The notes under the pieces were generated by a model, which saw only the letters and a list, made by a program, of their open reading frames with translations, made no database searches and had not been told where the DNA came from. The position numbers were made by a program, and so were the translations under genes. A stretch of DNA of 40,549 bases from Nautiliaceae bacterium (GTDB taxonomy: Bacteria; Campylobacterota; Campylobacteria; Campylobacterales; Nautiliaceae): positions 1 to 40,549 of the forward strand of contig JAMOTL010000047.1 of NCBI GenBank assembly GCA_027062285.1. The letters run 5' to 3'. How positions within the stretch are numbered: the stretch's first letter is position 1; the number at the start of each line of letters is the position of its first letter. Shown here in pieces: positions 1 to 40,549 of the stretch.

Positions 1-506
1 ATACGCTAATTTATGCAATGATTTTCGTATTTTTAATTCTTGCTGCTTTATATGAGAGCTGGAGTATTCCTATTTCGGTTATTTTATCCGTGCCTTTTGG
101 ACTTTTTGGAGCCGCACTCGGTATATATCTAATGAGATTTATGCATCTTGAAGCGGATATTTATTATCAGGTGGCACTTATTACGCTTATAGGACTCAGT
201 GCTAAAAACGCTATTTTAATCGTAGAATTTGCGGTTGAGAGGTTAAAAAGAGGCTATAAATTACTTGATGCTACCTTAGAAGCGGCAAGACTGAGATTCA
301 GACCGATTGTTATGACTTCACTCGCATTTATTTTAGGAACCCTGCCTTTGGTTTTCAGCAGCGGTGCAGGGGCTAACAGCAGACATATTTTAGGTGTTTC
401 GGTGGTATTTGGGATGACGTTTGCAACACTTATAGGAACGTTGTTTATTCCGTTTTTATTTTATGTTGTAATGTGGATTAAACAAAAATTTTCAAAAAAA
501 GCATAA
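1..506 (+). CDS. RND (HAE-1/AcrB-like) efflux pump inner-membrane subunit, C-terminal fragment
   Basis: This is the last ~168 codons of a resistance-nodulation-division transporter, cut by the left window edge; the reading frame is open from base 3. The visible part is the final transmembrane bundle of an AcrB-like pump, which exports hydrophobic compounds using proton motive force. Diagnostic stretches are YESWSIP at the start of a helix, TLIGLSAKNAILIVEFA (a signature of the HAE-1 group), then RLRFRPIVMTSLAFILG and a last hydrophobic helix before a basic tail. The membrane-fusion and outer-membrane partners are not visible. A Crp/Fnr-type regulator starts three bases after the stop codon, so the two are probably co-transcribed. 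The subfamily is clear; the substrate is not. Confidence 0.93.
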   Translation, partial: TLIYAMIFVFLILAALYESWSIPISVILSVPFGLFGAALGIYLMRFMHLEADIYYQVALITLIGLSAKNAILIVEFAVERLKRGYKLLDATLEAARLRFRPIVMTSLAFILGTLPLVFSSGAGANSRHILGVSVVFGMTFATLIGTLFIPFLFYVVMWIKQKFSKKA

Positions 507-509
507 AAT

Positions 510-1202
510 ATGAAAAAAGATTCGCCTTATTATGATTTAAGTAAGAATCTTCTAAAAGAGACATTATTATTTAAACAAATGAATAACGAATTATTCGAAG
601 AGGCTTTAACTCACCTCTTTCCTCTTTCCCTTCCTAAAAAGACAATCATCGAACCTTATCAGACACAAAAATATATATTTATAATAGTAAAAGGGAGGGT
701 GAAAATTTCACAAACTAACCATGTGGGAAGAGAATACATAATATCTCTTCTTAATACAGGAGATTTGTTTGACATTATTTTTTTTCTTGACGAGAAACAG
801 CATGAAGTAACTATTGAAACTATTGACGAAACCGTTTTATTAAAAGCAGATATTAATTTTGCAAAAAAATGGCTTGAAACCCATCCTGAATTCTACAAAA
901 ATCTTTTGCCTTATCTTGGGAATCGAATGAGAGAGCTTGAAGAAAACGCTGTAAATCTTAGTCTTTATGATACAATGACAAGACTTTCAAGACTGATTTT
1001 AAAAAATACGGACGATGACGGTATAAATGTGAAAAATATAAATGACCTTTCTCATGATACTATAGCAAAAATGATAGGTTCGGTAAGAAAAGTAGTAAAT
1101 TTAAATATACAGAAATTAAAAAAAGAAAATATTTTAAATCCTTCAGACAAAAAACTTACACTAAAAAATTTAAAAAAACTGATAAGAATAGCTAAAATTT
1201 AA
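510..1202 (+). CDS. Crp/Fnr-family transcriptional regulator
   Basis: A 230-residue regulator with an N-terminal cyclic-nucleotide-binding-type beta-roll (about residues 15-130, with the typical turn IIVKGRVKISQ and the GDLFDIIFFLD region), a dimerisation helix, and a C-terminal winged helix (about 150-215, recognition part TIAKMIGSVRKVVNLNIQKL). It has no cysteine cluster, so it is not an Fe-S FNR, and the effector cannot be read from sequence. It follows the RND pump gene by three bases with no clear ribosome-binding site, which suggests translational coupling and a role in controlling that pump or a related stress response. The role is inference; the family call is secure. Confidence 0.88.
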   Translation: MKKDSPYYDLSKNLLKETLLFKQMNNELFEEALTHLFPLSLPKKTIIEPYQTQKYIFIIVKGRVKISQTNHVGREYIISLLNTGDLFDIIFFLDEKQHEVTIETIDETVLLKADINFAKKWLETHPEFYKNLLPYLGNRMRELEENAVNLSLYDTMTRLSRLILKNTDDDGINVKNINDLSHDTIAKMIGSVRKVVNLNIQKLKKENILNPSDKKLTLKNLKKLIRIAKI

Positions 1203-1244
1203 AAAATGCCTTCTAAGTAACAGATAATATGAAAAAAAATAGAG

Positions 1245-1250
1245 TATAAT
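1245..1250 (+). promoter_or_regulatory. Putative -10 element for the helical protein/pldA pair
   Basis: A perfect TATAAT lies 22 bases before the start codon at 1273, in the 70-base gap after the regulator gene. No good -35 box sits 17 bases upstream, which is common in Campylobacterota. A strong AGGAGG ribosome-binding site follows at 1262-1267. Confidence 0.55.
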
Positions 1251-1272
1251 AAATAAAAAACAGGAGGGTGAA

Positions 1273-2418
1273 ATGTTAGACAACATGAAAACACAAATCA
1301 GACAAAACTTAAAAAAAGCCAAAGAAGAAGGCAGATTAACTGAAGAAGAAATTAAAAACATCGTTAAAAACGCCGTATCAGAAGCAGTAAACGTTGCAAA
1401 AAAAACAGATGAAGAAATTGAAAAAATCGTAAAAGAAGCTATTAAAACCGCTACGGAAGAATTGAATGCTTTAGGAGAACAGACAAAAGAGCATATCGAA
1501 GCGGCAGTAAAAGGCGCTGTGGAAGCGATTGAACAATCTTACAGCAAAATTGTTGAAACCCTTCAACAGGAAATGCTAAAAGTAAAATATCAACTTGAAG
1601 AAACAAAAGCGGAAATGATAATAAAACTAAACAAAGCCCTTAAAGGGATAAAAGAAGCCGCAAACGAATTTGATGAAAAACTAAAAACTGAAATTGAAGA
1701 AATTTTAACGGATATTAAACTGAAAAACGCAGAAATTTTAGGTGTGATGGAAGAAACTATTAAAAAAAGTGTTAAGGTAATTATAGAAGAAGGCGAAAAA
1801 GTAGAAGAAAAAGTAAAAACCGTAGTAAAAGAGTCTCTACAAAACGCATTAAAAAACATTGAAGTAAAAGCGGAAAAAATCAAAGAAGTCTCAGAAGCAG
1901 CTATTGTTTCAGCCGTTGAAGCCGCAAAAGAAAAAGGTGAAAAGATTGAAGAAACGCTAAAAGGCGCAATCGAAGGAGCGAAAGAAGCTATACTTGAAAA
2001 AGTAGAATCAACAAAAGAAGAACTCGAACATTTAACAAAAGAAGAAATCAATGAAATCATCACTGAGCTTGAAAAAATGCAAAAAGCATTAATTGAAACA
2101 CTTAATAATGTTTCCGCAAAAGTAGGTAAAGAACTTTCTGAAACTCTTGAAAAAGAAAAAGAAAAATTACAAAATGAATTAAATAAACTTAATGAAAAAA
2201 TTAAAGAAACAACTAAAAAAGCGATTGAAGTATTAAAAGAAAAAACAAAAGAGACTTCCGAAGAAATAAAAGAAAAAGCAAAAGAAATATTAATCGAAAC
2301 AAAAGAAGAAGCTGAAAAACTTGCAGAGCGCCTGCTAAAAGTCACAAAAAGCGCTATTCAAGGTATGGTAGAAGGAGCTAAAAAAGCATTAAAAGAAGAA
2401 GATGAAAATAAAAAATAA
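1273..2418 (+). CDS. Long Lys/Glu/Ala-rich amphipathic helical protein (LEA/apolipoprotein-like)
   Basis: A 381-residue protein of almost unbroken helix-forming sequence. I see no cysteine, tryptophan or proline and very few aromatics, but many Lys, Glu, Ala and Ile. Short degenerate units such as AAVKGAVEAIE, VKEAIKTA and LKGAIEGAKEAI recur and resemble the 11-residue amphipathic repeats of group 3 LEA proteins, apolipoproteins and phasins. No signal peptide or membrane segment is visible, so it is probably cytoplasmic and may lie on a membrane or bind nucleic acid through its basic faces. It has its own -10 element and a strong AGGAGG site at 1262-1267. Its last 17 bases overlap the start of the phospholipase gene, so the two are translated together. 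I recall related sequences filed under a domain of unknown function; the function is unknown. Confidence 0.8.
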   Translation: MLDNMKTQIRQNLKKAKEEGRLTEEEIKNIVKNAVSEAVNVAKKTDEEIEKIVKEAIKTATEELNALGEQTKEHIEAAVKGAVEAIEQSYSKIVETLQQEMLKVKYQLEETKAEMIIKLNKALKGIKEAANEFDEKLKTEIEEILTDIKLKNAEILGVMEETIKKSVKVIIEEGEKVEEKVKTVVKESLQNALKNIEVKAEKIKEVSEAAIVSAVEAAKEKGEKIEETLKGAIEGAKEAILEKVESTKEELEHLTKEEINEIITELEKMQKALIETLNNVSAKVGKELSETLEKEKEKLQNELNKLNEKIKETTKKAIEVLKEKTKETSEEIKEKAKEILIETKEEAEKLAERLLKVTKSAIQGMVEGAKKALKEEDENKK

Positions 2419-3520
2419 AATCTTTCTTCTTTTTCTTGTACCCCTCTTTTTAAACGCAACTGATATTACAAATTCCGACTTGATGATTGACTACGCCACC
2501 GCTTTAAAACTGTATAAACAAAAAAAATATAAATCAGCTTTCCCTAAAATTCTACAAGAAGCGAAAAAAGGAAACAAAGAAGCGGCATATTTGATTGCTT
2601 ATATGTATGAAAACGGTCTCGGTGTAAAAAAAGACATAAAAAAAGCATTGTTTTGGTATAAAAAAACAGCCGAGGAATATTCATATATAGTCAAAAACAG
2701 TAAAAAAGACAGAGAAATCGTACAATACGAAAGAGCTTTACAGTTTGCTTACTCCAAAATTGACACTTCAGAACCTGATGTAAAAAAAGAAGTGGAAAAA
2801 ATTGTAAAAAGAGATTATGGTATATTACCCTATCATTCCAATTATTTTTTACCGGTAGCTTATTCCCCGACAAAAAAAGAAACGGAAATCGAATTTCAAA
2901 TAAGCCTTCAAAAATTATTAAGATATAATTTATTGGGATTTAACGAATATATTACTTTTGCCTATACACAAACATCTTTTTGGAGAGCATACGCTCATTC
3001 TGCTCCCTTTAGAGAAACAAATTATATTCCTGAACTCTTCATAACAGTTCCAACCCCGAATGATATTGACCGTTTAAGCAAACTAAAAGCCGTTCAATTC
3101 GGTATAAGACACCATTCAAACGGTCAGGGAGGAGATAGGTCGAGATCCTGGAACAGACTTGTTTTAACAACTTTTTGGCAATGGAAAAATATCTTTTTAA
3201 AAATGGAAGGATGGTATAGAATACCTGAAAGAAAAGAAGATGATGACAACCCTCATATCGTAAAATATTACGGACATGGACAAATAGTGATAAAATATTT
3301 ATACAAAAATGATTTATACGGTATTAAAATAAGAAATAACCTTAGAATAAAAGAAAACAAAGGAGCTATAGAGTTCGATTATTTTACTCCTATTCATAAT
3401 TCAGAAACAACTTATTGGTTTTTTAAGTTTTTCTCAGGATATGGAGAAAGTCTGATAGATTACGATAAAAGCATAACAAGAATCAGTTTTGGAATTGCTT
3501 TTTACAGGGATATTTTTTAA
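2402..3520 (+). CDS. pldA: Outer-membrane phospholipase A with N-terminal Sel1 repeats
   Basis: A 372-residue secreted protein. Residues 1-19 are a signal peptide, about 28-95 carry a Sel1/TPR-like repeat (YENGLGVKKDIKKALFWYKK), and from about 155 to the end it matches the OMPLA beta-barrel. The catalytic residues known from E. coli OMPLA are all present with the right spacing: H237 and S239 in HHSNGQ, N251 in SRSWNR, and S247 at the calcium-site position. The C-terminal strand with SGYGESLIDY closely matches the E. coli enzyme. The family hydrolyses outer-membrane phospholipids when lipid asymmetry is lost, acting as a calcium-dependent dimer. The Sel1 extension is not part of the classical enzyme. 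The gene starts inside the helical-protein gene and ends in a hairpin shared with convergent pepA. Confidence 0.92.
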   Translation: MKIKNKIFLLFLVPLFLNATDITNSDLMIDYATALKLYKQKKYKSAFPKILQEAKKGNKEAAYLIAYMYENGLGVKKDIKKALFWYKKTAEEYSYIVKNSKKDREIVQYERALQFAYSKIDTSEPDVKKEVEKIVKRDYGILPYHSNYFLPVAYSPTKKETEIEFQISLQKLLRYNLLGFNEYITFAYTQTSFWRAYAHSAPFRETNYIPELFITVPTPNDIDRLSKLKAVQFGIRHHSNGQGGDRSRSWNRLVLTTFWQWKNIFLKMEGWYRIPERKEDDDNPHIVKYYGHGQIVIKYLYKNDLYGIKIRNNLRIKENKGAIEFDYFTPIHNSETTYWFFKFFSGYGESLIDYDKSITRISFGIAFYRDIF

Positions 3521-3532
3521 TCCCTGTAAAAA
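3499..3532. terminator. Bidirectional hairpin between convergent pldA and pepA
   Basis: A perfect 13-base inverted repeat, TTTTTACAGGGAT (3499-3511) and its complement (3520-3532), encloses an 8-base A/T loop. The stem has A-runs on one side and T-runs on the other in both directions, as expected for a two-way intrinsic terminator. It lies inside the 3' coding ends of both genes, whose stop codons overlap at 3517-3520. Confidence 0.8.
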
Positions 3533-4896
3533 CTTTGAAGAAAAGATGTAACACTATCTACACCGAAACCGCTAGCTCCATGAGGATTGCAACCCCATTC
3601 TTTTTCAACATAAGCAGGGCCTGCTATATCAAAATGTATCCATTTGTTTTTATTTTCTTCCTCTATAAAATTACTTAGGAAAAGTCCCGCAGTCAAAGCT
3701 CCTCCGTATCTGCTACTTGCGATATTACAAATATCTGCTACATTACTTTTTAGAAGTTTCGGCAAATATTTATTAAACGGTAGATACGCAAAATGTTCTC
3801 CCCTTTTTTCTCCCGTTTTAATTGCTTCTTGAATGATATCTTTATTAAAGCCCATAACCCCGGCTGTATATTCCCCAAGCCCTACAACACAGGCACCGGT
3901 TAAAGTTGCAAAATCCATTATCGCATCAAAACCTTTTATATTTTCCTGAGCGTAACACAGACAATCCGCAAGCACAAGTCTTCCTTCCGCGTCTGTATTT
4001 CTGACTTCTATCGTTTTTCCGTTTTTCGCTTTAAGCACATCATCCGGCTTATAAGCATTGCCTCCTATCATATTTTCAGCCGCACCTAGTATTGCGTGTA
4101 CTTCTATATCAAGCTCAAGTTCACTTATAGCTTTTATAATTCCAAGTACCGTTACGGCTCCTGATTTGTCACTTTTCATCGTTACCATATAGTCTGCCGG
4201 TTTTAAACTAAGTCCTCCGCTGTCATATGTAAGGCCTTTACCGACCAATACTACTTTTCTTTTTGCGTTTTTAGGTTTATAAGCCAAATGTATGAGTCTC
4301 GGAGGATGGGCGCTTGCTTTTCCTACGGCATAAAAAGCGCCGTATCCGTTCTCTCTTAGCCACTCTTCATCATAAATTTTATATTCGAGTCTATTTTCTT
4401 TTGCTACCTCTTCGGCAATTGCCGCAAGTTTTGCAGGAGTAATTTCATCTGGCATTGAATTGATAATATCTCTAACAAAATTAATCGTATTTGCTCTAAT
4501 TTTTGCTTCTTTAATAATTTCATCAAAATCTCTTTTTGAATTGACAGCAATTGTTTTTACAGGATGTTTTGCCTTTTGGCTTTTGTATTTATCAAATTCA
4601 TAATCCCCTAAAATAAAGCCTTCAAAAAAACTAAGAAGCAAATCTTTATCTTTTGTATTTGGCGGTGTAATTTCCACACTTTCAAATTTATAGTTTTTAA
4701 GAGCTTTTATAATTTTTGCAGTGGCCGTTTTTAAATTTTCACTGTTTATCTCATCAATTCCTACGTAAATTCTTTTTCTTTCAGGAAGTACCAAAACCTC
4801 CCCATCTTTTCCTTCAAATCCGTACTCTTCAAATTTTTTATTTCCATTTACAACTATTTCAGCTTTTATCTGACCTTTTCCTTTAATAAATTCCAT
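3517..4896 (-). CDS. pepA: Leucyl aminopeptidase (M17 family)
   Basis: A 459-residue cytosolic metallo-aminopeptidase that removes N-terminal residues from peptides. The C-terminal catalytic domain shows the two-metal site regions VGKGLTYDSGGLSLKP and the M17 signature NTDAEGRL at residues 300-307, including the conserved arginine (R306). The N-terminal ~150 residues form the usual less conserved domain. It is the last gene of the long minus-strand block, two bases after dedA; pepA next to dedA and apt matches the order I recall from Campylobacter jejuni. Its final codons form one arm of the hairpin shared with pldA. Some M17 enzymes also bind DNA, but nothing here tests that. Confidence 0.95.
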   Translation of the reverse strand: MEFIKGKGQIKAEIVVNGNKKFEEYGFEGKDGEVLVLPERKRIYVGIDEINSENLKTATAKIIKALKNYKFESVEITPPNTKDKDLLLSFFEGFILGDYEFDKYKSQKAKHPVKTIAVNSKRDFDEIIKEAKIRANTINFVRDIINSMPDEITPAKLAAIAEEVAKENRLEYKIYDEEWLRENGYGAFYAVGKASAHPPRLIHLAYKPKNAKRKVVLVGKGLTYDSGGLSLKPADYMVTMKSDKSGAVTVLGIIKAISELELDIEVHAILGAAENMIGGNAYKPDDVLKAKNGKTIEVRNTDAEGRLVLADCLCYAQENIKGFDAIMDFATLTGACVVGLGEYTAGVMGFNKDIIQEAIKTGEKRGEHFAYLPFNKYLPKLLKSNVADICNIASSRYGGALTAGLFLSNFIEEENKNKWIHFDIAGPAYVEKEWGCNPHGASGFGVDSVTSFLQSFYRD

Positions 4897-4898
4897 AT

Positions 4899-5537
4899 CT
4901 ACTCCTCCTCTTTTTTATTTATATACCATAAAATTCCCCATAAAATGAATACGAATATAATTGAAATATACCAATGTTCTTTTGCCCATTTTAATATTTT
5001 TAAAAGTTCTTCTCCGAAATAATAAGCCGGAATAATAGTAACACTCGCCCATACAAAAGCGGAGATTAAATTTATAATAGCATATTTTCTAGGATCATAT
5101 CCGCTAACACCTATAGCCATAGGAATAATTGTTCTCATTCCGTAAATAAATCTTTGGAAAAAGATTACCCAACCGCCGTATTTTCTAAGAAGTAATCTTG
5201 CTTTGGCAAATTTTCTCCGATGTGCGTGAAGTTCTTTTAAAACCCATCTTTTATTAATACGACCGAGATAAAAATATATCTGGTCTCCTATAAATCCTCC
5301 AAGAGCGGCTACTAATATAGCCAGCCATAAATTCATATCACCTGTATGTGAAAGTATCCCGGCCATAACAAGACCGGTCTCTCCTTCCATAATAGACCAA
5401 AAAAATAAAATTATATAACCATATTCTTTTAAAAGATGTATAAGATTTTCTTCACTGAAAAATTCTTTTATAGAATCTAAATCAAACCCGTATAAAAACA
5501 CTACACTTAAAAGCAAAAATAAAAAAAACTTCTTCAT
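4899..5537 (-). CDS. DedA-family membrane protein
   Basis: A 212-residue polytopic inner-membrane protein of the DedA/VTT group. After a hydrophobic N-terminus it shows the family marks: SIMEGETG in the first re-entrant region, GGFIGDQIYFYLGR, and FFQRFIYGMRTIIPMAIGVSGYD with the conserved arginines, followed by C-terminal membrane helices and a charged tail (INKKEEE). Members move undecaprenyl phosphate or phospholipids across the membrane or support membrane-potential homeostasis; which one applies here is not visible. It lies between trpB and pepA with 1-2 base gaps, so it is co-transcribed with them. Confidence 0.9.
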   Translation of the reverse strand: MKKFFLFLLLSVVFLYGFDLDSIKEFFSEENLIHLLKEYGYIILFFWSIMEGETGLVMAGILSHTGDMNLWLAILVAALGGFIGDQIYFYLGRINKRWVLKELHAHRRKFAKARLLLRKYGGWVIFFQRFIYGMRTIIPMAIGVSGYDPRKYAIINLISAFVWASVTIIPAYYFGEELLKILKWAKEHWYISIIFVFILWGILWYINKKEEE

Positions 5538-5538
5538 A

Positions 5539-6738
5539 TCAATCCTCGAAATGAAGAAGATTTTTTGCTTGCATCATATCTTTATCGCCTCTTCCGGAAA
5601 GATTTACAATTACAAGTTTGTTTTCTATATCGGGGATTTTTTTCAGGTATGCCACGGCATGAGAACTCTCAAATGCAGGAATAATGCCTTCTTTTTGACT
5701 AAGCCATACAAAAGCATCTATCGCTTCATCATCAGTTATATAATCGTATTTGATATTACCTTTTTCAAAATGAAAAGCATGTTCAGGTCCGATTCCCGGA
5801 TAATCAAGACCGGCACTGATTGAATGGGCTTCGAGTATCTGTCCGTCCTCATCCTGTAAAAGATAACTCATCTGTCCGTGAAGTACTCCGGGAGCTCCGG
5901 CATTTAAACTTGCTCCGTGTTTTCCGCTTTTAATGCCAAGACCTCCGGCTTCAATTCCGATACACTGTACGTTTTCTTCTTCTAAAAAGTGTGAGAAAAT
6001 TCCCATAGCATTGCTACCTCCGCCTATACAGGCGATAACATAATCGGGCATCCTTCCCTCTTTTGCCAGAATTTGTGCTTTTGCCTCATATCCGATAATA
6101 GCTTGAAAATCTCTTACCATCATAGGATAAGGATGCGGGCCGGCTACGGTTCCAATTACATAAAAAGTATCTCTTGCATTTGTCACCCAATACCTGATTG
6201 CTTCGTTCATAGCATCTTTAAGAGTTCTGCTACCGCTTTTTACAGGATGAACTTTCGCTCCTAATAGTTTCATTCTAAAAACATTAAGTTCTTGTCTTTT
6301 TACGTCTTTTTCACCCATAAAAATTTCACATTCAAGCCCTAAAAGTGCTGCAGCTGTAGCCGTGGCAACTCCGTGTTGACCGGCTCCGGTTTCTGCAATA
6401 ACTCTTTTTTTACCCATTTTTTTAGCCAAAAGCACCTGTCCTATCGTATTATTTACCTTATGAGCACCGGTATGATTTAAGTCTTCTCTTTTGAGATAAA
6501 TTTTAGCATTTAATTCTTTACTGAGATTAGGAGCATAATAAAGCCCTGTAGGACGTCCGATATATTCTTTATAGTAATAATCCATTTCTTTCCAAAATTC
6601 TTTATCAAAACGTATATTTTTATAAAAATTTTCCAGTTCTATAAGTACCGGCATTAACGTTTCCGGAACATATCTACCTCCGAATTTATCAAAATGTCCT
6701 CTGCTATCAGGATCGTAAATAGGTTTTGGAATATACAT
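5539..6738 (-). CDS. trpB: Tryptophan synthase beta subunit
   Basis: A PLP enzyme that condenses indole with serine to make tryptophan. The lysine of [11 protein letters not shown] forms the Schiff base, GGGSNAMG is the phosphate-binding loop, and the C-terminus carries NLSGRGDKD. The open frame reaches an ATG at 6744, but that codon directly abuts the AAAGG site, whereas the ATG at 6738 is six bases from it; I therefore start at 6738 (399 residues, beginning MYIPKP). It sits alone between apt and dedA without trpA, and trpE is about 15 kb away, so the trp genes are dispersed. The length is normal for the TrpB1 class. Confidence 0.96.
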
Positions 6739-6747
6739 TATCATCCT

Positions 6748-7278
6748 TTAAAATTTTACTAAACTGTCTACTTTTATCCCCATATTTCTTAATTTTTCCG
6801 CTCCCTCAAGAAAAGTAAGCTCAATTAAAAACGCAGTAGCAACCACTTCGGCTCCAAGTTTTCTTACAAGTTTAACGGCAGCTTCAGCTGTTCCTCCGGT
6901 GGCAATCAAATCATCCACTATTAAGACTTTCGGGTTTTTTATATTTCTAAAAGCGTCGATATGAATTTCTATTTCATCGAACCCGTATTCAAGCGCATAC
7001 TTTTCGGCTACAGTAGTTGAAGGAAGTTTTCCTTTTTTTCGAATTGGTACAAAACCTTTTTTGTTTTTTGCGGCAATAGGAGCACCGAAGATAAATCCTC
7101 TGGCTTCTATTCCGCATACAAAATCTATATTTTGATATTTACCGGCAAAATGATCTATTATTTCGCTGAAAAGATCTCCTTGATTTAAAACAGTAGTAAT
7201 ATCTTTGAATATTATTCCTTTTTTGGGATAATCAGGAATATCTCTTATTGCGTTTTTTATTTTTTCTTCCAAAGTCAT
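6748..7278 (-). CDS. apt: Adenine phosphoribosyltransferase
   Basis: A 176-residue purine salvage enzyme that converts adenine and PRPP to AMP. The PRPP-binding motif [14 protein letters not shown] is intact, [14 protein letters not shown] is typical of Apt, and the length is standard. The start at 7278 is preceded by a GGAGAAA site. It follows efp after a 33-base gap that holds a small hairpin and precedes trpB by a few bases. The enzyme is cytosolic, and no unusual residues were noticed. Confidence 0.95.
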
Positions 7279-7290
7279 CGTTTCTCCTTA

Positions 7291-7307
7291 TTCGCCGAAA
7301 AGGCGAA
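7291..7307 (-). terminator. Small GC hairpin between efp and apt
   Basis: TTCGCC (7291-7296) and GGCGAA (7302-7307) form a 6-base stem with a 5-base loop. On the coding (minus) strand it lies after the efp stop and just before the apt ribosome-binding site. No T-run follows, so it is more likely a processing or partial-termination point inside the operon than a full terminator. Confidence 0.45.
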
Positions 7308-7311
7308 ATAA

Positions 7312-7875
7312 TTATTTAACTTTTTCCAGATATTCCCCGGTTCTCGTATCAACTTTTATTTTGTCCCCCTCTACAATATGACATGGAACAGTCACTACGG
7401 CACCGGTTTCGAGTTTGGCAGGTTTTCTACACGCGCCGCTTCTGTCTCTGTTGCTTACAGGCTGAGTTTCCACCACTTCAAGTTCTACTTGCATTGGAAG
7501 CTCAACTCCTATAACCTTACCATTGTGGAAAAGAATATCAACATTCATTCCTTCAAGTAAAAAGTCTTTACTCTCTTCAAATGTTTTAACATCTACAGGC
7601 AACATTTCATATGTTTCATTATCCATAAAATAATAAATATCGCCTTCATTATATGAGTATTGATATTTTCTTCTTTCAAGATTAGGCTCATCAGCTTTGT
7701 CACCCGCATGGAAAGTTTTTTCAATTACTCTTCCGTCGATAAGGTTTTTAAGTTTAGTTCTAACAAAAGCTGCACCTTTTCCCGGTTTGATATGATGATA
7801 CTCAATAATTTTATATGGTACTCCGTCTAGTTCTATATTTAGATATTTTTTTAAATCACTCATTCCGTATGCCAT
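7312..7875 (-). CDS. efp: Elongation factor P
   Basis: A 187-residue translation factor that relieves ribosome stalling at consecutive prolines. The N-terminal KOW-like domain carries the tip loop KPGKGAAF; K33 aligns with the lysine that EpmA modifies in E. coli (K34). Two OB-fold domains follow, with the C-terminal signature region RSGACRKPAKLETG. An AGGAG site lies six bases before the ATG at 7875; a second in-frame ATG four codons later is less well placed. It sits between serA and apt in the long block. The retained lysine suggests beta-lysylation-type modification, but the modifying enzymes are not in this window. Confidence 0.95.
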   Translation of the reverse strand: MAYGMSDLKKYLNIELDGVPYKIIEYHHIKPGKGAAFVRTKLKNLIDGRVIEKTFHAGDKADEPNLERRKYQYSYNEGDIYYFMDNETYEMLPVDVKTFEESKDFLLEGMNVDILFHNGKVIGVELPMQVELEVVETQPVSNRDRSGACRKPAKLETGAVVTVPCHIVEGDKIKVDTRTGEYLEKVK

Positions 7876-7889
7876 TTTTTCTCCTTAAA

Positions 7890-9458
7890 TTAAATTTCAG
7901 CATAGCCCACACTAAGGGCTGCTTTTAAGTTTCTAAGTTCTTCTAACACTTCATCGTTTACATTATTATCGACGATAATTACAGCCATAGCCTGACCTTC
8001 ACGGTTTCTTCCAAGTCTAAAGTCTGCTATGTTTATATTGTGTTTTGCTAAAGTCATACCGACTTCCCCGATAACTCCCGGCACGTCTGTATTTTTAAAG
8101 AATATCATCTTACCTTTAGGTTCGAACTCTAAGTCAAATCCTTTAAATTCTACAACTCTTGGATGATTTTCAAGCATTGTACCGCTTATTGAGTATTCTC
8201 CGTCATCAGTAATAACTTTTATATTTACTAAATTCTTATAAGTTTCGTTTTTAGAAGATTTCACTTCTGTCTCGATTCCCTTTTCTTTTGCCAAAAATTC
8301 AGCATTAACATAATTTACACTGTCGGTAATATTTTTTAAAAGTCCCACAAGTGAAAATGTTAAAACGGATTTATCTTCTTTACTGATATCTCCGCTTAGA
8401 TTTATTTTTACTTTTTTTATAGGTTTATTAATAATCTGACTTAAAATATATCCCATTTTTTGAGAAAGTTCCAAATACTTAATCACCCATTCCGGAGTAT
8501 TGGCCGTATTTATAGGAAGATTAAGAGCGTTTGGATAGCTGCTGCCCCTAAGTGCCTCTATTATTGCTTCAGCCGCTTGTATGGCAATTCTTTCCTGAGA
8601 TTCTTTTGTATTTGCACCTATATGAGGTGTCACGGATGTATTTTCAAGTTCGAAAAACGGATGTTCCGTAACCGGTTCTTTTTCAAAGACGTCTATTCCT
8701 AGCCATCTGATTTTTCCGCTTTTAAGTCCTTCATAAACATCTTTTTCGTTATAAAGACCTCCTCTTGCGCAGTTAATCAAAACTACGCCGTCTTTCATTT
8801 TTTCAATCTCTTTTTTTGTAATCATATTGATTGTTTCAGGTGTTTTTGGCGTATGAATTGTAATAAAATCACATTTAAGTATTTCATCAAAATCAGTCGT
8901 ATATTTACATCCGAGATCGGTTGCTTTGCTAGGGTCTATATACGGGTCATATGCTATTACATCCATTTCAAGCGCTTTTGCTCTGATACCCACACGGCTT
9001 CCGATATTACCAAACCCGATAATTCCAAGCTTTTTACCGGCAAGTTCAATTCCAAGCCATTTTTCCCTGTTCCACTCATGCTCTTTTTTTAAATTCCATA
9101 CGGCATTGGTAAAACTTCTGGCAGCCGTTAAAAGATGAGCCATAGTAAGTTCAACCGCCGCTAACGTATTAGCCGTCGGTACATTCATTACAATAATACC
9201 TCTTTTCGAACATGCCTCAATATCTACATTATCGACACCTACACCCGCTCTAACAATTGCTTTTAATTTTTTTGCATGAGATAGAAACTTTTCATCAACT
9301 GGAGTCGGACTTCTTGTAATAACACCATCCGCATCTTCGATTATTTTTAAAAGTTCATCTTTTGGAGTTCTACTGGCATCTACAAGCTCAATATCTTTTG
9401 CTTTTCTTAGTATTTCCATTCCTGCTTCATGAATCGGGTCACAAACTACTACTTTCAT
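7890..9458 (-). CDS. serA: D-3-phosphoglycerate dehydrogenase
   Basis: A 522-residue enzyme of the long SerA form, catalysing the first committed step of serine synthesis with NAD. The NAD-binding motif GIIGFGNIGSRV, the D-2-hydroxyacid dehydrogenase signatures (INCARGGLYNE; the HPFFELENTSVTPHIG region with the catalytic histidine), an intervening domain and a C-terminal ACT domain (NTDVPGVIGEVGMTLAKHNI) are all visible. The ACT domain suggests feedback by serine. It follows a small membrane protein after one base and precedes efp. The order rpsA, membrane protein, serA is as I recall from C. jejuni. Confidence 0.96.
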   Translation of the reverse strand: MKVVVCDPIHEAGMEILRKAKDIELVDASRTPKDELLKIIEDADGVITRSPTPVDEKFLSHAKKLKAIVRAGVGVDNVDIEACSKRGIIVMNVPTANTLAAVELTMAHLLTAARSFTNAVWNLKKEHEWNREKWLGIELAGKKLGIIGFGNIGSRVGIRAKALEMDVIAYDPYIDPSKATDLGCKYTTDFDEILKCDFITIHTPKTPETINMITKKEIEKMKDGVVLINCARGGLYNEKDVYEGLKSGKIRWLGIDVFEKEPVTEHPFFELENTSVTPHIGANTKESQERIAIQAAEAIIEALRGSSYPNALNLPINTANTPEWVIKYLELSQKMGYILSQIINKPIKKVKINLSGDISKEDKSVLTFSLVGLLKNITDSVNYVNAEFLAKEKGIETEVKSSKNETYKNLVNIKVITDDGEYSISGTMLENHPRVVEFKGFDLEFEPKGKMIFFKNTDVPGVIGEVGMTLAKHNINIADFRLGRNREGQAMAVIIVDNNVNDEVLEELRNLKAALSVGYAEI

Positions 9459-9893
9459 TTATATCCTTTTTTTAATTTTTTCTATTTTTACGTTAAAGTT
9501 ATATTCTTTAAACAAGTTTAAAATTTTTTCGGCTTCAGCTAAACTTTTAAAAAGAATATAAACTTTTACACTTTTTTTTTCTTCAATTAAAGAATAAGCC
9601 AAATTATAATTATTTAACAAAGCTTTTAAATTAAAAAGCTCAAATCTGTCTTTTACTTTCAAAATTACACGATATAAAATAACTTTTCTAAAATTTCGAA
9701 AATCTATTTTCATATACAAAACCCTGGCCGGAAATTCATATATCGGCGGTTTTTTAATTTCTTCTTTTCTTTTTGGACTTAATTTAATTTCTTTTTTTTC
9801 TATTTTAACGGGCTTGGGAGTTGAAATTTTAACATAAACCACTCCCAAAAATAAAACCGTTAAAAAACTTAAGATATAAATAAAAATTTTCAT
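9459..9893 (-). CDS. Membrane-anchored protein with SPOR-like periplasmic domain (Cj0892c-type)
   Basis: A 144-residue protein of unknown function. Residues 1-22 are a single hydrophobic anchor (FIYILSFLTVLFLGVVYV); a basic proline-containing linker rich in Lys/Glu follows (about 25-52); the last ~75 residues alternate strands and helices in a beta-alpha-beta-beta-alpha-beta pattern like the SPOR fold. The ATG overlaps the rpsA stop as ATGA, so it is translationally coupled. A small protein in the same rpsA-serA position exists in C. jejuni, as I recall. Binding to denuded peptidoglycan would fit a SPOR domain, but that is inference from the secondary-structure pattern. Confidence 0.72.
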   Translation of the reverse strand: MKIFIYILSFLTVLFLGVVYVKISTPKPVKIEKKEIKLSPKRKEEIKKPPIYEFPARVLYMKIDFRNFRKVILYRVILKVKDRFELFNLKALLNNYNLAYSLIEEKKSVKVYILFKSLAEAEKILNLFKEYNFNVKIEKIKKRI

Positions 9894-11050
9894 TCGGCAA
9901 GTTTAATTCTGTCTCCGTTAATTTCAATTATCTTACCTATAAATTCATCTCCTATTTCATAATTTTTTTCATAATCTTCTTTTCTTACCAACGCTTCTAT
10001 ATCACCTAAGTCAATAAACATTCCGAAATCCGTTATATATTTAACTTTTCCTTTTATTTCATCACCTATCTGATGATCTTTGGCAAAAGCCTCATAAGGA
10101 TTAGGCATTGCGTCTTTTCTCGAAACGATAACTTTATTTTCTTCCGGGGAAATAGTTATAACTTTAAATTCCATTTTATCACCGATTTCAAAAATATCAC
10201 TGGCTTTTTCACCTTTTTTAAACGAAGCGAATTTATTAGGCATAAGAACGCTTATACCATCCACTTCTACAAATGCTCCTACATTAATGAATTTTGTGAT
10301 TATTCCTTCTACTATATCTCCGACCTTATATTTTTCGGCAAATTCCGCTGCCGGTTTCGTTAAAAGATGTTTTCTCGACACTCTGAGCTTCTCTTCTTCA
10401 GGATTTATTTCCACAATTTCAACTTCAATTTCTTCACCAAGCGTTAAATCGTTCTTACCGTCCCAGTTTATTTCACTTATATGTAAGAATCCTTCCACTC
10501 CATTTCCCAAATCTACGAAAGCCCCATAATCTGTCAAATGAGACACCGTAACTTTTACCCTGTCTCCGGGATTTAGATTTTTTACTTCATCCCACGGATT
10601 AGGAAGAACTTTTTTTATTGAAAACACTCTTCTCTCCGGGTCAATTAAAATCACTTCAATTTCATCACCCTCGTCAAAATATTTCTTGTGATCTATTTTT
10701 CTATAAAAAATTTCATCTCTCGGAACAAATCCGCTTATTCCGTCAATATCGATAACCAAACCGTTAGGTTTTACTTTCGTAACTTTTGCGCTAACGATTT
10801 TTCCATTAAGCTCTTCTATTTTTTTCTTTACATCGTTGAGATATGCTTTTCTATCTACAACTACTGAGTTTTGTTTAAATTCTTTTACTTTTGCTTTTAC
10901 GTTTTTTCCGATAACGCTTTCATCTTCTTTAAGTCCACTGAGACTTTTCGGCAAGAAAAATTCTACTCCATCTTTATTACCGACAAAGCCTCCTTTTATA
11001 ATTTTTTCTATTTGAAATTCAACTACGTCTCCGATATTCAATTTATTCAT
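9890..11050 (-). CDS. rpsA: 30S ribosomal protein S1 (five S1 domains)
   Basis: A 386-residue chain of five S1 OB-fold RNA-binding domains, at roughly residues 1-67, 80-150, 155-225, 235-310 and 320-386. Domains three to five carry the classical YGAFVDLGNGVEGFLH-type core. S1 helps mRNA dock on the 30S subunit. The frame is open to 11125, but that extension lies inside ispH and lacks homology; the ATG at 11050 has an AAGGA site, starts the first S1 domain, and overlaps the ispH stop as ATGA. The protein is shorter than the six-domain S1 of E. coli (557 residues). The end is a clean ATGA overlap with the next gene, so it does not look truncated. Confidence 0.92.
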   Translation of the reverse strand: MNKLNIGDVVEFQIEKIIKGGFVGNKDGVEFFLPKSLSGLKEDESVIGKNVKAKVKEFKQNSVVVDRKAYLNDVKKKIEELNGKIVSAKVTKVKPNGLVIDIDGISGFVPRDEIFYRKIDHKKYFDEGDEIEVILIDPERRVFSIKKVLPNPWDEVKNLNPGDRVKVTVSHLTDYGAFVDLGNGVEGFLHISEINWDGKNDLTLGEEIEVEIVEINPEEEKLRVSRKHLLTKPAAEFAEKYKVGDIVEGIITKFINVGAFVEVDGISVLMPNKFASFKKGEKASDIFEIGDKMEFKVITISPEENKVIVSRKDAMPNPYEAFAKDHQIGDEIKGKVKYITDFGMFIDLGDIEALVRKEDYEKNYEIGDEFIGKIIEINGDRIKLAE

Positions 11051-11877
11051 GTTACATCCTTTATCTTTGAGATTATTTTTTCGACAAGCCATTCCGGAGT
11101 AGAAGCTCCAGCACTTATTCCACACAGTTTTTTATTTTTAAACCATTCAGGATTTATTTCGTCTTCATTTTCAACCAGATAGCTCTCACAATTTTCTTTT
11201 GCTATATTATACAATTGTTTGGTGTTTGAAGAGTTTTTTCCACCGACTATTATCATTATATCCGCTTCTTTACTAAGTTCTCTTACAGCATCTTGATTTT
11301 CAAATGTTGCGTTACAAATGGTATTAAAAACTCTAACTTCTTTGTGATTTTCAATCAAAAAATTTGTAATTTTCAAATAATCAGTAAGTTTTCTTGTCGT
11401 TTGAGCTACAGTTGCTATTTTTTCTTTAAGTTTAATGTTTTTTAATTCTTCCGGAGTCAAAACTACAAAAACCCTATTATGAACGGCATAACTCATTACG
11501 CCTTGAATTTCCGGATGGTTTTTATCACCGAAGATAATGATATCATAACCTTCTTTGCTCATCTGTTCCACAATTTCCTGAGGTTTTTTTACAAAAGGGC
11601 ATGTAGCATCAATAACTTCCACCTGTTTTTCTTTCAATTTTTCAAGTCTGTCTCTAGGTATACCATGGGTTCTTACTATCACCCTTTTTATGTTTTTATT
11701 TATTTCATCAAGAGAATTTACAAATTTTACATTATAATTTTCAGCAAGTCTCTTAATTTCAAGAGGATTATGAATAAGAGGACCAAGAGTAACGGCATTT
11801 TGAGAATTTTCAGCTATTTCAACCGCTCTTTTTACCCCAAAACAAAACCCGTAACTTTTTGCTTTTTTAATCAGCAT
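11047..11877 (-). CDS. ispH: 4-hydroxy-3-methylbut-2-enyl diphosphate reductase
   Basis: A 276-residue enzyme of the last step of the MEP isoprenoid pathway, making IPP and DMAPP with a [4Fe-4S] cluster. The three cluster cysteines are at C12 (GFCFGV), C93 (DATCPFV) and C188 (NTICNAT); GGKNSSNT is the substrate-binding loop. The start overlaps aroA by 11 bases with a GAGGTGA site, and the end overlaps rpsA by four. Fusion of ispH with S1 domains occurs in some bacteria; here they are separate genes. No defects were seen. Confidence 0.96.
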
Positions 11878-13165
11878 CCATCACCTCAAAATCAGCTATT
11901 TTTTCAAATAGTTTAAAAAAATTAGGAAAAGATGTATAAATACTTTCGGCTTTTTGAATATCCATACCGCATAACAATCCTAAAACAGCGAAACTCATGG
12001 CAATTCTATGGTCTCCGTAAGAGTCGATTACTGCATTTTTAGGAACTCCGCCTATAATTTCAAAACCGTCTTCAAGCTCTCTTGCTTCAATACCGCATTT
12101 TTTAAGATTTTCCACCACCGCTTTTATTCTATCCGACTCTTTCACTCTTAATTCTTGTGCGTTTTTGACTATACTTTTTCCTTCAGCCACGGCCATTGCC
12201 ATGGCAAGTGCCGGTATTTCATCTATCAGCCATGGTATTTTTTCACTAACTTCAATGCTTTTTAATTTATTACCTTTTACGATAATATCTCCTACAGGTT
12301 CATATTTGTCTTCTTTTAATAAATATTCTATTTCAGCTCCCATTTTTTCCAAAACTTTATAAGCTTCTATTCTAGTAGGATTTAAAGTAATATTTTTTAT
12401 TATTGCGGTAGAATTGGTAATAGCGGCAGCAACAGCAAAGAAAAAAGCACTGCTCGGATCGTTTGGAACTTCAAATTTAAGAGGTGAAAGTTTTTTAATA
12501 AGAGGATAAACAGTGATTTCGCATGTAAGATCGGTATTGACATTGACATCAAGATCAGCACCCATACCTTTTAGCATTCTTTCGGTATGATCCCGGCTTA
12601 AAAAAGGTTCTTTATAAAAAGAAGGCTTATCGGCATTTAAAGCGGCTAAAATAAGAGCTGATTTTACTTGAGCTGAAGCAATTTTACTTTCATATTCGAA
12701 GCTTTTTAATTTTCCTCCTCTTATTCCAAGAGGCGCCAGATTTCCGTTTTCTCTTCCATCTACTTTTGCTCCGATTTTTCTTAGAGGTTCGGCTACTCTT
12801 TTCATAGGACGACGTCTTAAATATTCATCTCCGGTAAGCACGAAAAAACCGTCAATTCCGGCTAAAAGCCCCATATATATTCTGATAGTAGTCCCGCTAT
12901 TTCCACAATATAAAATATCATCGGCTTCTTTTAATTCTTTTGGTGCTTTTATTTTTATAACATTGCCGTCATCTTTAACTTCAGCTCCTAAAGCCTTCGC
13001 AATTTCTAAAGAATTAAGAGTATCTTCTGCCCGAAGATAATTCTTTATTTCATTAACACCTTCTGTCAATAAAGAAAAAATCGCACATCTGTGCGATATA
13101 GATTTATCAGCATCAACTACAAATTCTTCTTCAAATCTGTTACCGCCTTTAACTATTAACCTCAT
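11867..13165 (-). CDS. aroA: 3-phosphoshikimate 1-carboxyvinyltransferase (EPSP synthase)
   Basis: A 432-residue enzyme that joins shikimate-3-phosphate and PEP, the sixth step of the shikimate pathway. Motifs include [14 protein letters not shown] at the N-terminus, [34 protein letters not shown] and, near the end, [15 protein letters not shown]. The pair of inverse alpha/beta domains and the length are normal. The gene overlaps pheT by ATGA and ispH by 11 bases. aroE of the same pathway is in the other minus-strand block near 19 kb. Confidence 0.96.
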
Positions 13166-15408
13166 CTAAGCTTAATTCCTTTTTCTTCTAAAGTTTTTAA
13201 AATTTTTTCCATTATATCATTAATTTCATTTTCTTGTAAAGTTTTATCGGCCTGAAGTATAAATCTTATTGTAAGAGAATTTTTATCTCCCAAATCGTAA
13301 ATATCAATAGGATAAAAATCTTTAAGTTCATCTATTCCCAAAGAATTTATTATCTCAAAAATCTCTTTATAAGTCATATTTTTATCTACAACAAGACTCA
13401 AATCCCTTGTTACTTTAGGAAATTTTATAATATCTTCCGCAAGCTTTCTTGTTTTATTTAACATTTCCAAATCTATCTCGGCAAAATAAGTATCGTCAAT
13501 ATCGAATTCTTTAGCGATTTTCGGATGAAGTTTGGCTAATACTCCTATTGGTTTTCCGTCTTTGATTATTTTCGCGTTTTGATACGGATGAGCTATCGGA
13601 TGAAAATCATTTTCTTCAAGTTTAACATCTCCGAAAACCTGAGAAATTTTATCTACCAAAAATTTAAAATCCACTCTTTCCGGTTTTCCGTGATTTTTCG
13701 GATTTTCATAATCAGCCTGTCCGTTTACGACAAATGCCATTTTTTTATATTCATTCCTGTTTTTATCGTATACACTTCCTATCGTTGTAAGATATATCCT
13801 TTTATAACCGTTTGCCTTATTAAACTTAATATCATCCAATAACTGTAATAAAAGAGTCGTTCTTAGCGTATTGAGTTCATTAGCTATAGGATTAAGCAAA
13901 TCCAAATGCTCATCAACGATATCAAAACCGAATTTTTGGAGTCTTTCTTTATTATCAAAAACAAAATGTATCACTTCATAAAATCCGGTTGCCACAGCTT
14001 TAGTTTTTAATTCTTTTTCAAATTCGAGTTCTTCCATAACTTCATTCGTTCTGTCCGCTTCTTTAAATTCAAGCGGCTTACTTTGAATCTTGTCAATGCC
14101 GTATATTCTTAAAACTTCTTCGGCAATATCTTGAATGTTTTCTATATCGCTTCTAAAGATAGGAACTTTTACTTTTATATTTTCGTCACTTATATTTACT
14201 ATTTCGAATTGAAGTTTTTTCAGTATTTCTACAACTGATTTTTCATCAATTTCATATCCTATGATTTTTTGAATTTCTTCAATATTCACATTTATGATTT
14301 TTTCAGGAATATCATTTGATAAATCTATCTCTCCGCCGTATACAGGAAGATTTATTTCATTAAGAAAATAATTCATTCCGAATTCTAAATCCGTTTCACT
14401 TCCTCTGCTCGCTCTGAAAAAATATTCATCGGTTTTAAGATTTTTCAAAAATACAATTTCACTTACATATTTCGGATCAATATAATTAGCATTGATTATA
14501 TATTTACCATTTTCTTCTATATTTATATCATTTTTAATTCCTACAAGATATTTACCATAACATTTAAAGATATCGACACCGTCCTCATTCGTTAACTCAC
14601 ACTCCCCGATATTACCTGCCACTAACAGAACTCCCGTGGCATGCATCGCATATTTTACATACGAATCTATAATATTTTTAGATTCTTCTCCCACCAATGC
14701 CAATCTGTAATCAATTTTTAATTTCGGATTCACTTTACCTTCGAAAGCTTTTATCAAGTGGGAAGACTTTTTAGCTTCATTTTTTAAAACATTTACAATT
14801 CTTCCTATTCCTTCAGGCAATTCTTCAAAATTAAATTCCAGAGTTTTTAAATTTCTATTTAATCCCGCACTTAATTCTCTGGCTATCCCGTAAACACTAA
14901 AACAGTCTCCTCTGTTCGCCGTTACGCCCAATTCAATTATTTCATCATTAAGATATTTTCCAACATATTCTCCAATATTTAATTCACCTAAAGAGTTATC
15001 AAGTACCAATATACCTTCATGAAAATCCGGGAGGCCTATTTCTCTTGCGGCACAAATCATTCCCAGAGATTCGACGCCTCTTAATTTCGCCTTTTTTATT
15101 TTAAAGTCACCCGGAAGCACAGCACCTGTTTTTGCCACGGGTACCAGTTGACCGGCCGCTACATTTTTAGCGCCACAAACGATTTGAAGTTCTTCATCTC
15201 CCACATTTACCCTACATACGTTTAATTTATCCGCATTCGGGTGTTTATGACATTCTATAACTTCTCCGACGACTACATTTTGAGGAATTTCTATTTTTTT
15301 ATAACCTTCGACTTCCTGTCCTATTCTGTTTAAAGTATTTATTATCTCTTTGGTAGAAACACCTTCTAAATCAATAAATTCTTCCAGCCATCTTCTCGTC
15401 ACTATCAT
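13162..15408 (-). CDS. pheT: Phenylalanyl-tRNA synthetase beta subunit
   Basis: A 748-residue subunit of the (alpha-beta)2 enzyme that charges tRNA-Phe. It begins with an EMAP/tRNA-binding OB domain (about 39-150, [17 protein letters not shown]), then the B1 and B3/B4 region, a B5 domain ([25 protein letters not shown] split across its end), a catalytic-like core and a C-terminal ferredoxin-fold anticodon-binding domain ([13 protein letters not shown]). It is shorter than E. coli PheT (795). The B3/B4 editing domain is poorly conserved: the region equivalent to GQPLHAFD reads GVLLVAGN. It overlaps pheS and aroA by four bases each. The name is secure; loss of proofreading is an inference treated in the findings. 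Confidence 0.95.
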
Positions 15409-16388
15409 TTGAACTGCTCCATAAGTCTTATATCTCCTTCATACATACTTCTTAAATCATTTATTCTGTTTAACAACATAGCAAACCTTTCGACTCCGAG
15501 ACCAAAAGCATAACCGCTGACATCATCATACCCTACCGCTTTAAAAACATTAGGATCAACTACACCGCATCCTAAAACTTCAAGCCAACCCGTATGAGAG
15601 CACACCCTACATCCTTCGCCTTTACAGAAAATACAGCTTATATCAACTTCCGCACTCGGTTCCGTAAAAGGGAAAAACGAAGGTCTGAATCTGACTTTAA
15701 CGTCTCCGAACATATGAACTAAGAACGCTTCAAGAATAAATTTTAAATTCGCAAAGCTAACTTTTCCTTTTTCATCTACAACCAAACCTTCTACCTGATG
15801 AAACATAGGAGTATGGGTTAAATCATAATCTCTTCTGAAAACCGCTCCGGGACTTATCATTCTAATCGGAGGTTTTTGTTTTAGCATAGTTCTTATTTGG
15901 ACAGGTGACGTGTGAGTCCTAAGTAGTGAACCGTCTTTAAAATAAAATGTATCTTGCATATCCCTTGCCGGATGATATTTAGGAAGATTTAAAGCTTCAA
16001 AATTGTGAAAATCATCTTCTACAAGGGGACCTTCTTCCACTGAAAAATTTAATTTAGTAAAAAAATCGATAATTTTATTCATTGTATCGGTTATAGGATG
16101 TATAGCTCCTGTAGGTTTCGGATTAAAAAGTGTTACGTCTATTTTTTCACTTTTAAGTTTTTCTTCTAAAAGTTTTTCTTCAAGTTCCGCTTTTTTCTGA
16201 GCTATTAAATTAGTAACTTTTTCTTTCAGTTCGTTTAATTCTTTAGCAACTTTCTTTTTTTCTTCAGGAGCCAAATTTTTAAGTTCTTTAAATTTTTGTG
16301 TAATAATACCGTTTCTACCTAAAAGCTTTATTCTTATTTTTTCAAGTTCATCCAAACTAATGGCATTCTTAATTTCGCTTAAATCCAC
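15405..16388 (-). CDS. pheS: Phenylalanyl-tRNA synthetase alpha subunit
   Basis: The catalytic subunit of PheRS, with an N-terminal coiled coil (about 1-90, Lys/Glu-rich) and a class II synthetase core: [13 protein letters not shown], the motif 2 loop [19 protein letters not shown], and motif 3 [12 protein letters not shown] four-cysteine loop ([12 protein letters not shown]) near residue 255 may bind zinc. The frame begins with TTG at 16391 immediately followed by GTG at 16388. AAGGAG lies two bases from the TTG and five from the GTG, so the GTG (327 residues) is the more likely start. It is the first gene of the twelve-gene block and is divergent from hinT, with a promoter in between. Confidence 0.95.
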
Positions 16389-16411
16389 CAAAACTCCTTA
16401 AAATTTTTGGA

Positions 16412-16418
16412 TATAATA
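16412..16418. promoter_or_regulatory. Overlapping divergent -10 elements, pheS and hinT
   Basis: On the plus strand TATAAT (16412-16417) lies 23 bases before hinT; on the minus strand TATTAT (16413-16418) lies at the right distance before pheS. The two boxes overlap by five bases in a ~50-base divergent gap. No convincing -35 boxes were seen. Confidence 0.55.
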
Positions 16419-16440
16419 CCAAAAAAAAAGGAGCCTTTCA

Positions 16441-16776
16441 ATGGAATGTATTTTCTGCAAAATAGTCAAAGGTGAAATACCGAGCAAAAAAGTTTTAGAA
16501 AATGAAAAGTTCTTAGCTTTTCACGATATTAATCCGATAGCACCCGTACACGTACTTATAATACCAAAAGAACACTATGAAAAATTCAACGACACACCTA
16601 ATGAAATTTTCTGTGAAATGGCTGATTTTATTAAAAATGTTGCGAAAGAATTAAATATCACCGATTACAGACTTATTACAAATAACGGAAGTAACGCCGG
16701 TCAAGAAGTGTTTCATCTACACGTTCATATGGTATCCAACCCAAACGGCAAACTTAAATGGCCTAAACTTGTATAA
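16441..16776 (+). CDS. HIT-family (HINT-like) nucleotide hydrolase
   Basis: A 111-residue histidine-triad protein. The catalytic HxHxH is at H92, H94 and H96 (FHLHVHM), with IIPKEH at 41-45 and CIFC near the N-terminus (C3, C6), which in related proteins helps bind zinc. HINT-type members hydrolyse adenosine phosphoramidates and similar AMP conjugates in the cytosol. An AAGGAG site precedes the ATG. It leads a three-gene plus-strand set with nfo (nine bases on) and murA, divergent from pheS as in C. jejuni from memory. The true substrate is unknown. Confidence 0.92.
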   Translation: MECIFCKIVKGEIPSKKVLENEKFLAFHDINPIAPVHVLIIPKEHYEKFNDTPNEIFCEMADFIKNVAKELNITDYRLITNNGSNAGQEVFHLHVHMVSNPNGKLKWPKLV

Positions 16777-16785
16777 GGTTATTTA

Positions 16786-17628
16786 ATGAAATTTATCGGA
16801 GCACATGTCAGCGCCGCAGGCGGAGTAGAAAACGCGGTAAAAAACGCGGTGGAAATAGGAGCGAATGGATTTGCGCTTTTTACAAAAAACCAAAGACAAT
16901 GGAAAGCAAAACCGCTCAGCGAAAAAAGTAAAATAAAATTTAATGAATGGATGGAAGAACACGGCTTTTGTAAAGAAGCCGTACTTCCGCACGATAGTTA
17001 TTTAATAAATCTCGGTCATCCAGAAAAAGAAAAAAGAGAAAAATCTTTAGAAGCTTTCATAGACGAAGCAAGAAGAGTTGAAGAACTTGGTCTTTTATAT
17101 CTCAATTTTCATCCGGGAAGTCATTTAAAAAAAATAAGTGAAGAAGAATGTCTGGATTTAATTAGCGAGAGTGTAAATTTTGCCATTAAAGAAACTGAAT
17201 CATGTGTTTTTGTTATCGAAACTACCGCCGGTCAGGGAAGTAATTTAGGCTATAAATTTGAACATTTGGCATATATAATAGATAATATTGAAGATAAAGA
17301 GAGAATAGGAGTATGTATAGATACTGCACATATTTTTGCCGCAGGCTATGATATCAGAACTAAAGACGCATACGAAAAAACCATGAAAGAATTTGATAAA
17401 ATAATAGGATTCCGATTCCTTAAAGGAATGCATATAAACGATTCGAAAGCAAAATTCGCAAGCCGTGTAGATAGACACCATTCTTTAGGTAAAGGTGAAA
17501 TCGGACTTGACGCTTTTAAATTTATTATGCAAGACAAAAGAATTGACAACATACCTCTTATTCTTGAAACAATTGATCCTGATATCTGGGCAGAGGAAAT
17601 AAAACTTCTAAGAAGCTTTGAAAGCTAA
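16786..17628 (+). CDS. nfo: Endonuclease IV (AP endonuclease)
   Basis: A 280-residue TIM-barrel enzyme that cuts DNA 5' to abasic sites in base-excision repair. The three-zinc site residues are visible in family motifs: [10 protein letters not shown] at the N-terminus, [56 protein letters not shown] and the C-terminal LILETIDP. The length matches E. coli Nfo. The gene follows the HIT gene after nine bases. A short AGCTTT-G-AAAGCT repeat at the 3' end is too small to call a terminator. Confidence 0.96.
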
Positions 17629-17669
17629 ATATCATTTTTTATTAATAAAATTTCGAAAAAAGGCCATAA

Positions 17670-18938
17670 ATGTATAAATATTTACATATTTACGAATCAC
17701 CTAAATTATCCGGCGGTGTAAAAATCAGCGGAGCTAAAAATGCCGCTTTACCTCTTATAGCTTCGACTATTTTATCGGCTGACGACGTAGAAATGACAAA
17801 CGTACCAAATGTTGCGGATGTAAAAACTCTATTAAAACTTTTGTCAAATCTCGGAGCCAGGTATGAGTTTGATAATAATACACTAAAAATTAACACTTCA
17901 TCCATAAATAACACTACGGCCGTATATGAAATCGTAAAAACTATGAGAGCTTCTATTTTGGTCCTCGGTCCGCTATTGGCAAGATTCGGAGAATGTAAAG
18001 TTTCTCTTCCGGGAGGCTGCGCAATAGGAGCCAGACCGGTAGATTTACACTTAAAAGCCCTCGAAACTATGGGAGCAGAAATCAAAATCGAAGGCGGATA
18101 TATTCATGCCAAAGGAAAATTAAAAGGCACGGATATTGTTTTTGATAAAGTAACTGTTACAGGTACGGAAAATATCGTAATGGCGGCCGCTTTAGCTGAA
18201 GGCGAAACAAAAATAATAAATGCGGCAAAAGAACCTGAAGTTGTTCAGCTATGCGAAGTTTTAAAATCGGCAGGAGTTGAAATAGACGGTATCGGAAGTG
18301 ATGAACTGATAATAAGAGGAACAAATAAAGAACTTCTTAATTTCGATAATTTTTCTATTATCCCAGACAGAATCGAAGCCGGAACATATTTATGCGCCGG
18401 TGCTATTACTAATTCCAAAATTACTTTACAAAATGTAGAGCCAAATCATATGGAATCAATTCTTTTAAAATTAAAAACAATGGGATTTTCTTTCGAAATA
18501 GGAAGTGATGAAATAACCCTGATTCCCGCTAAAAAAATAAACCCGGTAAACATTTCCACGACGGAATATCCCGGATTTCCTACTGATATGCAAGCTCAAT
18601 TCATGGCAATCGCCACTCAGGCACAAGGTGTCAGTACAATTGAAGAGAGGCTTTTTGAAAACAGATTCATGCATGTACCCGAACTTAACAGACTTGGCGC
18701 AGACATTAAAATACAGGGAAAAATTGCCACGGTTTACGGCCCTACGGAACTTTACGGCGCAGATGTAATGGCTACTGACCTTAGAGCCAGCAGCGCTTTG
18801 GTTTTAGCCGGACTTATAGCAAAAGGAGAAACTAAAGTCCACAGAATTTACCACCTTTTCAGAGGTTATGAAAATTTACTTGATAAATTCAGGAGTCTCG
18901 GGGCTAAAATGGAATTGAAAGAAGAGCCTTTACCTTAA
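17670..18938 (+). CDS. murA: UDP-N-acetylglucosamine 1-carboxyvinyltransferase
   Basis: A 422-residue enzyme that starts peptidoglycan synthesis by adding enolpyruvate from PEP to UDP-GlcNAc. The PEP-attacking cysteine is C117 in [13 protein letters not shown], so the fosfomycin-sensitive Cys form is predicted. [12 protein letters not shown] near the N-terminus and the C-terminal [15 protein letters not shown] and [18 protein letters not shown] segments are standard. It is structurally related to AroA, which is also in this window. Its 3' end overlaps convergent aroE by nine bases, with no clear hairpin between. Confidence 0.96.
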
Positions 18939-19697
18939 TATTTCAAAATAAAGTTTCGCTACCTTTTCTCTATCAAGCTCTTTTCCTAAAAAAAGCTCCA
19001 TAGCCAAAACTCCCTGATATACAAGCATATCAAGTCCGCTTTTAGTTTTTAAATTATACTCTTTAGCTTTTTTTAAAAAAGGTGTCTCTTTTCCGTATAT
19101 TACATCTACCGCATATTTAGAATTTGAAAAAAGTTTATTTATTATATTTGTCGGAGCCGGAAGATTCTCATCATTAAGCCCTGCCGAAGTAGTGTTTATT
19201 ATCAAATCATAATCAAAATTATCTATTTCATTCCAAGTAAATGTTTTTTTGCCTTTTTTTTTGAAATATTCAAGTCTTTTTTCCGAACGGTTTAGAATAT
19301 CGGCCTTTGGTAAAACTAAGCTTAATGCCTTAGCCGTTCCGCCGGCACCTATTATTAAAGGTTTTTTAAATTTAAAATCTTTAACAGCTTCCAAAAAACC
19401 CGGTGCGTCGGTATTATAACCGACTATCTTATCATCTTCTTTTACTAAAGTATTAACAGCTCCTATCTCTTTTGCTATACCTCTTACTTCATCCGCCAAT
19501 TTATATGCCCATTCTTTATGCGGTACTGTAACATTGGCACCTTTTATTTTTAATTCTTTAAATTTTTCAATAATTTTAGAACCGTCCTTTAAACAAAATC
19601 TGCCGTAACATTCGTCTATTCCCTCTTTTTTAAAAAAATAATTATGCATGAGAGGTGATTTGCTATGAGATACGGGATCGCCGAATATAAGAAACAT
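18930..19697 (-). CDS. aroE: Shikimate dehydrogenase
   Basis: A 255-residue NADPH-dependent enzyme that reduces 3-dehydroshikimate to shikimate. [14 protein letters not shown] begins the substrate domain, with [11 protein letters not shown] (catalytic lysine) and the Rossmann loop GAGGTAKA; the NRSEKR segment lies where NADPH-specific residues are expected, and GLDMLVYQG is near the C-terminus. An AAGGAG site precedes the ATG. It is the last gene of the nine-gene minus block and ends nine bases inside murA. Confidence 0.96.
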
Positions 19698-19706
19698 TAC
19701 AACTCC

Positions 19707-21083
19707 TTAACGTGTTAAATAAAAATAAAATTCTTCTCCGTCAAAATAAAATTTTACTTCGATACCCTGTTTATTAATAACAATATTTTGAAGCTGTTCG
19801 AGTTTATCAAACACTTTTGGAAGAGTCAGATTTATTTCGATATCATGTCTGTCAAGTTCCAATTTAACGTTTCCGACAATAATGTTGGCAAATTCCCCTA
19901 CCATATCCACCATTTCTTCTTTTGTGGTATATTCTTCTCCTACTAAAATTTTACTAATGGCACGAGAAAGTTTTTCTGTAAAAATTAAAATCAAAGCCCC
20001 GTCCAAATCTCCGTAAAATCCGATAGAACTCGCTACCAAATCTTCCCTGCTCGTATCAACGTTTACTTCTTTTATATTAGGAGGCTCTTTTGTAGCTTTT
20101 ACTCCGGTCATCATTTCTATAGTAGATATTGTAGCATTGACAAAAAAAGGCAAAATCTTTACAAAATCCTTTGTGATTTTTCTGCTCTTTTTATATATCA
20201 TACTTGAAGAGTTGATAGCTTCTTTATAATCTTCGGATTCTAAAAATTCTTTTTCATTTTCAAAAAAAACAAATCCGACCGCTTCCAAATCTTCTATAAG
20301 TTTTTGCTGAATATTTTTCTTTGATAAGCCTATAATCGCCAAAAGTGCTCCATATTCGGCAGCTTCCACACCAAGCTTGCTTAAAAACCGTACAGCATGA
20401 ATATTCATACCCTTAACGTTATTCATATCAAATACAAATACTTTAAAACCGATCAAAAGATTTCTTCTATAATATTCCATATCAAACATATCGGAAATAT
20501 TAACATCTAAAAAACCGTTAAAATAAAAATAAATAATTCCGTTTTTCATAATGCCACTGACTCTGTCTGCAATTTTTGAAATAAAAGATTTTTTGATGAC
20601 TACGGCATTATCAGTACCTATGTCATTTTCCGAATTTACCACAGCAGGCGTTATGCCTTTTTTCACAAGATTAAAAATAAGCATATTTTTGTTCTGATCA
20701 TCTTGCATACAGCATAAAAAAACAGGCTTTTCAGTAATATAATCTTCATCACAAAAAATTTTCATAATCTCTTCGTTTTCATAATAGTTAAAATAACAGT
20801 TTTTTAAATTATTAAAAATATTATAAATATTATTATTTGCATTATAAACGGCACAATCGATATTTTTTTTATAAAGCATTTCAAAAATATCATTTAAAAA
20901 TCTAATAGCATTCATATTCGCACTAATTATTTTGCTAAAATCAACGGCTACGCATTTAATGCCTCTTTTTTCCATCATATTAATATCTACCGGCGTAATA
21001 ATTTCACTAACTGCCTGAGCGTCAAGAAAGCCTTGAGGTCTATAAAAAACTTTATTTCCTTTTATATTTTTAATTACCCCCAT
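19707..21083 (-). CDS. STAS-like/CheX-like chemotaxis phosphatase protein
   Basis: A 458-residue multidomain protein. Residues 1-90 and about 178-285 both look like STAS domains (FLDAQAV with VAVDFSKI; FLDVNIS with FVFDMNNV), separated by about 85 residues of alternating alpha/beta sequence that might be a degenerate receiver. The C-terminal part (about 305-458) resembles CheX/CheC phosphatases, with E397 and N400 in the diagnostic ExxN (GEFANIIVG) and LPKVFD after it. CheX-type enzymes dephosphorylate CheY. It overlaps trpE by 14 bases and precedes aroE, so it sits in an aromatic-synthesis operon. The partner and signal are unknown. Confidence 0.75.
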   Translation of the reverse strand: MGVIKNIKGNKVFYRPQGFLDAQAVSEIITPVDINMMEKRGIKCVAVDFSKIISANMNAIRFLNDIFEMLYKKNIDCAVYNANNNIYNIFNNLKNCYFNYYENEEIMKIFCDEDYITEKPVFLCCMQDDQNKNMLIFNLVKKGITPAVVNSENDIGTDNAVVIKKSFISKIADRVSGIMKNGIIYFYFNGFLDVNISDMFDMEYYRRNLLIGFKVFVFDMNNVKGMNIHAVRFLSKLGVEAAEYGALLAIIGLSKKNIQQKLIEDLEAVGFVFFENEKEFLESEDYKEAINSSSMIYKKSRKITKDFVKILPFFVNATISTIEMMTGVKATKEPPNIKEVNVDTSREDLVASSIGFYGDLDGALILIFTEKLSRAISKILVGEEYTTKEEMVDMVGEFANIIVGNVKLELDRHDIEINLTLPKVFDKLEQLQNIVINKQGIEVKFYFDGEEFYFYLTR

Positions 21084-22479
21084 CTAAATCCTTCAATGTT
21101 GATACAAGTGCTCCAAGTTTATTATTGACTTCTTTATATTCAAGTTCCGGTTTTGAGTCGGCAACCACTCCTGCTCCAGCCTGAAATATGACTTCATCAC
21201 CTTTTATAAGAGCCGTTCTTATCGTAATCGCACTATCCATATTGCCGTCAAAGCCGAAATAACCTATACTTCCGGCATAATATCCTCTTTTTAAACCTTC
21301 GTATTTGGCAATTAATTCCATTGCTTTGATTTTTGGAGCTCCGGTCATTGTTCCAGCTGTAAATGTTGCTTTGAATAAATCAAACATATCATATTTACTG
21401 TCAAGTACACCGACAACATCACTTACCATGTGCATCACATGAGAATATCTCTCAACCCTCATTAATTCTTCTACTTTTACACTTCCGGGCTTACTAACCC
21501 TTCCTACGTCATTTCTCCCAAGATCCACAAGCATTATATGTTCCGCTACTTCTTTAGGATCATTTATCATTTCATTTTCAAGTTCTAAGTCTTTTTTTAG
21601 TGTTTCCCCTCTTTTTCTCGTTCCGGCTATAGGTCTAAGCAATATTACATCATCCGTAAGTCTTACCATAACTTCGGGAGAACTTCCTATAATGGCAAAA
21701 TCATCAATATCAAGATAATACAAATATGGAGAAGGATTTTTACTTCTTAATTTTCTATAAAAAGAGAGCCTGTCAAGTTTTGCTTTTAATTTTAATCTAT
21801 TTGAAAGAACTATCTGAAAAATATCTCCTGCTTTTATATTTTCTTTCGCTTTCTTTACCATTTCATAAAATTTTTCTTTACTAAATACATATTTCGGTTC
21901 AGTAAGTATTTTTGCTTTTTTGATAGGCTGATGTTTATAAGTCGAATTAATTAAATCTTTTATTACATAAAGATATTTTTCATAATTTTTATCATTAATT
22001 ATTACTGTAAGTTCTGAAAATTTATGAGAAAATCCGATAACGATTTTAGGTCTGATCATATACAAATCAGGTATATTGGTTTCATCTTTTAATTTATCCA
22101 TCACTTTTTTTAACACCGGCTCAAATATTTTAACCATATCATATCCGATATATCCTACAAAACCGTCAACAAATCCTATTTTAAGTTCTCGGGAAAGTTT
22201 TTTATACTTCTCTTTATCTATCTTTGAATAATATTCTTTCATAAAAGAAAAAGGATCCGTATCAAGTATTTTTTCTTCATTACCGTCAAAATATTTTGTT
22301 TTATAATTTTTATATTCGATTCTTTCTTTTTCCCCGATAAAAATAAAAGAATAATTTCCGTCACTGTTATTTATTACGCTTTCAAGTAAAAAAAGTCTTT
22401 CATCAGGAAAAAGTGATTTTATTTGATTATAAATGGCAATAACACTGAATTCATCAACCAAAAATTTATCATATACCAT
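21070..22479 (-). CDS. trpE: Anthranilate synthase component I
   Basis: A 469-residue chorismate-utilising enzyme. The core motifs PIAGTRKRG, MLVDLGRNDVGRV, TFTAGTMTGAPK and GYYAGSIGYFG are present. Alanine in PIAGT favours anthranilate synthase over aminodeoxychorismate synthase (PabB usually has PIKGT), and LLES at residues 31-34 matches the tryptophan feedback-binding element. The glutaminase component is not nearby. Its ATG overlaps the stop of the SPOR gene by one base (TAATG) and its end overlaps the CheX-like gene. No leader peptide or attenuator is visible upstream. Confidence 0.9.
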   Translation of the reverse strand: MVYDKFLVDEFSVIAIYNQIKSLFPDERLFLLESVINNSDGNYSFIFIGEKERIEYKNYKTKYFDGNEEKILDTDPFSFMKEYYSKIDKEKYKKLSRELKIGFVDGFVGYIGYDMVKIFEPVLKKVMDKLKDETNIPDLYMIRPKIVIGFSHKFSELTVIINDKNYEKYLYVIKDLINSTYKHQPIKKAKILTEPKYVFSKEKFYEMVKKAKENIKAGDIFQIVLSNRLKLKAKLDRLSFYRKLRSKNPSPYLYYLDIDDFAIIGSSPEVMVRLTDDVILLRPIAGTRKRGETLKKDLELENEMINDPKEVAEHIMLVDLGRNDVGRVSKPGSVKVEELMRVERYSHVMHMVSDVVGVLDSKYDMFDLFKATFTAGTMTGAPKIKAMELIAKYEGLKRGYYAGSIGYFGFDGNMDSAITIRTALIKGDEVIFQAGAGVVADSKPELEYKEVNNKLGALVSTLKDLDGGN

Positions 22480-23147
22480 TATTTGGCCTTAAATATATAC
22501 GCTGTTTGAGATATTGTTCTTTTTATTTTAGGAAGTTCTTTTTTCGCTTCCTCTTTTGATTTAAACGGACCTATTAAAATTTTAGTTACCTTAATTTTTT
22601 GACCGTTTTTTACTATATTCGTATGATAAAATTTATAATCATATCCCTGTTTTTTAATTAATGCTAAAAATTTTTTGTTAGGAGTCGCATTTTTAAGTAA
22701 AGCTGCCACTTGGATGTAGTATTTTCCCGTTTTGGCTTTATGTTCTTTTTTCGGTTTTTCTACATTTTTCGTAACTTCCGGTTTTACACTTTTTTGCGGT
22801 TCGGTTTTAACCGTTTCTGTAACCTCGGGTTTTTCTATTTTTTCTTCAACTTTAGTTTTTTCTTCCGCCTTTTGTTGAGGCTCTTTTTTTTCTTCTAAAG
22901 CTAACGGTTCTTCTTTTTGCGATGTCTCTTCAACAGCTAAAGGCTTAAATTGAGTCTTTTCTTCTTTTACCTGAGCCGGTTTTTCAGCAGGAGGTATGAT
23001 TTCATTCGAATTTTCTTTTGAACTGCTGTTTTGAAAAATAGCCACAGCTATTACAATCACAATAAATACCAAAAAACCAACCGCTCCGTATATAAGAGGT
23101 TTTTTTAAATCTTTTTTAGGTTCCATGTTTAATAAATCATCTTTCAT
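22479..23147 (-). CDS. SPOR-domain membrane protein
   Basis: A 222-residue bitopic inner-membrane protein: a short cytoplasmic N-terminus, one membrane helix (about 18-39), a long low-complexity periplasmic linker rich in Lys, Glu, Pro and Val (about 45-140), and a C-terminal SPOR domain (about 143-222, beginning GKYYIQVAAL and containing KILIGPFKSKEEA). SPOR domains bind peptidoglycan stripped of stem peptides at division sites. It sits between DUF1882 and trpE, in the place of the SPOR protein between Cj0403 and aroE in C. jejuni, from memory. A role in septation is inferred from the domain. Confidence 0.9.
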   Translation of the reverse strand: MKDDLLNMEPKKDLKKPLIYGAVGFLVFIVIVIAVAIFQNSSSKENSNEIIPPAEKPAQVKEEKTQFKPLAVEETSQKEEPLALEEKKEPQQKAEEKTKVEEKIEKPEVTETVKTEPQKSVKPEVTKNVEKPKKEHKAKTGKYYIQVAALLKNATPNKKFLALIKKQGYDYKFYHTNIVKNGQKIKVTKILIGPFKSKEEAKKELPKIKRTISQTAYIFKAK

Positions 23148-23156
23148 AATATCTCC

Positions 23157-23705
23157 TTACATATGTTTCGCCCAAGATGCTCCCCGTTCTTTTTTAAATA
23201 ACCCATAAGGTAAATTTAAAATATTAAATTCAGGCGGCAAATCGTCAGTTGGAAAAACTCTCCATTGCTTAGGCAGCTTTGTCGCAAGTTTCATCGAAAG
23301 AGCTTTTCCAATCTGAATTGCCTCGCTTAGAGTCGTATGACCTTTATGAATGTAAAGATGTAAATGTCCTGGAGTCTTTGAATTGTAAGCGGTAAAATTT
23401 AAAAAGCCCTCTTCCCTTAAAAGCAAGCTCGCCCTATTCCAAAATCTTTCAGGATCCAATCCGTTATAATCAAACACAATATTTTCAACAATATTTCTTT
23501 GTCTGTTTATCAAATCATGAGCAATAATTTTTTTTCTTTCTATATGTTCGTTCATTACTTGAAGAGTTAGAGGTTTTTCTATTTTTTCGTATTTATCAAA
23601 AAATGTTCTGCCTTTATAAATAATTTTATTTACTATTTTACCTTTATATTCAAAATAGTAATTTCTATTCATTTTAATCATTGAGATATCCACATTATAA
23701 GCCAA
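23157..23705 (-). CDS. DUF1882-family protein
   Basis: A 182-residue cytosolic protein of a Campylobacterota-specific family (HP0184/Cj0403-like by position and pattern). The function is unknown. It starts at a TTG with AAGGAG five bases upstream. The C-terminal half has PGHLHLYIHKGHT (about 110-124) and later WRVFPTDDLPPEFN and ILNLPYGLF, a layout that recalls archaeo-eukaryotic primase-type cores (an sxH motif followed by a FP..D...NLP motif); IVFDYNG lies where their acidic motif I would be. The N-terminal third looks unrelated. It is fixed between glyA and the SPOR gene, as in C. jejuni and H. pylori from memory. The primase resemblance is a hypothesis. Confidence 0.85.
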   Translation of the reverse strand: MAYNVDISMIKMNRNYYFEYKGKIVNKIIYKGRTFFDKYEKIEKPLTLQVMNEHIERKKIIAHDLINRQRNIVENIVFDYNGLDPERFWNRASLLLREEGFLNFTAYNSKTPGHLHLYIHKGHTTLSEAIQIGKALSMKLATKLPKQWRVFPTDDLPPEFNILNLPYGLFKKERGASWAKHM

Positions 23706-23721
23706 AACGTCTCCTTTTATA

Positions 23722-23735
23722 CCCTCAAAAGAGGG
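23722..23735 (-). terminator. Small hairpin between glyA and DUF1882
   Basis: CCCTC-AAAA-GAGGG in the 35-base gap makes a 5-base GC stem with a 4-base loop, before the DUF1882 ribosome-binding site. No T-run follows on the minus strand, so it may set relative expression or mRNA stability rather than end transcription. Confidence 0.4.
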
Positions 23736-23740
23736 AAAAA

Positions 23741-24991
23741 TTAATAAGTAGGTCTGTCGTAAATTACAAATTTACCAGCTAATTCTTTAAGTTCTGCTGC
23801 TACTTTATCCTGAAGCTCAAGATTATAAATATCATCAAGAACATCTGCTATTTTATTGGCAATAAATCTGAATTCTTCTTCTTTCATACCTCTGGCAGTA
23901 AGTGCCGGACTTCCGATTCTGATACCCGAAGTTACAAAAGGACTTCTTTTTTCACCCGGAACAGTGTTTTTATTAACTGTAATTCCTGCTCTTCCTAACG
24001 CTTCTTCAGCTTCTTTTCCGCTGAATTCTTTATTTAGGAAACTTACAAGTACAAGGTGATTATCAGTTCCGCCGCTTACAAGGTCATAACCTCTCTCAAG
24101 AAGTACTTCAGCAAGTGCTTTTGCGTTTGCTTTTACTTGTTTTGCATAATCTTTCCAGCTTGGCTCTAGATTCATCTTAAATCCGACCGCTTTTGCCGCA
24201 ATTACGTGAACTAGTGGACCACCTTGGATTCCTGGGAAAATTGCGCTATTGATTTTTTTAGCGTACTCTTCGTTGTTTGTAAGAATTAGTCCTCCTCTTG
24301 GACCTCTAAGAGTTTTGTGAGTGGTAGTAGTCACCACATCACAATGAGGAAACGGATGAGGATGCTCGCCCGCTACCACAAGTCCGGCAATATGAGCAAC
24401 ATCTGCCATTAAAATAGCGCCGACTTCATCAGCAATTTCTTTAAATTTAGCAAAATCAATTTCTCTTGGATAAGCACTTGCACCACATACAATCATTTTA
24501 GGTTTTACTATTTTTGCAATATCTCTTACTCTGTCATAATCGATTCTTCCTGTTTTTTCATCGATTCCGTATGAAAAACTGTGATAATGTTTTCCTGAAA
24601 AGTTTACTTTCGCTCCGTGAGTTAAGTGTCCTCCGTTACTTAAATCCATTCCAAGTAGTTTTTCAAGAGGCTTCATTAAAGCAACATAAACAGCTCCGTT
24701 AGCCTGACTTCCGGAATGCGGCTGAACGTTTGCATATTCACATCCAAAAAGTGCTTTTGCCCTGTCAATTGCAAGCTGCTCTATCATATCAGCGTATTCA
24801 CATCCGCCGTAATATCTTTTTCCGGGATACCCTTCAGCATATTTGTTTGTAAACACACTTCCCATAGCTTCCATTACTTCAGGAAGTGTAAAGTTTTCAC
24901 TGGCAATCATTTCTAAATGATTCGTTTGTCTCTCAAGTTCTTTTTCGATTATAGAATAAACGTCTTGGTCGTAATTTTTAAGTAAACTCAT
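23741..24991 (-). CDS. glyA: Serine hydroxymethyltransferase
   Basis: A 416-residue PLP enzyme that converts serine and tetrahydrofolate to glycine and methylene-THF. The N-terminal [17 protein letters not shown], the PLP lysine in [16 protein letters not shown] and the C-terminal [18 protein letters not shown] are classical. An AAGGAG site precedes the ATG. It follows lysS closely; together with serA at 7.9-9.5 kb it completes the core of serine-to-glycine flux, apart from serB and serC, which are not in the window. Confidence 0.97.
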
Positions 24992-25001
24992 TATATCTCC
25001 T

Positions 25002-26510
25002 TTATTTAATATTATCTTCGTCTTTTATTTCTTTTTTCGGTTTCATAGTCGGGAATAAAATCACATCTTTAATAGAATGTGAGTTTGTTAGTAACATCAC
25101 AAGTCTGTCAATTCCTATACCTTCACCCGCAGTCGGAGGCATTCCGTATTGTAAAGCACGGATATAATCATAATCCATATCCATTCCCTCTTCATCACCT
25201 TTTGCTTTAGCTTCTAGCTGAGCTTTAAATCTTTCATACTGATCAAGCGGATCGTTTAGCTCATTAAATCCGTTTGCTATTTCGCGTCCTGCGATAAACA
25301 GCTCAAATCTTTCCGCAAATTCAGGGTTTTTATCACTTCTTCTGGCAAGCGGTGAAATTTCAATAGGGAATTCAGTTACAAACGTAGGATTGATTAATTT
25401 AGATTCTACGAATTCATCAAAAAGTTCAGCCCAAAGCTTACCTTTTGAATCGATATGCTCTTCTATTTCCACTCCGTGATCTTTTAAATATTTTTTCATC
25501 GCATCAACATCTTCTAAAATTTCTTCAGGTACTCCCCCGATTTTAACTAAAGCGTCTTTATAAGTAATAGTTTTCCAATCGTCAAAATCAATTACCATAT
25601 CACCATATTGAAGTTTTTTTGGAAGGTTTAATTTTTCGAACAGATAATCAAACAGTTCTTTTGTTAATTTCATCAAATCTTCCATAGTATGATACGCCCA
25701 GTAAAATTCTATCATCGTAAATTCAGGGTTGTGAGTGTGGTCGATTCCTTCGTTTCTGAAATTTCTATTAAGCTCAAATACAGCTTCAAATCCACCAACT
25801 ATTAATCTTTTTAAGAAAAGTTCAGGCGCAATTCTTAAGTTCATATCAATATCTAATGCGTTGTGATGAGTCATAAAAGGTCTTGCGTTGGCACCGCCTA
25901 CAACCGTATGAAGCATAGGTGTTTCAACTTCTAAAAATCCTTTTTTTAAGAAAAATTCTCTAACCAGGCTTACAATCTGACTTCTTAATTTAAATCTATC
26001 TCTAGTCTCTTTATTCATAATCATATCAAGGTATCTTTGACGATATTTCGTCTCTACATCTTGAAGTCCGTGGAATTTTTCCGGCAGAGGATGAATTGCT
26101 TTTGTAAGTATTCTTACGTCATCAGCATGGATGCTAAGCTCCCCTGTTTTTGTTACAAAAGGATATCCCGTAACTTCCACTATATCACCGACTTCAAGTG
26201 TTTTTTTAAGTAGATTAAATTTATCACCCAAATTGTTTTTGCTCATATAAACCTGAAGTATTCCCGTTTCGTCTTCTATTTTAAAAAACGCGGCTTTTCC
26301 CATCAGTCTGAGAAATTTTACACGTCCTGCTACCGTAAATTTCCTATTTTCATCTCTTCTATTTTCAAGTTCTAAAACATCTTTGTTTTTCTCTAAAAAT
26401 TCAGCTATTTTCGTATCCCTATTTGAATTATGATCATATGGGTTTAAGCCTTCTTCTTTTAACTTTTCGGCTTTGTTCATTCTTTGTTTTACGTATTCGT
26501 TAGAAAACAT
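25002..26510 (-). CDS. lysS: Lysyl-tRNA synthetase (class II)
   Basis: A 502-residue class II synthetase. An N-terminal OB-fold anticodon-binding domain (about 55-160, [19 protein letters not shown]) is followed by the catalytic core with motif 1 around FLEVETPML, motif 2 [22 protein letters not shown] and motif 3 [15 protein letters not shown]. The length and motifs match the bacterial enzyme. The ATG has a GGAG site upstream. It lies between cvpA and glyA, a conserved Campylobacterota arrangement. Confidence 0.97.
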
Positions 26511-26528
26511 TAATCTCCTTTGAAAGGT

Positions 26529-27053
26529 TTAGTTTATTGGAATTTTAACATTTTTAAGAGTTTTTTCCATGTCTTTAGGTGATATATTTATAATCTCTTC
26601 ACCCAATTTCAGCATAATCGGAAATATGAAACTTTTTTGATTATATTTTTTTAAATTTTCTTTAATAAAAGCAACCTGATATAAAAGCGTCAGTATAACT
26701 GAAACTAAAATAAAAAATTTGGCGCTTGCGAAAACAAATCCGAGTATTCTGTCAAAAACACCAAGAGCGCTTATTTTAAGTATTTTACCAAGCAAAAATC
26801 CTATAAATACGGCAAAAATCCAAAATCCTACAAATACCGATACGAATCCGACTAGATCTATTGCCGATTTATTCGGAATATGAAATATATATTGGTTTAT
26901 ATACATTCCCGCATCATGAAAAAATTTAGAAGCAAGAAAAAGACCGCCTATTATTCCCACAAGACCGGCTATTTCTTTTATAAATCCGTCAAAAAAACCT
27001 TTTATTCCCAATATAAAAGTGATACCCAGTATAACCGCGTCAAACAAACTCAA
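26529..27053 (-). CDS. CvpA-family inner-membrane protein
   Basis: A 174-residue membrane protein with four hydrophobic segments (about 1-20, 25-45, 60-90 and 100-130) and the family pattern FDAVILGITFILGIKGFFDG with LGIIGG-like turns. CvpA proteins are linked to colicin V export and envelope or bile resistance, with no settled biochemical role. The start is a TTG at 27053 with a weak AAAGGT site; there is no in-frame ATG close by. It lies between the diguanylate cyclase and lysS, resembling the cvpA position I recall near C. jejuni fur-lysS; no fur is present here. Confidence 0.88.
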   Translation of the reverse strand: MSLFDAVILGITFILGIKGFFDGFIKEIAGLVGIIGGLFLASKFFHDAGMYINQYIFHIPNKSAIDLVGFVSVFVGFWIFAVFIGFLLGKILKISALGVFDRILGFVFASAKFFILVSVILTLLYQVAFIKENLKKYNQKSFIFPIMLKLGEEIINISPKDMEKTLKNVKIPIN

Positions 27054-27065
27054 TTTATTACCTTT

Positions 27066-27947
27066 TTAATAAGTATTATATCCATTTTTATTTTGAGATT
27101 TCACTTTATACATTGCTTCATCCGCCCTTTTTAAAAGACTATCCATAGTGTCTCCTTGTCTGTGTTGTGCAAGTCCTGCTGAAATAGTTACTTTTATTAT
27201 ATTATCTTTATATTTAAGAGCGGTTTTTGATATTTTATTGACTATTCTTTCGATAATTTTTTGTGCGTTTAGCAGAGTCGAACGATTAAAGACAATTATG
27301 AATTCATCACCTCCGTATCTATAAATTTTATCGGTTTTTCTAATTAAAGTTTTCATTATTTGAGCGAGCTTCACTAACACAAAATCCCCCACTAAATGAC
27401 CGAATTTATCATTAATCAATTTAAAATTATCTATATCCACTATGGCAACCATTAAATCCAAATCTTTGTTTTTACCCTTTTCCAAAAGCACTTTTAAATC
27501 TTTTTCCAAAGCTTTTCTATTATACACTTTAGTTAAAGGATCAATAAGCAACTCTTTATAAGCTTTGTCCAATTCCTCTTCCAAAGAAGAAATTTTTTCT
27601 TCCATTTTATTTATTTTTTTCATAAGATCAAGACTGAATTCAAGTATAACTGATTTCAGCTCTTCGGCATCGGTTGTTTCTATTTCTTCGACTATCTGTT
27701 TTGAGTTTTGTTTTATATCTTTTGAAGTGTTTGTAATATCTTTTAATGTCTCTTCGGTTTTTTGTAAAATCAATTCATTAAGACTCGGTTCCAAACATAA
27801 AAGTTTAGGATTCAGATTATCGATTATTTTTTCATCATAAGCAATTTTATCAAACACCTCTTTATAATATAAAGGAAAAGGTAGTTTATGAGCTTTTTCT
27901 AAATCATCAAGAGTTTTTTTAGAAATTTGTTTAATAATTTCTTCCAT
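27066..27947 (-). CDS. Diguanylate cyclase (GGDEF) with N-terminal helical region
   Basis: A 293-residue cytosolic protein. The first ~125 residues are mostly helical with a coiled coil just before the catalytic domain; no known sensor was recognised. The GGDEF domain (about 130-293) has an intact active site, GGDEF at residues 212-216, and an RxxD inhibitory site (RKTD) ending five residues before it, so it should make c-di-GMP and be product-inhibited. It is the first gene of the nine-gene minus block and shares a divergent promoter region with mqnC. The 63-base intergenic gap holds overlapping -10 boxes. The input signal is unknown. Confidence 0.92.
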   Translation of the reverse strand: MEEIIKQISKKTLDDLEKAHKLPFPLYYKEVFDKIAYDEKIIDNLNPKLLCLEPSLNELILQKTEETLKDITNTSKDIKQNSKQIVEEIETTDAEELKSVILEFSLDLMKKINKMEEKISSLEEELDKAYKELLIDPLTKVYNRKALEKDLKVLLEKGKNKDLDLMVAIVDIDNFKLINDKFGHLVGDFVLVKLAQIMKTLIRKTDKIYRYGGDEFIIVFNRSTLLNAQKIIERIVNKISKTALKYKDNIIKVTISAGLAQHRQGDTMDSLLKRADEAMYKVKSQNKNGYNTY

Positions 27948-27975
27948 CTGCCCGCCTTTTATGATAATATCTAGA

Positions 27976-27983
27976 ATTATACT
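27976..27983. promoter_or_regulatory. Overlapping divergent -10 elements, diguanylate cyclase and mqnC
   Basis: TATAAT on the minus strand (27976-27981) and TATACT on the plus strand (27978-27983) overlap by four bases in the 63-base gap. Each is about 28-29 bases from its start codon. -35 boxes are weak. Confidence 0.6.
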
Positions 27984-28010
27984 AAATTAATCGGACATTA
28001 AGGAGTAAAA

Positions 28011-29057
28011 TTGAGGCTTAGCACCAAAGAAGCAATAAATTTAATTAAAAATGAAAAACTCGTGAATCTTGGACAAATGGCATATGAAAAAAAACAACAA
28101 CTTCATCCGAAAAAAATCACTACTTTTATAGTAGACAGGAATATAAACTATACCAACACCTGCTGGGTTGATTGTAAATTTTGTGCTTTTTACAGACATA
28201 AAAAAGACGAAGACGCTTATTTACTTAGTTTTGAGGAGATTGATAAAAAAATTGAAGAATTAATAGAAATAGGCGGCACTCAAATCTTATTTCAAGGCGG
28301 AGTTCATCCAAGTTTAAAAATTGATTATTATGAAAAATTGGTCGAACATATTCATAAAAAATATCCAAATATCACCATTCACGGATTCAGTGCGCCCGAA
28401 ATAGATTATATTGCCAAAATATCTAAAATCCCTATAAAAGAAGTTTTAATAAGACTTAAAGAAAAAGGTCTCAGTTCCATACCGGGAGCCGGTGCGGAAA
28501 TATTAAGCGACAGGGTAAGAGATATTATAGCTCCAAAAAAAATCAGTTCGGATAGATGGCTTGAAATTCATAAAACAGCTCACGAAATCGGTTTGAATTC
28601 AACAGCTACTATGATGTTTGGAACAGTTGAAAGTATTGAGGAAGTTGTGGAACATTGGGAAAAAATCAGACGACTTCAAGATGAAACCGGAGGATTTAGA
28701 GCTTTTATTATGTGGTCGTTTCAACCTTACAACACGGCTTTAATGAAAGAAGGAATCGTAACACATAAAACTTCGTCAAACAGATATCTAAGATATTTAG
28801 CGGTTAGCAGACTGTTTTTGGATAATTTTAAAAATATACAAAGTTCATGGGTAACTCAGGGAAGTTATATCGGTCAGATGGCTCTTTTATACGGGGCAAA
28901 CGATTTAGGCTCAACCATGATGGAAGAAAACGTAGTAAGAAGTGCCGGTGCTCAAAACAGAATGAATCAAGAAGAAATGATAAGACTCATAAAAGATGTA
29001 GGCGAAATCCCTGCTAAAAGAAATACGGCATATGAAATCCTTGAAATTTATGATTAA
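28011..29057 (+). CDS. mqnC: Cyclic dehypoxanthinyl futalosine synthase (radical SAM)
   Basis: A 348-residue radical SAM enzyme of the futalosine menaquinone pathway, forming the cyclic spiro intermediate from dehypoxanthine futalosine. The cluster motif CxxxCxxC is at C51, C55 and C58 (CWVDCKFCAF); GGTQILFQGG and FSAPEIDYIA follow, and the C-terminal NVVRSAGAQNRM is typical of MqnC rather than MqnE. The start is TTG at 28011 with AGGAG at 28001-28005. It stands alone between two minus-strand blocks; its 3' end overlaps the nitrilase-fold gene by four bases. Menaquinone is the expected respiratory quinone. Confidence 0.92.
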   Translation: MRLSTKEAINLIKNEKLVNLGQMAYEKKQQLHPKKITTFIVDRNINYTNTCWVDCKFCAFYRHKKDEDAYLLSFEEIDKKIEELIEIGGTQILFQGGVHPSLKIDYYEKLVEHIHKKYPNITIHGFSAPEIDYIAKISKIPIKEVLIRLKEKGLSSIPGAGAEILSDRVRDIIAPKKISSDRWLEIHKTAHEIGLNSTATMMFGTVESIEEVVEHWEKIRRLQDETGGFRAFIMWSFQPYNTALMKEGIVTHKTSSNRYLRYLAVSRLFLDNFKNIQSSWVTQGSYIGQMALLYGANDLGSTMMEENVVRSAGAQNRMNQEEMIRLIKDVGEIPAKRNTAYEILEIYD

Positions 29058-29827
29058 AAATCAAGCTCTTTTGAGAGTTTATTAAATTTCCACTCTTTTC
29101 TTGCTTCTTTAACTAAATCTTTTGAAATATTTACAATACCAAGCTCCTCTTTATTGCCAAGAGTCATTATTTCTTCGCCTTCCGGAGATATTACGAAACT
29201 TTTTCCATAAAATTCCCAATCTTTCCAGTGTCCGACTCTATTGACTCTAATCACGTACATATTATTTAAAAAAGCCTGTGTTTTTAACATTTCAAACCAT
29301 CGCTGATGCGAATTAAAAGCTCCTACACTAAGAACGCTCACCAAATCCACTTTCTTTTCTCTGAAATATTTCCAAAAAGCGTCAAAATGAGCCTCAAACC
29401 CAAACATCGCTCCTATTCTATATTTGCCTATACTAAATACTAAAGGTTTATTTTCTTTTTTTGAAAAAAATTTCTCTTCGTTCCAGTGTGGATAAGGCAT
29501 ATAAACCTGTGAATAGTAATATCTTACTTTTCCATTTAAAAATTTACCTATTACTTTATATTTTTTATCGCCTTTTATTAAAACCAAAGGGGCTAAAATT
29601 GTCATATTATAAGAAAGCGACAATCTTTTTAATAATTTTATTTGATGATTCGTCTGATTTTTAATAAAACTCACGGGCATAGTTTCAATTTCTTTAAAAA
29701 ATCTATTTAATAAATATTCCGGTAATAAAAAAAGCTTGACATTTTCTCTTTTAGCCTGAGCCAGATAATAATTTATCTTAGCTTTGTCAAGAGGTAAAGC
29801 ATCTGATTGTAAAAAGGCTATTTTCAT
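29054..29827 (-). CDS. Carbon-nitrogen hydrolase-fold protein lacking catalytic residues
   Basis: A 257-residue protein of the nitrilase superfamily by overall pattern: E37 in LLPEYLL matches the catalytic glutamate, IGAMFGFEAHFDAFW is the nucleophile elbow, and RVNRVG with SFVISPEGE are family segments. However, the elbow has glycine (G143) where ICYE/ICYD normally has the nucleophilic cysteine, and the YRKxHL lysine position reads Q107 in YSQVYM. It is therefore probably not an active amidase, or uses altered chemistry. Its ATG overlaps the xseB stop as ATGA and it is the last gene of the metY-metX block. Function unknown. Confidence 0.85.
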   Translation of the reverse strand: MKIAFLQSDALPLDKAKINYYLAQAKRENVKLFLLPEYLLNRFFKEIETMPVSFIKNQTNHQIKLLKRLSLSYNMTILAPLVLIKGDKKYKVIGKFLNGKVRYYYSQVYMPYPHWNEEKFFSKKENKPLVFSIGKYRIGAMFGFEAHFDAFWKYFREKKVDLVSVLSVGAFNSHQRWFEMLKTQAFLNNMYVIRVNRVGHWKDWEFYGKSFVISPEGEEIMTLGNKEELGIVNISKDLVKEARKEWKFNKLSKELDF

Positions 29828-29997
29828 TTAATCTCTTGAAACTGAAGTTTTGCTTCTTCAATCATTTTTGTGGCTTCTTCTAAAAGTTTTATACCTTTTT
29901 TATAATATTCCATAGCTTCATGAAGAGTTATTTCCGGGTCGTTTAATTTCTCAAGAAGCTTTTTAGCCTCTTCAAGTTTTTTTTCAAAATCTTGCAT
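29824..29997 (-). CDS. xseB: Exodeoxyribonuclease VII small subunit
   Basis: A 57-residue gene that is easy to miss because of its length. It begins MQDFEKKLEEAKKLLEKL, then has the XseB hallmark NDPEITLHEAMEYYKKG and a helical end EATKMIEEAK. XseB is a two-helix protein that binds XseA to form the single-strand exonuclease VII. Its ATG lies 14 bases inside the 3' end of metX and its TGA overlaps the next ATG (ATGA), so it is embedded in the operon. The large subunit xseA is not in the window. Confidence 0.9.
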   Translation of the reverse strand: MQDFEKKLEEAKKLLEKLNDPEITLHEAMEYYKKGIKLLEEATKMIEEAKLQFQEIK

Positions 29998-31102
29998 CCA
30001 AATCTCCTTTTAATATATCACTGATTAAATAATCGAATTTTTCAATTTCAACTAAAAAGCTATCATGGCCATAATCGCTATCTATTTCATAATATTGGCA
30101 TCTGCCCCCTACTTTATCCATATATTTTTTAATATTTCTCATTTCCTGAGGGAAAAAAAGCGTATCTCCGCTAAAACCTATTAAATACATTTTATCTTTT
30201 ATCTGTGAAAACGCTTCATTTAAAGAATTAAATCCTCTGCCTATATCAAAAAGTGAAATTGCTTTTAAAAGATATATATAGCTTAAGGCATCAAACCATT
30301 TAGGAAACATCGCGCCGTTATATTCCAAATAAGATTCCACCTGAAATCTTCCAAACAGTTCAAACATACCGTCAGTTTTCACATATTCTCTGCCGAATTT
30401 TTTTTCAAACGTAGCCGGTGATATATAATTCAAATACCCGATCATTCTTGCCGCGGCAAGACCTTTCATTCCTTTTTCTCTTATTATTTCAGGATCATAG
30501 TTTCCGTCTTTAAATTCACTGTCGGCTCTTATAGCTTCAATCATCGCTTTATTTATCGCTATTACGTAAGGTTTAGTCTGATACGTAGTGGCAATCGGAA
30601 TAACATATTCCGCAAATCCCGGATAATCCACTGCCAGTCGTAATGCCTGCATACCTCCCATACTTCCGCCCACAACAGCTTTTAATTTTTTAATACCCAA
30701 TGAATCCAATAAAATTTTTTGGGCTTTTACCATATCCTTTATTGTGATTACGGGAAATTTAAGTCGGTACCTTTCATTACTTCCGGGATAAATAGGGCTC
30801 ATAGGTCCGGTAGATCCGAAGCAGCTTCCTATTACATTTGTGGCAATTACAAAATATTTAGTCGTATCAATAGCTTTGCCATCTCCTATTAACCCGTCCC
30901 ACCATCCCGGTTTTCTATCACCCTCATACCATCCAGCGGCATGATGCGAACCTGAAAGGGCATGTGTAATTAAAATAACATTATCTTTTTTGTCGTTTAA
31001 TTCCCCGTACGTTTCATATTTTATCTGCCAGGGTTCTAAAATTCTTCCGCTTTCCAGATATAACGGTTTGGTAAATTCGGCTATTTTAGTTTCTATTTTC
31101 AT
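29984..31102 (-). CDS. metX: Homoserine O-acetyltransferase
   Basis: A 372-residue alpha/beta-hydrolase-fold enzyme that activates homoserine for methionine synthesis using acetyl-CoA. The nucleophile elbow GGSMGGMQAL carries the catalytic serine, the oxyanion-side motif is THALSGSHHAAG, and SDYGHDSFLVE near the C-terminus supplies the catalytic histidine and aspartate. MetX-family enzymes can use acetyl or succinyl donors; the MetY partner nearby favours O-acetylhomoserine. It follows the GGDEF-EAL gene after 11 bases and overlaps xseB. Confidence 0.94.
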   Translation of the reverse strand: MKIETKIAEFTKPLYLESGRILEPWQIKYETYGELNDKKDNVILITHALSGSHHAAGWYEGDRKPGWWDGLIGDGKAIDTTKYFVIATNVIGSCFGSTGPMSPIYPGSNERYRLKFPVITIKDMVKAQKILLDSLGIKKLKAVVGGSMGGMQALRLAVDYPGFAEYVIPIATTYQTKPYVIAINKAMIEAIRADSEFKDGNYDPEIIREKGMKGLAAARMIGYLNYISPATFEKKFGREYVKTDGMFELFGRFQVESYLEYNGAMFPKWFDALSYIYLLKAISLFDIGRGFNSLNEAFSQIKDKMYLIGFSGDTLFFPQEMRNIKKYMDKVGGRCQYYEIDSDYGHDSFLVEIEKFDYLISDILKGDLDARF

Positions 31103-31113
31103 ATTTGCCTTTT

Positions 31114-33279
31114 TTATGAAATTTTATCATTTTTTAATCGGTTTATCGGTTGAGGCTTACAAAAATAAAATCCTTGATACTCATCAACCCCCATTTCTTT
31201 TAAAATTCTAAATATTTTTTCTCTACAAACATATTCCGCCGTAATCTGAATATTAAATTTTTTAGCAAATTGTATAATAATTTTTACTATTTCCCTGAAT
31301 TTTTCATTTTCTATATTCTTTACAATACTTGAATCGATTTTAAGATAATCCGGACTTAATTGAACAATATTTATAAAGTTAGAATAACCGCTGCCAAAAT
31401 CATCTATAGCTACTTTAGCATTAAATTTTTTTACGTTATTTATAAACCTTTTTACAACTTCAAAATCTTTAATACTTTCACTTTCAAGTATTTCAAAACA
31501 GACGTCATAATTTTTATTTTTTAAATTTTCGTAAATCATTTTTTTTATTTCATAATTATTTAAATCTTCAAAAGAAAGATTAATAGATACTGTTTTATTT
31601 ATTTCAGGCAGATAATTAAAAATTTTTTCCAGCATTATTTTTGAAAATTTCAAATACATTTTTGATTCTTTTAATAAATCCATAAAATCTTTGGGTTCAT
31701 ATACTACACCTTCCCATACTATTCTCATCAGAGCTTCATATTTTACAATTTCTTTGTTTTCATTTACTATACAATGAAAATAAGGTTCAATCGCCCTGTT
31801 TTCCAAAACTTTATGTAAAAACTGTATTTTATCTACTTTTTTTATCTGTTGGTATTCTATATTCTCATCAAAAAACATATATTTCTTGCTCTGCTGTTTA
31901 TAAGCAAATTTTAAGGCTATCTCCGCCGTTTCCAATAATCTTTTTTTATAATTACTGGCACCTATTGTAAAATTAATCACTACTCCATCATATGAGGGTT
32001 TGATATTTGAAAGTTTTATCAAATCTTCTTTTTTAACTTCTCTTTTCAACGGTATGGCAAATTCATCGCTTCCTATTTTATATACTTTTTCATAATAATT
32101 TTTTAAAGTTTTTTTCACCTGATTTAATATTTCGTCCCCGAAATTAAAACCGTATATATCATTCAAATCGGAAAAATCATCTATATCGATTAAAATCAAC
32201 CCTTGATAAGTTCCTTTATTAATATCTTCTATAAGTTTAGCCCTGTTAGGAAGTTGAGTTATTTCATCAAAGAAAAATTTTCTCAAAAATTTCTTTCTCA
32301 TCTGTTCGTAACTTCTTATTATTTCATTCATAATAAATTTAGATATGAAATAAGAAATAATAACAATGATAACGGTAATTAAAACAAGAAGAATTATCGC
32401 TTTTTTAAACAGCATATTTATATTCGCATAAACCTGATTTTCAATTTTTTTAAAATTTTCTAAAATTTGAGTTTCATACATTCCTTTTATAAAAACCCAA
32501 TTATAAGGTTTCATAATAGCAAAATAAGATATTTTTCTCTCATATCGTTTAGTTAGAGGATTTAAAAACATATAACTCACAAAACAATCGTCTCTTTTGG
32601 CTTTCAGACACTCGAAATACTCTTTTCTGTATTTATGTCCTTTTACATCAGAAATATTAATCGAAAGTTTTTTTCCTATTAACATTCTCAATTTAGGAGG
32701 CATATAAATAAGCTCACCTATTATTCCGCTTTTGTCTGGATTCCAATTATCAATTTTTCCTACAGAAATATAAGAAATTTTATTTTTATTATATTCATCA
32801 AGAAATTCGAAAATGCTCTTTTTAACGGTTTTTTCTATTTCTCGAGTATCAATACCCACCGCTTTAACTAAATTGTCTTCTTTTAACAATTTAATAAGAT
32901 AAGAACTGTTATTCGTTTCCAATAAATAAAATACCTTTCCTTTAATAATAAATGATTTAAGCATTGCCGAGTCATTATTAATTGAATCGAAAAATTTTAT
33001 TTTCGAATCCGAAGGAGTTTTAAAACCGGATTCTAAAAACATATATGCATTTTCAAAAACCGCTTTTCTGAGATAAGAAAAAGAAAGAATTAAAGAATCG
33101 ACTTCTTTTTTCAACTCCTGTTTTTTTTCTTTTATTAATTCAATTTTATCCTGTTGAAGTTTTTCCGTAGCTATATTTTGTAAAATGATTTTAAAAAACA
33201 CAAAAAACACACCTAACACAATAATAAATGAAATTAAAGGTATTAAAATTATAGAATTAATTAATTTTTTCAAAAGCAC
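31114..33279 (-). CDS. Membrane GGDEF-EAL protein with periplasmic sensor domain
   Basis: A 721-residue c-di-GMP signalling protein. Membrane helix 1 (about 9-33), a periplasmic Cache-like sensor (about 40-285, ending YFAIMKPYNWVFIKGMY), helix 2 (about 293-314), a GGDEF domain with GSDEF at 403-407, then an EAL domain with EAL at 515-517, DDFGSGYSN at 626-634 and the YQGFYF end. The EAL catalytic set looks intact, so phosphodiesterase activity is likely; the altered GGDEF may be weak or regulatory. The start is GTG at 33279, or possibly TTG at 33273, which is better spaced from AAAGG. It overlaps metY by up to 23 bases and precedes metX. Confidence 0.92.
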   Translation of the reverse strand: MLLKKLINSIILIPLISFIIVLGVFFVFFKIILQNIATEKLQQDKIELIKEKKQELKKEVDSLILSFSYLRKAVFENAYMFLESGFKTPSDSKIKFFDSINNDSAMLKSFIIKGKVFYLLETNNSSYLIKLLKEDNLVKAVGIDTREIEKTVKKSIFEFLDEYNKNKISYISVGKIDNWNPDKSGIIGELIYMPPKLRMLIGKKLSINISDVKGHKYRKEYFECLKAKRDDCFVSYMFLNPLTKRYERKISYFAIMKPYNWVFIKGMYETQILENFKKIENQVYANINMLFKKAIILLVLITVIIVIISYFISKFIMNEIIRSYEQMRKKFLRKFFFDEITQLPNRAKLIEDINKGTYQGLILIDIDDFSDLNDIYGFNFGDEILNQVKKTLKNYYEKVYKIGSDEFAIPLKREVKKEDLIKLSNIKPSYDGVVINFTIGASNYKKRLLETAEIALKFAYKQQSKKYMFFDENIEYQQIKKVDKIQFLHKVLENRAIEPYFHCIVNENKEIVKYEALMRIVWEGVVYEPKDFMDLLKESKMYLKFSKIMLEKIFNYLPEINKTVSINLSFEDLNNYEIKKMIYENLKNKNYDVCFEILESESIKDFEVVKRFINNVKKFNAKVAIDDFGSGYSNFINIVQLSPDYLKIDSSIVKNIENEKFREIVKIIIQFAKKFNIQITAEYVCREKIFRILKEMGVDEYQGFYFCKPQPINRLKNDKIS

Positions 33280-34519
33280 CTTTCAAATCGTCAATCAAAT
33301 CTTCAACATCCTCCAAACCTATACTAAGTCTTATAAGACCTTCAGGAACTCCCGCCGCTTTTAATTCTTCTTTGCTTAATTGCTGATGTGTCGTACTTGC
33401 AGGATGGGTTGCCAAAGATTTACTGTCGGCTATATTGGTCACTAATGAAAATATTTTAAGATTTTTTATAAACTTCTTAGCCTCTTCATAACTACCAAGT
33501 TCAAAACTCAAAATTCCTCCGGCATATTTTAAGTATTTTTTCGCCATTTTATAATTTTCGTCATTTTCTAAAAAAGGATAATTAACTTTTTTGACTTTAG
33601 GATGAGAATTTAAAAATTTCGCTACTTCAAAGGCTGAATCCGAATGTCTTTTGATTCTTAAATGAAGTGTTTCAAGACCATTTAATAAAAGCCATGAATT
33701 AAAAGGAGATATTACCGCTCCATAATCTCTAAGAAGTGCGAGTCTCGCTCTTGCTATAAAAGGATTGTCAAATTTTTCAGTATAAATTAACCCGTGATAA
33801 CTCTCATCAGGAGTGTTAAAATGAGAATATCTTTGATCTTTTAGTTTTTCTTTTATAAAAGGTGCCTCAACTATAATTCCACCAACCGCACTTCCGTTGC
33901 CTCCAATATATTTCGTAGCGCTGTGAACCACCACATCAACGCCCAGCTCAATAGGTTTTACACCATAAGGGCTAGCCAGAGTGTTATCACATATACTCAC
34001 TACTCCTTTTTCATTTACTATTTTTACTATTTCATCAAAATCAGGCACTGTCAAAGCCGGATTCGCAATACTTTCGAAAAGCACGGCTTTTGTGTTATCA
34101 TCAATTAACTCTTCAAGCATTTTAGGATTTTGCGGATCAAAATATTTAGCGGTAATTCCAAATTGTTTTAATGTTTGAGTTGAAAGTGTAATACTCCCTC
34201 CGTAAAGTTTGGTAGAGATTACTATATTGTCCCCGCTTTTTACAAGATTCGCAATAGAATAAAAAATAGCAGCCATTCCACTGGCGGTAGCCAATGCGTC
34301 CACTCCTCTCTCAAGTGCCGTAACTCTTTTTTCAAAAACTCTGGTCGTCGGATTACCGATTCTCGTATAAATATTGCCTTCTTCTTCCAAATTAAAAAGT
34401 CTCGCGGCATGGTCGGTATCTTCGTATTCATAAGCAGTAGTCATATAAATAGGTACTTGCATTGTTTTTTGAGAGTCTTTATCATATCCGTAATGTAAAG
34501 CGAGTGTAGCATCTTTCAT
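33257..34519 (-). CDS. metY: O-acetylhomoserine sulfhydrylase
   Basis: A 420-residue PLP enzyme of the Cys/Met metabolism family, making homocysteine from O-acetylhomoserine and sulfide. ASGMAAIFYSIANLVKSGD, the DNTLASPYG PLP-contact segment and the lysine motif VVHSATKYIGG are visible; LATHPASTTHQQL near the end is typical of MetY. The size is standard for the family. It leads the block with GGDEF-EAL, metX, xseB and the nitrilase-fold gene, and shares a divergent promoter with cmoA. Direct sulfhydrylation suits a sulfide-rich habitat, which is an inference. Confidence 0.94.
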   Translation of the reverse strand: MKDATLALHYGYDKDSQKTMQVPIYMTTAYEYEDTDHAARLFNLEEEGNIYTRIGNPTTRVFEKRVTALERGVDALATASGMAAIFYSIANLVKSGDNIVISTKLYGGSITLSTQTLKQFGITAKYFDPQNPKMLEELIDDNTKAVLFESIANPALTVPDFDEIVKIVNEKGVVSICDNTLASPYGVKPIELGVDVVVHSATKYIGGNGSAVGGIIVEAPFIKEKLKDQRYSHFNTPDESYHGLIYTEKFDNPFIARARLALLRDYGAVISPFNSWLLLNGLETLHLRIKRHSDSAFEVAKFLNSHPKVKKVNYPFLENDENYKMAKKYLKYAGGILSFELGSYEEAKKFIKNLKIFSLVTNIADSKSLATHPASTTHQQLSKEELKAAGVPEGLIRLSIGLEDVEDLIDDLKGAFEKIN

Positions 34520-34550
34520 ATTAGAACCTTTTTTGATAAAATGATTAAAA

Positions 34551-34558
34551 ATTATACC
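34551..34558. promoter_or_regulatory. Overlapping divergent -10 elements, metY and cmoA
   Basis: On the minus strand TATAAT (34551-34556) is about 32 bases before metY; on the plus strand TATACC (34553-34558) is 12 bases before the TTG of cmoA. A TTGATA at 34533-34538 is only 14 bases from the plus -10, so the plus promoter is weaker evidence. Confidence 0.45.
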
Positions 34559-34569
34559 AAAGGAAGAGC

Positions 34570-35280
34570 TTGAAAGATAAAGTTTTCGCCAAACCTATCG
34601 AAAAACAGTTCGAATTTGACGAAGAAGTTGCAAGTGTATTTGACGACATGTTAAACAGAAGCGTACCTTTTTACAAAGAAAACCTAAATTTACAAATAGA
34701 AATTTTGAAAAATTTTTTACAAAAAAACGATAAAGTTATTGATTTGGGAAGCTCAACCGGTACGTTTTTAATAGAATTGGCAAAAAAAAGTAATAAAAAG
34801 TTAAATTTAATAGGTATAGATAATTCCGAAGCTATGATTAAAAGGGCAAAAAACAAAGCAAAGGCATTCGGAGCCGATGTAAAATTTATAAATTCCGATT
34901 TTTTAGAATATGATTTTTCAGATTCAAAAGCTATTGTGGCAAATTATACCGTTCAGTTTATAAGACCTTTAAAACGGGAAAAACTTATTAAAAAAATATA
35001 TGATTCTTTAAACAACGACGGTATTTTTCTGATGAGTGAAAAATTAATTACAGAACATAAAAAATTAAATAAGATTATGATCGATATTTATTATGATTAC
35101 AAAAAGAAAATGGGTTACAGCGAATTCGAAATATCACAAAAAAGAGAAGCCCTCGAAAATGTTCTTATTCCTTACACGATGAATGAAAATATAGAAATGT
35201 TAAAAAATGCCGGTTTTAATGATATTGAAGTTATTTTCAGATGGAATAACTTCGCTACTTTTATTGCTTTTAAGAATTAA
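34570..35280 (+). CDS. cmoA: Carboxy-S-adenosyl-L-methionine synthase
   Basis: A 236-residue SAM-dependent enzyme. CmoA converts SAM and prephenate to carboxy-SAM, used by CmoB to make 5-oxyacetyluridine at wobble position 34 of tRNAs. The N-terminal [20 protein letters not shown] is a CmoA hallmark, followed by the SAM loop [28 protein letters not shown] and the conserved C-terminal [11 protein letters not shown]. The start is TTG at 34570 with AAAGGAAG just upstream. It is divergent from metY and its end overlaps flhA by 11 bases. cmoB is not in the window. Confidence 0.93.
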
Positions 35281-37450
35281 AATCAATACTTATATTCCCA
35301 AGTACTTCAAATTTAGCATTAGGGTCGATTTCAGCATGTGAGAGTACTACCACCTCAACTCCGAATCTCTCCAATATCTCAGCAAGTGGTTTTCTTATAA
35401 GAGGATCGACTATCAATACTACAGGCGCTACCCCTTTATTTATCAGTTCGGCTGCTGCGTTATTCACCTCTTCAACGAGTTTATTCATTTCCGCAACTGT
35501 CAGCATAAACTGTTTTTGTTCCCCTTGCTGTTTTAATTTGGACATAAGATACTGCTCCGTTGGGGCATCGAAAGTAATTAATTTGATAGTCCCGTCTTCA
35601 CTTTCGTAAAGTTTGGTAATAACACGGCTTAGAGCACTTCTTACATGCTCCACAATCGTATCGACATTTTTTGTGTATTCGGCAATATCCGCTACCGTTT
35701 CAAGAATGGTTATCATATCTTTAATAGGAATTTTTTCATGAAGCAAAGATTTTAGAACTCTTTGAATAAGTCCTATACTTGCGACTTTTAAAGCGTCATC
35801 GACAACTGCAGGATAATCTTTTTTGACTCTATCAAGAAGTGCCTGAACATCTTGGCGGGTTAAAAGCTCTTCTGCGTATTTTTTTATAATCTCACTAATA
35901 TGAGTTACGATTACGGTAGAAGGATCTACAACGGTATATCCGTTCATTAGCGCTTCTTCTTTTTTGTCTTCATCTATCCACAAAGCTTCGATTCCGAATG
36001 CCGGCTCTTTTACTTTTATTCCTTCAATTTCCTCGATAACCATAGGAGTGGACATGGCAAGGTATTTGTCCGGATAAATTTCACCTTTGGCAACTTCCAC
36101 TCCTTTTAACAAAATTTGATATTCGTTAGGTTTTAAATTCAAATTATCTTTAATTCTTATCTGAGGTACCAAAAAACCGAAATCCGCCGCTATTTTTTTA
36201 CGCATAGCCTTTATTCTGTCAAGCAAATCACCTCCCTGGTTGGGGTCTGCTATTTTTATCAGCTGATAACCTATATCAAGTTCCAAAAGCTCCACTTTTA
36301 AAATATCCTCTAAAACTTTTTCCTCTTCTTTTGCCGCTTCTTCAGGAGATTTTTTCTTTTCTTTTTCTTTTTTAAGTTCTTCCTTTTCTTTCTCAGGCAG
36401 CTTTGTAACAGGTTTTTTCTTTTTTCTGAATTTGTTTAAAAGCTCGCTAATAGGATCAACACCTTTTTGAGTTTCCATCATAAGATATCCGGCGATTAAA
36501 AATATACTTCCCACAAACAGCATACTTCCTGTAGGAAATCCTGGAATAAAAGCCATAAATATTATAATAATGCCTACTATTAAAACGACTTTATAATCAC
36601 GCATCAATTGTTTGATAACGCCCTCTGCGAAGTTTGTTTCATCTTTAGTGGCACGCGTAATAATAATACCTGTAGCCGTAGATACCATAAGTGCCGGAAT
36701 CTGCCCTACAAGCCCATCCCCTACCGTTAAAATCGTAAAAGTTTGAGCGGCCTGGGCCAAATCCATCCCGTATTGAAACACCCCTATTAAAAATCCGGCA
36801 ATAATATTTACAATAGTAATAATTATCCCCGCAATCGCATCACCTTTTACGAACTTACTAGCCCCATCCATAGCTCCGTAAAAATTCGCCTCTTTTATAA
36901 GCTCTTCACGGCGTTTTTTGGCTTCTTGTTCATCAATAAGCCCTGCGTTTAAATCAGCATCAATCGCCATCTGCTTACCCGGCAAAGCATCAAGAGTAAA
37001 TCTTGCCGCAACTTCAGCAACCCTTGTGGAACCCTGTGTAATTACCAAAAAGTTGATAACTACTAAAATAATAAATACAATAATTCCTATTACGTAATTT
37101 CCTCCTACTACGAACTCTCCAAATGCCGTAATGATTTTACTAACGGCGTCGGGCCCTTCGTAACCTTTACTTAAAATCATTCTTGTAGTGGCTACATTTA
37201 ATGAAAGTCTATAAAGAGTCACTATTAAAATAATTGTCGGAAATGTTGTAAAATCGGTAGGTTTCGGAATATATAAAGAAAGCATTAAAATTAAAACTGA
37301 TACCGCTAAAGATATTGTAAGAAAAAAGTCTAATATTCCACTCGGTAGTGGAACTATAATTATTAAAAGAATGGCAAAAACAAAAAAAACAACTCCGATA
37401 TCGGTAATTTCGCTAAATAAACGAAGCGAATTTTTTAATTTATTTATCAG
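35270..37450 (-). CDS. flhA: Flagellar biosynthesis protein FlhA (export gate)
   Basis: FlhA is the export-gate membrane protein of the flagellar type III secretion system. The first ATG, at 37285, would remove the first membrane helix. Upstream of it the frame stays open to a stop at 37454-37456 and encodes clear FlhA sequence, including [16 protein letters not shown] and [15 protein letters not shown]. No ATG, GTG or TTG exists there; a CTG at 37450, about 8 bases after AGGA, would give 726 residues starting MINKLKNS. FHIPEP-family marks [31 protein letters not shown] and [16 protein letters not shown] and a cytoplasmic FlhA-C domain (after about residue 360) are normal. The 5' end overlaps the Rrf2 gene. 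Confidence 0.9.
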
Positions 37451-37856
37451 CTCTTATCCTTATTACATCCGCAAGCGTGTATTTATCTAAAATATGTGAA
37501 ACTTCATTCTCAATTTTAGCAAAAAAAGGCCATAACGAACAAACATCGCTTCTGTCTCTTGTGCAATCATTTTTATCTGAAGAACAATAAAAAACTAAAG
37601 AATTTTTATCTTCAAGAACTTTAAAAACATCAACTATTTTTATATCCTCGGGCTTTTTCGCCAGAACAAAACCTCCGTGAATACCTTTATATGACTTTAT
37701 AAAACCGTGTTTTGAAAGATTTTGCAAAAGTTTAGCCAAAAAAGGCTTGGGCAGCTCCGTCAATTCAGAAATTTTATTAACATCAACCGGTTTGTCGAAT
37801 CTTGAGAGCTCAACCAACGCCTGTAAAGCATAAGCTGTAGATTTAGTAAAAAGCAT
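37440..37856 (-). CDS. Rrf2-family transcriptional regulator with three cysteines
   Basis: A 138-residue winged-helix regulator. The DNA-binding domain (about 1-70) contains ELTELPKPFLAKLLQNLSKHGFI and GIHGGFVLAK. Cysteines C91, C98 and C106 lie where IscR and NsrR bind an Fe-S cluster, although the spacing is not identical to IscR (92/98/104). It may sense iron-sulfur status, oxygen or nitric oxide. It sits just upstream of and overlapping flhA, the order I recall in C. jejuni (Cj0883c/Cj0882c). A TATAAT at 37877-37882 and a TTATCT-N5-AGATAA repeat lie directly upstream. Confidence 0.9.
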   Translation of the reverse strand: MLFTKSTAYALQALVELSRFDKPVDVNKISELTELPKPFLAKLLQNLSKHGFIKSYKGIHGGFVLAKKPEDIKIVDVFKVLEDKNSLVFYCSSDKNDCTRDRSDVCSLWPFFAKIENEVSHILDKYTLADVIRIRADK

Positions 37857-37876
37857 TTATCACCTTTTTTATACAA

Positions 37877-37882
37877 ATTATA
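37877..37882 (-). promoter_or_regulatory. Putative -10 element for the Rrf2-flhA pair
   Basis: TATAAT on the minus strand, 21 bases before the Rrf2 ATG. The predicted transcription start is near 37870, giving a leader of about 15 bases. It lies between the Rrf2 gene and the kinase gene. Confidence 0.5.
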
Positions 37883-37888
37883 TAAAAA

Positions 37889-37905
37889 TTATCTTATTTA
37901 GATAA
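37889..37905. repeat. Inverted repeat TTATCT-N5-AGATAA upstream of the Rrf2 gene
   Basis: A perfect 6-base dyad with a 5-base centre, containing the kinase stop codon and centred about 27 bases upstream of the predicted Rrf2 transcription start. On the minus strand it is followed by a T-rich tract. It can be an AT-rich terminator for the kinase, an operator for Rrf2, or both. Confidence 0.5.
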
Positions 37906-39679
37906 GCTTTATCTCAAAAAAAGCACCGTTTTTATCTTTTTTTAAGTTTATGGCACCATTAAAATTATTTTCTAAAACTATTTTAGAAAATAACAATCCC
38001 AATGCCGAATTGTTTTCTATTTTATTTACAAACACCGGTTCTAAAATTTTATCAAACAATTCGTTATTTAAAGAATTATTCAGTTCTTTTATTTCCAAAG
38101 TTTTATTTTTCTTATCGAGATTTATTTCTAAATCGATATCAGGTTGCGTGGAAGCTTCGGTAATACTTTTTAAAATATTTAAAATAAGTTGCTCAAACTG
38201 ATTTTTATCCGCCCTGATAATAAAATCTTCTCCTTTTATTTTCAGACTAATATTATAAATATCCAAATAAGGTTTGACAATAGAAATAACATATTCCAAA
38301 GATGATTTTACACTGAATTCTTCTTTTTTTTCTTTTTTAACAAACAGCGTTTCAAATTCATCTATTTTATCAGATAAATATTTTGTTAAATCTTTTAAAT
38401 TATCTTCTTTTATTTCCGCATGTAGTTTTTTTATAGGATATTTAAGTTGAAAAACAATTCCGTCAATTATTTTTCTAAACGCTTCTTCTTTATAATTTTC
38501 AAACTGAGTGTCCCTTTTTTTTATCTCTTTTATGGCTTCATGAATTTTATCTTCAAGGGTTTTATTCATCTTCTTTATTTTTACATTATATCTATGTAAC
38601 TGAATATTTTTCATAAACAGTATGATCAACACTACGACAATTATAAAAAACAATATTATCGCACTTATTATCCATTCTCGGTACATTTCAAAAAAAGTAT
38701 CGGGTTTATTAACAAATATCGGATTGTCAAAATTCAGAGAATAAGCGTTAATCCCGAACTTTTCTAAATTTTTTACATTAAGATACATTTGATTGGCTTT
38801 TTCAAAAGTAAATCCGATATCTCTCATTTTTTTACCGCTTAAATATTCAATAACTTTTTGCGCAACCTCTTCCCCCTGCGTAATTCCGTCCGTCACTTTT
38901 CCGCCTACTATATTTGTTTTTGGTATATTCGCCAGCAAATCGGTATGAATAACTATAGGTCTGTTAAAATATTCGCTTAAAAACATTATTGCGTATCTAT
39001 AATTTATATGGGAACCTTGAAGGGCAAAACTAAAAGGTGTAAGAAGCATCATGGATGAATGAATCGGCGCTTTTTTTATTCTTTCTACGATTTCTTCGAG
39101 ATTTTTATTATTTATATATACAAAATCGAATTTTTTGATATTCTTAAATGCTTGTTGATATTCTTTCATAACGGATTTAGCTGAGTTTGAATTATCAGCC
39201 ACCACATAAATAGTTTTTATTTCAGGATCTATTTTTTTTATAAATTTTAAATTTACAAGAGGTTCCTTTTTTTCAAAAACACCGGCGTAAATATTTTTAT
39301 CCAAATGCTCTGCCAAACATAAATTATTCACTCCGGCAAAAAAAACTTTAGCTTTTTTAAAAATGGAACGGTTTTTGTATTTTCTGATAAAATTTAAAGC
39401 GTTGTCATCCGTGGTAATTATTATGTCGAATTTTATTTTTTTATATTTATCCAATAAATAAGAATAAAAATTTTTGAGCCTTTGAGGGGTGGGCCTAAAA
39501 ACTTTAGTATCCATAAATTCCGTATAAATTTTTAAATCGCTTCTGTTTTTTAGTTTATTTAATATCCCCTCAAGCTCGGATTTAGTCCAGTCTAAATTAA
39601 TAGAGTATGAATTCAATATTAAAATATTTTTGGCAAAAAGAGGCAAGATTAATATTAAAATCAAATACAGTCTTCTCAA
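37898..39679 (-). CDS. Membrane sensor with ABC substrate-binding-like domain and degenerate histidine-kinase module
   Basis: A 593-residue protein. Signal segment (1-16), a periplasmic domain like those of ABC-type substrate-binding sensors (about 17-320), one membrane helix (about 337-356), a coiled coil, then a kinase-like part (about 398-593). The H-box reads IVFQLKYPI, with F410 where the phospho-accepting histidine is expected. The N-box NILKSITEA is partly kept, but the ATP-lid glycines are lost: ELNNSLNN replaces the DNGGG-type box and NSALGLLF the GTGLGL box. It is likely a pseudo-kinase that senses or allosterically signals. Start TTG at 39679 with AAGGA upstream. Divergent from rpsO. 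Confidence 0.85.
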   Translation of the reverse strand: MRRLYLILILILPLFAKNILILNSYSINLDWTKSELEGILNKLKNRSDLKIYTEFMDTKVFRPTPQRLKNFYSYLLDKYKKIKFDIIITTDDNALNFIRKYKNRSIFKKAKVFFAGVNNLCLAEHLDKNIYAGVFEKKEPLVNLKFIKKIDPEIKTIYVVADNSNSAKSVMKEYQQAFKNIKKFDFVYINNKNLEEIVERIKKAPIHSSMMLLTPFSFALQGSHINYRYAIMFLSEYFNRPIVIHTDLLANIPKTNIVGGKVTDGITQGEEVAQKVIEYLSGKKMRDIGFTFEKANQMYLNVKNLEKFGINAYSLNFDNPIFVNKPDTFFEMYREWIISAIILFFIIVVVLIILFMKNIQLHRYNVKIKKMNKTLEDKIHEAIKEIKKRDTQFENYKEEAFRKIIDGIVFQLKYPIKKLHAEIKEDNLKDLTKYLSDKIDEFETLFVKKEKKEEFSVKSSLEYVISIVKPYLDIYNISLKIKGEDFIIRADKNQFEQLILNILKSITEASTQPDIDLEINLDKKNKTLEIKELNNSLNNELFDKILEPVFVNKIENNSALGLLFSKIVLENNFNGAINLKKDKNGAFFEIKLI

Positions 39680-39699
39680 TTAGTTCCTTTTTTATTAAA

Positions 39700-39705
39700 A
39701 TTGTA
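39700..39705 (-). promoter_or_regulatory. Putative -10 element for the sensor gene
   Basis: TACAAT on the minus strand, 21 bases before the TTG start of the kinase-like gene. No clear -35. It is separate from the rpsO promoter, unlike the other divergent pairs in this window. Confidence 0.4.
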
Positions 39706-39712
39706 ACAAAAT

Positions 39713-39741
39713 TTGCTTTTTAATAAAAAACCGGTTATACT
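39713..39741 (+). promoter_or_regulatory. rpsO: Sigma-70-type promoter of rpsO
   Basis: TTGCTT at 39713-39718 and TATACT at 39736-39741, with a 17-base spacer, about 50 bases before the ATG. It is the best promoter in the window. A perfect AGGAGG ribosome-binding site follows at 39781-39786, five bases before the start codon. Confidence 0.75.
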
Positions 39742-39791
39742 TTCATTTCAAATCAAATTTATTTTGAAAATTTACCAATCAGGAGGCTAAC

Positions 39792-40067
39792 ATGGCTTTG
39801 GATTCGGCGAAAAAAAGAGAAATTATCGCTAAATTCGGAAATAATGAAAATGATACTGGAAGTCCTGCGGTTCAAATCGCACTTTTGACTGAAAGAATCA
39901 ATCAAATTAATGAACATTTACAAACACACAAACATGATCATTCAAGTAGACTTGGACTACTTAAATTGGTAGGTCAAAGAAAAAGACTTATGAGATATCT
40001 TAAGAAAAAAGATCATGACAAATATCTTGAAGTAATAGCTGCCTTAAATTTAAGAGACAGAGTTTAA
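39792..40067 (+). CDS. rpsO: 30S ribosomal protein S15
   Basis: A 91-residue ribosomal protein that binds 16S rRNA early in assembly. The family signature [22 protein letters not shown] and [19 protein letters not shown] are present, and the length is normal. It has its own strong promoter, an AGGAGG site, and a terminator hairpin at its 3' end. In many bacteria S15 represses its own mRNA; the ~40-base leader here was not folded in detail. Gene order with Rrf2 and flhA matches C. jejuni from memory. Confidence 0.97.
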
Positions 40068-40079
40068 TCTCTTCTCTTA
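40051..40079. terminator. Hairpin between rpsO and the convergent membrane-protein gene
   Basis: TAAGAGA (40051-40057) pairs with TCTCTTA (40073-40079) and AGAG (40059-40062) with CTCT (40069-40072), an 11-base-pair stem with one bulged C and a TTTAAT loop. It contains both stop codons, so it can serve both genes. T-runs beyond it are modest. Confidence 0.6.
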
Positions 40080-40511
40080 CTTATTTAACGCTTTTCTTTC
40101 TATTTCATCCAACTTATCTTTATATTTCAAATTATCAGGTAAAATATTCCCGTGAAAATAATCAAAAATAGCTTTATTTCTATTTTTGTGATTCAATAGT
40201 TTTTCAAAAAATTCAATAGATTTTTTTTCATCATTTTCCATTTTAAAATTATCTTTATAAAGTATTAAAGCACCCAATAAATCGGCATTTTTTGATTTTG
40301 GATTTGACGCTATTTTTAATAAATCATTAATTGTTATCTCTTTTTTCCGATTATCTTTTGATAAATTTTTTTTACCTGCTTTTTTTGAAAGGATAATTAT
40401 CAAGATTACTGATAAAAACAAGAATAAAAAAAGATACACCAGGAAAAACCAATCCTGGTTTGGCAAAAAATTTAAAAAAAAATCAACCGTATTTTCTAAA
40501 GCCTCTTTCAC
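40077..40511 (-). CDS. Small membrane protein of unknown function
   Basis: A 144-residue protein that I do not recognise. A single strong hydrophobic helix (about 20-42, LVYLFLFLFLSVILIIIL) follows a short, possibly periplasmic, N-terminus, then a basic stretch and a cytoplasmic helical domain (about 58-144). That domain contains NDLLKIASNPKSKNADLLGAL and NHKNRNKAIFDYFHG and resembles short helical-repeat pieces. The start is GTG at 40511, overlapping the upstream stop as GTGA, so it is translated with that gene. It converges on rpsO; C. jejuni has a hypothetical gene in this place (Cj0885c), from memory. Confidence 0.75.
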   Translation of the reverse strand: MKEALENTVDFFLNFLPNQDWFFLVYLFLFLFLSVILIIILSKKAGKKNLSKDNRKKEITINDLLKIASNPKSKNADLLGALILYKDNFKMENDEKKSIEFFEKLLNHKNRNKAIFDYFHGNILPDNLKYKDKLDEIERKALNK

Positions 40512-40549
40512 TTAAGTCTTTCTAACACCGATTTTTCATGAGCCGTAAG
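40508..40549 (-). CDS. 3' end of an upstream gene, cut by the window edge
   Basis: The last 13 codons, ending HEKSVLERLK and a TGA, are in frame to the right edge. The TGA overlaps the GTG of the small membrane-protein gene. Too little remains to identify it; the GTGA overlap is the main support for it being coding. Confidence 0.5.
   Translation of the reverse strand, partial: LTAHEKSVLERLK

Follow-up and report, generated by a model that had tools for sequence, protein, structure and literature searches.

A histidine kinase homologue without catalytic residues that retains its periplasmic sensor domain in Nautiliaceae

The stretch of DNA analysed here, referred to as the window, comprises 40,549 nucleotides from a member of the Nautiliaceae, a group of vent bacteria, and belongs to genome G000 of our comparison. 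It contains, between the locus marker rpsO and the genes for an Rrf2-family regulator and FlhA, a reading frame of 593 codons that opens with TTG directly downstream of an AAGGA motif and whose product has the outline of a sensor histidine kinase with a degenerate core. The genes of the locus and the parts of this frame are as follows.

31114..33279, minus strand: dCache-GGDEF-EAL protein with GSDEF replacing GGDEF (Pfam; conserved near the locus in several relatives)
35270..37285, minus strand: flhA, conserved neighbour, true start probably further upstream (Pfam; gene order)
37440..37856, minus strand: Rrf2-family regulator, conserved neighbour (Pfam; gene order)
37898..39679, minus strand: degenerate sensor histidine kinase, 593 aa, TTG start (reading frame of the window)
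39629..39679, minus strand: N-terminal hydrophobic segment, signal or anchor, residues 1-17 (sequence; helix 2-14 in the predicted model)
38675..39628, minus strand: periplasmic substrate-binding-protein-like sensor domain, residues 18-335, conserved (invariant columns; fold matches)
38504..38674, minus strand: membrane helix and helical linker, residues 336-392 (predicted as a single continuous helix, 334-422)
38324..38503, minus strand: remnant of the DHp hairpin, residues 393-452 (without 19 of the 57 columns present in G010 and G013)
38450..38452, minus strand: codon of F410, at the position of the phospho-acceptor His (alignment)
37901..38323, minus strand: remnant of the CA (ATP-binding) domain, residues 453-593 (HATPase_c below cut-off; CA-like fold with normal-core relatives in the alignment)
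38165..38167, minus strand: codon of S505, at the position of the N-box Asn (alignment)
38063..38086, minus strand: ELNNSLNN, residues 532-539, at the D-box (alignment)
37988..38011, minus strand: NSALGLLF, residues 557-564, at the G2 box, compare GSGIGLYM and similar (alignment)
39792..40067, plus strand: rpsO, divergent conserved neighbour, locus marker (Pfam; gene order)
40077..40511, minus strand: 144-aa frame without significant Pfam family (adjoins rpsO in 11 of 12 clustered family loci)

Above the first ATG of flhA (37285), positions 37286-37446 of the minus strand are open and encode a hydrophobic stretch matching the N-terminus of FlhA from G001; this extension holds no ATG, GTG or TTG, and CTG and ATA codons lie near the rrf2 stop. 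The start of flhA is very likely to be found upstream of 37285.

An earlier note, written from the letters of the window, had placed F410 at the H-box histidine, ELNNSLNN at the D-box and NSALGLLF at the G2 box, and all three positions were confirmed in an alignment of 18 sequences (A1), 11 with a normal kinase core and seven with a degenerate one. Three further homologues of the sensor, from G293 and G232 (about 40% identity) and from G294 (36%), are outside A1 and the neighbour counts, and L146 is outside a second alignment, A2. The column of F410 holds His in all 11 normal-core relatives, nine of which read DNGGG or DNAGG at the D-box, and a further loss, absent from the note, was found at the N-box, where the Asn is replaced by S505. 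The window protein retains only 20 of the 53 core columns that are invariant in the 11 normal-core relatives; in the sensor, where 58 columns are invariant in 10 of these relatives (G032, whose N-terminus is missing, being excluded), it keeps 55, and residues 18-335 hold 34 of the 36 invariant columns of A1. The periplasmic domain and the membrane helix are intact, as the note had it. Pfam profiles give HATPase_c 18.7 bits (cut-off 26.4) and ABC_sub_bind (PF04392) 16.7 bits (cut-off 25.9) in the window protein, both below threshold, and no match to HisKA; across A1, HMMER at E 0.001 detects HATPase_c in 11 of the 18 members and HisKA in eight, and ABC_sub_bind reaches E 0.001 or better in eight. 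What marks an active kinase in sequence, namely the phospho-acceptor His, the N, D and G2 boxes, and HATPase_c and HisKA scores above cut-off, is absent, and descent from histidine kinases is nevertheless indicated by the alignment over the full length with the 11 normal-core relatives, four of them at the same locus. At the level of sequence, the window protein is confirmed as a histidine kinase homologue without catalytic residues that has retained its sensor. Two side observations concern relatives with a core scored as normal: G029 (L081:7155-9005) and G275 (L086:6810-9008) carry Asn at the D-box Asp (NNGGT and NNGEK), and an in-frame TAA interrupts the kinase homologue of G032 (L084, G032:C13) close to the N-terminus of its sensor.

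The sensor domain was found in 12 of 21 Nautiliaceae genomes, one of which (G004) has only a short, broken remnant of the gene, and each of the 11 full copies sits between rpsO and rrf2-flhA. Four of these orthologues, from two genera, have a normal core (G010, G013, G007 and G011) and seven a degenerate one, four in the genus of the window (G000, G001, G002, G005) and three in another (G008, G014, G020). Every degenerate copy (7/7) is without the His and the first two G2 glycines, the N-box Asn is kept in G001 only, and the D-box column still has Asp in G008 and G020, where the glycines are gone. Of the 57 DHp columns found in both G010 and G013, each degenerate copy lacks between 19 and 36, with 17 gone from all seven, and the H-box region varies from copy to copy. 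The seven copies from three other families (G029, G032, G049, G055, G224, G275, G311) all have the His and the N-box Asn, and their G2 box is retained. The earlier note had set losses shared among homologues against a single decaying copy with intact orthologues: relatives with a normal core do exist (11 of the 18 sequences in A1), and since the losses are common to seven of seven orthologues in two genera, this is not a single decaying copy, and is more than chance would give.

The gene has also been lost. In G003, G012, G016 and G017, rpsO and rrf2 are 143-358 bases apart with no sensor match between them (in G017, rpsO is interrupted further on by a run of N); in G006, G009, G015, G018 and G019 the sensor was not found anywhere in the genome, and the locus is unreadable there. 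Of the 12 readable loci in the two genera with degenerate cores, seven have the gene and five do not (four clean losses and one remnant), and the function must therefore be dispensable. The loose functional definition of a histidine pseudokinase, a class that includes DivL and RocA, as a protein that has lost its catalytic residues and whose gene is maintained fits all seven open copies with their conserved sensor columns, yet these five of 12 loci have lost the gene. The rrf2 match of G003 (L215, G003:C89), a genome without the sensor gene, contains a stop.

Two candidate connections with neighbouring genes were rejected. Action on the flagellar or Rrf2 genes, which the earlier note had offered as an example, finds no support in the locus, as the order rpsO-sensor-rrf2-flhA is unchanged with normal kinases and is therefore uninformative about the dead kinase specifically, and rpsO and rrf2 persist, 143-358 bases apart, in four genomes without the sensor. 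Neither can the dCache-GGDEF-EAL gene (31114-33279) be an obligate partner: in G005, a genome with the sensor, the usual neighbours of this gene are present without it, and full or near-full-length matches occur in G006, G012, G016 and G017, all of which lack the sensor.

Constraint on the two halves of the protein was compared in pairs of orthologues. In 10 of 11 degenerate pairs the sensors are 58-71% identical, the DHp regions 18-43% and the CA regions 14-40%; the closest pair, G020-G008, stands at 81%, 70% and 66%. Normal pairs across genera give 60%, 54% and 55% (G010-G007) and 56%, 53% and 52% (G013-G011), and within a genus their DHp and CA identities are 91% and 85% (G010-G013) and 69% and 75% (G007-G011). 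Across genera, sensor identity is 56-64% with either type of core; for pairs from one genus, the two with normal cores give 75% and 84%, and those with degenerate cores 63-81%. In the nine Nautiliaceae pairs computed, pN/pS of the sensor is 0.14-0.36. That of the core is 0.12 and 0.26 in two normal pairs; the tail of G020-G008 gives 0.30 (0.22-0.41) and is therefore still under purifying selection, and the remaining six degenerate pairs reach 0.66-0.91 at saturated synonymous sites. Since saturation also affects the four pairs within the window's genus (0.73-0.91), the case for constraint on the tail in that genus comes mostly from the open frame.

That frame is open over 520-593 residues in all seven degenerate copies, with tails of different lengths. 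When neutral drift by substitution alone was simulated from G010, 64 of 2000 tails were still open at 0.1 substitutions per site, one of 2000 at 0.2 and one at 0.3, and none of 2000 at each of 0.5, 0.6, 0.8 and 1.0, which bears out the earlier suggestion that the unbroken frame of 593 residues is maintained. Together with this, the seven copies retain 51-55 of the 58 invariant sensor columns, as against 8-20 of the 53 core columns, and it follows that the gene is translated and the sensor maintained. The tail too is maintained, though less strictly; this is clearest in G008 and G020 and less clear in the window's genus.

An AlphaFold2 model built with 15 sequences (the window protein and named loci) has a mean pLDDT of 84.0, with ten-residue blocks at 86-96 in the sensor and at 53-87 in the C-terminal 140 residues, and a model built with five degenerate sequences only has a mean of 60.7 and falls below 50 in the former ATP-lid region, residues 535-565. 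The predicted sensor domain has the fold of substrate-binding proteins, matching 6hnj (Z 23.4, rmsd 4.3, 276 residues aligned) and 3lft_A, a complex with L-Trp (Z 22.6, rmsd 4.1, 273 aligned). The tail matches CA domains such as 3a0y_B (Z 17.4, rmsd 2.5, 142 aligned), a result helped by the normal-core relatives in the alignment.

No response regulator adjoins the gene in the window, by its list of reading frames and a Pfam scan, in agreement with the earlier note. In six of the genomes from other families (G029, G032, G055, G224, G275, G311) the kinase is adjoined by a response regulator with REC and GGDEF domains, identified by Pfam in the proteins of G224, G029 and G032 and by clustering with G224 in G055, G275 and G311; in G049 the REC-GGDEF regulator is not adjacent to the kinase. 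A possible kinship between a 151-aa gene beside the G049 kinase and the gene of equal length that adjoins the regulator in Nautiliaceae was rejected (no match at E 0.001). Among the matches listed for the 21 Nautiliaceae genomes, a full-length orthologue of the regulator occurs in G010, G013 and G001, and a form of 222 aa with REC and linker and no GGDEF in G007 (L122:1767-2435) and G011 (L123:1914-2582), where the kinase is normal; no other genome has a comparable match. Searching back with the regulator of G010 returned the kinase-adjacent regulator as best match in six of seven related genomes (in two pieces in f20), and in G049 a protein on another contig.

In Nautiliaceae the regulator belongs to an operon with the order aspS-adk-cinA-regulator-151 aa. 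In the window genome, cinA is directly followed by a 153-aa gene where G010 and G013 have the regulator, which is therefore missing from the operon; the gap after cinA recurs in G012, a genome that no longer has the sensor gene and whose 151-aa gene is cut short. In G001, two genes intervene between cinA and the regulator (L202:2844-7786), one for a 598-aa protein to which Pfam assigns no convincing family and one for another histidine kinase, whose HisKA and HATPase_c both score above their cut-offs, as if another sensor system had taken over the regulator. The cinA-like neighbour of the regulator in G011 is broken. Because cinA was found in only seven of the 21 genomes, the regulator site is unreadable in the others. 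A full regulator or its REC part is present in all four genomes with a normal kinase and in one of the seven with a degenerate kinase (Fisher p 0.015, uncorrected for kinship and counting as regulator-less G005, a genome 63% complete). A REC-only protein elsewhere in the window genome (G000:C107) was considered as a relic of the regulator and is not supported as such, having no neighbours in common with the regulator operon. The absence of the cognate response regulator from its operon, which the earlier note overlooked, is the probable cause of the degeneration of the kinase.

These observations can be brought together in a sequence of events. The ancestor would have been a sensor histidine kinase signalling to a REC-GGDEF regulator whose output was that of a diguanylate cyclase. 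Along the present branch of the Nautiliaceae, this regulator would have been lost from the operon or, in G001, have come to stand beside another kinase; the kinase core would then have lost its phospho-acceptor His, the G-box glycines and part of the DHp hairpin, and the window protein in addition the N-box Asn and the D-box. With the His, the glycines and both of these boxes lost, we propose that ATP binding and phosphorylation are gone. Since the ligand-binding domain, the membrane helix and an open tail are kept, the product is most likely a non-phosphorylating sensor where the gene survives, and it would relay ligand binding by contact with another membrane or cytoplasmic protein. We infer that the regulator was lost before kinase activity, that the protein binds no ATP and that signalling by contact is the function that remains; the order of events rests on few lineages. 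The succession as a whole, from regulator loss through kinase loss to persistence as a contact sensor, seems to us reasonably probable on the comparisons made here. A tree of the sensor has two changes of kinase state, and a single one suffices in 27% of 200 bootstrap trees, so the kinase may have been lost once or twice; an unrooted tree of six flanking genes places the four normal-kinase genomes on one side of a branch with support 100. One family thus holds genomes in which kinase and regulator are whole (G010, G013), in which the regulator has lost its output and the kinase is normal (G007, G011), in which the regulator stands by another kinase and the old kinase is dead (G001), in which the regulator is missing from the operon and the kinase is dead (the window genome), in which a remnant of the gene is left (G004) and in which the gene is gone (G003, G012, G016, G017). 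With these stages side by side, the order of loss, and what keeps a sensor with a dead kinase alive, become directly testable. Such genes should not be annotated as histidine kinases.

The open frames also bear on a rival account, in which the kinase is already dead, the sensor trails it in decay and the gene is heading for the loss seen in sister genomes. The remnant in G004, the rpsO-rrf2 intervals without the gene in G003, G012, G016 and G017, the variable tail lengths, the 8-20 of 53 core columns kept and the high tail pN/pS (0.73-0.91) of the four pairs within the window's genus would all be expected of terminal decay. It is harder to reconcile with frames open over 520-593 residues in seven of seven copies, which simulated neutral drift would have closed, with the 51-55 of 58 invariant sensor columns kept, and with a tail pN/pS of 0.30 in the closest pair, and we regard decay as unlikely, if still to be reckoned with. 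At the other extreme, an active kinase that makes do with unusual residues is scarcely credible: a CA-like fold is predicted when normal-core relatives are in the alignment, and G029 and G275, counted as normal, carry Asn at the D-box Asp, so that single box residues can evidently vary, but the window protein is at once without the His, N-box Asn, D-box and first two G2 glycines, and its model made without normal-core relatives is of low confidence at 535-565.

Two further readings name a particular kind of partner. The earlier note had suggested that the protein could act on another kinase; it would then be a pseudokinase tuning an intact histidine kinase to which it binds, for which RocA with CovS (PMC7028121) and a variant of ChrS with HrrS (PMC9491836) are reported precedents. 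The window genome offers eight places above the HisKA cut-off, two of which may be one gene on two contigs, and the models predict long helices running from the membrane across what is left of the DHp; however, 19-36 of 57 columns are gone from the DHp and the H-box region varies. The shortened hairpin makes canonical pairing less likely, and this partner seems to us improbable. Alternatively, the sensor may have been rewired by direct contact to a membrane GGDEF/EAL enzyme, as a kinase-free c-di-GMP co-receptor, converging on an operon seen in Sulfurimonas and Sulfuricurvum; we hold this to be rather improbable.

That operon belongs to a wider family, in which the sensor domain is combined with kinase, GGDEF, GGDEF-EAL and HD outputs. 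In Sulfurimonas and Sulfuricurvum the protein has no more than a short coil or PAS-like tail beyond the sensor, with no kinase domain by Pfam in the four proteins scanned (L142-L145), and its gene is followed by a SCO1/SenC-like gene and a membrane GGDEF-EAL gene, both identified by Pfam. Both genes lie 3' of the sensor in 13 of 14 loci tested (L142-L145, L147, L063-L068, L070 and L170, several of them one place seen in two collections, and a minority scanned for a kinase); L168, the remaining locus, is truncated by the end of its contig, and rows L138 and L170, being short, are excluded as proteins. The contrast loci L061, L062 and L069 have neither gene within their short flanks. A kinase-free form of the sensor beside c-di-GMP enzymes therewith exists outside the Nautiliaceae, and it is the basis of the co-receptor reading without being proof for the window protein. 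We know of no description of a sensing unit made of a kinase-less sensor with SCO1/SenC-like and GGDEF-EAL genes.

Among known systems, one comparison is with the kinases of G029, G032, G055, G224, G275 and G311, from related Campylobacterota, whose sensor is homologous to that of the window along its whole length and which presumably represent the ancestral state; unlike the window protein, they have a normal H box, N-box Asn and G2 box and an adjacent regulator. The Sulfurimonas and Sulfuricurvum sensor is of the same family, at about 30% identity, and differs in its short coil or PAS-like end and in its operon with SCO1/SenC-like and GGDEF-EAL genes. The co-receptor idea resembles NspS-MbaA of Vibrio, in which a periplasmic binding protein regulates a c-di-GMP enzyme; there the binding protein is soluble and separate from the enzyme. 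NspS acts on MbaA by contact. In a literature search of titles and abstract openings no description of the window protein was found, and the phrase 'histidine pseudokinase' did not occur in the literature searched. RocA of group A Streptococcus is a membrane sensor-kinase homologue without kinase activity, termed a pseudokinase (PMC7028121), which is reported to keep a candidate His (H246) and to act on the kinase CovS, whereas the window protein has Phe at that position and a sensor with a predicted periplasmic binding-protein fold. DivL of Caulobacter is reported to have a residue other than His at the phospho-acceptor site and to function without kinase activity (PMC4211667); its N, G1, F and G2 boxes are retained and it senses DivK~P, in contrast to the window protein, which is without the N, D and G2 boxes. 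The ChrS variant acting with HrrS is reported as a further non-catalytic histidine kinase (PMC9491836). Non-catalytic histidine kinases are thus a known kind, and what is unusual here is that the window protein has lost all boxes together and that so many stages are found in one family.
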